Below, one piece after another: positions 1 to 64,000 of a stretch of 64,000 bases of DNA. The stretch comes from Sulfitobacter sp. OXR-159 (GTDB lineage: Bacteria; Pseudomonadota; Alphaproteobacteria; Rhodobacterales; Rhodobacteraceae): contig NZ_CP139707.1 in the NCBI RefSeq assembly GCF_034377145.1, positions 2,740,501-2,804,500 of the forward strand, read 5' to 3'. Numbering within the stretch: the first letter of the stretch is position 1; every line of letters begins with the position of its first letter. Position numbers and translations under genes: made by a program. Under the pieces are notes generated by a model. The model did not search any database. It was not told where the DNA came from and saw only the letters and a list, made by a program, of their open reading frames with translations.

Positions 1-959
1 GGCCGGGCAATGCCCGCGTGCGGGTCAGTGTCGATCTGACGACCGAGCGTGAGGTGCGTGTGTCCCGCACGTTTGATCCCGCCCAGCAGGTGGCGCGGTC
101 GATCGAAACCCGCGTGCGCAACTCCAATGAAACCGACCCGGCGGCGGCGACGGTGGATGTGGCCAATAACATCCCCGATGAGCTGCGCGACGATGCGGGC
201 GGCGGCGCGGGGCAGTCCACCCGCTCCGAGAACGACGAGATCATCAACTACGAAATCGGCTCGGTCCAGAGCGAGCTTGTGCGCGAGCCGGGCGATATCG
301 AGCGTATCTCGGTCGCTGTTCTGGTGAACGGCAGCTATGGCACCCTGCCCGACGGGTCCGAGGGCTATATCGAGCGCAGCCCCGAAGAAATGCAACGTCT
401 GAGCCAACTGGTCAGCACGGCCATCGGTTTTGATCAGGGACGCGGCGATCAGGTGCAGGTCGACAGCCTTCAGTTCCTTGATTTCGATTCCGAGTTCAGC
501 AGCCCCGCAGGCCGTGGCTTGGGCGCGGTGCTGGCCGATAACGCCATGACCATCCTGCGCTCGCTCTTTGCCTTGGCGCTGGTGGCGATCATCATGGTGC
601 TGGGCGCGCGCCCGCTGCGCATGGTGCTGGATGCCACCCTGCCCCAACCCGCGCTGGCCGGTGCTGGCGCAGACGCGGGCCTGCTGGACGGTCCTGAGCA
701 GAATAACGCCCCCAAAGCGTTGACCGGCGGCACCCAGAACGAGACCCCGCCAAACCGCCTGCCCACCCCGGCGGGCGTCCAGACCGGTGCGGTGCTCGGC
801 CCAATGGACGAGATGCCCCGCGACATGGTGCAACTTGCTTCGGTCGAGGGCGCGGTGCAACACAGCCAATTGCGCGCCGTGGCCGAACTGGCCGAAGACA
901 ACACCGAAGACGCCCTGCGGGTTCTGGGCCAATGGCTGTCGGAAGGGGATGATCTGTGA
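1..959 (+). CDS. fliF: FliF, flagellar MS-ring protein, C-terminal part (cut by window edge)
   Basis: This is the C-terminal portion of the MS-ring protein that anchors the flagellar basal body in the inner membrane. The reading frame is open from base 3, so the true start lies upstream. Visible parts are the end of the periplasmic ring-building domain and a Pro/Thr/Asn-rich loop. A membrane helix near LRSLFALALVAII follows, then a cytoplasmic tail ending in an acidic stretch (LAEDNTEDALRVL) that fits the FliG-binding end of FliF. The stop codon overlaps the GTG start of fliH, and the next genes encode switch and export proteins, which supports the call. Confidence 0.93.
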   Translation, partial: PGNARVRVSVDLTTEREVRVSRTFDPAQQVARSIETRVRNSNETDPAAATVDVANNIPDELRDDAGGGAGQSTRSENDEIINYEIGSVQSELVREPGDIERISVAVLVNGSYGTLPDGSEGYIERSPEEMQRLSQLVSTAIGFDQGRGDQVQVDSLQFLDFDSEFSSPAGRGLGAVLADNAMTILRSLFALALVAIIMVLGARPLRMVLDATLPQPALAGAGADAGLLDGPEQNNAPKALTGGTQNETPPNRLPTPAGVQTGAVLGPMDEMPRDMVQLASVEGAVQHSQLRAVAELAEDNTEDALRVLGQWLSEGDDL

Positions 960-1618
960 TCACAACCCTCAAGCTGCAAAACTTCGACGAAGACGGCAAG
1001 AGCAAGCCGCAGGATCCGGCGCTGCCCACGCCCGAAGAAATTGAAGCGAAGATCAAAAAGGCCCATAAGCAAGGCCATATCGAAGGCTATCTGGCCGGGG
1101 CCGACGCGGGCCGGGCCGAGATGCATCAGACCATGCAGGCCGAACATGCCGTGATGGCTGAAAAGCTGGCACAGGAACTGGCGCGGCTGTCGCAGGCGAT
1201 GCAGGCCCATCAAGAGGCGCTGATGGCGCAGATCGTGGGCTTTACCCTGCAAACCTGCGAGATCGTCCTGCCCGAGGTGATCGAACGCCTGTCGACCGCG
1301 CGGGTGAAAAAGACCGTGACCCAATCGCTGAAAATGGCCATCGGGTCGAGCCAGATCAAAGTGCGCCTGTCGCCCGCCACGCTTGACCAGATTGGCCCAG
1401 ACCTGCGCCAACGCGCTGTGTACTACAAATGCGACGGCGTGCTGGACCTGCGCGCCGATGCCGGCCTGCCCGATGGGGATGCCCGCATGGAATGGGATCA
1501 CGGCAGCCTTGATTACGGGTTCAAAAAGATTTGCGACCGCCTGCTCGCCGAATTGCGCGACACCCATGCGCGGGCGCTGACAGCACAAAAGGAGAAGGAC
1601 GGAAATGGACAAGCCTGA
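956..1618 (+). CDS. fliH: FliH-like flagellar export ATPase regulator
   Basis: A 220-residue soluble protein matching FliH, which binds the export ATPase FliI and links it to the C-ring. The N-terminal third is charged, with a Gly-spaced helix (KQGHIEGYLAGADAGRAE) of the kind found in FliH. A long helical middle and a compact C-terminal domain follow. Translation starts at GTG 956 in a GTGA overlap with fliF, and the end overlaps fliN by 14 bases, so the genes are translationally coupled. FliH sequences diverge strongly, so position between fliF and fliN carries much of the weight. Confidence 0.8.
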   Translation: MITTLKLQNFDEDGKSKPQDPALPTPEEIEAKIKKAHKQGHIEGYLAGADAGRAEMHQTMQAEHAVMAEKLAQELARLSQAMQAHQEALMAQIVGFTLQTCEIVLPEVIERLSTARVKKTVTQSLKMAIGSSQIKVRLSPATLDQIGPDLRQRAVYYKCDGVLDLRADAGLPDGDARMEWDHGSLDYGFKKICDRLLAELRDTHARALTAQKEKDGNGQA

Positions 1619-2051
1619 CCTGCAATCGCCCAAAGACGACAACAACGCCGAAGGCAAAGCACCTGACGCAACGCCAGAACAGCCGCGCGCCGATGCCTTT
1701 GGCAATACCGCCAGTACAGGCAGCGATGACGCGGGCGTCTTCCCGCAACTCGACACTGAAGACTCGCGCAACGCCCTTGCCCCCCGCCCCGAGGCCGGTG
1801 GCGCTGGTATCAACGCCATGTTGAACGTCGGCCTAGATGTGCAGATCGTGCTGGGCCAAGCCCGCATGCCGATTTCGCGCCTGCTGGAACTCACCCGAGG
1901 CTCCATTGTAGAGCTGAACCGCAAAATCGGCGCGCCGGTCGACCTCATGGTCTCTGACCGTCTGGTGGCGCGCGGCGATCTTGTGAAGGTCGGCGAAGAC
2001 CGGCTTGGCGTGTCCCTGACCCAGATCGTCAAGGACTATGTCCCTGACTGA
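1605..2051 (+). CDS. fliN: FliN, flagellar motor switch protein
   Basis: A 148-residue FliN protein. Residues 1-65 are a low-complexity Asp/Asn/Ala-rich leader. The last 80 residues form the SpoA domain that builds the bottom of the C-ring, with the family pattern LDVQIVLGQ...LLELTRGSIVELN...PVDLMVSDRLVARGD. The ATG at 1605 follows an AAGGAG ribosome-binding site inside the end of fliH, and the end overlaps fliP by 14 bases. No FliM gene is present in the window. Confidence 0.92.
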   Translation: MDKPDLQSPKDDNNAEGKAPDATPEQPRADAFGNTASTGSDDAGVFPQLDTEDSRNALAPRPEAGGAGINAMLNVGLDVQIVLGQARMPISRLLELTRGSIVELNRKIGAPVDLMVSDRLVARGDLVKVGEDRLGVSLTQIVKDYVPD

Positions 2052-2874
2052 CCTCCCCTCTCTGCGCGCCTATGCGTCGGGCCGCATGGGCCTTGCCCTG
2101 CTGGTGCTTCTCGCCAGTGGCGGCATGGCCATGGCCCAAGACGGAGGGTTTCTCTCCACGCTGTCGGATGTGATTGGCGACACCGCGCCCGGCAGTGACG
2201 AAAACGCCAATCTGTCGGGCCGCATCGTTCAGTTCATCGCGCTGGTCACCGTGCTGAGCATCGCGCCGGGGCTCTTGGTGGTGATGACCAGCTTCACGCG
2301 CTTTGTCATCGTCCTGTCGATGCTGCGCTCGGCCCTTGGCCTGAACCAGACCCCGCCCAATATCGTGCTGACCTCGCTGGCGCTGTTCATGACCTTCTTC
2401 GTCATGCAGCCAGTGTTCGAGGACGCCTATGAGGCCGGAATCGAGCCGCTGCTGGAAAACGCCATCGGCGAAGAACAGGCGCTGGAGCGGATCGCGGCCC
2501 CGTTCAAAAACTTTATGTACGTCAACACCCGGCCCGAGGATTACGCCCTGTTCCTGCGCATCGCCCCGGCGGATGAAGAGGCCGAAGAGACCCCCCTGCC
2601 CGCCTCGGCAGAGGAGGCCACCTTTCGCCATCTCGTTCCGGCCTTCATGATCTCGGAACTGCGCCGCGCCTTTACCATCGGCTTTCTGATCTACCTGCCC
2701 TTCGTCGCCATCGACCTCATCATCGCCTCGGTCTTGATGAGTGCGGGCATGATGATGCTGCCCCCGGTGTTGATCTCCCTGCCGTTCAAGGTGATCTTCT
2801 TTGTGCTGATCGACGGTTGGTACATGCTGGCAGGATCGCTGATCGAAAGCTATGTGCCGCTTGCCGGTGGCTGA
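2038..2874 (+). CDS. fliP: FliP, flagellar type III export gate protein
   Basis: A 278-residue inner-membrane protein of the flagellar export gate, where FliP assembles with FliQ and FliR. It has a cleavable-looking N-terminal signal (MGLALLVLLASGGMAMAQ) followed by the conserved membrane segments. Family-typical stretches are SFTRFVIVLSMLRSALGLNQ, TPPNIVLTSLALFMTFFVM and, near the C-terminus, FLIYLPFVAIDLIIASVLMS. Length and order match FliP throughout. The start overlaps the end of fliN by 14 bases. Confidence 0.96.
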   Translation: MSLTDLPSLRAYASGRMGLALLVLLASGGMAMAQDGGFLSTLSDVIGDTAPGSDENANLSGRIVQFIALVTVLSIAPGLLVVMTSFTRFVIVLSMLRSALGLNQTPPNIVLTSLALFMTFFVMQPVFEDAYEAGIEPLLENAIGEEQALERIAAPFKNFMYVNTRPEDYALFLRIAPADEEAEETPLPASAEEATFRHLVPAFMISELRRAFTIGFLIYLPFVAIDLIIASVLMSAGMMMLPPVLISLPFKVIFFVLIDGWYMLAGSLIESYVPLAGG

Positions 2875-2896
2875 CCTGCACTGAAAGGATTTAACC

Positions 2897-3946
2897 ATGT
2901 CGACCAATGCCCTTTCCAAAACCCGCAGAAAGCCCATCACGGTGGAGGATCTGAACGGTCCCACCAAGGCGGCCATCACCTTTCTCTGCCTCGGAGAGCA
3001 GACCGGTTCGGAACTCATGCAAAAGCTCGGCACCGCCGAGATCGAGCGCATCACCAGCGCCATGAGCCGCCTTGGCCCGATCCCCGCAGAGGTGGTGGAA
3101 CATGTGCTTAAAGAGTTCACTCAAAAGGTGGTCAGCGGCACAGGATCGGTCGTAGGGTCGCTGTCGACGGCAGAGTCCATGCTGCGCAAGTTCATGCCCG
3201 AAGAACAGGTGACCAGCATCATGGCCGGGCTCAAGGACAGCGAGCGCGAGAACGCCATGTGGCGCGGCTTTGGCGCGCTGGATGAGACGGTGATCGCCAA
3301 CTATCTCAAGGGCGAGCACGACCAGACTGCGGCGGCGATCCTCAACAACGTCGACACCAGCGTGGCCGCCAAAGTGCTGCCGCTGCTCGGCCCTGAGCGG
3401 ATGCAAGACATCGCCGAACGCATGATCGCGATGGAGGCCGTGCCGCTGCACATGATGCAGCAGATCGAAGAGACGTTGAAACAAGACATTCTGTCGAACG
3501 CGATGCACACCAATTCGGTCGAGACGCATCAACGCATGGCGGACCTTTTCAACCAGTTGGATGTGCAGGCCTTCGAAGAGCTTTCCGGTGCACTGGACGC
3601 GCGTATTCCCGACGCCTTCCAAGCCATCAAACAGCGTATGTTCGTCTTTGACGATCTGTTCAAACTGCCGATGCAGGACTTGGCGCAGGTGATGCGCGGG
3701 CTGGATGGGGCCACCCTGCCCATGGCGATGCGCGGAGCCAAGAAAGAGCAGCGCGATCACCTAATGGAATGTCTGCCGCAACGCTCGCGTCAGATGCTGA
3801 TGGACGAAATGGCCGCCACCGGTCCGGTCCGGGGCCGCGACGTGCGCGCCGCACAGGCTGCGATGGTGGAATATGCCAAGACCCTCGCCGACGAGGGCGT
3901 GATCGAACTGCCCTCGGCAGCCGATGACGACGAATTCATCGAATAA
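2897..3946 (+). CDS. fliG: FliG, flagellar motor switch protein
   Basis: A 349-residue FliG, the C-ring protein that binds FliF and receives torque from the MotA stator. The N-terminal domain begins TKAAITFLCLGEQTGSELMQKL. The middle domain contains the ARM-like repeats around LLGPERMQDIAERM, and the C-terminal torque domain includes the FDDLFKLPMQDLAQVMR region. A ribosome-binding site (GAAAGG) sits upstream of ATG 2897. It is the last gene of the rightward fliF-fliH-fliN-fliP-fliG run and converges on the DUF1217 gene with only six bases between them. Confidence 0.95.
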   Translation: MSTNALSKTRRKPITVEDLNGPTKAAITFLCLGEQTGSELMQKLGTAEIERITSAMSRLGPIPAEVVEHVLKEFTQKVVSGTGSVVGSLSTAESMLRKFMPEEQVTSIMAGLKDSERENAMWRGFGALDETVIANYLKGEHDQTAAAILNNVDTSVAAKVLPLLGPERMQDIAERMIAMEAVPLHMMQQIEETLKQDILSNAMHTNSVETHQRMADLFNQLDVQAFEELSGALDARIPDAFQAIKQRMFVFDDLFKLPMQDLAQVMRGLDGATLPMAMRGAKKEQRDHLMECLPQRSRQMLMDEMAATGPVRGRDVRAAQAAMVEYAKTLADEGVIELPSAADDDEFIE

Positions 3947-3952
3947 AGAGGG

Positions 3953-4786
3953 TTAGCGGTAGGCGCTCGACGCGCTGTAGCCGCCGGTGATCGTGGGGAT
4001 GTCGATGGTGATGGCCGTAAAGGTGCTGCCCTGACCGATAGAGACGGCCCCCTGCATCAGCGAAAGCACGGTGCTCGACGACGACGAGACGCCCTCTACC
4101 GCATCGTAAATCGCCGAGAACCGCGAGACGAGCTTGTCGACCTCGGCGGGGTCTTTCAGCTTTTCGATGTCAAACTTCTGCTCAAAAAGCGCGATCTGGC
4201 GGTCGAGATCGACCCCAATCGCCTCATCCGGTACGCCAAGTGCACGGCGCATGAAACTACCGAGGTCTTCGTCTTTCAACACGTCGAGCCAAGTGTTGAT
4301 TTCAGAGGCTCTGGATTTGAACTCCAAGGCAATCCGGGCGCCTTCGTTGTCTTCCCCGGCGGCATTCAACACGAAACGCTCTTTGAAACGGTCGATCATC
4401 TCGGCTTGCCAGTCGAGCTTATCAAGGTTCGCGCTGCTCCCCCCCCCGGGGGTGAAACCCAAAGTCTGATACATGTCCCGGATCTTGGGGTCGCTGAGGC
4501 GGTTCACCAGTGCGGAACTGTCGGTGATATCGCTTTCCAGCGTCTTACGGATCATCGCCTTGCCAAAGATCTGATCTTCGAGGTCGAAGGCCCGCATGAC
4601 GAAAGTATAGACTTCCGTATCGGCAATCAGTTCCTGCGGGGAAGAGATGCTGCCGATACGTTCTTCAAAAGCGGCGATTTGCCGAGCGTTCAGGGCGTTG
4701 CTGGCGGCAAGGTCGAGCTGTTTGTCGCGCGTTGCGTCAAACAGCTTAACCGCCACCTGCGTGCCAATGCCGCCCAGCGAAATCAT
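3953..4786 (-). CDS. DUF1217-type flagellar-locus protein of unknown function
   Basis: A 277-residue protein that resembles the alphaproteobacterial DUF1217 family found in flagellar clusters. It begins MISLGGIGTQVAVKLFD and is largely helical, with recurrent segments of the type FVMRAFDLEDQIFGKAMIRKTLE and FMRRALGVPDEA. No signal peptide or membrane helix is evident. It is the last gene of the leftward fliC-flaF-flbT unit and overlaps flbT in an ATGA junction, implying coupled translation. A role in flagellin handling is an inference from position only. Confidence 0.7.
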   Translation of the reverse strand: MISLGGIGTQVAVKLFDATRDKQLDLAASNALNARQIAAFEERIGSISSPQELIADTEVYTFVMRAFDLEDQIFGKAMIRKTLESDITDSSALVNRLSDPKIRDMYQTLGFTPGGGSSANLDKLDWQAEMIDRFKERFVLNAAGEDNEGARIALEFKSRASEINTWLDVLKDEDLGSFMRRALGVPDEAIGVDLDRQIALFEQKFDIEKLKDPAEVDKLVSRFSAIYDAVEGVSSSSSTVLSLMQGAVSIGQGSTFTAITIDIPTITGGYSASSAYR

Positions 4787-5208
4787 GCGTGCGCGGCCTC
4801 ATGGTTAGGCGCCGGAGGGGCCGGGCGAAGCTGCATCAGCTCGGTCTCGTATTTGAGCACCGCGCGCAGCTCGCTCATTGCTTTGTAAAAGTCGGCCATA
4901 GAGACGAAGTTCGCCGCTTCCATGATGCGAATACGCATTTCAGTGCCAAAGCAGCAGGCCAGATCGGCCAAGCCTTGCTGGATCATCGGCAAGATTTGAT
5001 CGCGTGTATCGGGACGGATCAGCGCCGTTTGCACCAAGAAATAGACCTTGGAAACAGGCGTGGATTCCGCATCCGGCTTCAACAGATCGGACTCGCGCAC
5101 AATGTCGGCGCGGTTCTCGACCGTCAGCGCTTGGCGGCGGTCGCCGTTGCGGATGACGCAGCCGTTCACGACCACACGTTCGCGGGGGCGAAGGGTGAGT
5201 TTCAGCAT
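4783..5208 (-). CDS. flbT: FlbT, flagellin mRNA regulator
   Basis: A 141-residue FlbT protein. In Caulobacter, FlbT binds the flagellin 5' untranslated region and lowers its translation or stability until hooks are built. The opening MLKLTLRPRERVVVNGCVIRNGDRR and the central SDLLKPDAESTPVSKVYFLVQ are typical. The start is placed at the Met of MLKL (base 5208), directly after flaF, because an upstream extension would be Arg-rich and unlike the family. It overlaps the DUF1217 gene by four bases downstream. Confidence 0.92.
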   Translation of the reverse strand: MLKLTLRPRERVVVNGCVIRNGDRRQALTVENRADIVRESDLLKPDAESTPVSKVYFLVQTALIRPDTRDQILPMIQQGLADLACCFGTEMRIRIMEAANFVSMADFYKAMSELRAVLKYETELMQLRPAPPAPNHEAAHA

Positions 5209-5209
5209 C

Positions 5210-5614
5210 TTACACCTCCTGCATCTGCGGCGCGGCCTGCCCAGCCAAACCTGCGGCAATGTTGCCATTGATCTCGACAAGACCCGCCAAGCGGCCTTCG
5301 CCAGCCATCAGCGCGGTGCTGTGACGGTCCACCCAAAGTGCGATGGAAATGAGCGAGGCTTTCAGCCCGTCGGGCATCTTGTTTTCCGGCTCAGACAGGT
5401 CAAAGCGCAGGGCCGACCAGAACCGTTGATTTTCGTAAATTGCGTCGCGCAGACCGGAGGCGAGGATGTTCAACCGCTCGCTTTTGTCTTCGGTCGCATC
5501 AAAACCTTGGCCCTTATCGGCAAGCTCATGTGTGACGCGGCTCAGGATGCGGCGTTCGATCTGCCGCGGGGTTTCGCTTTCGCGAATTGTTCGTTTGTAT
5601 GCTGCCAGCCCCAT
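5210..5614 (-). CDS. flaF: FlaF, flagellar biosynthesis regulator
   Basis: A 134-residue FlaF protein. In Caulobacter, FlaF is needed for flagellin production and acts with FlbT, its antagonist. Family features are the start MGLAAYKRTIRESETPRQIERRILS and the segment NQRFWSALRFDLSEPENKMPDGLKASLISIALWVDRHS. An AAGGAAG ribosome-binding site precedes the ATG. The gene is separated from fliC by about 100 bases that hold two tandem hairpins, and one base separates it from flbT. Confidence 0.93.
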   Translation of the reverse strand: MGLAAYKRTIRESETPRQIERRILSRVTHELADKGQGFDATEDKSERLNILASGLRDAIYENQRFWSALRFDLSEPENKMPDGLKASLISIALWVDRHSTALMAGEGRLAGLVEINGNIAAGLAGQAAPQMQEV

Positions 5615-5649
5615 AGGAATTCTTCCTTGTTTTTATATATTGCTGCCTG

Positions 5650-5675
5650 CCAACCGCAAATTCTGAGGCGGTTGG
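5650..5675 (-). terminator. Hairpin 2 between fliC and flaF
   Basis: Perfect 8-bp inverted repeat, CCAACCGC and GCGGTTGG, with a 10-base A/T-rich loop. It is the second of two adjacent stem-loops met by transcription leaving fliC. An AT-rich run follows before flaF. It may be an attenuator or an mRNA-processing or stability element. Confidence 0.5.
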
Positions 5676-5677
5676 AC

Positions 5678-5706
5678 CGGGGCCAAAGCGCTAGGCTCTG
5701 GCCCCG
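5678..5706 (-). terminator. Hairpin 1 just downstream of flagellin
   Basis: Perfect 8-bp inverted repeat, CGGGGCCA and TGGCCCCG, with a 13-base loop, starting 14 bases past the fliC stop codon. No U-run follows directly, so it could stabilise the flagellin transcript as well as terminate it. Confidence 0.55.
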
Positions 5707-5719
5707 AAAACCCTAATCC

Positions 5720-6676
5720 TTAACGGAACAGGCTCAGGATGTTCTGCGGCGCCTGGTTGGCGATCGACAGGGACTGCGATGCCAGCTGCTGCTGAACCTG
5801 AAGCGCCTGAAGACGGGCGGCTTCTTCTTCCATGTTGGCGTCAACCATCGCGCCAACACCGGTGTCGAGGTTGTCGGTCAGCTTGGTCAGGAACTCTTGC
5901 TGGTTTTCGATGGATTTCTGACCAACGCCAAGAGTGGTCGAAGCTTCAATAGCTTCCCCCAAGAGGTCTTCGGACGCAGTCAAAGAGTTCTTGAGATAGT
6001 CCTGACCGGCAATTTCAGCTGCCGCAGGAGTGGCGGCACCCGCCACGGCGGCATCATAACCGGTTTTGAAAGCATCCGCGACTGCTTTGAAATCGGTGTA
6101 GGTCCGCTTTAGGTCTACACCGCTGACGTCCATTGTTGTTGCTGCTACACCAGTGGCGTTACGGGTAATCCCGGTGACAACACTAAGGGAACGAGCCTGT
6201 TCGGTGGTGGTAGCCCCAGCAGAAATCGAGCCGTCACCTGCTACAGTTGTCCCAGTTGCGACGGTATTGCCCGAGCCGATCAGATCATCGCCGTTAAAAG
6301 TTGCTTGGCTGATGGAAGCGTCCATCTGCTTAACAATTTCATCAAGCTCATTCTTGACGTCTTCGATGCTGCCGCCGCCTTGAGCGAAGGCAACACGCTC
6401 CGAAAACTGGCGCGCGAGGTCCTTAAAGCTATCAGCTCCGACGTTGGCTGTCGCCAAAGAATTTTTGGTCAACGTCAAGCTTTCGTTGATCGATTTGGTC
6501 ATACCGCTATCGCCCTTCATCGTTTCCGAGATGGCAAAATAAGCGGCGTTGTCGCCAGCGTTCGAAACTTTCAGACCGGTCGAGATACGGTCTTGGGTCT
6601 GATTCAGGCTCGAATTGACGCTCCGCAGAGTCGACAGAGCGTTCATGGCGGATGTGTTTGTGTTGATCGAAGACAT
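5720..6676 (-). CDS. fliC: Flagellin
   Basis: A 318-residue flagellin, the filament subunit. The N-terminal D0/D1 region starts MSSINTNTSAMNALSTLRSVN with the conserved RISTGLKVSNAGDNAAYFAI. The C-terminal D1/D0 region ends in LQALQVQQQLASQSLSIANQAPQNILSLFR. The variable middle, about residues 145-210, is short and Thr/Ala/Gly-rich, as in other small alphaproteobacterial flagellins. Only one flagellin gene is present in the window. It is followed by flaF and flbT, which are expected to control its translation. Confidence 0.97.
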   Translation of the reverse strand: MSSINTNTSAMNALSTLRSVNSSLNQTQDRISTGLKVSNAGDNAAYFAISETMKGDSGMTKSINESLTLTKNSLATANVGADSFKDLARQFSERVAFAQGGGSIEDVKNELDEIVKQMDASISQATFNGDDLIGSGNTVATGTTVAGDGSISAGATTTEQARSLSVVTGITRNATGVAATTMDVSGVDLKRTYTDFKAVADAFKTGYDAAVAGAATPAAAEIAGQDYLKNSLTASEDLLGEAIEASTTLGVGQKSIENQQEFLTKLTDNLDTGVGAMVDANMEEEAARLQALQVQQQLASQSLSIANQAPQNILSLFR

Positions 6677-6783
6677 GTTCTTATTCCAGACTATTCTAGT
6701 TCGTTATGTCGTCGTTCTGACAACTGCGGGGCGAACCCGCTTGATTACGTTTTTACGCTAAAACTTGGCAACATTGAGGCAAT
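6677..6783 (-). promoter_or_regulatory. Flagellin upstream region
   Basis: This 107-base gap must hold the fliC promoter and 5' untranslated region. A small stem (GCGGG/CCCGC, loop GCGAA, 6726-6740) lies 50-65 bases before the start codon. By analogy with Caulobacter the fliC leader is where FlbT would act. On the coding strand TAGAATAG and GGAATAAG lie close to the start and resemble the element seen at other flagellar promoters here. No sigma-54 or sigma-28 box was convincing. Confidence 0.4.
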
Positions 6784-7161
6784 TCAGAAACTTTTGTCCA
6801 CGGTTGTTATCAGTGTTGCGCGGTTGTCACGTTTTGCACCGCTTCGGCCGTAAATGCCTGCAATGCTGTGCTTTTCCCGGATTTGGGAAACCTGTGAGAT
6901 CATCTCTGACGTGGCTTGGCGGGCCAATTGCAGGTGGTGATGATCGCGCGCGATCAAATCTTTTAGATCGCGCAGTTTATCTTTGCTGACCGCTTCGGGG
7001 TCGTGGCTGAGTTGCTCTTCCAGCACGGCGGTGAGTCGGGCCTTTTCGCTAGCAAATTCGACCAGTTGATTGAACGCCCCGCCCTCCACCGCGGCAATTT
7101 CGCGGCGCAGCAGATTGCCCAAGGCGTCAACGGCGGCGAGTGCTTTGCGCGGATCGCTCAT
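6784..7161 (-). CDS. FlgN-like flagellar chaperone (small helical protein)
   Basis: A 125-residue, highly charged helical protein beginning MSDPRKALAAVDALGNLLRREIAAVEGGAFNQL. The size, the all-helical character and the position beside flgJ-flgI-flgL-flgK fit FlgN, the export chaperone for the hook-filament junction proteins FlgK and FlgL. The start is set at base 7161, where ATG overlaps the end of the upstream rod gene by four bases. FlgN proteins are weakly conserved, so the assignment rests largely on context. Confidence 0.6.
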   Translation of the reverse strand: MSDPRKALAAVDALGNLLRREIAAVEGGAFNQLVEFASEKARLTAVLEEQLSHDPEAVSKDKLRDLKDLIARDHHHLQLARQATSEMISQVSQIREKHSIAGIYGRSGAKRDNRATLITTVDKSF

Positions 7162-7460
7162 CGGTCTGCCCCCGTTTGATAGCGCTGCATGGCGGTCTCG
7201 ATACTGCGGGCAATTCCGGTGCTGTTCTGCTCGGCGATGCTTTCGCCGATCGCGTTGGACAGAAAGCTGCGCCAAGTCTCTTCGGCATGGCCGCCGCCGA
7301 AGCTGCCGATATCCACGGTCGAGAGCATTTCATCGACCATCTGTCCGAGGAACATCGCCTCGAACTCCTGCGCCTTTTCAGCGGTGACGGCGTCGGCCTG
7401 GGTCACTGCGGGCTTGGCTGCCGGGGTCGGCGCGGGGATTGGGAAAGATGCGAATTCCAT
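7158..7460 (-). CDS. flgJ: FlgJ-type rod-binding protein (no muramidase domain)
   Basis: A 100-residue protein equal to the N-terminal rod-binding domain of FlgJ. The diagnostic core is AQEFEAMFLGQMVDEML, followed by FGGGHAEETWRSFLSNAIGESIAEQ. The peptidoglycan hydrolase domain of enterobacterial FlgJ is absent, as is usual in alphaproteobacteria. It acts as a rod-cap chaperone in the periplasm. It lies between flgI and the FlgN-like gene, overlapping the latter by four bases. A separate lytic enzyme must open the cell wall; none was recognised in the window. Confidence 0.85.
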   Translation of the reverse strand: MEFASFPIPAPTPAAKPAVTQADAVTAEKAQEFEAMFLGQMVDEMLSTVDIGSFGGGHAEETWRSFLSNAIGESIAEQNSTGIARSIETAMQRYQTGADR

Positions 7461-7469
7461 GACCTACCC

Positions 7470-8570
7470 CTAGATGATCTCAAGGTCGGCATGCAGAGCG
7501 CCCGCCGCCTTGATGGCTTGAAGAATGGATATCGTTTCGGTCGCGCCGACGCCAATGGCGTTCAGCCCGTCGACCAGACGTTGCAGGCTGACCGACCCGT
7601 CGATGACGGCGAATTTCGCGTCTTTCTCTTCGACGCCGACCGAGGAATTCGGCACCACCACGGTGGTCCCGCCGATGGACAGCGATTCAGGTTGGCTAAC
7701 GTTAAAATCATCGCGGACGGTGACGGTCAGGCCACCTTGGCTGACCGCGACGCGGTCGATACGGACATTGGCGCCGATGACGATGGTGCCGGAGCGTGCG
7801 TCGATCACCACTTTGGCGACCTGATCGGGCTGCACTTGCAGCGGCTCGATCAGGGCCATCGTCTCCATCAACGATCCTTTGCCATAGGCGGATACGGTGA
7901 TGGTGCGCGAATCGATGGCGGTGGCGACCGGGCCCATGGCTTGGTTGATGGCCGCCTCGACCCGCTGCGCGGTGACGAAATCTGCGTTGCGCAGCGCGAG
8001 TTTGATGCTGGTCATCTCGCTGAAATCAAAGTCGACCTCGCGCTCGACGATGGCGCCGTTGTCGATCCGCGCGCCGGTTGGCACGCCTTCGACGATGGAG
8101 GCATTGAGACCTTGAGCCGCGAAACCCGCGACGGCGATCGGGCCTTGGGCCACGGCGTAAATCTCACCATCGGCGGCGGTCAGCGGCGTAACGATCAGCG
8201 TGCCGCCGCGCAGAGAAGACGCATCGCCCAAGGAGGACACGACCACATCAATGGTGCTGCCCATCCGCGCGAAGGGCGGCAGGGATGCGGTGACCATGAC
8301 CGCGGCAGTATTCGCCGTGCGCATCTGGTCTTCGGTCAGGTTGCCGATGCCGAGCCGCTCCAACATGCCCTCAATCGCGCGCTCGGTGAAGGGCGCGTTG
8401 CGCAGGCTGTCGCCCGTGCCGTTGAGGCCCACAACCAGCCCGTAGCCGACCAATTGGTTCGACCGCACGCCTTCGACGGTGACGATATCCTTGATCCGCA
8501 CCTGTGCAGCCGCCGGCGCGGCAAGCGCGAAGGTGAGGCCGATCAGCAGGAGTTTAAACAGGGCGTTCAT
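7470..8570 (-). CDS. flgI: FlgI, flagellar P-ring protein
   Basis: A 366-residue P-ring protein of the periplasmic bushing around the rod. The signal peptide is MNALFKLLLIGLTFALAAPAAAQ. Typical FlgI segments follow: VRIKDIVTVEGVRSNQLVGYGLVVGL, NGTGDSLRNAPFTERAIEGML and, near the end, LQRLVDGLNAIGVGATETISILQAIK. Length matches the family. Fifteen bases separate it from flgL upstream and nine from flgJ downstream, within the leftward hook-ring operon. Confidence 0.96.
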   Translation of the reverse strand: MNALFKLLLIGLTFALAAPAAAQVRIKDIVTVEGVRSNQLVGYGLVVGLNGTGDSLRNAPFTERAIEGMLERLGIGNLTEDQMRTANTAAVMVTASLPPFARMGSTIDVVVSSLGDASSLRGGTLIVTPLTAADGEIYAVAQGPIAVAGFAAQGLNASIVEGVPTGARIDNGAIVEREVDFDFSEMTSIKLALRNADFVTAQRVEAAINQAMGPVATAIDSRTITVSAYGKGSLMETMALIEPLQVQPDQVAKVVIDARSGTIVIGANVRIDRVAVSQGGLTVTVRDDFNVSQPESLSIGGTTVVVPNSSVGVEEKDAKFAVIDGSVSLQRLVDGLNAIGVGATETISILQAIKAAGALHADLEII

Positions 8571-8585
8571 GGGCGGCGGTTCCGG

Positions 8586-9647
8586 TTAAAGGTAGTTCAA
8601 AAAGGACAGGCGCGAGAGGCGCGCGGTGACGGCAAAGCTTGAGTCGAGCTGGTTTTGCAATTGGGTCAGACGGGTGGCTGCGTCATATTGATCGACGCCT
8701 TCGAGGTTCATCACTTCGGCGTCGAGAAACAGCGCCCGGCTTTCCTGAGCCGAGATCGTATCGGCCAGTTGCGCCCGTTTCAGGCCGGTCTGGGTTTCCA
8801 GATCGGTCAGCCCTTCGAGCCCGGTGCCGATGGCGCTGCGGGCCTCAGTTAGCCACGCATCACGGGCGGCCTCATCAGGGATATCGCTGGGGTTTACCGC
8901 GCTCAGCATGGCCAGACCGCGCATCAGATCGCGGATCGCCGGATCGTTGGCCTGCGCGCCTTGGGTCAGCGTTTGGGTTTCAGAGGTGCGTGAGGTCAGG
9001 GGCGGGTTGCCTGTGGGCGCACCGTTATAGAAGGTGTTCTCGAAATTATGGTTTGGGAACATTGAACTATCGCCAAACCCCGCCTTAAGATCGTCGATGG
9101 CGCGCTGCACGTCGGCCATATCCGTCAGGGGGCCGCCGATCATATGATCCACTGCGATGGCCGGGGATTCCCCCGTGCGCGGGTTGATCTCGTCCCATGC
9201 CTGCAGCGGGTTCGTGTCAGTGCGGGTGCCGGACATCAGGAAACCGGAACTGTCGCTGACCGCGGCTCGTTCCAACACCCGGTCAAGCGCCGTGCGCGCC
9301 GCCTGAGACAGGTAGCTCGTCGAAAGCCCGCCCGCGCTGTCAGCGGTGAAAGCCTGTTCAAGCACCTCTTGCCCGACATCGCGCATGGCGCCAAGCGAGG
9401 TTTCCACGGCGAGAAAGCGACGATCTAAAAGCGCATTGGAGGTCAGGAAACCATCGTTGCGGGTGATCTGCATCCGAATGGCGATGGCATCGGCAGAGCG
9501 GTGGCCCAGATCGTCATAGGGGTTGGCCTTCAGCCCCGTTGTCACCTCTTTCGACACATCCGAGATCTCGGCGGCGAGGCGGCTGGTCTGCTCGCGCTGG
9601 CGCAGGCTTTGCAGGGCGGTGGACACGGTGCGAGAAATCTCGGTCAT
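8586..9647 (-). CDS. flgL: FlgL, hook-filament junction protein 3
   Basis: A 353-residue flagellin-fold protein. The N-terminus (MTEISRTVSTALQSLRQREQTSRLAAEISDVSKEVTTGLKANPYDD) and the C-terminus (LTQLQNQLDSSFAVTARLSRLSFLNYL) are coiled-coil ends like flagellin, but the gene sits directly after flgK, which identifies FlgL. It joins the hook to the filament. Seven bases separate it from flgK. Confidence 0.87.
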   Translation of the reverse strand: MTEISRTVSTALQSLRQREQTSRLAAEISDVSKEVTTGLKANPYDDLGHRSADAIAIRMQITRNDGFLTSNALLDRRFLAVETSLGAMRDVGQEVLEQAFTADSAGGLSTSYLSQAARTALDRVLERAAVSDSSGFLMSGTRTDTNPLQAWDEINPRTGESPAIAVDHMIGGPLTDMADVQRAIDDLKAGFGDSSMFPNHNFENTFYNGAPTGNPPLTSRTSETQTLTQGAQANDPAIRDLMRGLAMLSAVNPSDIPDEAARDAWLTEARSAIGTGLEGLTDLETQTGLKRAQLADTISAQESRALFLDAEVMNLEGVDQYDAATRLTQLQNQLDSSFAVTARLSRLSFLNYL

Positions 9648-9654
9648 TCTATCC

Positions 9655-11070
9655 TCACACGCTGGCCAAAAGGGTATCGAGCATGTCGCTCAGGCTGCTG
9701 AGCACCTGCGAATTGGCGCCGTAGGCCTGTTCAATTTCCAAGAGCTTTTGCAATTCGGTGTCGACGTTGACGCCTTCGATGCTGCTGCGGTTGTCCTCAA
9801 AGGTGATAAGCCGCACGCGGGCCGTCTCGGCCTGCGCGTCGGCGCTGACCCGCAGGACGTTCTGCTGGCTGACCAGATCAGCGGCGAAATCCCCCAGACG
9901 CGCATTGGTACTAAGGCCGGTCGCCGCGTCGAAGGTCATCCCCGTTTCGAGGACATCGACGAAGGCGTTCAATTGCGTGGTGTCGCCCGGCTCTCCGGGG
10001 ATTGTGGCCCCAACGCCATCGCGCAGACGCCACAGCGCGCCGCCCTTGTCGGGCTGAACGCTGTTGTTGATCGAAAGCCGCCCGGCCAGCCCATCCAATT
10101 GCGCCGGGTCAAACGCGCCGCCCGCGTCGGTGAACAGCCCCGGCTGCCCGGCCCCGACAGAGGCATCGGCGGCCTCGAAACTCTGCACCAGCCCGCGGGC
10201 GAGCTCATCCAGCTGCAGTTTCATCTGCGGCAAATCATTGGCGATCAACCCGCTCAGCCCCGCAAGGCGGCCGCTGTCGGACCCGCGCGCGGTGGGGCTG
10301 TTCGGCGTAATATCGACATCCCCGGCCATTAGCCGCCCGGTATCGCGGTTGGCGCTTAGCTTGACGGCGGTCTCTCCATGGACCAGTTCCGTGCCGCCGG
10401 TGGTGTGTAGTGTCAGCGTTCCATCCGCTTCCCACCGGCCTTGAAAATCCATCTGTGTGCCCAATGCATCAAGGCGGCGATTCATCTCATCCATCAGCCC
10501 GCTGGTGCCGGTGGGATCGGTCCCGGCAAGCGCCAGACGTTCGTTCAGTTCGGCAATATCCGACAGCGCCGCGTTCACCTCGCCCACGCTCGACACAAGG
10601 CTATCGCCAGCCTGCCCGCGGCTGGCCTCAAGCTCAACGGCGGCTTTATTGATGCTGTGCACCAAGGTCTCGGTCCGCGACAGCAGGTCGTTCTGCGCCG
10701 CAGGATCGGAGGGGTTATTGGCCAAAAGGTCGAGACCGGCCTGAAACTCCGCCAGACGGGCGGCGGGGGAAACCTCATCGCCCGGCTCGCCCAAGGTAAT
10801 CAGATAGCTGCTGAGAATCTCGCTCGTGGCAGAGGCTTGGCCCAGTTCCGCCGAAGCGTTCCGCGACATGCCTGCAAGGCGTTCATCCACCTGCCGCGCG
10901 ATGCGCAGCTCCACCGTTCCGCTTTGACCGTTGGTGGAGACCTGCGCCGCTTCACGGCGGACGTAACCTTCGGTTTGCGCATTGGCGATATTGCCCGCAA
11001 CAAGGCTGGCGCGACCCTCTGTCGTGCTCAGCCCGCTGCGGGCAATGCTAAAGGCGGATGAGATGCTCAT
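9655..11070 (-). CDS. flgK: FlgK, hook-filament junction protein 1
   Basis: A 471-residue FlgK. The N-terminal rod/hook motif is SISSAFSIARSGLSTTEGRASLVAGNIANAQTEGYVRRE. The C-terminal helix contains EGVNVDTELQKLLEIEQAYGANSQVLSSLSDMLDTLL. Both are signatures of the hook-associated family. The middle carries the junction domain. It lies between flgE and flgL with short gaps and is a likely client of the FlgN-like protein two genes further on. Confidence 0.95.
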   Translation of the reverse strand: MSISSAFSIARSGLSTTEGRASLVAGNIANAQTEGYVRREAAQVSTNGQSGTVELRIARQVDERLAGMSRNASAELGQASATSEILSSYLITLGEPGDEVSPAARLAEFQAGLDLLANNPSDPAAQNDLLSRTETLVHSINKAAVELEASRGQAGDSLVSSVGEVNAALSDIAELNERLALAGTDPTGTSGLMDEMNRRLDALGTQMDFQGRWEADGTLTLHTTGGTELVHGETAVKLSANRDTGRLMAGDVDITPNSPTARGSDSGRLAGLSGLIANDLPQMKLQLDELARGLVQSFEAADASVGAGQPGLFTDAGGAFDPAQLDGLAGRLSINNSVQPDKGGALWRLRDGVGATIPGEPGDTTQLNAFVDVLETGMTFDAATGLSTNARLGDFAADLVSQQNVLRVSADAQAETARVRLITFEDNRSSIEGVNVDTELQKLLEIEQAYGANSQVLSSLSDMLDTLLASV

Positions 11071-11082
11071 TCATGCACCGGG

Positions 11083-12351
11083 TTAACGTTTGATACTTAG
11101 CGTTTCACTCAGCATTTCGTCGCTGGTGGTGATGATCTTGGCGCTGGAGGAATAGGCCCGCTGCGTTTGGATCAGGTCGGTAAGCTCTTGGGCGATATCC
11201 ACGTTGGAGCCTTCCAGCGCGCCGCTGTTGATGCTGCCCAGACCGTTCAGCATCGGATTGCCGATGCTCACCGCGCCGGAATCGCGGGTGGCAACATAGG
11301 CGTTGCCATCGACCGAGCGCATCTGGTCGGGGTTGGCAACATTGGCAAGCGGCACTTGGAACAGCGCACGGCGCTGACCATTGTCAAAAACCCCATAAAG
11401 GATGCCGCTGTCGCTCATCTCGGCCCGCTCGAGGCTGCCGGTCTCAGTGCCGTCATCCGCAAAAGCCGGAGGCGTGTAGTCGCCGGAAAACTGGGTCATC
11501 CCCTCAAAGGTGCCGGGCGCGCCGAAATCGATCTCAAGCGGTTGTGGAGTGCCGCCGTTGTTGATCTGCAGGGTCACAACGCCGGTCGCGGGGTCAATCG
11601 GCAGGGTGCCGGGCGTGTAGCTTTCGGGGCTGCCTGCATTTACGCCGCTGTCGGTGAAATTCACCGTTGCATCGCCATAGTTGTTGCCTGCCTCATCGCT
11701 GATGCTGACGGTCCATTCATTGGCCGTGGTGCCCGGAGCCCAAGACAGGGTCAGCGCGTCGCTGCCGCCCAGTTGATTGACGTAGCGCAGGGTGGATTCG
11801 AAGGCCGTGCCGGTGCTGCCGGCCCCGGTTTCCTGCGCAGGCACATTGCCAGACACGCCGACGCGCGCACTGGGCGTACCTTGAACCTGATAGCTGGCCA
11901 CATTCACGGTGCTGAGGTCATTGTAGCTGGTGCTGCTGACACTGCCGGTGGCCCCGGCTGCATCGGTGGGAAAGCCCGACAGAAAATAACCCGCAGAGTT
12001 GCGCAGGTTGCCGTCCTGATCCGGGGTAAAGGAGCCCGCACGGGTCATGTAGTAGTTGGATTCGACAGGATCATTGGGGTTGCGCGACACGACGAAAAAG
12101 CCGTCGCCCTGCACCGCCAGATCCGTTGAGCGACCCGTGCCCATGATGTTGCCATTGGCCGAGATATCAGCCCGCACATCCGTGAGCACCCCCGCCTGCG
12201 TTGCCCCGGTATTCTGCGTCACGAATTCCGAGAAGGTCCGCCGATAGCCAACCGTATTGGCGTTGGCGATATTGCTAGAGATGTTTTGGACGCGGGAGGA
12301 GTTGGCCTGCAACCCGCTGACCCCGATCTGAAGGGCGCTTGTAATGCTCAT
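11083..12351 (-). CDS. flgE: FlgE, flagellar hook protein
   Basis: A 422-residue hook protein. The N-terminal motif (SALQIGVSGLQANSSRVQNISSNIANANTVGYRR) and the C-terminal motif (EGSNVDIAQELTDLIQTQRAYSSSAKIITTSDEMLSETLSIKR) are the paired D0 helices of hook proteins. The middle is Gly/Thr/Ser-rich and low in Cys, as in exported axial proteins. It is the first gene of the leftward flgE-flgK-flgL-flgI-flgJ-flgN run and has its own upstream gap of 98 bases. Confidence 0.94.
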   Translation of the reverse strand: MSITSALQIGVSGLQANSSRVQNISSNIANANTVGYRRTFSEFVTQNTGATQAGVLTDVRADISANGNIMGTGRSTDLAVQGDGFFVVSRNPNDPVESNYYMTRAGSFTPDQDGNLRNSAGYFLSGFPTDAAGATGSVSSTSYNDLSTVNVASYQVQGTPSARVGVSGNVPAQETGAGSTGTAFESTLRYVNQLGGSDALTLSWAPGTTANEWTVSISDEAGNNYGDATVNFTDSGVNAGSPESYTPGTLPIDPATGVVTLQINNGGTPQPLEIDFGAPGTFEGMTQFSGDYTPPAFADDGTETGSLERAEMSDSGILYGVFDNGQRRALFQVPLANVANPDQMRSVDGNAYVATRDSGAVSIGNPMLNGLGSINSGALEGSNVDIAQELTDLIQTQRAYSSSAKIITTSDEMLSETLSIKR

Positions 12352-12449
12352 GACTTGATCCTGCTCGTTCTTGTTATTCTTGACCTATACATGAGAAAGC
12401 CGATTCTTCATGACCAAAGCAAGAATAAAATTTGAATTTGATATTTATG
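12352..12449 (-). promoter_or_regulatory. flgE upstream region with an inverted TTATTCTTG pair
   Basis: The AT-rich gap before flgE contains TTATTCTTG at 12374-12382 and its exact reverse complement CAAGAATAA at 12420-12428, 37 bases apart. The same 9-mer lies in the flgF upstream gap, with near matches before mucR and motA. It is a candidate operator or promoter element of the flagellar regulon. No known regulator site was matched to it. Confidence 0.45.
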
Positions 12450-14216
12450 TCACTGACTTTCCTTGACATCCGTCACTTTGGTCACGGCTTCAAGGATACG
12501 GTCCGCGCTTTCCATGCTCAGCCGCATCACGTCTGATCCCAGCGGTCCCTCCCCTCGGGGCTGTGCGCCGAGCCCGGTGGCGAGGTCTGCCCAGCCGGGC
12601 AATTCGGCAAGCGCGGGAAAGGCCGCGGCGGCCCGGGCGACGGTCTCACTATCGCCCGCCTGATAGGCGGCAAGGGTCAGGCGCGTGGCATCGGCAAAGG
12701 CGAACTGCGGGGGATGGGCCTCCCACATTTCAAGAAAGGCTTGCCGGGCCGCGCCCCATTTGCCGGTCTCGTATAGCGCCACCGCACGGCTGCGGCGCAG
12801 GTCCATGTCTTGGGCGCGCAGGCGCAGGGCGGCCAACTCATCCGTGCGGCCCGCCTGTGCCAAGGCTTCGACCAAAAGGGCTTCGGCCTCGGCCCCCTGA
12901 TCGTCGGCATAGCCGCTTAGTAAATCTACGGCCGCATCCGCCTGCCCGCCGGCCAAAAGCGCTCGGGCCTCGCCGCGGCGCAGATCGGCCAAAAGGGCTG
13001 CGTCCGGGGCATTCGCCCCGACCCCCTCCAAGGTCTCAGCCATCTCACGCAGAGCGCGAAATTCCCGCGCGGCAAGGGCTGTCATACCCGTATCCAGCAA
13101 GCGCTGCGGCACGGCGGCGGCATGTTCCACAAAACCCGGATCAAAGCGCCAGCGGGCGCTGATGCGGGCGTGCCCCTCAAGGAACGGCCCCAGATCAAGC
13201 TCACCTGCAGCGCCCGCGGCGTAGAATGCGCCGTAGATGTCCCGCGCCTGCGCGCGTAGCGCGTCGGCCTCATCATCAGGGGCGCTGCGCAGCAAATTAT
13301 GCAAGGCCCAAAGAGCGGTATCGGTATCGCCCTGCTGTGTCGCGACCTCGGCCAGCAGCACCGCGCCCTCGCGGCCAAGGTCATCCCCGCTCCACATCCA
13401 GCGTGCGGTTTTGAGCAGCGACAGCGCATCTTTCCCCGGCAAAGTCTCGGTTTCTCGCCCCATCCGAACCAGCGCGAGCCGCGCCCGTTGCGCATAGAGA
13501 TCGCGGCCCTGCGCGGCTTGGACATACCCCTCAAAGGCCATCAAAAGATCGCCCGACACTTCTGACGCGCGGGCCAGCAGGTAGCGATAGGCGGGGCCAT
13601 CGCGCAACTCTGCATGTTTGGGAAACTGCGCGGCCAGTGCCTGCGCCACATCCCAATTCTCGGCCTCCAAAGCCGCCTCAAGCAGGTCCGGCAGGACCGC
13701 TGCTTGGATCGCGGGTGACAGGGCGCCGAGACTCTCCAACGTGCGCGGCATCAAACGCGCCGCCTCCTCCGCCGCCCCCAGCCGGGCAAAGGCCGCTGCC
13801 CGCAGGGCCTGCCCCTCGCTCCACCCGACGGACCAAGACACCGCCTGCCCCAAATCTCCGCCCGCGCCCGCGTCCTCTTCCAACAAAGCAAGGGCGAGGC
13901 TCAATGTTCGATGCCGCCGCGCTGCGTCACCTTTGAGGGCCTCGGCGTCGAGTGCCGCCAGAAAGCCTGCCGCCTCAGGGCGCATCATCCATGCAAGGTG
14001 CAATTCCGAAAGGTCCAGCAGCGCCGCGGCCCGCTGAGGGGCATCCGGATCGGTCGCGGCGAAAAGCTGCGTCATCAGCGTCTCACGGGCGGCAAGGAAA
14101 TCCTCTCGCCCATGTTCCACCAAGGACAGAGGCGCAAAGACAGACCCTTCCTCCCCCGCCACAGGCGCGGCCAAGATCAAAGAGAGACCAAGAACAATGT
14201 TGTGCAGATGCTTCAT
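12450..14216 (-). CDS. Large secreted helical-repeat (TPR-like) protein of the flagellar locus
   Basis: A 588-residue protein of unrecognised function. It has a signal peptide (MKHLHNIVLGLSLILAAPVAGEE), so it should act in the periplasm. The rest is Ala/Leu-rich with repeated paired helices of TPR style, for example ALLAGGQADAAVDLLSGYADDQ and ALYETGKWGAARQAFLEMWE. It lies upstream of flgE on the same strand and diverges from flgF, so it should be expressed with the hook genes. The periplasmic stator protein MotC of rhizobia is a possible functional analogue, but no sequence match to it was recognised. Confidence 0.6.
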   Translation of the reverse strand: MKHLHNIVLGLSLILAAPVAGEEGSVFAPLSLVEHGREDFLAARETLMTQLFAATDPDAPQRAAALLDLSELHLAWMMRPEAAGFLAALDAEALKGDAARRHRTLSLALALLEEDAGAGGDLGQAVSWSVGWSEGQALRAAAFARLGAAEEAARLMPRTLESLGALSPAIQAAVLPDLLEAALEAENWDVAQALAAQFPKHAELRDGPAYRYLLARASEVSGDLLMAFEGYVQAAQGRDLYAQRARLALVRMGRETETLPGKDALSLLKTARWMWSGDDLGREGAVLLAEVATQQGDTDTALWALHNLLRSAPDDEADALRAQARDIYGAFYAAGAAGELDLGPFLEGHARISARWRFDPGFVEHAAAVPQRLLDTGMTALAAREFRALREMAETLEGVGANAPDAALLADLRRGEARALLAGGQADAAVDLLSGYADDQGAEAEALLVEALAQAGRTDELAALRLRAQDMDLRRSRAVALYETGKWGAARQAFLEMWEAHPPQFAFADATRLTLAAYQAGDSETVARAAAAFPALAELPGWADLATGLGAQPRGEGPLGSDVMRLSMESADRILEAVTKVTDVKESQ

Positions 14217-14315
14217 TCTATGAATAGATGCACTTTATTCTTGTAAAGATCCATTCTTTATTTCACACTGACCTTCAATAAAGTCACGCCATCCTTGCCC
14301 AAACTGAGGCCCGCC
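14217..14315. promoter_or_regulatory. Divergent promoter gap, helical-repeat gene / flgF
   Basis: A 99-base gap between two divergently transcribed flagellar genes. It contains an exact TTATTCTTG at 14235-14243 and a partial copy, CATTCTTTATTT, at 14252-14263. The flgF ribosome-binding site (GAGG) lies just before ATG 14316. The gap probably holds both promoters. Confidence 0.45.
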
Positions 14316-15059
14316 ATGACGGAAACCAGCCATATCAGCATGTCGCTGGCGACTTCCCTGCAGCGCCAACTCGACATCACCGCCAACAACATCGCCAACG
14401 CCAGTACCGCAGGCTACAAGGGCGAACATGTGGTGTTCGAAGCGCTGTTGCAGGACAACACCGCGCTTGGCGACGATCAGGCGGCTTTCGTCAGCGACAC
14501 GGGCTCCTACATCGACACCCGCCCCGGCGCGCTGTCGCAGACCGGCAACCCGCTGGACGTGGCGCTGCATGGTGAGGGGTGGTTCAGCTATCAAACCGCC
14601 GACGGGCAGCAGGCCTTTGGCCGCGATGGCAGCTTTGTCCTCGATCCGGAGGGCAATCTGACCCTGTTGTCGGGGGCCAAAGTGCTCGACGCGGGCGGTG
14701 CACCGATCCAACTGCCACCCGCAGGACTGGGCGACATCAATATTTCCGAAGATGGCACAATTTCGGGCAGTGAGACCGGCCCGCTGGGCCGTATCGGCGT
14801 TTTCAACATCCCAGAAATCCAAAGCTACAAGCGCCTTGGCGGCGGCATGCTGGTCGCGCCCGAGGGCGCTGCCAATCCCGCCGTGGCCGAAGCCGTGCAG
14901 GTGCGCCAAGGCACGCTGGAGCTTAGCAACGTCAACCCGGTGCGCGAGATGACCCGCCTGATCGACGTGCAACGCGCCTATGAGCGCACCAATACCATGA
15001 TGGGCAATGCGGACGACCTGCGCCGCGACTCGCTCAAACGGATCGCGCAGGCGGTCTGA
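14316..15059 (+). CDS. flgF: FlgF, flagellar proximal rod protein
   Basis: A 247-residue rod protein. The N-terminal motif is SLATSLQRQLDITANNIANASTAGYKGE. The C-terminal motif is GTLELSNVNPVREMTRLIDVQRAYERTNTMM. The gene precedes flgG, which is the usual arrangement for flgF. ATG 14316 is preferred over an upstream TTG because it follows a GAGG ribosome-binding site and gives a normal N-terminus. Confidence 0.93.
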   Translation: MTETSHISMSLATSLQRQLDITANNIANASTAGYKGEHVVFEALLQDNTALGDDQAAFVSDTGSYIDTRPGALSQTGNPLDVALHGEGWFSYQTADGQQAFGRDGSFVLDPEGNLTLLSGAKVLDAGGAPIQLPPAGLGDINISEDGTISGSETGPLGRIGVFNIPEIQSYKRLGGGMLVAPEGAANPAVAEAVQVRQGTLELSNVNPVREMTRLIDVQRAYERTNTMMGNADDLRRDSLKRIAQAV

Positions 15060-15092
15060 CCCCGACATCCGTGAAACGGAAGGAACGAGACA

Positions 15093-15878
15093 ATGAAGGC
15101 ACTTAGCATCGCCGCAACCGGCATGATGGCGCAGCAGACCAATGTCGATGTAATCTCGAACAACATCGCCAACGCGAACACCACCGGGTTTAAAGCCAGC
15201 CGCGCAGCCTTTCAGGATCTGATCTATCAATCCATGCAGCGCGAGGGCGCTGTCACTTCCGAGGCCGGATCGACCCGCCCCGTGGGCATCGATATCGGCA
15301 TGGGCGTGCAGACCGCAGGCACCGTGCGGTTGAATACCCAAGGCGGCATGGTCGCCACCGAGAACCAGCTGAACGTCGCCATTGACGGGCGTGGGTATTT
15401 CTCGGTCACGCTGCCCGATGGCGGCACCGCCTATACCCGCGACGGGTCGTTCCAACTCTCCCCCGAGGGCGAGATCGTCACGATGCAGGGCTACCGTGTC
15501 GAGCCGGGCATGGTCGTGCCCGAAAACACCACGGCGGTTGAGATCAACGAACAGGGCGTCGTCATGGCCTATGTCGAAAACGATCCCGTGCCGGTGGAAC
15601 TGGGCCAGTTCAGCCTGACCACCTTTGTCAACGAGCCGGGGATGCGCCCGGTGGGCAACAACTTCCTGCTGGCAACCGAAGCCTCCGGCGAAGCGCAGGT
15701 GGTGAACCCTGGTGATCCGGGCGCGGGGATGATCCGCCAGGGCTATCTTGAGGCGTCCAACGTGAATGTCATCCAACAGATTACCGATCTGATCTCGGCG
15801 CAGCGCGCCTATGAGATGAACTCCAAATCAATCGAGACCGCAGACCAGATGCTCTCGGCTGCGAACCAAATCCGCTAA
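15093..15878 (+). CDS. flgG: FlgG, flagellar distal rod protein
   Basis: A 261-residue distal rod protein with the canonical start MKALSIAATGMMAQQTNVDVISNNIANANTTGFK and end EASNVNVIQQITDLISAQRAYEMNSKSIETADQMLSAANQIR. Length is exactly that of typical FlgG. A GGAAGGA ribosome-binding site precedes the ATG. The TAA stop shares its last base with the flgA start, so the genes are coupled. Confidence 0.97.
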   Translation: MKALSIAATGMMAQQTNVDVISNNIANANTTGFKASRAAFQDLIYQSMQREGAVTSEAGSTRPVGIDIGMGVQTAGTVRLNTQGGMVATENQLNVAIDGRGYFSVTLPDGGTAYTRDGSFQLSPEGEIVTMQGYRVEPGMVVPENTTAVEINEQGVVMAYVENDPVPVELGQFSLTTFVNEPGMRPVGNNFLLATEASGEAQVVNPGDPGAGMIRQGYLEASNVNVIQQITDLISAQRAYEMNSKSIETADQMLSAANQIR

Positions 15879-16537
15879 TGAAACGGCTCGCCGCCCTCTT
15901 CCTCGGCCTGATGGTGCTGACAGGCCCTGCCCTGTCGGCCCCCATCGGCGTGCTGGTCGAGGAACGCGCGCGCGCCGATTACGCCGACAGCCTGCCGCAA
16001 GACGGCGAGTTTGAGATCACGGTTAAGGACGCCCCGGCTGACGCCGTGTTGACGCTGGCAGAGTTCTGGATGGACCCGCGCAGCGGCAAGTTTCTGGCCA
16101 ATGCGGTGCTTGAGACGGGCGAGGTACAGCGCATCGGCGGCTATGCCCTTGTGACCATGCCGGTCCCTGTCCCCATCACGCGCCTGCTGCCCGATGACAT
16201 CATCATGGAAGACGACCTGACCGTCATGCGCCTGCCCGTGGGCCGCATCGGCACCTATGTGATGACAGATATGGAAGAGGTTATCGGCAAGCAGGTCCGC
16301 CGCGTCCTGACGCCGGGCCGCCCAATCCAGATCCAGTCCATCATCCAGCCCCTGGTCATCAACCGGGGTGAGCGGGTGGAGATCTATTTCAGCGACGGGC
16401 TTCTGGCCCTCTCCTCTCCGGGGCGCGCACTTGATGATGCGCATGAGGGGCAGGAAATCCGTATCGTGAACCTTGTCAGCAACAAAACGGTCACCGGCAT
16501 CGCCACCGGCGAAGGGACCGTGGAGATCATTCGATGA
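15878..16537 (+). CDS. flgA: FlgA, P-ring assembly chaperone
   Basis: A 219-residue periplasmic chaperone for FlgI. A signal peptide (MKRLAALFLGLMVLTGPALSA) is followed by a small N-terminal domain. The SAF domain then runs from about residue 95 to the end, with VPITRLLPDDIIMEDDLTVMRLP and the C-terminal EIRIVNLVSNKTVTGIATGEGTVEI. It overlaps flgG by one base and flgH by four, a common alphaproteobacterial order. Confidence 0.93.
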   Translation: MKRLAALFLGLMVLTGPALSAPIGVLVEERARADYADSLPQDGEFEITVKDAPADAVLTLAEFWMDPRSGKFLANAVLETGEVQRIGGYALVTMPVPVPITRLLPDDIIMEDDLTVMRLPVGRIGTYVMTDMEEVIGKQVRRVLTPGRPIQIQSIIQPLVINRGERVEIYFSDGLLALSSPGRALDDAHEGQEIRIVNLVSNKTVTGIATGEGTVEIIR

Positions 16538-17304
16538 CCACCGCTTTTGCGCGCCCCTCTATCTTGATGTTGGGCGCGGCCCTTGCCCTGTCCGCCTGCG
16601 ATACCGCCGATCACTTCGACCGCAATCCGCAGCCTTCGCCGATCGTGGTGGATGGCCAAACCATCCCTGAAGTGGCCCGCGTACAGGTGCCGATGCCCGC
16701 CGTGGCAATGGAGCCGCCGCGCCGTGGCAGCGCCAAGGCCTCACTCTTTTCGGCCCGCAGCCAACCGCTGTTTTCCGATCAACGTGCCGATGACATCGGC
16801 GATATCGTCACGGTCGTGATCTCCATCGACGACCGGGCGCAACTGCGCAATTCGACAGACCGGGAGCGCGAGGGGGCAAGCTCAGTCGGATTCCCGACAT
16901 TCTTTGGTTATGGCGCGAAAATTGCCGCAATTCTGCCCGGAATCAGCGCCTCCGATCTACCAAGCGGCGACATTGTCGAGGTCGGCTCGGCTTCTGAGGC
17001 AAGCGGTTCTGGTGCCATCACGCGCAACGAGAGGATCGAGTTGAAGGTCGCTGCGCTGGTCATCGACAAGCTGCCCAACGGCGCACTCGTGGTCGCGGGA
17101 CGTCAAGAAATATTGGTTAATCAAGAGCTGCGGGAGCTGCGCATGGCCGGGATAGTGCGCCCTGCCGACATCCGGGATGACAACACCATCTCTTATGACA
17201 AGATCGCCGAAGCCCGCATCGCCTATGGGGGCCGGGGCACGCTTTCGCGCGCCCAAGAGCGGAGTTACGGCGAAGATGCGATGGATGTGATCCTGCCCTA
17301 TTAA
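16534..17304 (+). CDS. flgH: FlgH, flagellar L-ring lipoprotein
   Basis: A 256-residue L-ring protein of the outer membrane. The lipobox LSAC places the acylated cysteine at residue 22. Family segments include SLFSARSQPLFSDQRADDIGDIVTVVI, then NGALVVAGRQEILVNQELRELRMAGIVRPADI, and the end YGGRGTLSRAQE. The start overlaps flgA in an ATGA junction. Its partner FlgI is encoded in the opposite-strand hook operon. Confidence 0.96.
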   Translation: MTTAFARPSILMLGAALALSACDTADHFDRNPQPSPIVVDGQTIPEVARVQVPMPAVAMEPPRRGSAKASLFSARSQPLFSDQRADDIGDIVTVVISIDDRAQLRNSTDREREGASSVGFPTFFGYGAKIAAILPGISASDLPSGDIVEVGSASEASGSGAITRNERIELKVAALVIDKLPNGALVVAGRQEILVNQELRELRMAGIVRPADIRDDNTISYDKIAEARIAYGGRGTLSRAQERSYGEDAMDVILPY

Positions 17305-17384
17305 TTCGCGACTTGGTCACAAAGTGAGACCATTGCCGTCGCAATCGACCGTTAAACCTGACGAAAGCTCAGGAAAGGTCGAAC

Positions 17385-17954
17385 ATGAAAAAGGCAGCAA
17401 TCGCATTCGTAGCACTCCCCCTGCTTTGCATGGGTGCAGGCTATGGCGCCGGTCTGGCCCTTGCCCCTGCCCCAGCCGAAGCGGCGGGAACAGAGATCGA
17501 TGAAAACGCCCCCCATGGCGCGGATGAGGCGGCAAAAGACGCAGCCCATACCCCCGAGAAAGATGCCCATGGCGAGGCATCCGCCAAGGATGAGGCCCAA
17601 GCGCCGATGGACAGCTATGAACTGGCCAAGGACCGCACCGTGGTGCGGCTTGGTCAGATGACGATCCCGGTGGAGAAGACCAACAGCGTCTCTTATATCG
17701 TGGCGGATTTCGCGCTGAAGATGGGAACGCTGGAATTGGCCGAACGCTACCGCCGGGTCGAAGATGCGACGCGGATGCGCGATTCCCTTTTGCAGGCGAT
17801 GAACCTCGCCGCCGAAAGCGCCGTGCTGCGCGGGGTGGCGATTGACAGCGAAGCCCTCTCGCGGCTGCTGCGCGATCTGATCAGCAAAGAGCATAAGGGC
17901 GTCGACGATGTGATGTTCGTATCGCTCTACAAACAGGATGTGGCGCGGCTCTGA
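17385..17954 (+). CDS. FliL-like basal-body protein
   Basis: A 189-residue protein with one N-terminal membrane helix (FVALPLLCMGAGYGAGLAL). An Ala/Asp/Glu/His-rich linker spans about residues 30-75. A C-terminal periplasmic domain then contains RTVVRLGQMTIPVEK and DVMFVSLYKQDVARL. The layout matches FliL, which surrounds and supports the stator at the basal body. Core conservation is modest, hence the hedge. The AGGAAAGG ribosome-binding site is strong, and the 80-base gap after flgH may carry its own promoter. It converges on flgD. Confidence 0.65.
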   Translation: MKKAAIAFVALPLLCMGAGYGAGLALAPAPAEAAGTEIDENAPHGADEAAKDAAHTPEKDAHGEASAKDEAQAPMDSYELAKDRTVVRLGQMTIPVEKTNSVSYIVADFALKMGTLELAERYRRVEDATRMRDSLLQAMNLAAESAVLRGVAIDSEALSRLLRDLISKEHKGVDDVMFVSLYKQDVARL

Positions 17955-17973
17955 CCCGCACCGCGCCGAAGGT

Positions 17974-18642
17974 TTACAGAACCGAACGCACCACGTTCGA
18001 CAGCACGGATTCCCCGTTATCTAACTCCAACTCCGGCCCTAGGGCGGTGAAGTTCACCCGCGTCACCTCGGACCGGGTCAACGGGGTCACGCCTACGTCA
18101 TTGCCAGCGGCATCCGTCGCCGTGATCTCAACCCGGAAAGTATCGGGCGGCACCGGCAGGCCCACTGAATCGAGGCGGTTCCAATCCACGTCGATCACCT
18201 CTCCCTCTGCTGTGGAGGGGCCGGGCATCTCGCGGATCAGGCTGCCGTCTTGGGAATAGATGCGGACAGTCACATCCTCCGCCCCGGCATTGAGTTGATA
18301 GCTCAGCGGGAATTCATCTTCGGTCATGCGCACTTGGGTCGAGGGGACAAGCACGTCGCGCCCGATCAATTGCAGGTCCGACATCGCGCCGACGGTGGAA
18401 AGCATCGTGCTGATCTGCTCAAGGCTCGCGTTGGTCGCGATGCTTTGCTCGACTTGAGTCAATTGCGCCAATTGCGAAACGAACTGCGTCGAATCCACCG
18501 GGTTTAGCGGGTCTTGGTTCGAAATCTGCGCCGTCAGCAGAGTGAGAAAGCTGTTGTAGCTCTCCTGAAGCTCAGCCGAAGAGGTCGCCGCCGCCGAGGT
18601 GTTGGCGGTGCTCAGGGTGCTTGCTGTGGTCGCGTCAATCAT
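17974..18642 (-). CDS. flgD: FlgD, hook-capping protein
   Basis: A 222-residue hook-cap scaffold. The diagnostic N-terminal segment is YNSFLTLLTAQISNQDPLNPVDSTQFVSQLAQLTQVEQ. The C-terminal half holds the FlgD Ig-like and Tudor-like region, with VRIYSQDGSLIREMPGPSTAEGEVIDVDWNRLDSVG. It follows fliK at 11 bases on the same strand, a typical fliK-flgD pair. Confidence 0.95.
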   Translation of the reverse strand: MIDATTASTLSTANTSAAATSSAELQESYNSFLTLLTAQISNQDPLNPVDSTQFVSQLAQLTQVEQSIATNASLEQISTMLSTVGAMSDLQLIGRDVLVPSTQVRMTEDEFPLSYQLNAGAEDVTVRIYSQDGSLIREMPGPSTAEGEVIDVDWNRLDSVGLPVPPDTFRVEITATDAAGNDVGVTPLTRSEVTRVNFTALGPELELDNGESVLSNVVRSVL

Positions 18643-18653
18643 GGTCTCGCCTT

Positions 18654-19997
18654 TCAGGTGAGGATATCCAACTGCCCGGCGCTCAAGTTTGAGCTGGGGG
18701 GTTGCGGCAAGGGCTGGGCGTCACTGCCCGGCGCGTCATTGGCCTGCGCTGCTTTCTGGGTGAACTCTGGCCCCTGCTGCTGCCCGCCGTTGCGGCCCCG
18801 GTCGTCGAAGGTCTGGAAATCAAGGTCGGCGTTATCGGCGCTGATGCCGCGCGACTGCAGCGCATCCAGCAGTTGTTCGCGGTCTTGCCGCAACATGTTC
18901 AGCACCGAGGCGCTTTCGGTGGTCATGGCGATCTGCATCCGGCCCGTCTCGCTGCGCACGACTTCGATCTCGATCTCGCCCATGCCGTAGGGCGAGAGCG
19001 AGAAGCGCAGCTTGTTGTCGGCAGTGTCGAGGCCGCGGATCTGCTGGCTGACATGCTGGCGCAGTTGCTCATCTGGCGCGGCGGCGGGGTTCGGCGCGGG
19101 CGCGGGTGTCGGCTGCGGCGGGCTGAGGCGAAGCCCCTCACTCTGCGGGGCTTGCGGTGCGGTCAAAGCGGCGACTTCGCGCAGCGCGGCCTCGGCTGCC
19201 GGGGCGCTCGTGCCGGGCTGGGGCGCCTTGGCGACATCGACAGCGGCGCTGAACCGGTCGGTGGCGGCGGTGATGCGGGGGTCTGCGGCTTCTGCGCTCA
19301 AGTCCACCTGCGCGGCGGGAACTGTACTGGCCTCGCCAGCCGCAACGGGCGCGGCGACCATTTCTGCAGTCGAAGCGGGCGCCAATCGCAGGACCGGCGT
19401 GTCGCCCGAGGTTACCGGCTTGGCGGTGACTTGACCAACGATCCCATCGATTTGCAAAGCCGGCGCTGCCCCTTCGGACATCCCTAAGGCCTGCCCCTTA
19501 ACGATGGCGATCCGCCCGACGACCGGCACCACCGCCGACGCGATGCTAAGCTGGCTGGCCGGCGTCGGGATGCGCATGGCACGGCCAAGTTTTTCTTCCA
19601 GCGCGGCCTCAAGGCTGGGGTCGTCAAACTGGGCCACCGCTTCCAACGCGCCGACGCTGTCGGGCGGCGCCGCGCCCAAGGCTTCGGCAAATGCGGCGAG
19701 TGCGGCCTTTGGGGTGACCGGGTTGTTGGTCTCCTCCAGCCCCGCGATGGTGCGATCCATCAAGGCCATCAGCCCCTCTGCCGTCTCAAGGTCGATCCCC
19801 TCGGGCAGCGCATCCTCGGCGGTGTCAGTTTCCGGCAAGGGGGTTTGCATGGCCTGAACTTGCGGCTCTGGCGTGGCCTCTTGGCCCGCCATGCCCTGCA
19901 TCAACGTGGCAAAGCCTTCGACCGCCCCTTTTTGGGGCGGCTGCCCGAGACCTGCGGCTGTCTGCACCGCAGGTGCTGCCTGAAGCTGAGCAATCAT
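18654..19997 (-). CDS. fliK: FliK, hook-length control protein
   Basis: A 447-residue Ala/Pro/Gln-rich protein with a long disordered N-terminal and middle region that serves as the molecular ruler. The conserved C-terminal Flg_hook domain lies at about residues 325-420, with LRFSLSPYGMGEIEIEVVRSETGRMQIAMTTESASVLNMLRQDREQLLDALQSRG. It switches export from hook to filament substrates. It lies just upstream of flgD on the same strand. Confidence 0.92.
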   Translation of the reverse strand: MIAQLQAAPAVQTAAGLGQPPQKGAVEGFATLMQGMAGQEATPEPQVQAMQTPLPETDTAEDALPEGIDLETAEGLMALMDRTIAGLEETNNPVTPKAALAAFAEALGAAPPDSVGALEAVAQFDDPSLEAALEEKLGRAMRIPTPASQLSIASAVVPVVGRIAIVKGQALGMSEGAAPALQIDGIVGQVTAKPVTSGDTPVLRLAPASTAEMVAAPVAAGEASTVPAAQVDLSAEAADPRITAATDRFSAAVDVAKAPQPGTSAPAAEAALREVAALTAPQAPQSEGLRLSPPQPTPAPAPNPAAAPDEQLRQHVSQQIRGLDTADNKLRFSLSPYGMGEIEIEVVRSETGRMQIAMTTESASVLNMLRQDREQLLDALQSRGISADNADLDFQTFDDRGRNGGQQQGPEFTQKAAQANDAPGSDAQPLPQPPSSNLSAGQLDILT

Positions 19998-20050
19998 TTC
20001 ACGTCCTCCAACTTGGGCCTCCGCATGGGAATCCGAAGGCCCTTTTGGGA

Positions 20051-20731
20051 TCAGGAGATCCGCACGTTTCCGCGCTGATCTTCGAAGGCGCGGCGCGCGC
20101 TGCGGCCTTCAACAAGGGCTTTCAACCGCAAAGTCCACTGATTGAGGGTCACGGGTGTCTCCGTACCGGTCAGGGCCCGCAGCGAAATCTGGGCGCTCTC
20201 GGCGGGCTGTGCTGCAAAGACCGAATGACTGTCAACCGGACGGCCCCAGTACTGCCCCAGAACCGCGCTCAGCCCCATGCGGAAGGCCGCAGGCTCAAGC
20301 CCCAGCTTGAGCAGCTCGTCCGCCTCTGCCGCGTGATGATATGCCTGACCCAATGCATGCAGAACGCTGTCTTCGTCCATCATCGGGAACAGTCCGCGCC
20401 CGATGATCCCGATCAAGACTTCGCCCACCAGCGCACCGGCGGCTTGGGAGATATTTGTGAAATTGTCGCTTTTGCGAATTACGACGAGCGAGCCATAAGG
20501 CACATCGGCGTCGAGTTCTTCGGCAAGGATATCGCCAAGGCAGATGCCCGGGATCGGTTCGATGCAATCTGGCATTGCCACCGGGTGACCGGCCCAATCT
20601 TGCATCTCGAAGACCGAAGCTTGAACCGGAATCAGCGCCCGGATCAGCATGTTGAAATGACGGCCATCGGCCGATGAGTCCATGTGGCAGGCACCCTTCC
20701 AGATGCCACCTATAAGTGAGTTTACCTGCAT
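20051..20731 (-). CDS. Unknown protein upstream of fliK
   Basis: A protein of about 226 residues that I do not recognise. The chosen start (MQVNSLIGG) follows a GAGGCGGA ribosome-binding site; an in-frame extension to 20851 is basic and less likely. It has no signal peptide or clear membrane helix. The middle is compact and mixed alpha/beta (ICLGDILAEELDADVPYGSLVVIRKSD, then GALVGEVLIGIIGRGLFPMMDEDSVLHALGQAYHH). The end resembles a helical scaffold. It is 53 bases upstream of fliK on the same strand and may share its transcript. Confidence 0.55.
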   Translation of the reverse strand: MQVNSLIGGIWKGACHMDSSADGRHFNMLIRALIPVQASVFEMQDWAGHPVAMPDCIEPIPGICLGDILAEELDADVPYGSLVVIRKSDNFTNISQAAGALVGEVLIGIIGRGLFPMMDEDSVLHALGQAYHHAAEADELLKLGLEPAAFRMGLSAVLGQYWGRPVDSHSVFAAQPAESAQISLRALTGTETPVTLNQWTLRLKALVEGRSARRAFEDQRGNVRIS

Positions 20732-20957
20732 TTCCGCCTCGTTCAGGACGTTCTGTCCATGGTTTATCCGGGCGTTTTTTAAAAGTTTTTTAGGTGCCCG
20801 GTGCTCGTTTATTGCTTTAGGTCTAGATCGCAAGACCTTGACCGTCAACAATTTTTCAAGACCGGATATTATTTTTGGGAATCAGCGGCAGGGATGTCGC
20901 ACTTTTGCCGAGGCTTGAATTACGCACAACCGGGCCGATAGAGCCTTGAAAAAAGGG
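20732..20957 (-). promoter_or_regulatory. Gap between motB and the unknown gene
   Basis: A 226-base AT-rich gap. It probably carries the promoter of the unknown-fliK-flgD run, including TTTTTTAAAAG-type tracts near 20775-20792. Just past the motB stop there is a weak AGCC/GGCT stem with a T-rich loop on the coding strand (20942-20959). No shared flagellar element was found here. Confidence 0.3.
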
Positions 20958-21887
20958 CTACTCGGCCTGGTACACCAAGCGAATCGAGATGCGGCGATTT
21001 TCCGAAGCCAAGGGATCGATTGTGTTGATCGGTTGTGTGTCGGCCACACCGGAAACCCGCATGAAGCGCGCGCCAGCGATGCCTGCGGCCATCAACGTGC
21101 GACGCGTGGCGTTGGCACGATCCGCCGACAATTCCCAGTTTGTGTAGCCGTTGTTCGCGCCAAAGGCGGCGGCATCGGTATGGCCCACGATCTCAACCGG
21201 CTGGTTCTGATCGGCGATCACATCACCGATGGCCAGCAGCAATTCACGGGTCTTGGGCGTCACATCAGCACTGCCCCGTGCAAAGAGCGACCGTTCGTCC
21301 TGATCCAGCACCTGAACCGTCAGCGCCCCGTTCGATTTCTCCAACCGGACATTGCGCGCCAGATCATTCAGCGTGCTGTCCGAGGTGATCCGCTCGGCGA
21401 TATCTTCGGCCATGCGGTCGATCTCGGACTGGCGGCGCTCGGATTCCTCAATCGCGGCCAATGTGGCGGGATCGGCGGCTGCTGCGGGCTCGGGCGCTTC
21501 GGCATATTCTACGACCACTGCCGCCGGTTTGTCGCGCAGGCGGCTGTCGAAAACCATCATCGGGTTGTCCCGGCCAAAGGTCGGCTTTTGCACATTGCCG
21601 GTGTTGTCGACCGCGCCGGTCATCACCCCGGCGGCCATCAGCGGACGCAGGTCCGCCGCCGCATCCGAGGAGGAGCCCCCATCCGACACCGTCGGCGTAA
21701 AGTAATTGGCCAGACCGCGCAGCTTTTCCTCATCCGAGGCGGCGAGGATCCACAGCAGCAGGAAAAACGCCATCATCGCGGTCATGAAGTCCGCATAGGC
21801 CACCTTCCAACCGCCGCCGTGGTGGGCATGGCCGCCCTCCGCGTCGTAGCGCTTGATGATGATCATCGCGTTCTTTTTGTCAGCCAT
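20958..21887 (-). CDS. motB: MotB, flagellar stator protein
   Basis: A 309-residue stator subunit. The N-terminal cytoplasmic segment leads into the membrane helix VAYADFMTAMMAFFLLLWIL, whose Asp33 is the expected proton-binding residue. The C-terminal OmpA-like domain, with EIVGHTDAAAFG and NWELSADRANATRRTLMAAGI, binds peptidoglycan. ATG 21887 follows a GGGAGG ribosome-binding site and is preferred over the adjacent GTG. Unusually, motB is separated from motA by mucR and another gene and lies on the opposite strand. Confidence 0.95.
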   Translation of the reverse strand: MADKKNAMIIIKRYDAEGGHAHHGGGWKVAYADFMTAMMAFFLLLWILAASDEEKLRGLANYFTPTVSDGGSSSDAAADLRPLMAAGVMTGAVDNTGNVQKPTFGRDNPMMVFDSRLRDKPAAVVVEYAEAPEPAAAADPATLAAIEESERRQSEIDRMAEDIAERITSDSTLNDLARNVRLEKSNGALTVQVLDQDERSLFARGSADVTPKTRELLLAIGDVIADQNQPVEIVGHTDAAAFGANNGYTNWELSADRANATRRTLMAAGIAGARFMRVSGVADTQPINTIDPLASENRRISIRLVYQAE

Positions 21888-21929
21888 CACACGGCCTCCC
21901 GACTACGCAAGATCGGGCCCGGGGCCAGA

Positions 21930-22397
21930 TCAGGAAAGCTCTGCGTTGTTGTCCGACTTGTCGCGGCTGTACTTGCCCAACCCGGCGCGTTTCGCGTATT
22001 CGGCCTTGCGCTTGGAATAGCTCGGTGCGACCAGCGGCGCGTCGGCGGGCAGGCTGAACATCACGCGGTATTCCGCTTCGGTCAGCCCATGTTCGGCCCC
22101 GAGGTGGCGCTTGAGCATTTTGAACCCCTTGCCGCAGCACAGGCAAAAGATCGTGTCATCGGTCATGGGCTGCTCACCCGGTGCGGCGGTCATGCCTTGG
22201 GCCTTGGGCGCGATGGGCGCGGCGGCGGCGGGGATGTTGGCCAATGCGGTGGCAGGGGCGTCAGCCGGGGTGGCACGCAGACGCTCGACCAAAGTCAAGA
22301 TATCGTCGATCGTCACGTCGCTCCGGCTGGCGAAACCCGAAACGATGGTCGCAATCGCGGTATCGCTTAGATTCTGCTTGGGGGGTACATTAGGCAT
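21930..22397 (-). CDS. MucR/Ros-family zinc-finger transcription regulator
   Basis: A 155-residue DNA-binding regulator of the alphaproteobacterial MucR/Ros family, which control exopolysaccharide, motility and virulence genes. The zinc-binding core is CLCCGKGFKMLKRHLGAEHGLTEAEYRVMF at about residues 84-115. An N-terminal oligomerisation-type helix (SGFASRSDVTIDDILTLVERLR) and an Ala/Pro linker precede it. The spacing between the two metal-site histidines is one residue longer than in many relatives. It lies 42 bases upstream of motB on the same strand. Confidence 0.9.
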   Translation of the reverse strand: MPNVPPKQNLSDTAIATIVSGFASRSDVTIDDILTLVERLRATPADAPATALANIPAAAAPIAPKAQGMTAAPGEQPMTDDTIFCLCCGKGFKMLKRHLGAEHGLTEAEYRVMFSLPADAPLVAPSYSKRKAEYAKRAGLGKYSRDKSDNNAELS

Positions 22398-22583
22398 GAA
22401 GCAACTTCCTTGTTAAGTTAATCTTGCCTTCTGCAAGGTTCGCGAAGCATTCAAGAAGCGCTTCGCAAGGGACGCAGCAAAGATAAATAATTCTTTGCCG
22501 TTTATTCTTATCACGATTCGAATTGTATTTGGAACCCGCGCAAGCATTGGCAAGCACTTTTCCGCCATATTGTGCAGAATGCA
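22398..22583 (-). promoter_or_regulatory. mucR upstream region
   Basis: A 186-base gap before mucR. It contains a stem-loop, GCGAAGC and GCTTCGC with an 11-base loop (22442-22466), and an AT-rich stretch with TTATTCTTA at 22502-22510, one mismatch from the shared 9-mer. MucR proteins often repress their own gene by binding AT-rich DNA, so this is a plausible autoregulatory site. Confidence 0.4.
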
Positions 22584-23684
22584 TCACGGCTCCATCTGCG
22601 CGACGGTTTTGAAAATCGCGCTCTTCGGGGCCGGATCAGGAACCACGTCATTCCCCGTCGTCTGCGCGATGATCGTGCTGAACAGACCGGTCACCCCCAG
22701 CCCTGCCACCGCGATCAGCGGGATATGCAGCGACTTCCACAGGCTCTTGCGCGGTGCGGGCGGCTGCGGTGCCAACGTCGCAGGGTCAAGCAACTCAGGC
22801 TCCGGTGCCGGAGGCACGTCAATCGGTGCGCCGAATTCGACAAAGATACCGCGGGGCATGACCGCGACCTTCACTTCGCGCCGCTCACAACTGTCGCTGA
22901 ACCCGGCGGGGAAAAGCTCGGCCGGGATGTCGATCACCATGTTATCCTTGGGCCGCCACTCCGCCGCGAGCGTGTCGCGGGGGATATAGACTGATGCAAA
23001 ATCGTCACGAAACGCAATGTCACGCACCAAGGTCGGCACCATGGGCAGCGGCTTTTCCGGGCTGGCCGCGATTCGCATCCGCCCTCCGGCGAGCCACATT
23101 TCAAGGCGCACATAGAAACACTCACCCGGCTGCACCTCGGCGGAGGGCATATAACCTTCGGGCGGGCCCGTGCGCAGCTTGCGGCGTTTGCGGGTGCCGA
23201 TGGGAAAGATCTTGTTGGTGCTGACGCGCTGGAACTGCTCCAATTCAGGGCGCTGGCGCATCAACTCGTCGAAATCCAAGCCCTCTTCGCGGGCGAAGTT
23301 GTAGTTGATCAGGTAATCCGCCGCAGTCTCTTCCAGCGTTTTGCTTTCCTGAATTGCCTTCAACAGCGCGTTTTCCTCAGAAAACAACAACCTGCGGCAG
23401 GGATGCCCCTCAACTTCGGGGCTGACGGCAAAGCTGCCCACGGGACGATCAAGGATATCCGCAACCCGGTCGAAAACCGCGTGCTCTTCGTCATTGTGAA
23501 AGACCACGAACTCACAAAGCCCACCCGCATCCATGCAAAGCAGCAGCCGCATCTCCTCGGGCCAGCCCTGCACGAGCACCGAAAGCTCAGAGGGGTCGAC
23601 GAAATAGGCGAAGGCGTCGGGCTCTTGCAGAGCGTCGACATCATTCCTCAACTCTTCTTTGACCGAAAAACCACTATTCATCAT
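22584..23684 (-). CDS. C-terminally anchored membrane protein divergent from motA, unknown function
   Basis: A 366-residue protein I cannot name. There is no signal peptide, and residues 1-310 should be cytoplasmic. A single membrane helix (IPLIAVAGLGVTGLFSTIIA) lies at about residues 320-340, followed by about 25 periplasmic residues. The N-terminal third is acidic; the middle has a beta-rich region (ECFYVRLEMWLAGGRMRIAA). This bitopic topology recalls the Rhodobacter sphaeroides Fla1 motor protein MotF, but no sequence relation was established. It shares a divergent promoter gap with motA. Confidence 0.6.
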   Translation of the reverse strand: MMNSGFSVKEELRNDVDALQEPDAFAYFVDPSELSVLVQGWPEEMRLLLCMDAGGLCEFVVFHNDEEHAVFDRVADILDRPVGSFAVSPEVEGHPCRRLLFSEENALLKAIQESKTLEETAADYLINYNFAREEGLDFDELMRQRPELEQFQRVSTNKIFPIGTRKRRKLRTGPPEGYMPSAEVQPGECFYVRLEMWLAGGRMRIAASPEKPLPMVPTLVRDIAFRDDFASVYIPRDTLAAEWRPKDNMVIDIPAELFPAGFSDSCERREVKVAVMPRGIFVEFGAPIDVPPAPEPELLDPATLAPQPPAPRKSLWKSLHIPLIAVAGLGVTGLFSTIIAQTTGNDVVPDPAPKSAIFKTVAQMEP

Positions 23685-23777
23685 AGAAACCCAAGTTCTT
23701 TCCTAGATAATACTTGTATAGACCCATTCGCTCAAGGATAAAGTAAGAATAGTTTCTTTTTGGAGGCGTGTGCAGCA
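23685..23777. promoter_or_regulatory. Divergent promoter gap, unknown membrane protein / motA
   Basis: A 93-base gap containing TAAGAATAG at 23744-23752, two mismatches from CAAGAATAA seen before flgE. A GGAGG ribosome-binding site at 23762-23766 serves motA at a somewhat long 11-base spacing. Both genes presumably start here. Confidence 0.4.
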
Positions 23778-24644
23778 ATGACACTCTTGCTTGGTCTTGT
23801 AATGGTCTTCGGTCTGGTCTTTGGCGGCTTCATGCTGTCGGGGGGCAATATGGACATCGTCCTGCACGCCCTTCCCTATGAAGGCATGATGATCGGCGGC
23901 GCCTCTCTCGGGGCCTTCGTGATCGCCAATTCCTTCTCGGTGGTGAAGTCATCGCTGGTCGGGGTGATGCGGGTGATCAAGGGGCCGCGTTGGAAGGCGG
24001 CGGATTACAACGATCTGCTAGCGCTGATGTTCGAACTGGCGCGTCTTTATAAGACCAAGGGCATCGTCGCGATGGACGAGCATATCGAAAACCCCGAGGC
24101 CAGCCCGATCTTTCAACGCTACCCCAAGCTGATGAAAGACCATTTTCTGACCGACCTCATCGCCGACAGCTTCCGCATGATGTCGATGCAATTCGACGAC
24201 CGTTTTCAAATGGAAGACGTGTTGAACCGCAAGATCAAGAAACACCACCATGAATCACTCGTCTCTGCCAGCGCGATCCAGAGCATGGCCGACGGGCTGC
24301 CCGCCATCGGCATCGTCGCGGCGGTGCTGGGGGTGATCAAAACCATGTCCTCAATCGACAAGCCGCCAGAGATCCTTGGCGCAATGATCGGCGGGGCCTT
24401 GGTGGGCACCTTCCTTGGGGTCTTCCTTGCCTACTGCATGGTACAGCCCATCGCGGGCCGGTTGGAGCAGATCGAAGAGGAAGACGGCGCGATATATACC
24501 GTGATCCGCGACGTGATCGTGGCCATCGTGGCGGGCCACCCGCCGAGCATCTGCATCGAGCTGGGCCGCGGCAATATTCCCACAACAAAGCAGCCGAACT
24601 TCTCCGCCGTGGAGGCCTCGCAGCGCGAACTGCCCGCGGTATGA
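23778..24644 (+). CDS. motA: MotA, flagellar stator protein
   Basis: A 288-residue MotA with four membrane helices. The first starts LLLGLVMVFGLVFGGFMLSGG. The conserved cytoplasmic loop contains RYPKLMKDHFLTDLIADSFRMM, and the last helices contain MADGLPAIGIVAAVLGVIKTM and GGALVGTFLGVFLAYCMVQPI. With MotB it forms the proton-driven stator. ATG 23778 is chosen over an upstream TTG. The end overlaps the next small gene by four bases. Confidence 0.96.
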   Translation: MTLLLGLVMVFGLVFGGFMLSGGNMDIVLHALPYEGMMIGGASLGAFVIANSFSVVKSSLVGVMRVIKGPRWKAADYNDLLALMFELARLYKTKGIVAMDEHIENPEASPIFQRYPKLMKDHFLTDLIADSFRMMSMQFDDRFQMEDVLNRKIKKHHHESLVSASAIQSMADGLPAIGIVAAVLGVIKTMSSIDKPPEILGAMIGGALVGTFLGVFLAYCMVQPIAGRLEQIEEEDGAIYTVIRDVIVAIVAGHPPSICIELGRGNIPTTKQPNFSAVEASQRELPAV

Positions 24645-24904
24645 TGCGCCCCCTGCCCCTAGCCCTGATTGCGCTCGCCGCGCTTCTTGCCGGGCCGGGA
24701 CTGGCCGCCAGCACGGACGACGAAAAAGACGCAGAAAAGGTCGACAAGGCCGCCGAAGCGGAAGCCCGCCTGCCCAATTCCATGCGTCGGCACGGGGTAA
24801 TCGGCCATGTTCCCCCGATGGTGGGGCTACCGCTGCTTGATCCTGAGGTGCTGGAGCGGATGCGCGAGCGGCTCATTGTCCTGTCGCAGGGCGCAAAGCC
24901 GTGA
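24641..24904 (+). CDS. Small secreted protein coupled to motA
   Basis: An 87-residue protein with a signal peptide (MRPLPLALIALAALLAGPGLAA), a charged Lys/Glu/Asp segment, and a C-terminal part with MVGLPLLDPEVLERMRERLIVL. It is predicted to be periplasmic. Its start overlaps the motA stop and its stop overlaps the start of the next gene, so all three are translationally coupled. No family was recognised; a stator-related role is inferred from coupling alone. Confidence 0.6.
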   Translation: MMRPLPLALIALAALLAGPGLAASTDDEKDAEKVDKAAEAEARLPNSMRRHGVIGHVPPMVGLPLLDPEVLERMRERLIVLSQGAKP

Positions 24905-25326
24905 AACCGCGTCGCGGCGACGGGCTGGCTGTACTCTCGCGGCTCAAACGCTTTGAGATGGAGAATGTGGCGCTGGAGATGGCCGAGGTGAACCGCGCCC
25001 TGACCCAGATCGAAAACGAACGCCACAGCCTGATGGAGCAGCTTAACGATCGTGGCGACCCCGATGCCGTGGAATCGACGCGCGTGGTCTCGGCCTTCAT
25101 CCGCAACGTCTCGGAAACGATCCACCGGAAAGAGGCCGAAGCCGAGCGGCTGCGCGCCGACAGCGCGGGCATCCACGACAGGCTGAACGGGCTCTTCGCC
25201 GAGGCCAAGCGCATTGACCTGATCCGCAACCGCCGCGCCGAGGCCCGCAAGCAGGCTTTGCAAGAGGCCGAAACGGCTGCCCAGGCCGAAGGATTCCTGT
25301 CGATCTGGCTCGACGATCAGCGCTAG
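24901..25326 (+). CDS. FliJ-like coiled-coil flagellar protein
   Basis: A 141-residue, Arg/Glu-rich protein that is helical almost throughout, with a segment such as EMAEVNRALTQIENERHSLMEQL. Size and coiled-coil character fit FliJ, the export-ATPase stalk and chaperone-escort protein. FliI itself is not in the window. Translation starts at GTG 24901 in an overlap with the preceding gene. Coiled coils are easily confused, so the call relies on the flagellar context. Confidence 0.55.
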   Translation: MKPRRGDGLAVLSRLKRFEMENVALEMAEVNRALTQIENERHSLMEQLNDRGDPDAVESTRVVSAFIRNVSETIHRKEAEAERLRADSAGIHDRLNGLFAEAKRIDLIRNRRAEARKQALQEAETAAQAEGFLSIWLDDQR

Positions 25327-25502
25327 CGGGTCTACCCATTTACGGGAACTATTTCCGAAAATTCCCCTAAATAGCGAATATCGGACAAGAAAAAACCGCA
25401 ATTCAATTCCATCAAAGCCGCATTGTATATGCCGCCCCGGGGAGGGGCGCTGAGGCCGATGAGTTCGTATTTCGGCTTCGGTATAGTTTGAGAGGAATTA
25501 CG

Positions 25503-25841
25503 ATGAAGCGAAGAGGATTTTTCACCGCCGCCGCTATCGGTGCTGCGTCATTCCGTGTCAGCCCGCTCTACGCGCAATCGGCGGGGGTGACCCTTGCCGA
25601 GGTGCAGGCCCTATTCCAGAGCCGCGATCTGGGCGCGCGCCGTATGGTGCAAGACAGCCTCAAACACGAAGGCTACTACACGGGGGCCATCGACGGCGCA
25701 TGGGGGCCGGGGACCGCAGAGGGCTTTCGCGCGCTCATGGCCTCCGACCGCTACCAGCGCCACGCGCCGACATGGACTTTCGCCCATGAGATACAGGTCA
25801 GCGAAACGATGTTTTTCCTGACCTCCGACGCCTATATGTGA
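25503..25841 (+). CDS. Tat-exported peptidoglycan-binding-like protein
   Basis: A 112-residue protein. It begins with a twin-arginine type signal (MKRRGFFTAAAIGAASF) ending near LYAQS. The body is one PG_binding_1-like repeat: RRMVQDSLKHEGYYTGAIDGAWGPGTAEGFRALMAS. Such repeats usually help enzymes hold on to cell wall, yet no catalytic domain is attached. ATG 25503 follows an AGAGGAA ribosome-binding site. Upstream lies a structured leader with a CGCCCC/GGGGCG stem at 25433-25449. It sits at the end of the flagellar cluster, but a flagellar link is unproven. Confidence 0.6.
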   Translation: MKRRGFFTAAAIGAASFRVSPLYAQSAGVTLAEVQALFQSRDLGARRMVQDSLKHEGYYTGAIDGAWGPGTAEGFRALMASDRYQRHAPTWTFAHEIQVSETMFFLTSDAYM

Positions 25842-25847
25842 CCCCTG

Positions 25848-25869
25848 CCGGGGCCCTTTGGGGCCTCGG
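25848..25869. terminator. Bidirectional hairpin between convergent genes
   Basis: Stem CCGGGGCCC/GGGCCTCGG, nine pairs including one G-U, with loop TTTG. It lies between two converging stop codons and can serve both strands. Confidence 0.55.
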
Positions 25870-25871
25870 AC

Positions 25872-26789
25872 TTAGCTGGCTTCCGCGACCGCCAGTTCAG
25901 CCATGCGCAGCGCTGCCTCTCGGGTTGCCGCCACGGCGATGAAGCGCGCGTTGTGGCAGAATTTTGCCCCCGGCACGCCGCTTGCAGCCTCCAATTCGGC
26001 ATCCGTTAGCCCGGCCCAAGCCTCGGGCAGATCGGCGCGGGCCTCGAAGCTATCGCCGCTTTTGCGGATCGTGGTCAGGGCCCAATCGTCCCCGCGCGGG
26101 TGCACGACGAAAAGCAGATGATCCGCTCCGGCCTTTTCCACCGCCGAGCGGAAGGGCATGCCCGTCGGCAGTTCCAACACGCGCCCGCTGCCTGCCGCCT
26201 CAATGGCCTGCATCACCATCAACTCGGCCCGGCGTTTGGCGGCTTTGCCTTTGATCGCGGCTTCGACAAAGGCGCGGGCAACTGGCAAAGCGGCCATGAA
26301 AGCCCGGTCGTCGGCATCCTCGCCCCGTTCATCGAAAACGGGTTTCAGTGTCTCCAACAACACTGGCAGGGTCATGCCCGCCAGCGGCCCCGCCACCGAG
26401 GGTTCAAGCGCGCCATTGTCGATGAGGTCAACCGGCAGCACGAAACCTTGGTCGAAGCTGCGGTGAATATCCTCCACATCCGCCTCGGGCAGGTCAAAGC
26501 TGCGCAGATAGTCGCGGCCATAGTGCTGCCAAATCAGCCCGAAAGAGCTGAAAGGCTGGCCATCTTCGCGCAGCGGGCCGGGGCGCTGGTGGTGGTCAAA
26601 GATCAACGCCTCGGCGTCATAATCGCGGCCTACGTCATAGATGATCCGCCCCGCGCCCGGCGTGATCCACTGGGCGTCACGGCTGCGCAGCAGCGTCGCT
26701 TCCGGGTAGAGCCGCGTCAGAATGACGGAGGACAAAAGCTCATCCGCGTGAAAGCCGCCCGAATGGGTGACGAGATGGGTGATGGTCAT
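25872..26789 (-). CDS. MYG1/UPF0160-family metal-dependent hydrolase
   Basis: A 305-residue protein of the MYG1 family, DHH-like phosphoesterases; eukaryotic MYG1 is a 3'-5' RNA exonuclease. Key residues are the N-terminal THSGGFHADE (residues 8-17), IIYDVGRDYD (49-58) and the metal-binding DHH at residues 65-67. The end (GAKFCHNARFIAVAATREAALRMAELA) is typical. It is a single gene facing a terminator hairpin. The bacterial role is not established. Confidence 0.85.
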   Translation of the reverse strand: MTITHLVTHSGGFHADELLSSVILTRLYPEATLLRSRDAQWITPGAGRIIYDVGRDYDAEALIFDHHQRPGPLREDGQPFSSFGLIWQHYGRDYLRSFDLPEADVEDIHRSFDQGFVLPVDLIDNGALEPSVAGPLAGMTLPVLLETLKPVFDERGEDADDRAFMAALPVARAFVEAAIKGKAAKRRAELMVMQAIEAAGSGRVLELPTGMPFRSAVEKAGADHLLFVVHPRGDDWALTTIRKSGDSFEARADLPEAWAGLTDAELEAASGVPGAKFCHNARFIAVAATREAALRMAELAVAEAS

Positions 26790-26882
26790 GGGGCTGGCTC
26801 CGCTCGGGCTGGGGAAATCGGTCTTTCGTGGTGGCTCGCGCCCCCATACTGCGCGGCGCGGGCCAAGTGCAAGCCGCCCGCC

Positions 26883-27983
26883 TTAGCGCGACAGCGCGAC
26901 CAGCGTGGCCGAGACGGGATCAAGGATGAAGGCACCGACCTGTGCCCGGGCCTCCGCCAGCCTATCGCCCCCTTCCGGCATCAACTGCACGAGAGACGCA
27001 AAGCGGTTGTGATGGGTACCATCCACCGCGCCAATGGCCGAGATATCGACCAGCAAAACACCATAGCGCTTGGCCAGCGCCTGCACCGCAGGCGTGCTGG
27101 CGTTGGTCCGCCCGATCCGAGGCCGCGCCCCGGCAAGACCCGCCGAGATGCGCAGCGCCCGATCATCCGGCGCGACGAGGATGGCCATGGGTGGATCAAG
27201 TGGCCCGATCACCTCAATCTGTTTGCGAAAGACATCCACGTCGATGTCGGGGGCCGCAAGCACGACATCGCTCAGCCGTGCGATCACCTCATCTTGCCCC
27301 GACAGGCGCAATTGCCGCAGCGCCTCGGCCACCAGCCAGCCGCCCATGCTGTGACCGAAAAGCGTGATCTCCCCCACATCGGGATCAGCGGCGAGGGTGC
27401 CGAGCATGGCGACCAGTTCATCGCGCGAATAGGCCGCTGCGTCTTTGTCGGCGACATAGCCCACCACTGTTCCGGCAGAGGGCCAAGCAAACAGGATCGG
27501 CTGTTCGGGCAGATGCCCGTCTGCCGCCACCTGCGCCAAACGGAACAGCGATTCGGGAAAGGTCTGGTTGTAGCCATGGACAAAGACCATCACATCCTGC
27601 CGCGCCCGCCCTGATCGGCGGATATCTAGCCCGCGCAGGGGATCACGCGCCGTCACCGCAAAGCTGCGGCTCGGGTCGGGGTCTTCGTCAGGCCATTCGA
27701 TCTTGCTGGCCTCATGATTTGGCGGGATGGCGATGGTAAACCGCTCATAATTGAGCCCACGGGCCCGGGCATCGCTATAATGCCCCGACTGCGCGTCGCG
27801 GCCCCGGGTAGAGGCCACGGTGATCGCCAAAGACCGCGCGGAGCCGTCTGCCGGCACGACGGTCAAAATCTCTCCGCCCGGGCGCGGCGCGCAGGCTGAC
27901 AGCAGGACGACCAAAACCGCGCAGAGCGACTGCACCCCCCTGCCCCCGATGCTATGTCTTTGCATGTCGCGCCCCAACCCCAT
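26883..27983 (-). CDS. Alpha/beta hydrolase lipoprotein (DUF900 type)
   Basis: A 366-residue predicted lipoprotein with signal SLCAVLVVLLSAC, the last residue being the acylated cysteine. The body is an alpha/beta hydrolase of the DUF900 type: VMVFVHGYNQTFPESLFRLAQVA marks the oxyanion region and LFGHSMGGWLVAEALRQL holds the nucleophilic serine. Asp and His candidates follow. The ATG at 27983 is chosen for its GGGGGAAC ribosome-binding site; a start at 27965 is also possible. The substrate is unknown. Confidence 0.75.
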   Translation of the reverse strand: MGLGRDMQRHSIGGRGVQSLCAVLVVLLSACAPRPGGEILTVVPADGSARSLAITVASTRGRDAQSGHYSDARARGLNYERFTIAIPPNHEASKIEWPDEDPDPSRSFAVTARDPLRGLDIRRSGRARQDVMVFVHGYNQTFPESLFRLAQVAADGHLPEQPILFAWPSAGTVVGYVADKDAAAYSRDELVAMLGTLAADPDVGEITLFGHSMGGWLVAEALRQLRLSGQDEVIARLSDVVLAAPDIDVDVFRKQIEVIGPLDPPMAILVAPDDRALRISAGLAGARPRIGRTNASTPAVQALAKRYGVLLVDISAIGAVDGTHHNRFASLVQLMPEGGDRLAEARAQVGAFILDPVSATLVALSR

Positions 27984-28062
27984 CGTTCCCCCATCGTTCG
28001 GCGCAGTTCTAGCCTGATCACCCAAGGAATTCATAGATCAAAGGCCAGACGCCGCCCGTGTG

Positions 28063-28779
28063 CTACGGCTGGCCCGCTTCCCCGCCCGCCTCTGCCGCCA
28101 GCAGCTTGCGGCCCGTGTCGAGCACACCGTCGACGATGTCATTGGCAATCGCCGCGCTCAGCGCTGCGCCATCGCGTGCGGTTAGTGCCGCCAACACCTC
28201 TTTATGTCGGTCAATCTGATAGTATTCCGCCACCTCAGTGATGACCTGCCGCTGAAAGGGGCCGAGTTGCAGCCAGATGCTTTCGATCATCGGCAAGGAC
28301 GCCTGCGCCGGGTTCACCGAATACAGCATCCGGTGAAAGGCTTGGTTCTGCAGCGTCAGTTGGTCCGAGTCCCGTTCCGCCACAAACCGATCCATGCTGC
28401 CGTCAATCTCGGTCAGCCTGTCGATCACGATGTCCGAGATATAGGGCAAGGCGCGCAAGGCGGCGTGGGTCTCGACCGCGATGCGCAGGGCGACCAGTTC
28501 CTCGAACCGGTCAGAGGTCATCAGCGGCACGGTCAGGCGGCGGTTGTCCTTGATCTGGATGGCATGTTCCGAACTCAGCCGCCGCACTGCCTCGCGCACC
28601 GGGGTCGGGCTGAGGCCAAGACGCTCTGCAATGCCGCGCATGGTCAGCGAGGTGCCGGGCGTGATCGCGCCAAGCATGATCGCATTGCGCAGCCGCTCAT
28701 AGACATATTCCTGCGTCGTCCCGCCCGGAATCTCAGGGATCTCGGGGATGTTGAGCGCGTCGTTTTCGGTGTCGGTCAT
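28063..28779 (-). CDS. GntR-family regulator (FCD type)
   Basis: A 238-residue repressor-type protein. The winged-helix domain occupies about residues 18-85 (YVYERLRNAIMLGAITPGTSLTMRGIAERLGLSPTPVREAVRRLSSEHAI). A helical ligand-binding FCD domain follows, with the His/Asp metal-site pattern around QNQAFHRMLY. It diverges from the puuA-like gene and probably controls it in response to a polyamine or related compound. ATG 28779 avoids a basic upstream extension. Confidence 0.88.
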   Translation of the reverse strand: MTDTENDALNIPEIPEIPGGTTQEYVYERLRNAIMLGAITPGTSLTMRGIAERLGLSPTPVREAVRRLSSEHAIQIKDNRRLTVPLMTSDRFEELVALRIAVETHAALRALPYISDIVIDRLTEIDGSMDRFVAERDSDQLTLQNQAFHRMLYSVNPAQASLPMIESIWLQLGPFQRQVITEVAEYYQIDRHKEVLAALTARDGAALSAAIANDIVDGVLDTGRKLLAAEAGGEAGQP

Positions 28780-28844
28780 CGGGCCGCCTTTGGTCTTTCG
28801 CCGCTGACCATACGCTCCGGGGCGATTGACAGACAAGCGAATAG

Positions 28845-28873
28845 TGGTATGACGTTTCCCTAAATGGTATCAC
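28845..28873 (+). promoter_or_regulatory. Paired TGGTATnAC repeats in the GntR/puuA gap
   Basis: TGGTATGAC (28845-28853) and TGGTATCAC (28865-28873) are direct repeats exactly 20 bases apart, two DNA turns, in the divergent gap. They resemble half-sites used by GntR-type regulators and are a good operator candidate. Confidence 0.45.
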
Positions 28874-28903
28874 ATTTTCAGGTTCGATATCGAAAGGAAC
28901 CCC

Positions 28904-30253
28904 ATGTCTCAGAGCAAAGCCGAAGCCTGGCTGGCGCAACATCCCGAAATCGAATCCATCTTTGCCTGTGTCTGCGACCTTAACGGCACCATGCGCGGCA
29001 AGCGGGTGCCAGCCGATCAAGTCTCCAAGGTTGTCGAAGGCGGGCTGCGCATGCCCCTGTCCATCGTTGGCATGGATATTTGGGGCGAAGATGTCGAAAA
29101 CAGCGAACTGGTGTTTGAGACCGGGGATTCCGATGGCCTTTGTGATTTCACGGGCCGCCCCTTGATGCCCATCACATGGACCTCGCGCCCGACCGCGCTT
29201 GCGATGCTCTGGATGCGTCAGGAAAACGGCGCCCCCTTCCCCGGCGATCCGCGCCGCGCGCTGGCCGAAGTGGCGGCCAAGTTCAAGGCACGTGGTCTCA
29301 CCCCCGTGGTTGCGACCGAGTTGGAGTTCTACCTCGTTGATCCGTCCGAGGATCACCCGCAGGCGCCCTGCTCTCCGGTGACCGGCAAGCGGCTGGATTC
29401 CGACGGCGCACTGTCGCTGGACGAGTTGCAGCATTTCGATGAGTTCCTGAACGAGGTCTATGACGCCTGCGAATTGCAGGGCATCCCGGCGGATGCGGCG
29501 ATCTCGGAAAACGGGGCGGGGCAGTTCGAGATCAACATGCGCCATGTGGACGATCCGCTGCGCGCGGCAGATGACGCGGTGCTGTTCAAACGGCTGGTGC
29601 GCGGCATCGCCCGCAAACACGGCTTTGCCGCAACCTTCATGGCCAAACCTTATGGCGATCTGGCAGGTAGCGGTTTTCACGTGCATTTCTCGCTGGTCGA
29701 TGAGAACGGCGTTAACGTCTTTGACAATGGCGGGGATGAGGGCACATCCCTGATGCTCAACGCCGTGGCCGGTCTGCTGGCAACGATGCAGCAAAACACG
29801 CTGACCTTCGCGCCGCATGAAAACTCCTATCGCCGCTTGCTGCCGGGCGCCCATGCGCCGACCAATGTCGCCTGGGGCTATGAGAACCGCACCGCCGCGA
29901 TCCGCATCCCCGGCGGAGACGCCAAGGCCCGGCGCATCGAGCACCGTGTGGCCGGTGCCGATGCCAACCCCTATCTGGTGCTGACCAGCATCTTGGGCGG
30001 CGCGCTTTTGGGGATCGAGCAAGACATGCAGCCCGTCGCCCCGATCACTGGCGACGCCTATACGATGAAGCTCGACAACCTGCCGCTCGACTGGGCCACG
30101 GCGATTGATGCCTTCCGCAAAGGGCCGGATGTGCCAGGCATCTTTTCCTCGCGGTTGCAGACCATGATGGTCGAATGCAAAACCCAAGAGTTGCGCAAAT
30201 TCGCGCGGCAAGTGACCCATTTCGAATATGATACCTATCTGGAGATCGTCTGA
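28904..30253 (+). CDS. puuA: Glutamine synthetase family, gamma-glutamylpolyamine synthetase type
   Basis: A 449-residue member of the glutamine synthetase family. Catalytic-domain marks include ATELEFYL (about 137-143), ENGAGQFEIN (about 203-212), the ATP/metal segment AGSGFHVHFSL and RRLLPGAHAPTNVAWGYENRTAAIRIP. Its partner downstream is a PuuB-like amine oxidase starting one base into its stop codon. This points to ligation of glutamate to putrescine or another amine rather than ammonia assimilation. The exact amine cannot be read from sequence. Confidence 0.8.
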   Translation: MSQSKAEAWLAQHPEIESIFACVCDLNGTMRGKRVPADQVSKVVEGGLRMPLSIVGMDIWGEDVENSELVFETGDSDGLCDFTGRPLMPITWTSRPTALAMLWMRQENGAPFPGDPRRALAEVAAKFKARGLTPVVATELEFYLVDPSEDHPQAPCSPVTGKRLDSDGALSLDELQHFDEFLNEVYDACELQGIPADAAISENGAGQFEINMRHVDDPLRAADDAVLFKRLVRGIARKHGFAATFMAKPYGDLAGSGFHVHFSLVDENGVNVFDNGGDEGTSLMLNAVAGLLATMQQNTLTFAPHENSYRRLLPGAHAPTNVAWGYENRTAAIRIPGGDAKARRIEHRVAGADANPYLVLTSILGGALLGIEQDMQPVAPITGDAYTMKLDNLPLDWATAIDAFRKGPDVPGIFSSRLQTMMVECKTQELRKFARQVTHFEYDTYLEIV

Positions 30254-31557
30254 TGTCTCGTCCCCCCTACGCCGGTGACGGCAGCCATACGTCAAGCTAC
30301 TACGCGGCCTCGGCCAATCCCTCACCTGAGCGCCCAAAATTGCAGGGAGATCACGAGATCGACGTTTGCATCGTCGGCGCGGGTTATAGCGGCCTGTCGA
30401 CGGGTCTGCATCTGGCCGAAAAGGGCTATAAGGTCGCCATCATCGAAGGCGCGCGCGTGGGCTGGGGGGCCTCGGGCCGCAATGGCGGGCAGATCGTCAA
30501 CGGGCTCAACGCCAGCCTGCAAACGATCAAGCGCCGCTATGGTCAGGACACGGCGACTTTCGTAGCCGGGTTGGTGCAAGAAGGTGGCGAGATCATCCGC
30601 GAGCGGGTCCGCACCTATGACATCAAATGCGACCTCAAGGAAAAGAACATCTTCACCGGCCTCACGCCTGCGCATATGCGCGAGTTGGAAGAGCGGCAGA
30701 AGCTCTGGCAGAGCTACGGCATCAACAATCAAGAGATGCTGGACAAGGACCAGTTGCGCGCCCACATCAATTCCGACCTCTATGAAGGCGGGCTGATCGA
30801 CCATTCGGGCGGCCATATGCACCCGCTCAACCTCGCCCTCGGTGAGGCGGCGGCGTTTGAGAAAAACGGCGGCACGATCTATGAGATGTCCCCCGTGACG
30901 GATGTCGATCACGACGCCCCACGCCCCGTGGTCAGAACCGCCAAGGGCACGATGACCTGCAAGACGCTGGTGCTCTGCGGCAATGCCTACCTTGGCCATG
31001 TGGTGCCCACGCTGACCCCGCGCGTGATGCCCGTCTCGACCCAAGTCATGGCAACCGAACCGCTGAGCGAGGCACAAGCCCACGCGCTGCTGCCCACCGA
31101 CGCCTGCGTCGAAGACATCCGCTATATCCTCGATTATTACCGTCTGTCGGGCGACAAACGCATGCTTTTCGGGGGTGGCACCGTCTATGGCGGCGCTGAC
31201 CCGCGCGACATCAAGGCCAAGCTCAAACGGAACATGGACAAGGTCTTCCCCCAACTCAAAGACGTGAAGATCGACTATGCCTGGAGCGGCAATTTTGCCC
31301 TGTCCTTCAGCCGTGTTCCGCAGATGGGCCGGATCGGCGACAACACCTATTTCGCGCACGGCTACAGCGGCCATGGTGTCACCGGCTCGCATACCTTCGG
31401 GCGCATCCTTTCGGAAGCGATCGACGGCGATCTGACCCGGTTTGACGTCTTCGCCAATGTGCCGTGGTTCCCCTTCCCCGGCGGGCGCATGTTGCGCGTG
31501 CCCTATTCGGTCGTGGGATCGTGGTGGTACGGGCTGCGCGACCGTTTGGGGGTCTGA
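30253..31557 (+). CDS. puuB: FAD-dependent gamma-glutamylpolyamine oxidase (PuuB-like)
   Basis: A 434-residue DAO-family flavoprotein. The FAD-binding Rossmann motif is IVGAGYSGLS at residues 40-49, followed by GWGASGRNGGQIVNGLN, a hallmark of PuuB-like oxidases. The C-terminal AHGYSGHGVTGSHTFGRILSEAI closes the FAD site. It should oxidise the gamma-glutamylated amine made by the preceding enzyme, releasing hydrogen peroxide. The aldehyde dehydrogenase and hydrolase of a full Puu pathway are not adjacent. Confidence 0.8.
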   Translation: MSRPPYAGDGSHTSSYYAASANPSPERPKLQGDHEIDVCIVGAGYSGLSTGLHLAEKGYKVAIIEGARVGWGASGRNGGQIVNGLNASLQTIKRRYGQDTATFVAGLVQEGGEIIRERVRTYDIKCDLKEKNIFTGLTPAHMRELEERQKLWQSYGINNQEMLDKDQLRAHINSDLYEGGLIDHSGGHMHPLNLALGEAAAFEKNGGTIYEMSPVTDVDHDAPRPVVRTAKGTMTCKTLVLCGNAYLGHVVPTLTPRVMPVSTQVMATEPLSEAQAHALLPTDACVEDIRYILDYYRLSGDKRMLFGGGTVYGGADPRDIKAKLKRNMDKVFPQLKDVKIDYAWSGNFALSFSRVPQMGRIGDNTYFAHGYSGHGVTGSHTFGRILSEAIDGDLTRFDVFANVPWFPFPGGRMLRVPYSVVGSWWYGLRDRLGV

Positions 31558-31629
31558 AACCTTTTGACAGGGCTGGGGGTTTCTTCACAATGACCGGGCG
31601 CATCGCCCGCCGTGACAGGAAGGACCCCC

Positions 31630-32325
31630 ATGCCCGATCAAAAGCCCGTCTCTACAATCGTCTTCGACGTGAACGAGACCCTGCTCGACATCACCACTCT
31701 GGAGCCACTGTTCGCGCGCCTCTTCGGCGACGCCTCGGTCCTGCGCGAATGGTTTGCCGAGTTGATCCTCTATTCCCAGACCATGACCCTCTCGGGACGC
31801 TATGCCCCCTTCGGTGCGCTGGCGGGGGGTGTCTTGCAGATGGTCGGCGCAAACAAGGGCGTGACGATCAGTGATGAGGACGTGGCCGAGTTAAAATCTC
31901 TCATCGGCTCCATGCCCGCCCATCCGGATGTCGCCCCCGCCCTGCGCAAGCTGCGCGAAGCAGGTTTCCGGCTGGTCACGCTGACCAATTCGCCCCCCTC
32001 TCCCGCGCCGACACCTTTGGAGAAAGCCGGCATCGCTGACTTCTTCGACCGCAGCTTTAGCGTTGATGAGGTGGCAAAGTTCAAACCCCATCCGGCGACC
32101 TACCAGATGGTGGCCGATGCGTTGGACCTACAGACCGATGACCTTTGCATGGTGGCCTGCCATCTGTGGGACACCATCGGCGCGCAGGCGGCGGGCTGTA
32201 AGGGGGCGTTCCTGACCCGCCCCAACAACAACCTGATCGAGGCCGAAAACGTGCCGCAGCCGCACTACCTCTCGGACGATCTGGTAGACTTGGCCCAGCA
32301 GATCATCTCCGCGAACGGGGGCTGA
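31630..32325 (+). CDS. HAD-superfamily hydrolase, L-2-haloacid dehalogenase-like
   Basis: A 231-residue HAD protein. The nucleophile motif is FDVNETLLD with Asp13. Motif II is LVTLTNSPP, motif III includes KFKPHPATYQ, and motif IV is reduced to VACHLWDTIGAQAAGCKGAF, the form found in type II haloacid dehalogenases. ATG 31630 follows an AGGAAGGA ribosome-binding site. It lies 72 bases after puuB and may share its transcript. The real substrate could be a phosphate ester. Confidence 0.78.
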   Translation: MPDQKPVSTIVFDVNETLLDITTLEPLFARLFGDASVLREWFAELILYSQTMTLSGRYAPFGALAGGVLQMVGANKGVTISDEDVAELKSLIGSMPAHPDVAPALRKLREAGFRLVTLTNSPPSPAPTPLEKAGIADFFDRSFSVDEVAKFKPHPATYQMVADALDLQTDDLCMVACHLWDTIGAQAAGCKGAFLTRPNNNLIEAENVPQPHYLSDDLVDLAQQIISANGG

Positions 32326-32328
32326 GCC

Positions 32329-33063
32329 TCAGCCGCCCATGCGCCGCGCCAGCCGCGTTTCAAGCTGCACCATGGCGTCATAGATCTGCACCGCAAACAG
32401 CCCCACCGCCAGCCCGCCCTGCACCACGAAGGCGGTGTTATTGGTCAAAAGCCCCGCGATGATCACCTCACCCAAGGTCCGCGCCGCCACGGTCGAGCCG
32501 ATGGTCGCCGTGCCAAGTGCGATGACCACCGACAGCCGGATGCCCGTCAGCGTCACCGGCAGGGCAAGCGGCAGTTCCACCCTCCACAGCCGTTGCCAAC
32601 GGCTCAGCCCGATGCCGCGCGCGGCCTCCATCGTTGCGGGCGGCAGATTGGTCAGCCCCGTCACCGCGTTCTCAAAAATCGGCAGAAGCCCATAAAGAAA
32701 GAGCGCCACCAGCGTTGGCCCGGCGCCAAAGCCCAAGGCGGGCACGGCCAGCGCCAGAACCGCGACGGGCGGAAAGGTCTGCCCCATGTTGGTGATGGTG
32801 CGTGACAGCGGGCGGAACGCCGCGCCCGCAGGCCGGGTCACAAGGATCGCCAGCGTCACTGCCACCACCGTCGCCGCAGCCGAGGCCATCGCGACCAGCG
32901 CCAGATGGCTCAGCGAGAGCGACAAAAGAGAGGCGCGCGTGTAGATCACCGGACCATTGGCCGGGGCCAAAGGCGCAAGCAGCGGCGTGAACCACTCAGG
33001 CCGCAGGACCAAGGCCAGCAATACCGCCACCAGAAGCGGCCGCAGGAACCAGCTGATCCTCAT
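32329..33063 (-). CDS. yehW: Osmolyte ABC importer permease, YehW type
   Basis: A 244-residue membrane permease of the binding-protein-dependent type, with about six helices. The coupling-helix segment is PPATMEAARGIGLSRWQRLWRVELPLALPVTLTGIRLSVVIALGTA. Length and position as last gene match E. coli YehW in the yehZYXW operon. The start at 33063 overlaps the ATPase stop by four bases. The substrate is probably glycine betaine or a related compatible solute. Confidence 0.82.
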   Translation of the reverse strand: MRISWFLRPLLVAVLLALVLRPEWFTPLLAPLAPANGPVIYTRASLLSLSLSHLALVAMASAAATVVAVTLAILVTRPAGAAFRPLSRTITNMGQTFPPVAVLALAVPALGFGAGPTLVALFLYGLLPIFENAVTGLTNLPPATMEAARGIGLSRWQRLWRVELPLALPVTLTGIRLSVVIALGTATIGSTVAARTLGEVIIAGLLTNNTAFVVQGGLAVGLFAVQIYDAMVQLETRLARRMGG

Positions 33064-33995
33064 GCGTGCTGCCCGGCCCGGGCGCGGATTGCGTCGAGGG
33101 TCACCCGACCCATCGGCACCCCGTCTTTCGCCACCGGCACCGCTGGGCGCCCCGTCCATAGGCAGGCCGAGAGCGCGTCGCGTAGGCTGGCGTCGGCGGA
33201 CAGCACTTCGCCTTCGGCGCTGCCCTCTTCCACCAACTCGGCGGCGGGGATCAGCGAGAGAAGCCGCAGGGGCCGCTCCACATCGCCGACCATATCCGCC
33301 ACGAAATCGGTCGCGGGTTTCGCGATGATTTCAGCCGGTGTGCCGTGCTGCACCAGATGCCCCCCGTCCATCACCGCCACCCGATCACCCAGCCGGATCG
33401 CCTCTTCCATGTCGTGGGTCACCAGCATGATGGTCGAGCCAAGCCGCTGCTGGATGTGCCGCAGGTCTTCTTGCGCGCGGGTGCGGATGATCGGGTCCAA
33501 CGCGCCAAAGGGTTCGTCCATCAACAGCAGATCAGGCCGCGAGGCCAAGGCCCGCGCCACGCCGACACGCTGTTGCTGCCCTCCCGACAATTCCGCCGGA
33601 TAGCGGTCGCGGAATTGCGCAGGGTCCATCGAGAATAGCGCGAGCAGTTCATCCACCCGCGCCGCGATCTTGTCGCGCGGCCAGCCTAGCAGTTGCGGCA
33701 CCGCGCCGATATTGCGCCCCACGGTGTGATGCGGAAACAGCCCGTGCCCTTGGATGGCATAGCCAATCCGCCGCCGCAGGATATGTGGCTTGACCGAAAG
33801 GGTGGAGTCGCCGTTGATCCGCACCTCCCCCGAGGTCGGCTCCTCTAGCCGGTTGATCATCCGCAAAAGCGTCGTTTTCCCTGACCCAGAGGTGCCGACG
33901 ATCACCGTGATGGTTCCCGTCTCAACCGTCATCGACACGGAATCCACCGCCCGGATATCGCCATAGGTCTTGGTAATGCGGTCGATCTCGATCAT
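33060..33995 (-). CDS. yehX: Osmolyte ABC importer ATPase, YehX type
   Basis: A 311-residue ATPase. Walker A is GTSGSGKTT, the signature is LSGGQQQR and Walker B is LLLMDEPFGALDP. After the nucleotide-binding domain comes a C-terminal region resembling a CBS module (LSADASLRDALSACLWTGRPAVPV), as in osmoregulatory OpuA/OpuC/ProV-type ATPases. Both ends overlap neighbouring permease genes by four bases. Confidence 0.87.
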   Translation of the reverse strand: MIEIDRITKTYGDIRAVDSVSMTVETGTITVIVGTSGSGKTTLLRMINRLEEPTSGEVRINGDSTLSVKPHILRRRIGYAIQGHGLFPHHTVGRNIGAVPQLLGWPRDKIAARVDELLALFSMDPAQFRDRYPAELSGGQQQRVGVARALASRPDLLLMDEPFGALDPIIRTRAQEDLRHIQQRLGSTIMLVTHDMEEAIRLGDRVAVMDGGHLVQHGTPAEIIAKPATDFVADMVGDVERPLRLLSLIPAAELVEEGSAEGEVLSADASLRDALSACLWTGRPAVPVAKDGVPMGRVTLDAIRARAGQHA

Positions 33996-35158
33996 GTGCT
34001 GTCCTTTGGGGTCTTGCGGGTCAGTTCGACCAATATGTCCATCACGATAGCTGCCGTAAGCGCCAGCACCACGGTCGGCAAAGCACCCAGCAGGATCAGG
34101 TCGGTCGCGGTCTGGTTCAGCCCTTGGAAGACGAACGTGCCGAACCCGCCGCCGCCGATCAGCCCGGCGATGACCGCCAGCCCGATGTTCTGCACCAATA
34201 CAATGCGCAGCCCGGTCAGGATGATCGGCAAGCCCAGCGGCAACTCTACCCGCAACAGACGCTGAAGGGGCGTCATCCCCATGCCCCGCGCGGCCTCAAG
34301 CGCCGCAGGCGGGGCGGATGCGAGCCCCGCCACCGTGTTGCCGACCACGGGCAGCAACGAATAAAGCACCAGTGCGAGAAAGGCGGGCGCAAAGCCGATG
34401 CCCGCAATGCCAAGCGCCCGCGCGCCGGGCAAGTTCGCCCCAACCCAGCCGAGGATCGGGATCATCAAGCCGAACATGGCAAGCGAAGGGATGGTTTGCA
34501 AAAAGCTCAGCACCGGCAAAGTGGCACCGCGCAGACTGGCAAGGCGGTGGCAGAGCACCCCAAGCGGGAAGCCAATTACCGCTGCGGCGGCAAGCGAGCC
34601 GAAGGCCAGCCCGAGATGACGCAAGAATTCCCGCCCGAAAGCATCCGCCCGGCTGGCGTATTCCTGCATCACCGACAGGTCAGACAGCGCGCCCGACCAC
34701 AAGATCGCGCCCAGCACCGCGAGCACCGCCACCAAAACACCGCCGCGCATCAGCGGCCCCGGTGCCATAGCGGCCAGCGCATCGGCCATGAGCAACATGA
34801 AAACAACCAGCAGGCACCAAAAGCCCACCGAGGGCGAAACACGGGCATAGTCACCGGCCTCGGCCAGCAAACCGGACGCCCCTTGGGTCAGCAGCCACAG
34901 CAGACCGCCGACGCCCAAAGCCGCTCCTGCAATACGCAGGCTGTTCCGTCCTGCGGGGAGCCCCATGATCAGACCCGCAGCAATCGCGGCGAGCCCCGGC
35001 AGCACAACGGGCAGAGAGGCCACGCCCCATGCCATCACCCCTTCACCCGCCACAATCCGATTGGCGGCGAGGGTCATGAAAGGCACGCAAAGCGCCGCCG
35101 CGCCCAGCACGGCGAACAAAAGCCCCGGCGCAGAAAACCCTGCGCCGGGGCCGGTCAA
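33992..35158 (-). CDS. yehY: Osmolyte ABC importer permease with long N-terminal region, YehY type
   Basis: A 388-residue permease, close to the 385 residues of E. coli YehY and much longer than ordinary partners. About four extra helices fill residues 1-160. The standard permease domain follows, with PPAALEAARGMGMTPLQRLLRVELPLGLPIILTGLRIVLVQNIGLAVIAGLIG. It overlaps the ATPase gene by four bases and follows the binding protein by 17. Confidence 0.85.
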   Translation of the reverse strand: MTGPGAGFSAPGLLFAVLGAAALCVPFMTLAANRIVAGEGVMAWGVASLPVVLPGLAAIAAGLIMGLPAGRNSLRIAGAALGVGGLLWLLTQGASGLLAEAGDYARVSPSVGFWCLLVVFMLLMADALAAMAPGPLMRGGVLVAVLAVLGAILWSGALSDLSVMQEYASRADAFGREFLRHLGLAFGSLAAAAVIGFPLGVLCHRLASLRGATLPVLSFLQTIPSLAMFGLMIPILGWVGANLPGARALGIAGIGFAPAFLALVLYSLLPVVGNTVAGLASAPPAALEAARGMGMTPLQRLLRVELPLGLPIILTGLRIVLVQNIGLAVIAGLIGGGGFGTFVFQGLNQTATDLILLGALPTVVLALTAAIVMDILVELTRKTPKDST

Positions 35159-35175
35159 TGTCCGCGTGGCGGAGA

Positions 35176-36090
35176 TCAGTCCAGCACCCCGGTCTCGGTC
35201 AGATAAGCGCGGGCCACGGCCTCCGCTGGCTCCCCGCCGACCTGAATGCGACCGTTAAGCTTTTGCAGTGTCGCCATGTCGAGCCCGGCGAAAATCGGGT
35301 TCAGCACCTCGGCGATTTGGGGGTATTCCTCCAGCACTTCGGCGCGGACGATGGGGGTGGGTTCATAGACCGGCTGCACGCCCTTGTCGTCTTCCATCAC
35401 CACAAGGCCGGTCGCACCGACACCGCCGTCGGTGCCATAAACCATCGCCGCATTGACGCCGGACGTGCCACGCGCCGCCGCCTGAATGGTCGCTGCCGTG
35501 TCGCCGCCCGACAGGATGACGGTCTGGTCTTGGGTCAGCTCAAAGCCGTAGGTCTCCTGCATCGCGGGCAGCACGGCAGGGGAGGACACGAATTCGGTCG
35601 AAGCGGCAAGCTTCACCTCACCGCCCTCGGCCACCCATGCGCCGAAATCGGACATGGTGGTGAGGTTGTTTTCCTCGGCCAGCGGGCCGGTCACGGCGAT
35701 GGCCCAAGTGTTGTTGGCCGGGGCGGAATCGAGCCAAGTGACGTTATTCTCACCGCCGTCCAATTCCTTGGCCCGGGCATGGGCCTTGGCCGCGTCTTTC
35801 CAGACATCACTTTCCGCTTCGTTAAAGAAGAAGGCCGCGTTGCCGGTGTATTCGGGGTAAATGTCGATCTGGTCCGACAGGATCGCTTCGCGCACCACCT
35901 GTGTGCCGCCCAGCTGCAGACGCCGCTCAACCGGCAGCCCTGCGTCTTCGAGCGCCAGTGCGATGACATTGCCCAACAGGCCGCCTTCGGTGTCGATCTT
36001 CGACGAAACGGTGATTTCCGCCGAGGCGGCAGAGGCCAGCGCGGCGGCAAGACCAGCAGCGGCAGCGGTAGAGAGAATGCGGGGACCCAT
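35176..36090 (-). CDS. osmF: Osmolyte-binding periplasmic protein, OsmF/YehZ type
   Basis: A 304-residue periplasmic binding protein with a signal peptide (ILSTAAAAGLAAALASAASA). The OpuAC-like fold is recognisable from SKIDTEGGLLGNVIALALEDAGLPVERRLQLGGTQVVREAI and DIYPEYTGNAAFFF. Length matches E. coli OsmF (305). ATG 36090 follows an AAGGAG site. It is first in the leftward yehZYXW-like operon, so the importer is complete. Confidence 0.87.
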   Translation of the reverse strand: MGPRILSTAAAAGLAAALASAASAEITVSSKIDTEGGLLGNVIALALEDAGLPVERRLQLGGTQVVREAILSDQIDIYPEYTGNAAFFFNEAESDVWKDAAKAHARAKELDGGENNVTWLDSAPANNTWAIAVTGPLAEENNLTTMSDFGAWVAEGGEVKLAASTEFVSSPAVLPAMQETYGFELTQDQTVILSGGDTAATIQAAARGTSGVNAAMVYGTDGGVGATGLVVMEDDKGVQPVYEPTPIVRAEVLEEYPQIAEVLNPIFAGLDMATLQKLNGRIQVGGEPAEAVARAYLTETGVLD

Positions 36091-36220
36091 GGGCGAGAAC
36101 TCCTTGAAAGAATGGCCTGACACAGCGACATGCCGTTTGAAAACGGTAAGGTAGCTGGCATTTTCGCGAAACCAAGGCGGGATTGCAGGGCGGCGCGGAA
36201 TTTTTACCGCCCGGGTACGA

Positions 36221-36257
36221 CAAAGGGCGCGCCCGGAGTGACCGAACGCGCCCTTTG
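36221..36257 (-). terminator. Hairpin after the RND efflux operon
   Basis: Perfect 11-bp stem, CAAAGGGCGCG and CGCGCCCTTTG, with a 15-base loop, starting 20 bases beyond the RND gene stop. A T-rich run is only weakly present further on. Confidence 0.65.
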
Positions 36258-36276
36258 CCTTGCCGTCACGCGCCGA

Positions 36277-39200
36277 TCAGGCGGCGCGGGCGGCCTCCGC
36301 CTCACGCGCGGCGCTGCGCTTGAAAAAGAGGAAGTACAGCACCGGTGCCGCAATCAGGGTCAAGACCGAGGCAAAGGCCAGCCCGCCCATGATCGTTGCC
36401 GCCATTGACTGGAAAAACGCATCCGACAAAAGCGGCAGCATCCCCAGAATGGTTGTGGCCGCAGCCAAGAACACCGGGCGCAAACGCGAGGTCGATGCAA
36501 GCACGATGGCCTCTTTCAGGTCCATGGTCGGATCAGCAGCACGGGTAAGGTCGATCTCTTCCACCAGCACGATGCCATTCTTGATCAACATCCCCGAGAG
36601 CGACAACAGCCCCAGAAGCGCGGTGAAGGTAAAGGGCAGCCCCGTCCCGAGTAGCGCAAGGCTGACCCCGTTGACCGCCATCGGCACCAAGAGCCAGATA
36701 ATGATCGGCTGTTTCAGCGCGTTGAACAGCAGGACCGAGATCAGCACCATGATGATGAGGCTGAGAGGCAATTGCTTGCCCAAGGCGGCCTGCGCTTCGC
36801 CCGCGCTTTCCAACTCACCACCCCACTCCATGGCATAGCCTTCGGGGATTTCCATCGCCTCAATGGTTTCCTGCACCTCGGCCTGCACCTGTGCCGCCGT
36901 GACACCGCGCGGGATATCGGCCCCCACGGTGATCACATCGGCCCGGTCGCGGCGGTAGAGCAACGTGTCCTGCGGCTCGAACCGGAAACCGTCGATCACC
37001 TGCTCCATGGGTATCAGCGCATTGGTGTTTTGCGCATAGATCACATGATCGGTCAGCGCCAGATCGGCATCCTGCGGGGCGCGGATCACGATGGGGATCT
37101 GACGATCCCGCTCGCGGAAGGTGCCGCCGCTGGTGCCTTCGGTGGCGAACTTCAGGGTCTCCGTGATCTCGGTCCGAGAGATCCCTGCGTCCTGTGCACG
37201 CTCCTCGGCATAGATCGGACGCAGCACCAATTCACGCTCGCGCCAATCCTGCCGCGGGGTGATGATATTGTCCGATGCCGCCTGCATCCGCGCCATGGCT
37301 TCATCGGCCAGATCACGCAGCACATCGGGATTGCGACCCGAGAAACGCACCTCGATCGGGGCACCGCCGCCGGGGCCAAAGGCCAGACGCTTGGCCCGGA
37401 ACTCCCCCTGCGGGACCGCATCGACGGCAAACGCCTCCAGCGCGTTCATCTCATCTTGGATCACCTCAAGCGAGGTGACCCGGACGATCAGATGCCCGTA
37501 GCTGGGGTTGGGGTCTTCGGCCTGATAGGTCAGCATGAAACGCGCCGCCCCCTGCCCTGCGTAAGAGGTCACGTCCTCAACATTGTCCCGCGCCACCAGC
37601 CAGTCTTCAAGCACGGCCAGATCGTTGGAGGTCTGGTGGATCGACGACCCCTGCGGCAGTTTGTAGTGCACGAAGTACAGCGGTGTGTTGCTGTCGGGGA
37701 AGAACTGCTGCTTGATCTGTCCAAAAAGGGCATAGCACACCGCCGTCCCGGCAATCAGCGCCACGATCACCAGCCAACGCAGCTTGAGCGAGGCACGCAG
37801 CACGGCGGCATAGCCCTTGAAGATCGCCCCGTCATAGCCGCCAGCCCCGCCTTCGGCCCCGCGCTTGAAAAAGTAATGCCCCAAAAGCGGCGTCGCGGTG
37901 ATGGCCAAAAGCCAAGAAAGCAGCAGCGAGATCGCGATAACGGCAAAGAGGGAGAACAGGAATTCACCCGTCGCATCGGGGCTTAGCCCGATCCCGGCAA
38001 AAGCCATGATCCCGATGACCGTCGCCCCCAGAAGCGGGATCTGTGTCTTGCTTGCTGCCTCGGTCGCCGCATCGCGAGAGCTTTTGCCCTGCTGCATCGA
38101 GATTTGCATCCCCTCGGCCACAACGATGGCGTTGTCGACAAGCATCCCCATCGCGATGATCAACGCCCCGAGCGAGATACGCTCCATCTCAATCGCGCCG
38201 AGCGCCATGAAAAAGAGCGTTCCCACCACCGTCAGCAACAAGGTGGAGCCCACCACGATCGCCGCGCGCCAGCCCATGAAGACGGCCAGCACGGCCACCA
38301 CGATGGCAACGGACATGGCAAGGTTTAGCAAAAAGGCGTTCGATGCCTCTTCGACGACCGTGTGCTGACGGTAGATCGATTCAACCGAGATGCCCAAGGG
38401 CAGCGTTTCGCGCAACTGCGCGAGCTTGTCGTCGACCCGTTTGCCGATGTCGACGATGTTCTCGGTCGCGATCCCGGCCACACCGACGGTAAAGGCCTCC
38501 TGCCCATTGTGGCGGATCACCAGATCAGGGTCGGCTTCGCGGGTGCGGTAGATATTGGTCACATCGGCAAGGTTGATGACCTGACCGCCAACCCCCACCG
38601 ACAGCGCCGCAATTTCGGACACACTGTCAGAGCCTTCGGGCCGCTGGATCAAAGTGCGCCCGTCCGCGTCTTGGATGGCGCCCCCGTCGACGATCTCATT
38701 GGCGCTGGATACCGCGCCGACGATTGCCGTGGGTGGGATGCCAAGCGTGGTGCTCAGCGCAAGCTGCGGCTCGACATAGATCACCTCATTAGGCACGCCC
38801 GAGAGCGCCACATCCGACACGCCATCGACCAGCAGCAATTCGCGCCGCAGATAGGTGGACAGCTCATTCACCTCGGCATCGGAGTAGCCTTCGGCGGTGA
38901 CGGCGTAGTAAAGCCCGTAAACGTCGCCGAAACCGTCGTTCACATAGGGCTGCGTCGCCCCGCTCGGCATCGCGGCCTCGTTCACGCGGTTGCGCAGTTT
39001 GGTCCAGATTTCCGGCAATTCAGACCCGTCAAAGGTATCCTGCATATTGACCGTGATCCACGACAGACCGGGCTGGTTCATGGATTCGATGTCCTTGATC
39101 TCGGACATCTTCTGGATTTGAGATTCCAGAGGTTCAGTAACCTCTAGCGCCACCTCCTCGGCAGAGGCACCGGGGTATTGGGTCACGACCACGGCGGTTT

Positions 39201-39327
39201 TGATGGTAAAGGCCGGGTCTTCGAGGCGGCCAAGGGTTGCAAAGCCCCAGATGCCACCCAAAAGACAGATCAGCATGATGATCCAAGTATAGACGGGGCG
39301 GTTGATGGACAGACGTGCGATATCCAT
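36277..39327 (-). CDS. RND-family efflux transporter, inner-membrane pump
   Basis: A 1016-residue pump of the AcrB/HAE class. It opens with DIARLSINRPVYTWIIMLICLLGGIWGFATLGRLEDPAF, an RND N-terminal helix and start of the porter domain. The proton-relay helix has the segment ALIIAMGMLVDNAIVVAEGMQ with its conserved Asp. A mirrored second half includes SLSGMLIKNGIVLVEEID. ATG 39327 lies four bases after the adaptor stop; an upstream extension is unlikely. The substrate is unknown. No outer-membrane channel gene is adjacent. Confidence 0.92.
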   Translation of the reverse strand: MDIARLSINRPVYTWIIMLICLLGGIWGFATLGRLEDPAFTIKTAVVVTQYPGASAEEVALEVTEPLESQIQKMSEIKDIESMNQPGLSWITVNMQDTFDGSELPEIWTKLRNRVNEAAMPSGATQPYVNDGFGDVYGLYYAVTAEGYSDAEVNELSTYLRRELLLVDGVSDVALSGVPNEVIYVEPQLALSTTLGIPPTAIVGAVSSANEIVDGGAIQDADGRTLIQRPEGSDSVSEIAALSVGVGGQVINLADVTNIYRTREADPDLVIRHNGQEAFTVGVAGIATENIVDIGKRVDDKLAQLRETLPLGISVESIYRQHTVVEEASNAFLLNLAMSVAIVVAVLAVFMGWRAAIVVGSTLLLTVVGTLFFMALGAIEMERISLGALIIAMGMLVDNAIVVAEGMQISMQQGKSSRDAATEAASKTQIPLLGATVIGIMAFAGIGLSPDATGEFLFSLFAVIAISLLLSWLLAITATPLLGHYFFKRGAEGGAGGYDGAIFKGYAAVLRASLKLRWLVIVALIAGTAVCYALFGQIKQQFFPDSNTPLYFVHYKLPQGSSIHQTSNDLAVLEDWLVARDNVEDVTSYAGQGAARFMLTYQAEDPNPSYGHLIVRVTSLEVIQDEMNALEAFAVDAVPQGEFRAKRLAFGPGGGAPIEVRFSGRNPDVLRDLADEAMARMQAASDNIITPRQDWRERELVLRPIYAEERAQDAGISRTEITETLKFATEGTSGGTFRERDRQIPIVIRAPQDADLALTDHVIYAQNTNALIPMEQVIDGFRFEPQDTLLYRRDRADVITVGADIPRGVTAAQVQAEVQETIEAMEIPEGYAMEWGGELESAGEAQAALGKQLPLSLIIMVLISVLLFNALKQPIIIWLLVPMAVNGVSLALLGTGLPFTFTALLGLLSLSGMLIKNGIVLVEEIDLTRAADPTMDLKEAIVLASTSRLRPVFLAAATTILGMLPLLSDAFFQSMAATIMGGLAFASVLTLIAAPVLYFLFFKRSAAREAEAARAA

Positions 39328-39331
39328 GCGC

Positions 39332-40411
39332 TCAGTCTCCGAAGCCGACGAAGCGGCGCACGGCGGCGCCGTCTTCAAGCTGGCTTGCGCCACTCACCAC
39401 GATCTCTTGCCCATCCGAAAGGCCCGTCTCGACTTTGACATCGCCGCGCGCGGTGGGGGTGATCTCAACCGCCGTGAGGGCGACCGTGCCCTCGCGTGCG
39501 CCGGTGGGGTCAAAGACCATGACATAGGTGCCCCGGTCATTGCCCACCACGATGGCGGAATCGGGCACGATGATGCTCGACCCGCCGATGTTCAGCGTGG
39601 CGCGCACCTCAACCGAAGCGCCGGGCAGCGGCAAGAAATCCTCGGGCAAGTCCGCGCCAAGGGTGATGCTGTAGGTCTGGCCGACATCCGCCGTCTCGGC
39701 GTTGTATTCGCGGATCTGCATCGGGTAGCTATTGGCGTTCGCCGGGAATTTGGCCATGAACCGAACGTTCGGATCGCGCCCCGCGCGGAGGAACAGGGTC
39801 TCGGGCACGTCAATTTCGACCCGAAGCTCGGACATGTCATGCAGACGCACCACCGGCGTGCCCGCGCTGACGGTAGAGTAGTTGGGCACCAGGCGCGAGG
39901 CCACGATCGCATCGAAAGGCGCGTGCAGGGTGGCATTCTCAAGATCACGCTCGGCGTTGCGCACGGCGATATCGTTCACCGTCACGGCGGTTTCGGCGTC
40001 TTGCAGATTGACCTCGGCCACCGAAGACCCCGCTAATTTTTGATAGCGTTCCATGGTCCGGCGGGCCTGCGCGTCATTGGCCTGCGCTTGCTCTAGCGCC
40101 AGTTCAAACGGCTCTAGGTCCATCCGAGCGACGATTGAATCCTTGCTGACCGTGGCCCCCTCTTCGACCGGAAATTGCTCAATCTGGCCGCCGACCTGAA
40201 AGGCAAGGTCCACGGTTTCACGTGCAACCACCTTGCCGAAGAACACGCGTTCCATCTCGGCATCGCTGACTTTGACCGTCTGCAGCTTGACCACCGGGAT
40301 TTCGGCAGCCGTGGCCATCGGCGCGGCCAGACCGCCGGCCAAGGTCAGCGCAAATCCCATTAGCCGCCCTGCGCCCGAACCGCGCACTGTCTTAACAAGC
40401 CACCTGGCCAT
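39332..40411 (-). CDS. RND efflux periplasmic adaptor (membrane fusion protein)
   Basis: A 359-residue adaptor with a signal region (MGFALTLAGGLAAPMATAAE). The biotinyl-lipoyl halves are DLAFQVGGQIEQFPVEEGATVSKDSIVARMD and ENATLHAPFDAIVASRLVPNYSTVSAG, separated by a helical hairpin rich in Ala/Gln/Glu. Beta-barrel and membrane-proximal domains follow. It lies between tetR and the pump gene with gaps of two and four bases. Confidence 0.92.
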   Translation of the reverse strand: MARWLVKTVRGSGAGRLMGFALTLAGGLAAPMATAAEIPVVKLQTVKVSDAEMERVFFGKVVARETVDLAFQVGGQIEQFPVEEGATVSKDSIVARMDLEPFELALEQAQANDAQARRTMERYQKLAGSSVAEVNLQDAETAVTVNDIAVRNAERDLENATLHAPFDAIVASRLVPNYSTVSAGTPVVRLHDMSELRVEIDVPETLFLRAGRDPNVRFMAKFPANANSYPMQIREYNAETADVGQTYSITLGADLPEDFLPLPGASVEVRATLNIGGSSIIVPDSAIVVGNDRGTYVMVFDPTGAREGTVALTAVEITPTARGDVKVETGLSDGQEIVVSGASQLEDGAAVRRFVGFGD

Positions 40412-40413
40412 GG

Positions 40414-41004
40414 TCAGTCTTCCTTATGAATAGCATCCGGCACGGGTCCAAGGGCGGCGGTCAGACTAAGTTGTTTGAGGGTGCGCAGCTGCGCGAGAAA
40501 ATGGTCACGGTCCAGCGCATGCATGCCGGCGGCTTTGGCGGAACGCTGGATAAAATCGGCAAGTGCCTCGACGGTCAGGCCATTCCGGGTGAGCGCCGCT
40601 TCATGGGGCTGCAACACCTCGGCGATAACGCCACGGAAACGCCCTGCGGAACATTGCAGCGCCTCCTGGCTGACCGCATTGGCCCCGGCGATGAAATCCT
40701 GCGCGTTGGGCATCGCCTGCATGGTGTCATAGCCGCGCACCGCCATCCGGTCAAAGATCAGGTCCAGCTGTGCCCCCAGATCGGGTGCATTGGGCATCTC
40801 TTCGGCGATCTCTTGCAACGCCAATTCGGTGTAACGCCCAATCAGCCCGCGCAGGATGTCATCTTTGTTGCGAAACCGGTTGTAGAGCGTCTGGCGCGAG
40901 ACACCCGCCTCTTCGCAGAGATCGCCCATGCTGGTGCGCTTGACCCCATAGCGGGAAAAGACATGCAACGCAGCGTCAAGCACGGTCTTTTCAAGTTCGG
41001 TCAT
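40414..41004 (-). CDS. TetR-family repressor of the efflux operon
   Basis: A 196-residue TetR-type regulator. The N-terminal helix-turn-helix is AALHVFSRYGVKRTSMGDLCEEAGVSRQTLYNRFRNKDDIL (residues 11-51). The C-terminal ligand-binding domain is helical. It has an AAGGAG ribosome-binding site and is the first gene of the tetR-adaptor-pump operon, so it probably regulates itself and the pump. An imperfect inverted repeat, TTGGACA and TGTCAA (41034-41059), in the upstream gap may be the operator. Confidence 0.9.
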   Translation of the reverse strand: MTELEKTVLDAALHVFSRYGVKRTSMGDLCEEAGVSRQTLYNRFRNKDDILRGLIGRYTELALQEIAEEMPNAPDLGAQLDLIFDRMAVRGYDTMQAMPNAQDFIAGANAVSQEALQCSAGRFRGVIAEVLQPHEAALTRNGLTVEALADFIQRSAKAAGMHALDRDHFLAQLRTLKQLSLTAALGPVPDAIHKED

Positions 41005-41122
41005 GCGGGCTCCTTGGCTGTCGTCAAGGGCAATTGGACAGTTGGACCGAATATGTCAACCTGTAAATACTTGGCCATGCGGCAGGCGCAGATCACATTC
41101 GCGTTTCACACATGATCCGGGC

Positions 41123-42034
41123 CTAGGGCGCGGAAATCAGGCTTCCCAGATAGAGCGTGAGCGGCAGAGTGAAAAAGCTCAGTAATGTCTGCGTGGTGAT
41201 GATGGCCGCCATCAGTGGCGCATCGCCCCGCATCTCACGCGCCAGCGTATAGCTTGCCACCCCGGTCGGCAGGGCCGCGAAGATCAGCGCGATTTGCAGG
41301 GTCAGTGGCGCAGGCGTCAACACCAGCGCCGCCAGCAGCACCGCCAGCGGGTTCACCAGATGTTTGCCCACAATCGACAGCCCGATGACCGAGACAGACC
41401 CCGAAAGCCCGCGCAGCCGCAGATTGGCCCCAACACAGAGCAGCATGATCGGCAGAGCCGCATCGCCCAAAATCCGCGCGCTTTCGTGCAAGACCGGCAC
41501 TTCGTGCAGGCCCGCGAAGTTGAAAAGCACCCCAGCGAGGATGCCGAGGATCAGCGGGTTCTTGACCAGCCCTTTCAGGATAGATTTCCCGCCCCCGCCC
41601 AATTGCCGGGTCATCAGCGTCACCACCGTCACATTCACCACCGGCACCAGCAGCGCCGAGCCCAGCACCGCGATCTGTAGCCCTGCCGTGCCAAAGACGG
41701 CTTCGGCAATCGCAAGGCCGATGAAGGTGTTGAACCGCGCACTGCCCTGCAGCAGCGAACTGGCCTGCGGCGCGGCATAGGCCCGCCCAAAGAGCCACCC
41801 GCAAAAGATCGCCGCAAAGAACCCGGCATAGAGCAGCAAGGCATAATCGCCCAAGCCCCCGCTGAGGTCCGCCGCCGAGATCTTGGCAAAGAACAGCGCA
41901 GGCATCAGCACCCAATAGACCAGCCGGTCATTCAGGTTCCAGAATTTGGTTGAGGGGATGCCGCCCCGCCGCAGGCCATAGCCCATGAGGATCAGCGCAA
42001 AGACCGGCGCGATGGCCAGAAAGATAGTGAACAT
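41123..42034 (-). CDS. AEC-family membrane transporter
   Basis: A 303-residue integral membrane protein with about ten helices in two related halves, typical of the auxin efflux carrier family in bacteria. It opens IFLAIAPVFALILMGYGLRRGGIPSTKFW. The second half includes KNPLILGILAGVLFNFAGLHEVPVLHESARILGDAALPIMLLCVGANL. The transported organic acid or amino-acid derivative cannot be told from sequence. It stands alone between the tetR and TRAP operons. Confidence 0.87.
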   Translation of the reverse strand: MFTIFLAIAPVFALILMGYGLRRGGIPSTKFWNLNDRLVYWVLMPALFFAKISAADLSGGLGDYALLLYAGFFAAIFCGWLFGRAYAAPQASSLLQGSARFNTFIGLAIAEAVFGTAGLQIAVLGSALLVPVVNVTVVTLMTRQLGGGGKSILKGLVKNPLILGILAGVLFNFAGLHEVPVLHESARILGDAALPIMLLCVGANLRLRGLSGSVSVIGLSIVGKHLVNPLAVLLAALVLTPAPLTLQIALIFAALPTGVASYTLAREMRGDAPLMAAIITTQTLLSFFTLPLTLYLGSLISAP

Positions 42035-42116
42035 ATTAACCGCCCGGAAGGATCGCGCGGACCCTAGGCGGCGCTTGGCCCGGATGCAACAGGGGCCGCT
42101 GCCTCAATTGAGGGCA

Positions 42117-42138
42117 CCCCGGCCCCGTAGGGCCGGGG
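42117..42138 (-). terminator. Hairpin after the TRAP transporter operon
   Basis: Perfect 9-bp stem, CCCCGGCCC and GGGCCGGGG, with loop CGTA, starting seven bases past the TRAP permease stop codon. Strong but lacking a clear U-run. Confidence 0.65.
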
Positions 42139-42144
42139 CGTGGA

Positions 42145-44385
42145 TCAGTCGCTGCCGTGTACGGCGATCTGCGCATCGGGCGCGGGGCGGAACTTCCACT
42201 GGATGGCAAAGATCAACGCCGCTACCGCGATGCCGATGAGGTCGGTCACCAAACCGCCCGCGATCATGCACAGCGCGGCAAGGATCAGACCCAACCGGAT
42301 GAACCACGCCGCCCTGCTGCCCGCAAACCAGCCCTGCATCCCCGAAGACAGCAGATAGACCCCAAAGATCGCCGTGATGCCTGCGCGGATCACCTCGAAC
42401 CATGTGCCGTCCATCAGGATCGCGCCGTTGTAGAAGAACATGAACGGCACGATGAAGGCCGAGATGCCGATCTTGAACGACGCCACCGAAGTCTCCATCG
42501 GGTTGGCGCCCGAAATCCCCGCCGCCGCGTAACTGGCCAGCGCCACGGGGGGCGTGATGGCCGAGACCACGGCGAAGTAGAAGACAAAGAAGTGTGCCGT
42601 CAGCAGCGGAATGCCTAGTTGCACTAGCCCCGGTGCCACGACCGACGCCGCCACCGCATAGGCCGCCGTGGTGGGCATGCCCATGCCGAGCAGAATGGCG
42701 ATACACATGGCAAAGAACAGGGCGAGGAACTGGCTCGCCTCCGCCAGACCCAGCAGCACCGAAGAGAAGCGCGCGCCGACGCCGGTCAGGCTGATGACAC
42801 CCACGATGATACCGGCACAGGCACAGACCGCGATGATCTGGATCGACATGATCCCAGCAAGGTCAAAGGCTTTGACAATGCTGCGTAGCCCCATACGGAA
42901 GGGGGTGAACCACGAGACAACCGCCGCCGCCGCCGTCGCCAGCGTGCCCGCGCGGATGATCGAATAGCCCATGAACAGCGCATAGATCAGGATGATGATC
43001 GGGATGAACAGGAACACCCGGCGCAGCATGTCCTTGAGCTTGGGCAGCTCTTCAGAACGCATCCCGCGCATGCCCAGCTTGGCCGCTTCGAAATCCACCA
43101 TGAAGTAGATCGACACGAAGTAAAGCACCGCCGGGATGATCGCCGCCACGGCGATGTCGGTGTAAGGAATGCCCGTGATCTCGGCCATGATGAAGGCACC
43201 TGCGCCCATGATCGGCGGCATGATCTGCCCACCGGTCGAGGCGGCGGCTTCGACCGCGCCTGCGGTGCGGGCCGGGTAGCCGACTTTCTTCATCAGCGGA
43301 ATGGTCAGCGAGCCTGTCGCCACCACATTGCCCGCCGAGGTGCCGTTGATCATGCCCATGAGGCCCGAGGCAAAGATCGCAACCTTGGCCGGACCGCCGC
43401 GCGAACGTCCCGCAGCGGCAAAGGCGAAATTGACGAAGTAGTCGCCCACTTTCGACGCCTGAAGGAAGGCCGCGAAGATGATGAACAGGATGATATAGGT
43501 CGAAGAGACCGCCGTGGTCGGCCCCAAGATGCCCGCATCGGTGTAAACTTGGCTAAAGAACCGCGTCCACTGGATGTTGGGCGCATTCAGGAAGCCCGGC
43601 AGCATATCCCCCACAAAGACGTAGATGAGGAAGATGCCTGAGATCACGATCAGTGCCAGCCCCGCCACGCGGCGCGTTAGTTCCATGATCAACGCGGTGC
43701 CTGCGACAGCGGCGATGGAGATACCGATGGGCGCGAAGGGCGTGCCCGTCGAGTTGCGCATCAAGGTGCTGTACATGGTGATCAGATAGATCGCCACGGC
43801 GATGCCACAGACCGACAGCAACAGATCCGCAGGCGAAACCTGCCCCCGCTCACGGCCCCGCAGCCAACCGACGACGATCCCGATGGCCGTCGCGGCCACC
43901 AGCGGCAGGCCGTAGTGGTAAATCTCAAGGTTTTTGAACTCGGGGCTCATGCCGTTCCACTGCACCCCGGAGTTGATCTGGCTGGCGATGCCCAAGGCAG
44001 TCCAAATCGAATAAAGCGCCGGGATCATCGCAGCCCATGCCACGAAATCCAGCGGGTGGCGGCCCTGCCCGGTGCCTTCATCGACAAAGCCCCGCGCGGA
44101 ATAGAGGGTGAAGCCAAGGATCAGCGCGCCCGCGATGTGCACGATGCGGAAGTTCCATGTCTCCATCGGGAAAGTCGGCAAAAGCGGGAGCCGCACGCCG
44201 GTAAGCTCGCCAATCGACATGCCGTTCAATGCGGCCATGTGGAAGAAGGCATAGATCGCCGACATCGCCGCGACGACCAGATAGGTGCGCCCGGTGAATA
44301 TGCGGCGGTTGCTTTCAACGGGTTCGTCGTCAACCCCTTCGGCGACAATCGGGCCTTGAGGGTCGGCGCTATGCTGGTCTGTCAT
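42145..44385 (-). CDS. TRAP transporter permease, fused small and large subunits
   Basis: A 746-residue fused 4TM-12TM TRAP permease of the TAXI-associated class. The DctM-like half has GLMGMINGTSAGNVVATGSLTIPLMKKVGYPARTAGAVEAAASTGGQIMPPIMGAGAFIMAE and GMGMPTTAAYAVAASVVAPGLVQLGIP. It drives solute uptake with a sodium or proton gradient. ATG 44385 follows a GGGAG ribosome-binding site. Its binding protein is encoded 88 bases upstream on the same strand. Confidence 0.93.
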   Translation of the reverse strand: MTDQHSADPQGPIVAEGVDDEPVESNRRIFTGRTYLVVAAMSAIYAFFHMAALNGMSIGELTGVRLPLLPTFPMETWNFRIVHIAGALILGFTLYSARGFVDEGTGQGRHPLDFVAWAAMIPALYSIWTALGIASQINSGVQWNGMSPEFKNLEIYHYGLPLVAATAIGIVVGWLRGRERGQVSPADLLLSVCGIAVAIYLITMYSTLMRNSTGTPFAPIGISIAAVAGTALIMELTRRVAGLALIVISGIFLIYVFVGDMLPGFLNAPNIQWTRFFSQVYTDAGILGPTTAVSSTYIILFIIFAAFLQASKVGDYFVNFAFAAAGRSRGGPAKVAIFASGLMGMINGTSAGNVVATGSLTIPLMKKVGYPARTAGAVEAAASTGGQIMPPIMGAGAFIMAEITGIPYTDIAVAAIIPAVLYFVSIYFMVDFEAAKLGMRGMRSEELPKLKDMLRRVFLFIPIIILIYALFMGYSIIRAGTLATAAAAVVSWFTPFRMGLRSIVKAFDLAGIMSIQIIAVCACAGIIVGVISLTGVGARFSSVLLGLAEASQFLALFFAMCIAILLGMGMPTTAAYAVAASVVAPGLVQLGIPLLTAHFFVFYFAVVSAITPPVALASYAAAGISGANPMETSVASFKIGISAFIVPFMFFYNGAILMDGTWFEVIRAGITAIFGVYLLSSGMQGWFAGSRAAWFIRLGLILAALCMIAGGLVTDLIGIAVAALIFAIQWKFRPAPDAQIAVHGSD

Positions 44386-44473
44386 GGAAGCTCCCTTTCC
44401 CGGCAATCAGGCGGGATGATGGCAAGATGCCGCCCCGATTAGGGACGGCATGCAAGTTTGTCTAGGCGTTTGC

Positions 44474-45454
44474 TTAGTTACCGTAGATCATATCATCGGA
44501 AATATCGGCATCCGCGTTCTCTTTGAACCATGCCGCCGCGCCGGGGTGCCATTTCAGAACGGTGTTCTTTTTCCAGTTCTCTGGCAGGGAGGACGCAGCC
44601 GCCTTGTGAATGCCCTTCATCCGCTCATTGTCGGACATGACCACATCCACAGCCGCTTTCACGAAGGATTCCGGCAGATCGCAGTTGGCGATGGCGAAGT
44701 TCCACATGGAAACCGAGCGCGCATCTGCTTCAAGCGTGGTGTAGGTGCTGGATGCGATGTCGAACTGAGATACCGGGAATTCTTCGAGCAGTTTGGCCTG
44801 CTCTTCCTCGGTGAACTCGATGATGTTCACATCCGTCTGCACTTCGAGCTGGCTGACCGCGGGGACCGGCACGCCGGCAGCAAAGGCGATCACGTCCAGC
44901 AGACCGTCCTGCAACTGGCCGCCCAGATCGGTCCAGCCGCCGTTGCGGCGCTCATACTCGACGCCCAGCGTGTCCATCATGCGCGGGAAATAGGTGTCGG
45001 AGGTGGAGCCCGCCGGACCAAAGCCGATCTTGGCACCCGCCGGAATGTCAGCCACGGTTTCGATGCCCGAGGACGCAAGCGCGGTCACCGAGAAAGGTGT
45101 CTGGTACATCGGGAACATCGCGCAGGCTTGGGTCATTTCCAGACCGGGTGCGATGGGGTTGGTGCCAGCCAGCGATTCCGCCGCCGGACCCATCGTGGTC
45201 ATGCCGAAGGCCGCCTCGCCGGTGTGGACCAGCGCCATGTTCTGCATCGGGCCGCCGGTGACTTCGCCGCCGCCTGTCAGGCCCAGTTCTTTGGCCACGA
45301 GGTTCGCCCAGCCGGAGCCATAGGCGAAGTAGGTGCCGCCTTGGCTGGCTGTGCCGACGGTAAAGCTGCTGGGCCAGTCGGATTTATCAACGTCCTGTGC
45401 GGCGGCAGCGCCTGCCAGAATGGTGGTTGCAGCGAGGATTGCGGTGAATTTCAT
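44474..45454 (-). CDS. TAXI-family TRAP solute-binding protein
   Basis: A 326-residue periplasmic protein with a signal peptide (MKFTAILAATTILAGAAAA). TAXI-type features are FTVGTASQGGTYFAYGSGWANLVAKE near the N-terminus and IGFGPAGSTSDTYFPRMM in the middle. It feeds the fused TRAP permease that follows. The 240 bases upstream, before the hairpin of the next gene, show nothing clear beyond a likely promoter. The ligand is not predictable. Confidence 0.93.
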   Translation of the reverse strand: MKFTAILAATTILAGAAAAQDVDKSDWPSSFTVGTASQGGTYFAYGSGWANLVAKELGLTGGGEVTGGPMQNMALVHTGEAAFGMTTMGPAAESLAGTNPIAPGLEMTQACAMFPMYQTPFSVTALASSGIETVADIPAGAKIGFGPAGSTSDTYFPRMMDTLGVEYERRNGGWTDLGGQLQDGLLDVIAFAAGVPVPAVSQLEVQTDVNIIEFTEEEQAKLLEEFPVSQFDIASSTYTTLEADARSVSMWNFAIANCDLPESFVKAAVDVVMSDNERMKGIHKAAASSLPENWKKNTVLKWHPGAAAWFKENADADISDDMIYGN

Positions 45455-45694
45455 GTCTCTCTCCCTTGGTTGCTCTTAACGGGCGTCGGCACAGGGTGCC
45501 GCGCGCCGCTGCTGTATTCAGCTTGTCCGGCCAATTAACTGTACTCTGATATGCAGAGGCAAGACCGAATTTGCCGCCAATCGCGAGATGAGGAAGAAAG
45601 AGGCAGGCTACCGTGGGGTCAAGGACGATTTCCTTAGCGCTCGCCGCCCACCCTCCCTCTTCAGAGGGAAAGTTAGGGCAGCAGCCAGTCCCTA

Positions 45695-45721
45695 CCCCGC
45701 CGCAAAAGATACGCGGCGGGG
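45695..45721 (-). terminator. Hairpin after the oxidoreductase gene
   Basis: Perfect 9-bp stem, CCCCGCCGC and GCGGCGGGG, with loop AAAAGATAC, 20 bases past the oxidoreductase stop. No U-run follows. Confidence 0.5.
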
Positions 45722-45741
45722 CCGGAGTATTTCAGGCCGGA

Positions 45742-46728
45742 TCAGACCTCGATCACCACCTTGCCGAGGGCCTGCCCGCTTTGCAGCCGCGCATAGGCCT
45801 CGCCAACTTGGCTCAGATCAAAGGTCTTTTCGTCCAGCAAGGGTTTCACCGCGCCCTCATCCACCACCGTGGCGAGGTTGCCAAGGATCTCTCCATGTAC
45901 CGCGCGGTTCACGTCGTGCAGCATCGGCAAGAGCATGAAGACCACGTGCAGGGACAAGCCGCTGAAGTGCGCCGGGGTCAGGTCGATTTCCGAAAGTGCC
46001 ACGGTTGTCACCACATGGCCGTTCAGCGCAGTGGCAGCGAAAGAGTTGGTAAGATTGTCCCCACCGACGGTGTCGAACACTGCATCGAACCCGCGGCCAG
46101 AGGTTTGCGCGGCCACATAATCTTCGATTTTCTGGGTCTTAAAGTCGATCGCCCGCGCGCCATAACCTTCGATCACCGCAAGCTGGTCATCCCCGGTACC
46201 GGTCGAAGAAACCTCGGCCCCCAGATGCCGGGCCAGTTGGATTGCCAGATGACCCACGCCGCCTGCGCCGCCTTGGACCAGCACCTTCTGCCCGGCCCCG
46301 ACGCCCGCCCGGTGAAGCCCTTCCCAAGCGGTGATGCCCACCAGCGGCAGGGCAGCCGCCTCGCGCATCGACAGCGATTTGGGTTTATGGGCGATCAGCC
46401 GCGCGTCGGCGCGCATGAGTTCGGCCAAGGCCCCTTGCAGATCAGCCAACCCACCGGCGCAGCCATAGACTTCGTCACCAACAGCGAAACCAGTGACACC
46501 TTCGCCCAGTTCTTCGATCACCCCAGCGAAATCCATGCCTAGAACGGCAGGCAGATCCGGCGACAGGGGCAGGTCTTTGCCCGCGCCCTTGATCATGGTG
46601 TCGATGGTGTTCACGCTCGTCGCTTTGACGCGCAGCACCACATGACCGGGGGTGGCCAATGGGCGCTGCAGTTCGGCTTCGACAAAGGGAGCATCAGCGC
46701 CGTAGCTGGTGAGGGTCATGGATTTCAT
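45742..46728 (-). CDS. MDR-family NAD(P)H:quinone oxidoreductase-like enzyme
   Basis: A 328-residue medium-chain reductase. The N-terminal GroES-like domain has LGMDFAGVIEELGEGVTGFAVGDEVYG. The nucleotide-binding fold has VLVQGGAGGVGHLAIQLARHLGA. The catalytic-zinc cysteine and histidine of alcohol dehydrogenases are not evident, which suggests a quinone- or enone-reductase class. The start is set at 46728, where the divergent LysR gap begins; an upstream open frame runs through that gene and is spurious. Confidence 0.87.
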   Translation of the reverse strand: MKSMTLTSYGADAPFVEAELQRPLATPGHVVLRVKATSVNTIDTMIKGAGKDLPLSPDLPAVLGMDFAGVIEELGEGVTGFAVGDEVYGCAGGLADLQGALAELMRADARLIAHKPKSLSMREAAALPLVGITAWEGLHRAGVGAGQKVLVQGGAGGVGHLAIQLARHLGAEVSSTGTGDDQLAVIEGYGARAIDFKTQKIEDYVAAQTSGRGFDAVFDTVGGDNLTNSFAATALNGHVVTTVALSEIDLTPAHFSGLSLHVVFMLLPMLHDVNRAVHGEILGNLATVVDEGAVKPLLDEKTFDLSQVGEAYARLQSGQALGKVVIEV

Positions 46729-46818
46729 CGGTCTATCTTTCGCTGAATGTTGCGTTGAGGCAGATATAGACCAGCGGGATACGCTAGATAATCCGGCGAC
46801 AGCTGAGTTCATTTTCTT

Positions 46819-46836
46819 GATATTGAATACAATATC
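46819..46836. promoter_or_regulatory. Palindrome in the oxidoreductase/LysR divergent gap
   Basis: Perfect inverted repeat GATATTG-AATA-CAATATC in the 157-base divergent gap. It lies 49 bases before the LysR gene and 90 before the oxidoreductase. It fits the T-N11-A form of LysR-type binding sites. Confidence 0.55.
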
Positions 46837-46885
46837 AGCCGACTGTACGCTGGCCCTGCGGATAGCCCGCAGCAAGGACAGCCCC

Positions 46886-47791
46886 ATGGACATCGACAAC
46901 CTGCGCCTTTTCGTCATGGCTGCCGAACGGCTTAACATCTCGGCCGCCGGGCGCGCCTTGGGGATGGCCCCTGCCGTGGCCAGCGCGCGTTTGGCCAAGC
47001 TTGAACAGGAACTCGGGGTTGAGCTTTTGCGGCGCACCACGCGAAAGGTGTCGCTGTCGCTGGATGGGTCCGACTTTCTGCCCTATGCGCAGGAGATACT
47101 GGCGCAGGCCGATGCCGCGCGGGCCATTCTGGGCGGGACAAAGGCGGGGCCGAAGGGCATTTTGCGCTTCGCCGCCCCCAGCAGCTTTGCCCAACGCCAT
47201 ATCATGCCGCTGCTGCCAAAGTTTCACGAAACCTACCCTGAATTGACCCTCGATCTGCGCCTCTCCGACACCCGGTTTGACGCGATCGAAGGCAGTTTCG
47301 ACCTCGCCCTGCGCAGCGCGCCTTTGACCGACAGCAGCCTGCGGGGGCGCAAGCTGGCCGATGACACCCGCGTGCTCTGTGCCGCGCCGTCCTATGTGGA
47401 TACCTATGGGATGCCCGACACCCCTGCCGACCTGCGGGGTCATCACTTTATCGCATGGGGCGATCTTGAACCGCGCGCGCTGATCGGGCCGGAGGGCGAG
47501 GCCGCCACGCTAGCCCCGAGCGAGATGACCTGCCGCGTCATCATGGACGACGGCGATGCCCAGCGGGAAGCGACACGCGCGGGGGCTGGCATCTCGGTCA
47601 ATTCGCTGTGGAGCGTGGCGGATGAACTTGCCTCGGGCCAGCTGCTGCGGCTGCTTCCGGGCTGGCGGATGAATGACCGCTCGGTGCTTTGGCTGGTCTA
47701 CCCGCGCTCGAACGTGCTGACCCCCAAGACGCGGTTCTTCATCGACTTTCTGATTGCCCACCTCGGCAACCGCCCCGATTGGCGCGATTGA
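46886..47791 (+). CDS. LysR-family transcriptional regulator
   Basis: A 301-residue LysR regulator. The helix-turn-helix lies at residues 1-60 (MDIDNLRLFVMAAERLNISAAGRALGMAPAVASARLAKLEQELGVELLRRTTRKVSLS). An effector-binding domain follows, with LRFAAPSSFAQRHIMPLLPKFHETYPELTLDLRLSD. It diverges from the oxidoreductase gene and very likely controls it. ATG 46886 matches the standard family start; an upstream frame extension crosses the promoter gap. Confidence 0.92.
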   Translation: MDIDNLRLFVMAAERLNISAAGRALGMAPAVASARLAKLEQELGVELLRRTTRKVSLSLDGSDFLPYAQEILAQADAARAILGGTKAGPKGILRFAAPSSFAQRHIMPLLPKFHETYPELTLDLRLSDTRFDAIEGSFDLALRSAPLTDSSLRGRKLADDTRVLCAAPSYVDTYGMPDTPADLRGHHFIAWGDLEPRALIGPEGEAATLAPSEMTCRVIMDDGDAQREATRAGAGISVNSLWSVADELASGQLLRLLPGWRMNDRSVLWLVYPRSNVLTPKTRFFIDFLIAHLGNRPDWRD

Positions 47792-47809
47792 GAGGGCCCG
47801 GCGTGCGCC

Positions 47810-48523
47810 CTAGAAGCTGTGCCAAACCCCGACTTTGACCTTGGTCACGCTATCGGTGAATTCATGGGACAGGCCGAACTCCAGAAAGCTGTTCTCGGAC
47901 ACTTTGACCACATGCGACGGGGCGAAGACCAATGTTTCATCGCCGTCAGAGGGGGCCGCGAATTCCAGCTTGAAAATCGACAGGTTGCCATTGGCGTGGT
48001 TGATGCCAAAGGAACTGTCGATCTTGCCCAGACCTTCGCCGTCTTCGTAGAGGGCATAGGTGCTTTCCACCCCCAGCCAGCCGTTGCCCCATGCGCCCGA
48101 CACCGGGCGGCCCCATGACAGGCCGGGCCGCAGGGCCGCCACCGCGCTGCCATCGCGCTCGGCCCAGCCAAGACCAAGTTCAGCGGCGAAAACGTTGTCC
48201 CCCTCAGGTGCCCCCAATGGATAGCGCAAAAAGGCGATGGCGCTGACCTGACCGGCGTCTCGGCTTTTGCCGATGTCGAGACCGAAGGTCAGTTTCTCGG
48301 TGACACCGTATTCATAGTAAAACGCCCCGTAATCGCCGAAGTCGGGGCCATCTACCGTGGATTCATATGACAGCGTTACAAAGCTTTTGTCCTCGCCCCG
48401 CGGCCAAGCCGCCGAAGTCACCTCGCTTGCCGAAACGGTCAATGCCGCAAACGCCGAGAGGAAAACGAGGCCGGACCATATGCGCCGCGTGGATCCTGTG
48501 GGCATCTGTGCTGTTTTGGGCAT
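47810..48523 (-). CDS. Predicted outer-membrane beta-barrel protein
   Basis: A 237-residue protein with a signal peptide (IWSGLVFLSAFAALTVSAS). Alternating strands follow with aromatic girdle residues, for example FVTLSYESTVDG, AFYYEYGVTEKLTFGLDIGK and FLEFGLSHEFTDSVTKVKVGVWHSF. The terminal Phe is the usual beta-barrel assembly signal. No specific family was recognised. It converges on the LysR gene and is monocistronic. Confidence 0.65.
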   Translation of the reverse strand: MPKTAQMPTGSTRRIWSGLVFLSAFAALTVSASEVTSAAWPRGEDKSFVTLSYESTVDGPDFGDYGAFYYEYGVTEKLTFGLDIGKSRDAGQVSAIAFLRYPLGAPEGDNVFAAELGLGWAERDGSAVAALRPGLSWGRPVSGAWGNGWLGVESTYALYEDGEGLGKIDSSFGINHANGNLSIFKLEFAAPSDGDETLVFAPSHVVKVSENSFLEFGLSHEFTDSVTKVKVGVWHSF

Positions 48524-48570
48524 GATAAGTTCCGCTTAATCAAAGCCGCGAGGGGCTGCGCGATGAGGTA

Positions 48571-48930
48571 TTAGGCGATCGACCGAATGAAATCCGCCAG
48601 CTTTAGCGGTTTGAACGGTTTGTGCAGAATGTAGTCGGCCCCAAGGGCGCGAAACTTCTTTTCCGATTCCGGCGAGGTTTTGGCGGTGCACATCACGATC
48701 TTCGTGTCGTCCAAATCCGCATTGGCCCGCGCACAGCGCAACACCTCCATGCCATCGGGGGGCGGCATCATCACATCCAGCATGATCACGTCGAAAGACT
48801 GGGTTTCCATCGTGGCAATCGCGTCCAGCCCGGTGGCCGCGAATGTCGGTTCGATGTCATCTTCGGTCATGATCGCAAACTCGATCAACTCGCGGATGTC
48901 ATCCTCGTCATCGACGAACAACACTCTCAT
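48571..48930 (-). CDS. Single-domain response regulator (CheY-like)
   Basis: A 119-residue receiver with no output domain. Acidic pocket residues are Asp7, Asp8 and phospho-acceptor Asp52 (VIMLDVMMPPPDG). Thr82 (MCTAKT) and Lys104 (LHKPF) complete the set. It is the last gene of the seven-gene polysaccharide/phosphorelay operon and overlaps the histidine kinase gene by four bases. It probably accepts phosphate from that kinase or passes it to the Hpt protein. Confidence 0.93.
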   Translation of the reverse strand: MRVLFVDDEDDIRELIEFAIMTEDDIEPTFAATGLDAIATMETQSFDVIMLDVMMPPPDGMEVLRCARANADLDDTKIVMCTAKTSPESEKKFRALGADYILHKPFKPLKLADFIRSIA

Positions 48931-50930
48931 GCCGGGGCCCCCTGCTCGGGCGTGGCACCAGTATCACGGGCGAACCGCACATAGAATGTGGTGCCGGGGT
49001 TTTCGTCTCCGTCTTCTTCAGAGCGCGTCTCAAAGCTTATATCGCCATCTTGTCGCAACACCAACTCCCGCGTGATGGCCAAACCCAGCCCCGTGCCATT
49101 CGCTTGGTTTTCGCGAGAATGCACAGGGTCAGCGAACCTTTTGAACATACGATCATGCGCGGATCTAGGGATGCCCGGCCCCGCATCGCAGACATAGAAC
49201 GTGACCCATTGATCGTCCACCTCGGCGCCGATTTTTACCGTCCCGCCGCGCGGCGTATATTTGACCGCGTTCGAGATCAGGTTGGAAAAGATCTGCTGCA
49301 TGCGCACGGTGTCCACCTGCACATAGGCCTCTTGCGCCGCGTTTGGCCCTGCGTGAATGTCGAGTTGCACATCACGGTTCACCCCATAGCCGGTGTTGGC
49401 GGCAATCGCCTCTGACAGCACTTCCGACACCGCGACCCGCTCGGCTTGGATGCTGAGTTGGCGTTGGTCAATAGCCTGAAGGGTCAGGATGTCATTGACC
49501 AGCACCAAAAGCCGGTCGGCGTTGCGGGTGGCCATCGACAACAGTTTGCCCGCGTTCTTTGGCATGGTATCGCCAAAGCGGTCGTGCAGAATTTCAAGCG
49601 ACCCGGCAAGGGATGTAAGCGGCGTGCGCAATTCGTGATTGACCGAGGTAACAAAGGCCGTGCGCGCCGCCACCAGACGCTCTTCGGCAGAGATATCCTG
49701 AAGCACGTTATAGGCGATATAATCCCCATGCAGATGCAGTTTCATCACCCGGCATTGCACCGCCACACTCTCGTTCTCTGCCGTGGGGATCTGAACGCGG
49801 TGAACGGCCACGTCTTCGTCCATCTGCGAAAAGGGAGGGACCATGCCGCGCAGCTTTTGGACGGCGTCGATATCCGATGAGACGCCCATCAGTTGCCGCG
49901 CCTTGCGGTTGGAGCGGTGCAGCTTGTTGTTGTCATTGTAGACGATCAGCCCGTCGCCGACATTCTCGAAAATCGCGTCGAATTCGCTCTGCGCCACACG
50001 AATGCGCTCGCGGTCGCGTTCGGAGTTGCGCAGGGCCTGCGCCAGTTGGGTCGACTGCCGTCTGGCGCGGATCGCCGCGTTGATCACCGTCAAGAACAGG
50101 ATCGTCGCAAGGCCCGCAAACGCCACCGTGCGCTGCCAATAGCTTTGCATGACCGCCGCTTTGCTGCGCGTCACGTCGATATAAAGGTCAAGCGCCGGGA
50201 TCTCCTTGCGCGCGCGGAACACCGGCGTGTCGGGGTCACGCTGGGGCCGCCCCGAGGCAAAGGCGCGCTCTCCGTTGGAGGTCACCACCTCGACATACAT
50301 GTCCTGTTGCAGCCCATCCAACGCAAGCAGCTGGGAGTAGTAGTCTTCGCCCAAGGACGACGCCAGCACCCCGCGCGGTTGACCGTCGATGCCGATCAAG
50401 GGCCATGCAATCGGCGTCAGCCGCCGCCCTGTGGCGCGCGATACGATAGGCACCCCGACCGTGTATTCATCAACATCAAGCCCGATCGCTGCCTGAAAAT
50501 AGGCCCGGTCCCCAAGGTACTGCCCCATCAGAGGTTTGATCGTGGCCCAAAGCACGACCCCATCCGCACCGATCAGCACCAGCGCATCGACCTGTTTGGT
50601 CTCTTGCACGGCGGAATTCATCAACGCGCCATATTGCGCTTCGAATTGATCCGGGTCGCTCAGACGCGCGGTCGACAGCTCGTCGATGAGCCCCCACATC
50701 CGCACATTCGCAACCGAAAGGGAGGCATCGACCGCCTGCTCATAAAGCTCTGCGAAATGCTCAAGCTCCACTTCCGCACGGGTCGTGGCGCGGTTGTAGT
50801 CGGACCACGTGAGAAACGCGAGCCCAACGAAATAGATCAGAACGACCGTTGAGATCAGTCCCCAAAACAGGGTTTGCGAGCGTGAGGAAGGCTCCGCATC
50901 GACTTTGTTGGTGGGCTCAGTGCTGACCAT
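48927..50930 (-). CDS. Membrane sensor histidine kinase with Cache-type sensor and PAS domain
   Basis: A 667-residue kinase. Two membrane helices (about 22-42 and 266-286) flank a periplasmic dCache-like domain. A PAS domain follows (SEFDAIFENVGDGLIVYNDNN, about 315-415). The H-box is SVNHELRTPLTS with His432. The ATPase domain has IFSNLISNAVKYTPRGG, DAGPGIP and GTGLGLAI. It lacks an attached receiver, fitting the separate receiver and Hpt genes of the same operon. It overlaps the upstream receiver gene by 14 bases. Confidence 0.93.
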   Translation of the reverse strand: MVSTEPTNKVDAEPSSRSQTLFWGLISTVVLIYFVGLAFLTWSDYNRATTRAEVELEHFAELYEQAVDASLSVANVRMWGLIDELSTARLSDPDQFEAQYGALMNSAVQETKQVDALVLIGADGVVLWATIKPLMGQYLGDRAYFQAAIGLDVDEYTVGVPIVSRATGRRLTPIAWPLIGIDGQPRGVLASSLGEDYYSQLLALDGLQQDMYVEVVTSNGERAFASGRPQRDPDTPVFRARKEIPALDLYIDVTRSKAAVMQSYWQRTVAFAGLATILFLTVINAAIRARRQSTQLAQALRNSERDRERIRVAQSEFDAIFENVGDGLIVYNDNNKLHRSNRKARQLMGVSSDIDAVQKLRGMVPPFSQMDEDVAVHRVQIPTAENESVAVQCRVMKLHLHGDYIAYNVLQDISAEERLVAARTAFVTSVNHELRTPLTSLAGSLEILHDRFGDTMPKNAGKLLSMATRNADRLLVLVNDILTLQAIDQRQLSIQAERVAVSEVLSEAIAANTGYGVNRDVQLDIHAGPNAAQEAYVQVDTVRMQQIFSNLISNAVKYTPRGGTVKIGAEVDDQWVTFYVCDAGPGIPRSAHDRMFKRFADPVHSRENQANGTGLGLAITRELVLRQDGDISFETRSEEDGDENPGTTFYVRFARDTGATPEQGAPA

Positions 50931-51882
50931 TCCTTGGCAGATGTCCTATATCGTTGGCGGCAAGGCAGATCGTGCCCGTCGCGCCTGTTTTTCCAGCACT
51001 TTCGACGCCCTGAATGCCCCGCGCAAGCGACGTGGCGACAGCCGCGTCGGAGGGCGGTACGACACAGGCACTGACGCTCAAAGGACGGGATGTCCAGCCT
51101 TCTTTCACAGAGGCCGACGCCTCTGCCACGGCAGAGATATACTGCTGCGCCCGCGCTTCAAGCTGCGCGTGATCGGCATGAAGCGAGCCGTAGACGAACA
51201 GGTCATCCTCCCAATGGGAAAAACCGTCCCGGGCGGGGATATCGACCTTGCCAAAAAGCCCAGCCACAAGGTGCTGAAGCTCTTGCCGCTGGCCACGCGC
51301 CGCGTCTGATTGATCGCGGTCACCGTCGATCCGAAACACGATCAAGCCAAGGTCTTTTTGCATCGCGGGGGACAACGACATGAGGTTGCCCTGAAAGCCG
51401 CCCTTGCTGCCAAAAAGGCTGGGCACCGTGGCCTCTGAAAAGCTCTGCACGGCGCGGCGGCGCGCGCCCCGGTTTTCGCCCGACCGGCGGCGGTCCAACT
51501 CTGATTTCAAGCGCAGGCAACTGCGCATTCGGGCCTGAAGCTCAATCTGGTTAAAGGGCTTGGTGACATAGTCATTGGCCCCCGCCATGAAGGCTTCGGA
51601 AAGGGAGCCCATATCTGTCCGGCTGGTCAGCATAATGATCGGCACATCGCTCCATCTGTCTAGGGCACGGATACGGGCACAAAGTTCGATACCATCGATA
51701 TCGGGCATCATTATGTCCATCAGGATCAGGTCTGCGGGGGGCTCATCGCTTTCGATCGCGTCAAGTGCCGCGCGGGGATCGATGAAGCTGACGACATCGT
51801 CGAACCCAAGCTCCGAAAGCGTGGCATTGATGAAATCCTGCGCGATGTCCGAGTCGTCAACTGCGATAATTCGTGGGCTCAT
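50917..51882 (-). CDS. Response regulator with degenerate GGDEF-like C-terminal domain
   Basis: A 321-residue protein. The receiver spans residues 1-125, with phospho-acceptor Asp56 in LILMDIMMPDIDG, a Thr in IIMLTSRTD and Lys in YVTKPF. After an Arg-rich linker, residues 175-310 follow a diguanylate-cyclase-like pattern (LGLIVFRIDGD, then FSHWEDDLFVYG, then RPLSVSACVV). The GGDEF signature would be WEDDL, so it is probably not catalytic. ATG 51882 lies four bases after the preceding gene; a longer frame reads back through that gene. Confidence 0.75.
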   Translation of the reverse strand: MSPRIIAVDDSDIAQDFINATLSELGFDDVVSFIDPRAALDAIESDEPPADLILMDIMMPDIDGIELCARIRALDRWSDVPIIMLTSRTDMGSLSEAFMAGANDYVTKPFNQIELQARMRSCLRLKSELDRRRSGENRGARRRAVQSFSEATVPSLFGSKGGFQGNLMSLSPAMQKDLGLIVFRIDGDRDQSDAARGQRQELQHLVAGLFGKVDIPARDGFSHWEDDLFVYGSLHADHAQLEARAQQYISAVAEASASVKEGWTSRPLSVSACVVPPSDAAVATSLARGIQGVESAGKTGATGTICLAANDIGHLPRNGQH

Positions 51883-51886
51883 GACT

Positions 51887-53302
51887 TTATTTCCACTCGT
51901 TAATTCTTTCAAAAACAAGCCATTGGCTGTTCTGAAAAACCTCCTCATACCCCGGCAGCTGCGATAGTCTCAGCTGCGGGAACCTGCGCAGAATTCTGTC
52001 TGCTGTGATCTGCCCCTCGGCCTGCCGCGGGACGACGATATAGTTTGTCCGCGGCACGCCCCCCTCAAGCGCCCAGTCGTAGGCAGGCTCTCCGGCGATC
52101 ACCAGCCGGTCTATATTCCCCAAACCGACCACGATCTGGGGATTTTTTTCAACATCTACCATAATTTCAGACTTGTCGCGCAAGAATGAAACAACTTCCT
52201 GCGTGGGGCGCGACGCTGCGTTCTCTTTCCCAAGCATTGCATTGGTCCAAACGCGGGTTTCGTTATGGGCGACATGGCGCATGACAAGCGCAGAGGTCAG
52301 CAGCGACAGCGCCATCAGGGTGATGGCAATGGGTTCGCGCAGCGGCAAGTTGGGCCAAAAGCGGATCGCGGCGATCAAGACGCCCAGCATGGGCGCCAGC
52401 GCCATGGCCGGGTCGCCTTCGACGTGGAAAAACGTGTTCAGCGTATACCCGCCCAGCACAGCGCCCACGGCGGCCAGCAGCGGCATGAACAGCCGCGGGA
52501 TCAAGATGTTGCGCAGGATCGCGACAAAGGCCGCGGGGCCAAGTCCGGCCAGAATGACCAAATGCTCGCGCAGGGTCAGCGGCGTCGCGGTTTCCGACAA
52601 AAGCGGGACAAGGCGGCTGTCGAAGATCATGCTGACAAACATCAGCGACCCCACGGCGGCAAGCACCGGATAGAACATCGCCACAAGATACCCCGTGGAA
52701 GAGGCCGCAATCATGCTGGGCCGCGCCGCCACGATCATGAAGGGCATCGCCCCCAGGCAGAGCATCAGACCGTAGCTGTCCGAAAGCGCCACCACCAAAA
52801 GCCCCACGGCCACTTTCATCATGTCGGGCGCGTTGCCGGTCAGCCGCAGATTAACGATGCCGCGCGCGAACAACCATGTGCCCAAGATACAGAACATCGT
52901 TTCAGGCCCATCGGCCAAGGCGCGTAAGAAGAAGGGGTTCAACGCCAGCAGAAGCACGACCAGAGCCGCAGTCACACCCGAAAACTGACCCGTATCGCGC
53001 AGATTGAGGAACCACATAACCAGCAGCCCCGCCCCCACCAGCGCAGAAAGCACGAAGGGCACTGGCACCTGTGTGGCAGGCAAGACCGCCTGCCCCAACA
53101 GCGACAGCGCATAGGGCACGGGCGGATAGAAGGCATCCGTAGCCTTGAACTGCACCGGCCCGTCGATCTGCACGATGGACTTGGCCCAAAGGTCGGTCAC
53201 ATCCATTGACAGAAAGCCATGCGCCTCGGTCCAGCCGAGGCTGAGCAAGAGCACCAGCGCCAGCACGACAAAGCCAAAGGACCAAAAGGCGGCGCGGATC
53301 AT
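51887..53302 (-). CDS. Multi-pass membrane protein, ArnT/PMT-like glycosyltransferase candidate
   Basis: A 471-residue protein with about ten membrane helices in residues 1-360 and a soluble C-terminal part. An acidic pair in the first periplasmic loop (SMDVTDLWAKSI) and the overall layout recall family 39/ArnT-type glycosyltransferases, which use lipid-linked sugars, but similarity is weak. It overlaps the glycosyltransferase gene by four bases and precedes the receiver gene by four. Its transcription may be reduced by the upstream insertion sequence. Confidence 0.6.
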   Translation of the reverse strand: MIRAAFWSFGFVVLALVLLLSLGWTEAHGFLSMDVTDLWAKSIVQIDGPVQFKATDAFYPPVPYALSLLGQAVLPATQVPVPFVLSALVGAGLLVMWFLNLRDTGQFSGVTAALVVLLLALNPFFLRALADGPETMFCILGTWLFARGIVNLRLTGNAPDMMKVAVGLLVVALSDSYGLMLCLGAMPFMIVAARPSMIAASSTGYLVAMFYPVLAAVGSLMFVSMIFDSRLVPLLSETATPLTLREHLVILAGLGPAAFVAILRNILIPRLFMPLLAAVGAVLGGYTLNTFFHVEGDPAMALAPMLGVLIAAIRFWPNLPLREPIAITLMALSLLTSALVMRHVAHNETRVWTNAMLGKENAASRPTQEVVSFLRDKSEIMVDVEKNPQIVVGLGNIDRLVIAGEPAYDWALEGGVPRTNYIVVPRQAEGQITADRILRRFPQLRLSQLPGYEEVFQNSQWLVFERINEWK

Positions 53303-53659
53303 TGCGTGGCCTCCGTCGCTTCGGCGCTGGCTTCGGCGACCTCATTGGCGGTGTGTTTGGACAGGCCGTGCTGGGTCTTCTCCCAGTAGAACGGGTTGAA
53401 GATCAGTTGCGACAGCGCCTTGTAAGAGGCCACGGTCATCAACACCCAATAGCCCACCACCGTGATCCCCCAAGGGGCCAGATCGGTCCATCTGCGCCTA
53501 AAGGGCGCGACCATCGTGAGGTAGATCAGCAGCCCATTGCCCGCCAAAAGGTTGACCAGCGAAAGATACAGCACCGGCAGCGGGAAATAGGGGGTGATCA
53601 CCTCGGTCCCGAAGATCAGCCAAATGGCAAAGATCGACCAGAACACCGGGTTCAACAGA
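53299..53659 (-). pseudogene. 3' part of the IS-split family 2 glycosyltransferase gene
   Basis: These bases encode the lost C-terminal 118 residues of the glycosyltransferase whose 5' part begins at 56579. The segment starts LNPVFWSIFAIWLIFGTEV and has about three membrane helices plus a cytoplasmic tail ending EASAEATEATQ. An open frame runs on into the insertion sequence, giving an apparent start at 53778, but that portion is IS sequence in antisense. Rejoining at the shared CAGA restores reading as SGLL-LNPVFW in frame. Confidence 0.88.
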
Positions 53660-53663
53660 TGGA

Positions 53664-53676
53664 GTGGTTGCCGCCC
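53664..53676 (+). repeat. Left subterminal inverted repeat of the IS
   Basis: GTGGTTGCCGCCC, the exact reverse complement of 55029-55041. It begins four bases inside the inferred left border. Confidence 0.8.
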
Positions 53677-53744
53677 TCCCCAGACGGCATCGCAATGTGC
53701 CAAGGTCGTGGTGTTGAAAGCCACACAAAGAGGAGGACGGCGAG

Positions 53745-54773
53745 ATGAAGGATATGATGATCGGGGTCGATCTGGCAAAGAATGTTTTTCAAGTTCATGG
53801 GGCGCTGCACACGGGGGAGATTCAGTTTCGCAAGAAGCTGACGCGAACGCAGTTTCCCGTGTTCATGGCTAAGCAGGAGCCAAGCTTGGTTATCCTCGAG
53901 GCATGTGGCAGCGCACATTATTGGGCGCGCGAGATGGAAGCGCTTGGACATGAGGTAAAACTCATCGCGCCACAGTATGCTCGCCCGTTCGTGAAGCGCC
54001 AGAAAAACGACGCTGCCGACGCCGAGGCGATTGTCATCGCGGCTCGCCAGCCCGAGATGCGCTTCGTGGAGCCTAAAACAGTCGAGCAACAATCGCGCGC
54101 GGCAGTTTTCCGTGGCCGGGAACGCCTGGTGCATCAGCGGACGGCGGATGTGAACGCCTTGCGGGCGCTGTTGTATGAGCATGGGCATGTGTTTCCTCAA
54201 GGGATACGCAGTCTTAATCGCATCACAGCGCTTGTAGAGGATAAGACTGCCGACTTGCTGTCATTGATCCGCGAGGAGTGCTTGGACCTGCTGGCGCAGA
54301 TTGCAGAGAAAACGGCGCGTATCAACGAACGCACCGCGAAACTCGAGTCGCTGGCCGCTGAGTCAGACAGGGCGCGCAGGCTTCAGACTATGCCCGGTGT
54401 TGGGCCACTGACGGCCATCGCTGTAGAAGCGTTTGGACCTGATATGGCGCAGTTCAAAACGGGACGTGACTTTGCGGCTTGGTTGGGTCTGGTGCCCAAG
54501 CAACATTCTTCGGGAGGCAAAGAACGTTTGGGGCGGATGACCAAGGCCGGGCAAGCTGATATAAGACGTCTCTTGATCATTGGGGCAATGTCGCGGCTGG
54601 GCTGGCTCGGACGGCGCACAATTACGGAGGGCAGCTGGCTATCACGATTGTTGGCGCGCAAGCCCAAGATGCTGGTCGCTATCGCGCTGGCCAATAAGAT
54701 GGCCCGGCAAATCTGGGCGATGCTGACAAAGAACGAAGATTACAAGGATCCGGCGCTGGCAGTCGCGGCATGA
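53745..54773 (+). CDS. IS110-family transposase (DEDD/Ser recombinase)
   Basis: A 342-residue transposase that looks intact. The RuvC-like N-terminal domain carries Asp9 (GVDLAKN), Glu52 (LEACGSAHYW), Asp89 and Asp92 (KNDAADAEA), the DEDD set. The C-terminal transposase_20 domain has MPGVGPLTAIAVEAFG and the serine motif PKQHSSGGKERLG (Ser255/256). A GAGGAGG ribosome-binding site precedes ATG 53745. IS110 enzymes act with an element-encoded bridge RNA that selects target and donor. Confidence 0.95.
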   Translation: MKDMMIGVDLAKNVFQVHGALHTGEIQFRKKLTRTQFPVFMAKQEPSLVILEACGSAHYWAREMEALGHEVKLIAPQYARPFVKRQKNDAADAEAIVIAARQPEMRFVEPKTVEQQSRAAVFRGRERLVHQRTADVNALRALLYEHGHVFPQGIRSLNRITALVEDKTADLLSLIREECLDLLAQIAEKTARINERTAKLESLAAESDRARRLQTMPGVGPLTAIAVEAFGPDMAQFKTGRDFAAWLGLVPKQHSSGGKERLGRMTKAGQADIRRLLIIGAMSRLGWLGRRTITEGSWLSRLLARKPKMLVAIALANKMARQIWAMLTKNEDYKDPALAVAA

Positions 54774-55028
54774 TGCTCTTGTTGAACTGCTAGCGACGGT
54801 GCCAAGGGGAGTGTAAGAAGACGACGACCTGAATGGGCAAAACGATCGAATAGATCTGGATTGGGAAAACCAGTTAGGGCCTACGAGCTCAGAGCTCGCT
54901 CAACAGATTTGGACCTGATCCGCTGATCACCATCCCGGCCCGCGGCTTTTGGAAGTGCCGCATCTCGAGGCCTTACAGAAGACCGCACTCGATCACTCGC
55001 CAATAGGGTCAAAAAATTCTTGCACTAC
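54774..55028 (+). ncRNA. Candidate bridge-RNA region in the IS right end
   Basis: This 255-base non-coding right end is where IS1111-group elements are expected to encode their bridge RNA. It holds a perfect palindrome CGAGCTC-A-GAGCTCG (54894-54908) and a short CTGG/CCAG stem (54856-54873). TGTTGAAC (54780-54787) and ACAGAAG (54975-54981) match the rebuilt target site. These matches are short and could be chance. Exact RNA ends cannot be given. Confidence 0.4.
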
Positions 55029-55041
55029 GGGCGGCAACCAC
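55029..55041 (-). repeat. Right subterminal inverted repeat of the IS
   Basis: GGGCGGCAACCAC, the exact reverse complement of the left copy. It ends three bases inside the inferred right border. Confidence 0.8.
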
Positions 55042-55044
55042 AGA

Positions 55045-56579
55045 AGGCCCGACAGCACCGTGCCCCCGATGAAGAAGATAAAGCCAAAGACCCCCGCACT
55101 GCCGACCGATTGCCACAGGTGAATCGGTCTGCGGCTGTGCACAAGGAAGGTCTGCATATAGCCCTTGATCCAGCGCGACCGCTGGCGCACCCAGTTCGGG
55201 ATCGAAACATTGGCCTCTTCAAAGGTCGTGGAATCGATGACGCCGACGCGGTAGCCCTTTTGCGTCAGACGAATGCCCAGATCGGCGTCCTCGGTCACGT
55301 TGAAGGGATCCCATGCGTTCAACTCGCGCAGCACGTCCATGCGGAAGTGGTTCGAGGTGCCGCCCAGCGGGATCGGCACACCCAAACGCTCCAACCCCGG
55401 CAGCATCAGGTCGAACCACAGCGAATAGTCCAAGGTGAACATCCGTGTCAGCCAGTTTTCCCGCGCGTTGTAGTAGTTCAAACGGCACTGAATACAGGCG
55501 GTATTGGGCGCGGATTGGTTGAAGGCGGCGATGACCTTTTTCAACTGATCCGGCTCTGGCTTGTCCTCGGCGTCAAAGATCACAAGGAAATCGCCCTGCG
55601 CATAGCGCAGCGCAAAGTTGCAGGCTTTGGGCTTGGTCTGCGGATGCGAGGCCGGCACGCGGATGATCTCAAACACGCCTTCGAGGTCCAGCTTGCGCGC
55701 CGCGTCGATCGTCTCGTGATCACCCTCTTCCAGCACGATCTTGATGTCGAGCTTGGCCAGCGGGTAGTCGAGATTGCGCAGCGCTTGGGCAAGGATCGGC
55801 AGCACCTCAGGCTCGCGGAACATCGGCACCAGCACGGTATAGATCGGCAGGTCTTCGTCGCGCAGCAGCGACGCCTCAGCCGCGATGGCCCGCGATGAGG
55901 TCTCCTGCGCGGCACCGCCCAGCCAGACCAGCAGGGCTTTGAACAGGAAGTTTCCGGTGTAGAACACGGTCAGAAAGACGTTCAGCACGATCAGCGTGAC
56001 CACTGGCGAAAACGCGAGCCCCAGCAACAGGGCCGAGACCAAAAGGTAAATCACCAAGATCTGCGGCGGGGTCACCACATTCTGCGCCGACATATCCGGG
56101 TCAAGCTCTGCCAGAGCAAAGACCGCTTCATGGGAATGTTTCTCCCGGAAGGCGCGTTGTAGCTGCCATGACACATCGAAATGCGATGCCACCACGATGG
56201 TCACGCCGGTGCCGTAAACCTCGCGGATGTGCAGCAGTGTGCGCGGCCCGGGCCGCGAGGTGGCCACCGTCAGGGTACCATCCTCTGCCCGGCCAATCGG
56301 CACCGTCATAAACTGGTTCATCACCACCGGATCATACTGCCGGATCAGATCATCATCGGCGCGGTCTTCGATCAGATCGACCAGCGTCAGCCCGTGGTAA
56401 AAGGCGATCTCCCGGTAGAGTGTCTGCGTGGTCAGCCAGCGCCGCGACAGGAGAACTTTGACCAGAGAGACGTTCCAGTCTTCGGCCAAATCCTCTGCCG
56501 CGTCGAGCTGTTCAGCCGTCAGCGCGCCACGGTCAAGCAGCAGCGAACCAATGGCTTCGCTTTCGGCATCCAACGCCAC
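55045..56579 (-). pseudogene. 5' part of the IS-split family 2 glycosyltransferase gene
   Basis: This encodes the first 511-513 residues of a processive membrane glycosyltransferase. Residues 8-150 resemble an MshEN/GspE N-terminal domain. Two helices (about 173-220) precede a GT2 domain with FDAED (335-339), TEDADLG (429-435) and QRSRW (466-470), the D-D-D-QxxRW pattern of cellulose-synthase-like enzymes. Translation starts at GTG 56579. The frame now runs into the IS, adding 15 foreign residues (WLPPVVQEFFDPIGE) and stopping at 54993, so the last membrane helices are lost. Confidence 0.9.
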
Positions 56580-56585
56580 GGTGAC

Positions 56586-58529
56586 TTACGTCTCGTCTTT
56601 GCCGCGACGCGCGCGGTAGACGCGCTGGAAGACGATCAGCACAAGCAGCGTCACCAGCACCCAGATGGCCCCAACGATCCAAGGGCGGTACTTGGCCAGC
56701 ATCTGCGCAAGGCTGCTGCGGTCAGGGTAGACGACATCAACAAGCGGGCTGCGGTCAGTGGCAGTGGCAAGGATCACCCCGTCCTGCCCGAGGAGGGCCA
56801 GATCGCCCCGGTCCAGCATCATGGGCCGCTCGGGCGTCAGTTCCGGTGCCGGGCCGTTGCCCGGACGCAGCCACAGACCACGGGTATCGCCACGGGTGAC
56901 GATCTGCACCACACCAAGGCGCGACAGGTCTTCGCCCGAATAGATCAAGTTGTCTCTACGGTCGCGCACCTCAATGCGGCCCTGATCAAAGGTGATCAGC
57001 GGGTCGCCATCTCCGGGGTTTTGCTCAGAGATCACAAAGAAAGGCTCGTCCCCTTCAAGCGCGTCGACCGAGGCGCGGGGCAGGATGGTGGCACGGTCCG
57101 GGATCACGCTGCCCGCAACGCCTGCGAGCCACGGCAGTGTTTGCGCGAAATCCAGCGATAGATCGGGGTCGAGCACGACCTGAACACCATTGCCGAACTC
57201 CTGTCGCAGGGCAAAGAAATCCTGATCCTGCGGCGCGGCATCGGAAAGCAACAAGGCGCTGCCGGGCAGGATTTGCGCCGGATAGCCCTGCCGCTTGAAC
57301 CGGCATTCGCCGCCCGTGGGCTGACGCTGGATCGACACGCGCAGCAGGTTGTCGCGCCCCAGCAGGCCGCTGGGCACAGAAAAGGTCAATTGCTCGGGCT
57401 TGCCACTGCCAAGCGGGCGGTTGCCCAAAAGCGTGTCATTCAGAAAGACCGAGGCCGTCGCCCCGCGCCCTTCGGGATCAAGCGCTGCGGCCACATGCAG
57501 GTTAACACCGGCCACGCCCTTGCCCGCTGGAAGATCCGAGGACTGGAACGGAACAAAGAAGTCTTCGGTCGAGACCACGGCGCGCGGGGTGAGATCGGCC
57601 TGCAAAGCAGAGAGCGGCAAGCGGTCATCGAACAGAGCCTGAGCCCCTGCCACATCGACCACGGTCGCATCCGTGTTCGACAGGGCCGACCATTCCGACA
57701 TCATCTGCCACAGCCCCACCTGCGGATCACTGCCGCGCAGGGTCAAGACCGGCAGGCCCGTTTGGGTATCCACGGCCATCTCACTCGCCACGCCAGAGGC
57801 AGTCACGTCAAGCTGGATGACACCTTCGGACCATGCGCCCGCCGGGCTTGCCGTTTCCTCAGCAAAGGTCAGTCGCCCTGCCTCGGCGTCAAACAACGCC
57901 GCGGCGCGGGTCGCGGCAGCCAGAGCGGCGAGGGAATCGTTTCCGTTGATCGCAAGGCGCGTATTCGCAGGACGCAGCCCCGCGAAGGCAGCCGATGTGT
58001 CGATTTCCGAGGGGTCCAGTTGCAACGTCACGGAAGACGCCGCCGTGATCTCAAGGAAATCCCCCGAGGCACGCTCGTCCACACAGACCCGATCACTGAG
58101 GGCGCCGGAATAGGACAGGCCCACGGCGATAAACCCGCCAGAGACGTCTTCGGGGCTGAGCGGCACGGGCAGGCTCAGGCGCCCTGCCCCATTCGGCAGC
58201 GCCTGCGATGTCACGGGGCGGCCCGCGACCGACACTTGCAAATAGCGGTCCACCTCGGTGGTGGAGGCGTGTTCAAGCTCCAGCTGCAAGCTGCCCGAGT
58301 TCAGCGCATCCGCGTCGGGCAGCGGAATATAGATCGTCGCGTTTCCAGACAGTTGTCGGAAGGAAATGCCGTTTTGAAACCCAAGCTCCGCCAGATCGAA
58401 GGTCCGTGCGATCAGCCCCTCTTGGACCTGCTCCGCGGGGGCACGCGCCGCGTCCTCACCCGTGGTCGTTTGAGCGTGAACTTGAAACGGCAGCAAAGCC
58501 GCCAGCAAACCAATTGCGGGATACTTCAT
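56586..58529 (-). CDS. BcsB-like periplasmic polysaccharide-synthesis protein
   Basis: A 647-residue protein with a signal peptide (MKYPAIGLLAALLPFQVHAQ), a large periplasmic part and a C-terminal membrane anchor (WIVGAIWVLVTLLVLIVFQRVYRARR). Segments such as FDLAELGFQNGISFRQLSGNATIYIPLPDADAL and VSVAGRPV resemble BcsB, which guides cellulose through the periplasm beside the synthase. It is immediately upstream of the glycosyltransferase gene, as in bcs operons, but no bcsC, bcsZ or PilZ domain is present. The polymer is therefore not necessarily cellulose. Confidence 0.75.
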   Translation of the reverse strand: MKYPAIGLLAALLPFQVHAQTTTGEDAARAPAEQVQEGLIARTFDLAELGFQNGISFRQLSGNATIYIPLPDADALNSGSLQLELEHASTTEVDRYLQVSVAGRPVTSQALPNGAGRLSLPVPLSPEDVSGGFIAVGLSYSGALSDRVCVDERASGDFLEITAASSVTLQLDPSEIDTSAAFAGLRPANTRLAINGNDSLAALAAATRAAALFDAEAGRLTFAEETASPAGAWSEGVIQLDVTASGVASEMAVDTQTGLPVLTLRGSDPQVGLWQMMSEWSALSNTDATVVDVAGAQALFDDRLPLSALQADLTPRAVVSTEDFFVPFQSSDLPAGKGVAGVNLHVAAALDPEGRGATASVFLNDTLLGNRPLGSGKPEQLTFSVPSGLLGRDNLLRVSIQRQPTGGECRFKRQGYPAQILPGSALLLSDAAPQDQDFFALRQEFGNGVQVVLDPDLSLDFAQTLPWLAGVAGSVIPDRATILPRASVDALEGDEPFFVISEQNPGDGDPLITFDQGRIEVRDRRDNLIYSGEDLSRLGVVQIVTRGDTRGLWLRPGNGPAPELTPERPMMLDRGDLALLGQDGVILATATDRSPLVDVVYPDRSSLAQMLAKYRPWIVGAIWVLVTLLVLIVFQRVYRARRGKDET

Positions 58530-58541
58530 GGAAAGGCTTTC

Positions 58542-58877
58542 TTAGATATTTTCGACGACGCTATTGGCATCGGCCAGAGCCGTCTCAATTATACGAACAT
58601 CATCGGCTGACAAGGGCGAAGAGGACTCATCGGCATCTTCGGCGACGCGCAGCCCCTTGCGCAGACAATCTTCAATCTCAAGGTATTCCAGCATCGCGGC
58701 GTTCCCGGCCAGATCGTGCAGCATGCGGTGGACCTTGCGCGCTTTCGTCTCGCGCGGATCGGCCCCGTCCGTCTCGCGCAGTGCGTCAGAGACGGCCTGC
58801 AAGCGATCCGGGATCCCTTCGATAAAGCGTTTTCGCGTGGCGGCAACGCGCTGTTCATATGTCTCGGTAGGTGCCAC
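58542..58877 (-). CDS. Hpt-domain histidine phosphotransfer protein
   Basis: A 111-residue helical protein. The motif HDLAGNAAMLEYLEIED carries the phospho-accepting His54 of Hpt domains. It has no other domain. Translation starts at GTG 58877 behind an AAGGAC ribosome-binding site. It is the first gene of the seven-gene operon, 12 bases before the BcsB-like gene, and would shuttle phosphate between the receivers encoded at the other end. Confidence 0.83.
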   Translation of the reverse strand: MAPTETYEQRVAATRKRFIEGIPDRLQAVSDALRETDGADPRETKARKVHRMLHDLAGNAAMLEYLEIEDCLRKGLRVAEDADESSSPLSADDVRIIETALADANSVVENI

Positions 58878-59086
58878 AGATTGTCCTTCGTACCAGCCCG
58901 CAACCGGGCATAGATCGCGCGTTTAGATTATTGTTCGAAACCTGTCAGAATTATGGCGTGGAGGGTAAATCCCCACGTTTTTAAGAGAGAATGCGCAAAA
59001 TTTGGGCCGTTGAATTTGGGCAGTCACTGTGCTGCCCGCCGAATGCACGCCCCGCTCAAGACGACCACGCCCCCGGCCAAGATGAA
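58878..59086 (-). promoter_or_regulatory. Upstream region of the polysaccharide/phosphorelay operon
   Basis: About 210 bases that must carry the operon promoter. It contains an AT-rich core near 58920-58995, which is compatible with MucR-type control. No defined operator was recognised. Confidence 0.3.
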
Positions 59087-59114
59087 AGACGGGCGCGGCA
59101 TGTCGCGCCCGTCT
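59087..59114 (-). terminator. Hairpin after the molybdenum hydroxylase genes
   Basis: Perfect 11-bp stem, AGACGGGCGCG and CGCGCCCGTCT, with loop GCATGT, beginning seven bases past the stop codon. It separates this operon from the polysaccharide operon. Confidence 0.7.
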
Positions 59115-59121
59115 CTTGGTA

Positions 59122-61434
59122 TCAGCTTTCCAGCGCCGCGAGGACCGCATCAGCGGTGATCGGCAGATGCCGTACCCGCGCCCCGGTGGCGTTGAAGATC
59201 GCGTTGGCAACCGCCGGCGCGATGACCGTGGTGCCCGGCTCGCCGAGACCGACGGGCGCTTCCGTGCTCTCGACAAAGGCCACTTCGATGTCCGGCACAT
59301 CAACCATCCGCAATGGCGTATAAGACCCGAGGTTGAGATCAACGACATTGCCGTCTTCGATCCGCGTGCCCTCATGCAGTGCCATGGACAGGCCCCAGAG
59401 CGCCGCGCCTTCGCATTGCGCGCGTGCCCCATCGGGGTCGACCACGGTGCCACAATCGAAGGCCAGCCACATCTTCTCGACAGCGACCTCGCCCGTTTCG
59501 GCATCCACCGCCAGTTTGACCGCGGCTGCGGTCCAAGTTGGCATGGTCCGCGACTGACCAAAGGTGGTGGCGATCCCGATTGCCGTGCCCTCGGGCAGGT
59601 CGGTCTTGCCGTAGCCTGACATCTCGGCCACGCGCTGCAAGACAGCCGCCTGACGCGACGCACCGCCCACCGCATTGGGCGCAGAGCCCGCGTTGATGCC
59701 TTCGGCCTTCAGGTGATCCAGACGGAACTGCAACGGATCGGCATCGACCTTATGCGCGGCCTCGTCCATGAAGCTTTCGACAGCAAAGTTGGTCCAGCCC
59801 GGCCCGACCGAGCGCAGCCAACCGGGACGGAAGGTCGCATTCGCCAGATCGTTGGAGATCGCCCGCACGCGGTGCGCGCCCACGCTGTACCAGTGATCCG
59901 CACCGTCGATGGCAAAGGGATCATAGGGTTCTTCGTTGACGCCTTTGGGCATGAAGCCCGGTGCCATCACCTGCGTCGGCCAACCGGCGGCGGCGTGGTG
60001 TTCCATCCCCGTGACGGCCTTGGCATCGTCAAACGCCATGCGCAGTTTCTGCACCGAAGGCGAGCGAATGCTGTCAAACTGAGCGTCTTCCTCGCGGGAG
60101 AAGACCAGTTTCACGGGCTTGCCGACAGCTTTGGAGGCCAGTGCGGCGGGCACGATATAGTCACCGTTCAACCGGCGGCCAAAGCCCCCGCCCAGCATGT
60201 AGCTGCGCATCACGATTTTATCGGCAGGTACCTCAAGCGCCGTGGACAGCGTCGGCAGGATCAGCGATTGCCACTGGTTGCCCGCGTGAGTTTCCCAGAC
60301 GCCATCGGCGTTCTGGAAGACGGTCGCGTTCACTGGCTCCATCTGGAAGTGCAGCACGGATTGCGTGGTGTACTCGGCCTCAAGCGTCTCGGTGGCGGCG
60401 TCGAAAACGGCGCTGGTCTCGGGCTGTTCGGTGTGCAGGATCGACCCGGCGTCGCTTCCGATCAACTCGCGCGAGCGGGCTTGGATATCGTCTTCGGAGA
60501 CATCGGCCGTCTCGCCTGCGGTCCAATCGACGCTGATCTCATAGGTGGCCATCCGCGCGGCGTGGAGCGTTTTGCCCAGCACCACAACCCAGCCCGGCAC
60601 GGTGCCCGACGGATCATCCAGCACGACAGTCTCAAGGTAGCCTTTGACCTCTTTCGCGGCGCTGTCATCGACTGAATTGACCTTGGAGCCATAGCGCGTC
60701 GGCGGCAGCATCGGCACGCCGTAGACCATGCCATCGACCTTGGCATCCAAGCCATAGATCGCCTGACCGGTGGTCTTCGTATCCAGATCAAGAGGATGCA
60801 CGTCTTGGCCCACAAGGCGCAGATCGGCATGGGGTTTCAACGGCAGGGCTGCCAATTCGTCTTCGGTAAAGCTCCGGTCGAGCCCTTCGGCTACCAGATC
60901 GCCGTAGCTGATGCTTTGCGTGCCATCGGTCACGGCACCGTCGCGTGCGGTCAGGCCAGAGGCATCAACGCCCCACTTGGCCGCCGCCGCTTCGATTAGC
61001 GCGGTACGGCCCGCAGCGCCTGCCTGACGGTAGACCGGCCAGCTTTGCCAGATCGACCAGCTGCCGCCGGTGACCATCAGGCCCCATTTCTCGGCTGAAT
61101 CCACATGGGTGATGTGCACATCTTCCCAAGCCACTTCCAGCTCATCCGCCAGAATACGCGCGATGGCGGTGCCGACGTGCTGGCCCATTTCGGCGCGGAT
61201 GATGTTGACGTTGACCTGACCGTCGGCGTCGATCCAATACCACATCGACGGCTCGAATGTCTGGCCGTTTGGCATGATCGGTGTGCCATCCGGCACGGCA
61301 GGGTTCATCGCGGCGTTCGACGCCTGTGGGAAGCCAAAGGCAACGCCCGCGGCGGTCATGGACACCAAAAAACCACGGCGGGTCATTTGCGATTGATTGT
61401 CGGAGCCTTTCAGGCGGGACATCAGATTAGCCAT
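59122..61434 (-). CDS. Molybdenum hydroxylase large subunit, isoquinoline 1-oxidoreductase beta type
   Basis: A 770-residue xanthine-dehydrogenase-family subunit that binds the molybdopterin cofactor. A twin-arginine signal ([18 protein letters not shown]) indicates export after folding. Family features are [60 protein letters not shown] and the C-terminal [29 protein letters not shown] with the catalytic Glu-type motif. It overlaps the iron-sulfur subunit gene by eight bases. The substrate, an aldehyde or N-heterocycle, is unknown. Confidence 0.88.
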
Positions 61435-61897
61435 TGTCGGAACCTCCCATTGCGGTGGCGGCGTCGCGCACGGCTTGACGGATACGGGGGTAGGTCATGC
61501 AGCGGCAAAGGTTGCCGGTCATCACCGCGTCGATGTCTTCGTCACTGGGGTTCGGCGTGTCTTGCAACAGCGACGCCGCCTGCATGATCTGGCCCGACTG
61601 GCAGTAACCGCATTGCGGCACGCGCAGGTTGCGCCATGCTTCTTGAACGGGGTGCTTGCCCTCTTCGTCCAGCCCTTCGATCGTGGTGACCGACAGGCCC
61701 TCAACATCCGCCAGATAGGTGATGCAGGACCGTGTCGCCGTGCCGTCGATATGCACGGTGCAAGCGCCACAGGCGCCGATGCCACAGCCAAACTTGGTGC
61801 CGGTCAGACCGATTTCATCGCGGATAGCCCACAACAGGGGCATGTCCGGGTCTGCGTCGACAGAGATTTGCCGCCCGTTCAATTCGAATTTTATCAT
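61427..61897 (-). CDS. Molybdenum hydroxylase [2Fe-2S] small subunit
   Basis: A 156-residue electron-transfer subunit with two [2Fe-2S] sites. The plant-ferredoxin-like cluster uses [15 protein letters not shown] plus a later Cys in RSCIT. The second cluster uses CGYCQSGQ and GNLCRC. It pairs with the large subunit that follows, forming a two-subunit IorAB-type enzyme lacking the FAD subunit of xanthine dehydrogenases. The start is set at the Met of MIKFELNG; a longer open frame lacks family support. Confidence 0.92.
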
Positions 61898-62045
61898 GAA
61901 GTGGTGTCCCTTGGGGTATGCTTTGCCTGAGGGGAGCGCGCGTATAGCTGCCCTGATGTGAACGGTTGAACATAGTCCCAATGTCCTGAGATGACAGCGC
62001 AAGACTGCGCTGATCACGCGATTGTCAGATCACCCGCGCCGCCCC

Positions 62046-62813
62046 TTAGACGTGCTGCCCGCCGTTCACCTCAATCTCGGTTCCAGAGACATAAGAGCTT
62101 TCTTCGCTACACAGGAAATAGATCGCCCGCGCCACCTCATCCGGCTGGCCGAGGCGGCGCATGGGGATGTCGCGTACAATCTTGTCGGTGCCTTCGCTGA
62201 GGATTGCCGTCTCCACCTCGCCCGGTGCGATTGCGTTGACCCGCACGCCGAGGGGGCCGAAATCATGGGCCATCTCACGGGTCAGCGCAGCAAGCGCCGC
62301 CTTTGAAGTGGCATAGGCCGCCCCGGCGAAGGGATGCACCCGCGACCCGGCGATAGATGTGACATTCACCACCGATCCGCGCCCGGCAGACAGTTCATCC
62401 TGAAGCCCCCGCGCCAGCACCACGGAGGCAAAGAAGTTCACATGAAACACCTGTCCCCAGGTCCGCAAATCGGTGTCGAGCGTGCTGAGCCGCACGCCAT
62501 CTTCACCCTTTGGCGAAATGCCTGCATTGTTGACCAGCGCGTGCAGGGGGTTGCCGTTCAACAGCCGCTTGACCTGTGCGACGGCCTCTATCGTCTGGTT
62601 CGGATCGCTCAGATCGACCTGCACATGATCCTGCGCCCCACCGGGCCAAGGGCATTCGGGCGAGAACGCCTGCCGGGAACAGCCAATCACCCGCCAGCCC
62701 TTGCCCGCGAAAGCCTTGGCCGTGGCATGACCGATGCCCCGGCTCGCCCCCGTCAAAAGCAGCGTCTTTTGGTCGTGGTCCGCAGTATCCATCGCTTGAT
62801 CCAAATCTAGCAT
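62046..62813 (-). CDS. Short-chain dehydrogenase/reductase
   Basis: A 255-residue SDR enzyme. The cofactor motif is TGASRGIG, the structural motif NNAG, the catalytic Ser lies in VVNVTSIAGS and the YxxxK motif is YATSK. The C-terminal FLCSEESSYVSGTEIEVNGGQHV is typical of 3-oxoacyl-reductase-like SDRs. The substrate is unknown. A start seven codons further in is possible. It lies 18 bases after the ABC ATPase gene on the same strand and may belong to its operon. Confidence 0.88.
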   Translation of the reverse strand: MLDLDQAMDTADHDQKTLLLTGASRGIGHATAKAFAGKGWRVIGCSRQAFSPECPWPGGAQDHVQVDLSDPNQTIEAVAQVKRLLNGNPLHALVNNAGISPKGEDGVRLSTLDTDLRTWGQVFHVNFFASVVLARGLQDELSAGRGSVVNVTSIAGSRVHPFAGAAYATSKAALAALTREMAHDFGPLGVRVNAIAPGEVETAILSEGTDKIVRDIPMRRLGQPDEVARAIYFLCSEESSYVSGTEIEVNGGQHV

Positions 62814-62831
62814 AACGCCTGAAATAGCGCC

Positions 62832-64000
62832 CTAGTCGGCAGCCGCCAGCGCGCGTTCATAATCCTGCCCCGGAATAGCGTCGAGCAGGCTGCGCGTATA
62901 GGCGGTATCGGGATCGTGCAACACTTTGCTGACCGGCCCGGCTTCGACGATCTGGCCCTTTTGCATGACGATGATCCGGTCGCAGATCCGCGCCGCGACC
63001 CGCAGGTCGTGGGTGATAAAGAGCATCGACAGGTTCAGCCGGGTCTTCAACTCGGCCAGCAGATCAAGCACCTGCGCCTGAATGGACACGTCGAGCGCCG
63101 AGACGGCCTCATCCGCAATGATGATCGACGGCTCCAGCGCCAGCGCACGGGCAATGCCGATCCGCTGCCGCTGCCCGCCTGAAAACTCATGCGGGAAACG
63201 CTTCATCGCGCTTTCATCCAGCCCAACCAGTTCGAGCAATTCGCGCGCTTTGGCCTTGGCCTCTTTATCCGGCGTGCCATATGCGATCAGCCCTTCGGTG
63301 AGGATGCGCGACACGCGGGCGCGCGGGTTGAGCGACGAAAACGGGTCTTGAAAGATCATCTGCAACTTGCGCCGCTGCGCGCGCAATTCCGCGCCGGACA
63401 TATGGGCGATGTCGACATCATCCATCAGCACCCGCCCGCCATCTGGGTCCAGCAGACGCACCAGACAACGCCCAACGGTGGATTTGCCCGAACCGGACTC
63501 GCCGACGATGCCGATGGTTTCACCTGCGTAGAGCTCAAAGCTCACGTCCTGCACGGCTTTCACCACGCGGCGCTTGCCAAAGAGCGTGCCAGAGCCGGTC
63601 GAAAAGGTCTTTTGCAGCCCTTCGACCTTGAGCAGCGGCGCGCGCTCGACCTGCTCGGGCGCGTCGGTTTGGGTCAGCCGGGGAATCGCGTCGATCAGGG
63701 CGCGGGTATAGGGGTGCTGGGGTTTCAGCAGCACCTCCTGCGCGGGGCCAGCCTCAACGATCTCACCTTTTTTCATGACGATCACCCGGTCGGCGATATC
63801 GGCCACCACGCCAAAATCATGGGTGATGAAAATCACCGCCATGCCGCGCTTGCGCCGCAGGTCTTCTATCAGCTTGAGGATCTGCGCTTGGGTGGTCACA
63901 TCAAGCGCCGTGGTCGGCTCATCCGCGATGAGGATGTCAGGCTCGAGCGCCAAGGCCATCGCGATCATGACCCTTTGTCGCTGCCCCCCCGACAGCTGGA
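62832..64000 (-). CDS. Oligopeptide-type ABC transporter, double ATPase cassette, 5' end beyond window
   Basis: The C-terminal 389 or so residues of a fused DppD-DppF-like ATPase; the start lies to the right of the window. The first cassette enters at its signature (LSGGQRQR) and Walker B (ILIADEPTTALD). The second cassette is complete: Walker A GESGSGKST, signature FSGGQRQR, Walker B IIIADEAVSALD, and an oppDF-type C-terminal segment (VLHDPDTAYTRSLLDAIPG). Peptides, nickel or glutathione are possible substrates. Permease genes presumably lie upstream, outside the window. Confidence 0.9.
   Translation of the reverse strand, partial: QLSGGQRQRVMIAMALALEPDILIADEPTTALDVTTQAQILKLIEDLRRKRGMAVIFITHDFGVVADIADRVIVMKKGEIVEAGPAQEVLLKPQHPYTRALIDAIPRLTQTDAPEQVERAPLLKVEGLQKTFSTGSGTLFGKRRVVKAVQDVSFELYAGETIGIVGESGSGKSTVGRCLVRLLDPDGGRVLMDDVDIAHMSGAELRAQRRKLQMIFQDPFSSLNPRARVSRILTEGLIAYGTPDKEAKAKARELLELVGLDESAMKRFPHEFSGGQRQRIGIARALALEPSIIIADEAVSALDVSIQAQVLDLLAELKTRLNLSMLFITHDLRVAARICDRIIVMQKGQIVEAGPVSKVLHDPDTAYTRSLLDAIPGQDYERALAAAD

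Follow-up and report, generated by a model that had tools for sequence, protein, structure and literature searches.

The locus raises two questions: what set the position at which a mobile element entered a cellulose-synthase-like gene of Sulfitobacter sp. OXR-159, and does the operon containing this gene still make its polymer? The window, a stretch of 64,000 nucleotides of contig NZ_CP139707.1, contains a minus-strand open reading frame (54993-56579) for a truncated MshEN-GT2 synthase of 528 residues and a C-terminal fragment (53299-53655; 118 codons and a stop) that matches the N-terminal GT2 fragment in strand and phase. The original prediction placed a rightward transposase of the IS110 family, IS1111 group, between these same-strand, same-phase fragments, and this was borne out by the open reading frames, Pfam and NF033542. 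Its further claim, that an IS1111-group insertion splits the gene, is supported by empty sites in orthologues, four identical copies of the element and a match between predicted guides and the site. At a probability of roughly 0.88, we conclude that RNA-guided insertion of the element at codon 512 broke the synthase and that the operon most likely makes no polymer.

The element is 1388 bp long and lies on the plus strand at 53657-55044 or, equally, at 53659-55046; its AG core, which is common to the target, is present at 53657-53658 and again at 55045-55046. It encodes an IS110-family DEDD recombinase of 342 aa (53745-54773, plus strand) with scores of 44.2 bits for PF01548, 84.8 bits for PF02371 and 293.5 bits for NF033542 (cut-off 140). 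The scores exceed the curated cut-offs, and the Transposase_20 domain, a feature of IS1111-group transposases, is present. Subterminal inverted repeats, GTGGTTGCCGCCC on the left (53664-53676, plus strand) and GGGCGGCAACCAC on the right (55029-55041, plus strand), form a perfect 13-bp pair that is inset from both element ends, within the 7-17 bp known for IS1111. The transposase gene is flanked by 86 nt of non-coding sequence upstream and 271 nt downstream, a long downstream region being a feature of the group, and only AG is common to the two junctions, without further duplication, as in IS1111 insertions. By these sequence features the element belongs to the IS1111 group of the IS110 family. 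According to the relevant passages of PMC11187229 and PMC11208160, it has in common with IS1111 elements that use a seekRNA or bridge RNA, such as ISEc11 and ISPa11, the DEDD recombinase, the 13-bp subterminal repeats, a predicted non-coding RNA region 3' of the transposase gene, the guide order and the lack of an extra duplication; it differs from them in having its own guide sequences and its own target.

Four copies of the element were found in all in the 4.42-Mb, eight-contig genome; contig C1 and the 89-kb contig C6 carry two each, and all are identical over 1390 positions (the 1388 bp and the second copy of the core). All four carry CAGA at the right end, which is the element's own end. 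A 69% relative is present on contig C3, together with two partial 64% matches on C1 (L006, L007). In a search of plasmids, 87 records matched the element and 16 related elements were taken from them; the three nearest full-length plasmid relatives have 82-85% nucleotide identity to it.

The uninterrupted form of the gene was sought in related genomes. An orthologue of 85-99% identity was found in 6 of 57 genomes of the same genus, with a stop-to-stop frame of 632 in five and 668 in the sixth, all uninterrupted. Named near relatives are Sulfitobacter sp. EAC16 (MAG; 99%) and S. dubius DSM 16472 (98%). The coding length is 630 codons in all six loci read to the stop (L009, L010, L012, L013, L058 and L068; the start pattern excluded L011 and L014 from this read-out). 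SGLLNPVFW is encoded by all eight nearest loci, and the empty site GGGCCTGTTGAACCCGG is present in four of them (L009, L011, L012 and L058). Read in gene direction, the empty site is GGGC-CT-GTTGAACCC, and the junctions of the interrupted gene are GGGCCT followed by TCTG and AT followed by CTGTTGAACC; compared with the empty site, they overlap by CT, which is the dinucleotide AG in the direction of the element. CAGA had been taken as a unit duplicated at both junctions, which the empty sites contradict, as they share CT/AG only. Since the CAGA on the right belongs to the end of the element itself, the frame of 631 codons rebuilt on that basis has one leucine too many. The ancestral gene can indeed be rebuilt, as 630 codons reading SGLLNPVFW over a 2-bp core; the junction first proposed departs from the empty site at the 3-bp level, and with the join corrected the interruption stands. 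Among 80 related loci, five of which were left out (match to part of the query only, or starting at or close to the end of a contig), no relative measured ends at the position of the truncated synthase, residue 528. At one MAG locus (L094) codon 507 is an in-frame stop, beyond which the frame resumes.

The 5' part of the gene (55045-56579, minus strand; GTG start at 56579) comprises codons 1-511 and the CT of codon 512, and its protein is 99% identical to the intact orthologue of genome G047 (L009). The 3' part (53299-53658, minus strand) consists of the core CT and the rest of codon 512, 118 codons from LNPVFW and the stop. The element completes codon 512 of the 5' part with its final base and adds 16 residues and a stop (54993-55044, minus strand); residues 513-528 are thus element-encoded, one more than the 15 originally counted. 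Pfam places MshEN at residues 62-149 and GT2 from residue 247, and the motifs DAED, TED and QRSRW are all upstream of the cut. Hydropathy, in overlapping windows, gave hydrophobic runs past residue 512, located approximately at 514-534, 537-564 and 571-589. In a structure model of an intact orthologue the cut falls within a long helix that spans residues 485-527; two further helices, 538-565 and 569-598, are entirely beyond it. The predicted loss of about three membrane helices fits both analyses, and the invariant C-terminal tail is also missing.

By its domains the intact protein would be a synthase with an N-terminal MshEN domain of the c-di-GMP type and a BcsA-like GT2 core with a membrane channel, and c-di-GMP and a polysaccharide are presumably involved in its function. 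It differs from BcsA proper: the truncated form scored 51.2 bits against a cut-off of 699.1 for the CelA equivalog, and the intact orthologue gave no match to PilZ at E 0.05. GT2 and MshEN are also combined in NfrB of E. coli, a c-di-GMP-controlled exopolysaccharide synthase as presented in the pertinent part of PMC8669469. The synthase is not of the NfrB type, as MshEN is C-terminal in NfrB but N-terminal here, and the partner genes are NfrA/YbcH in one case and a BcsB-like gene with sensor and regulators in the other.

The operon runs on the minus strand in the order Hpt-domain gene (58542-58877, 111 aa; PF01627 25.0 bits, cut-off 24.6), BcsB-like gene (56586-58529, 647 aa, full length as in L058 and L068; PF03170 30.9 bits, cut-off 21), synthase, a full-length 471-aa protein (51887-53302) that adjoins the synthase in many relatives and has no match in Pfam, a full-length response-regulator protein (50917-51948) and a full-length sensor histidine kinase (48927-50930). 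The lengths of the BcsB-like, 471-aa, regulator and kinase proteins equal those in L058. Searches of the 80 related loci by tblastn (E 1e-5) found the BcsB-like gene in 60, the 471-aa protein in 54, the regulator in 51, the kinase in 23 and the Hpt gene in 13, counts in which contig ends truncate several loci and the regulator and kinase matches are possibly non-orthologous. A limited search of the nearest literature gave no description of the polymer of such a BcsB-like/MshEN-GT2/sensor operon. A second MshEN-GT2 gene of 35% identity, located near 1.12 Mb on contig C1 and encoding 648 aa, is intact and may or may not make a similar polymer; matches of this paralogue class (32-46% identity), assigned from their scores rather than from gene order, are present in 56 of the 57 genomes of the genus.

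The 271-nt right end of the element was considered as the source of a guide RNA. A bridge/seekRNA core, with a target-binding loop followed by a donor-binding loop, is predicted at 54853-54991 (plus strand) from the consensus fold of 12 related right ends. In this RNAalifold consensus of 38 pairs the fold has two loops, the first internal one containing the guides; its covariation term is small (-1.02 kcal/mol), with changes on both sides in 3 of the 38 pairs. The order at 54867-54912 is AAACCAG, TTAGGGCCT, a hairpin, CTCAACAG and ATTTGG. The predicted right target guide TTAGGGCCT (54874-54882, plus strand) is complementary to AGGCCC of the empty site, and the predicted left target guide TCAACAG (54900-54906, plus strand) has the same letters as its top strand. 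Combined, the two give TCAACAGGCCC, which is the empty site, with 11 contiguous bases matched (TCAAC-AG-GCCC). In both sequence and fold the top-strand complement precedes the bottom-strand match, which is the guide order of IS1111 elements as given in the corresponding passage of PMC11187229. In the second part of the RNA, a candidate left donor guide ACAGAAG (54975-54981, plus strand) repeats the letters of the element's right end, as expected of a donor guide; a candidate right donor guide CATCT (54961-54965, plus strand) pairs with AGATG of the left end and is not conserved in every relative. Both donor guides are weak candidates. Rfam gave nothing over the gathering score in four relatives; for 53000-56700 its only hits, to snoRNA families and to a frameshift element, were weak and under their gathering scores.

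At the four genome copies, with the core included, the left guide matched 7, 7, 7 and 5 of 8 positions, the 5 being at the copy adjoining merR, and the right guide matched 7, 6, 6 and 7 of 9. A second TCAACAGGCCC was sought in this genome and not found. A 14-nt guide consensus had no genome match with fewer than two mismatches; seven other places had two, as did the insertion site itself. The uniqueness of the 11-mer was rejected as statistical evidence. Backward control patterns were as frequent or commoner (4 against 2 for one pattern, and 18 against 7 in the 14-nt search), so that rarity of the site proves nothing by itself, and between one and four copies of the 11-mer occur in five of six related genomes, in three of which one copy sits inside the orthologous gene.

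The real test of the guide match is a permutation of guides and flanks, not the rarity of the site. Across the 16 related elements the guide segments vary while their surroundings are kept, and the guides track the flanks. For 11 guide groups, with the guide of L005 cut by eye at a one-base offset, the score sum on own flanks was 120, against 98 for the best of 100,000 reassignments. Mechanical cutting of the segments, which removes the L005 offset, gave 105 against 87 without register freedom and 120 against 105 with it; with the present element omitted, the mechanical cut gave 110 against 104. The permutation left out L145, L146, L149 and L153 (guide and target type of L143), the second copies L002-L004, L148 and L152, and L141 (ends unrecognised), and its sample includes two near relatives, L139 and L140. 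In held-out comparisons with the core included, the right guide of L041 and the left guide of L039 each matched 8 of 9 positions. Individual fits were uneven: the left guides of the 11 representatives matched from three (L005, L151) to all six of the non-core positions, the right guide of L147 matched no position in the standard register and seven only with a shift, and the guide of L140 scored equally on its own flank and on that of another group. As guides fit their own flanks better than in any of the 100,000 reassignments, it is likely that RNA guidance determined where the element inserted.

The following course of events is proposed. The element would have entered codon 512 of the 630-codon membrane synthase gene by RNA-guided recombination, the predicted RNA being made from the right end and directing the insertion. 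This RNA would pair with TCAAC-AG on one strand and with AG-GCCC on the other, and recombination at the common AG core would add 1388 bp with no further duplication. Translation of the synthase would then end after the 16 element-encoded residues; the product would lack the invariant C-terminal tail and some three membrane segments, and the operon's polymer production would most likely be lost. With these parts gone, the modelled structure makes loss of function very likely; no inactivating change other than the insertion was seen, so the case for inactivity is a structural one. It is likely, as first described, that the strain is a natural loss-of-function mutant for this polymer, with the qualification that the 35% paralogue is intact and that precise excision is possible.

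The broken gene might have been expected to be decaying already, but no decay was seen. Compared with L009, the first 511 codons have 54 differences, 49 of them synonymous, and the 357-nt stretch that begins at LNPVFW and runs to the stop has 3, all synonymous, a pattern of substitution as in a conserved gene. The sequence identity of the copies suggests that the element moved recently and, taken with these substitutions, that the insertion itself is probably recent. A limited search of the literature on IS1111 in Sulfitobacter and on insertion sequences and exopolysaccharide in Roseobacter gave no published description of it.

The absence of decay also bears on whether the change is permanent. 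A reversible switch is unlikely; in it, some cells of the population would regain the 630-codon gene when the element excises precisely at the AG core. The intact state of both synthase parts favours such a switch and fits a recent insertion equally. The recombinase above its family cut-offs, the intact subterminal repeats and guides and the exact core would all permit excision. For IS492, excision is reportedly high-frequency and precise, in the words of the title of its primary paper. Scarless excision is described for IS110 elements in part of PMC11208160, and mobilisation of IS492, an IS110-superfamily element tied to exopolysaccharide in a marine bacterium like the present one, is said in a passage of PMC2536512 to control EPS phase variation in Pseudoalteromonas atlantica. 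The present element is of the IS1111 type, whereas IS492 is placed on the IS110 side in the relevant section of PMC11187229. It is distinctly unlikely that the element acts on a c-di-GMP-type polysaccharide synthase as a reversible OFF switch addressed by RNA. In that case, as the 11-nt guide match is unique in the genome, loss of the element would bring the polymer back and a returning element would tend to enter the same codon; if true, this would be phase variation programmed by a guide RNA. Probable, in contrast, is a permanent loss, neutral or selected, in which the polymer was given up (laboratory passage, planktonic life or escape from phage) and the gene is left to decay, of which the genes compared show no sign yet. 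The close orthologue is patchily distributed in the genus, so the synthase is dispensable. The phage link is by analogy alone: the glycan of the MshEN-GT2 protein NfrB is needed by phage N4 in E. coli (in part of PMC8669469), and N4-like phages of Sulfitobacter are described in PMC2784036 and PMC3894267, but the domain order of NfrB differs and the roseophage paper PMC2784036, in its available text, names no receptor.

Two further readings dispute the break itself. That the 528-residue protein still functions, alone or with a separately translated C-terminal fragment, would be helped by the position of DAED, TED and QRSRW before the cut and by a 3' fragment that is open in frame with a TTG. 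It is very unlikely given the missing membrane segments and tail and the lack of a measured relative that stops there; moreover, the same element-encoded tail terminates an unrelated open reading frame cut by an element copy on contig C6, and so is not an adapted feature. Four identical copies could also let short reads misjoin, yet each copy has its own flank pair compatible with one target, and the flanks here are two halves of one gene that match orthologues to the base, which makes an assembly or chimera artefact at the repeated element extremely improbable.

If RNA-guided insertion broke the synthase, this locus is an example from nature of a guide sequence that tells where a gene was disrupted; relatives supply the empty site, and other naturally reprogrammed guide types act as controls. 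The interruption is natural, comes from an RNA-guided element of a known kind and is explained at the level of single bases. For the BcsB-like/MshEN-GT2/sensor operon, it provides one interrupted form and several intact Sulfitobacter relatives for comparison.

The interrupted synthase gene lies within a cluster (window 47810-58877) that encodes a BcsB-like protein, the MshEN-GT2 synthase, a 471-aa protein, a regulator and a kinase. This conserved cluster is distributed over Alphaproteobacteria, and parts of it also occur outside that class. Two of its proteins, of 471 aa and 237 aa, had no Pfam match above the cut-off. In an orthologue of the synthase from a metagenome-assembled genome (L094, from position 4713 onwards), codon 507 of the match is an in-frame TAG, very close to the position of the element insertion in the window synthase; this stop codon is either an error in the sequence or another naturally occurring break. 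A stand-alone MshEN-GT2 gene, the paralogue of the interrupted synthase, is located elsewhere (L154, 8391-10337), and same-class matches to it were identified in 56 of 57 genomes of the genus.

Each of the three other identical copies of the element in the genome was placed in its context. One copy (L156, 5337-7796; contig C6) interrupts an AAA_34 helicase-like ORF, of which 819 aa remain, and the ORF ends in a 16-residue element-encoded tail, LWLPPVVQEFFDPIGE, identical to that on the truncated synthase. A second copy (L157, 7304-9178; contig C6, about 83300-85180) is flanked on one side by the gene for a MerR-type regulator and on the other by merT, and may have cut off the regulator gene from its own promoter region. 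At this locus, the matches to MerR-like, MerT-like and flavoprotein families were all below the NCBIfam cut-offs, with the MerT match above the Pfam cut-off. The third copy is intergenic (L155, 7602-9131; contig C1), with a LacI-family regulator on one side and the Entner-Doudoroff pathway genes eda/edd on the other.

Related elements with matching guides were found at one kind of site on five Sinorhizobium plasmids (L143, L145, L146, L149 and L153). In the four records with a gene annotated at this site, the element adjoins or overlaps the end of repC, and the guide of these elements apparently targets plasmid replication genes.
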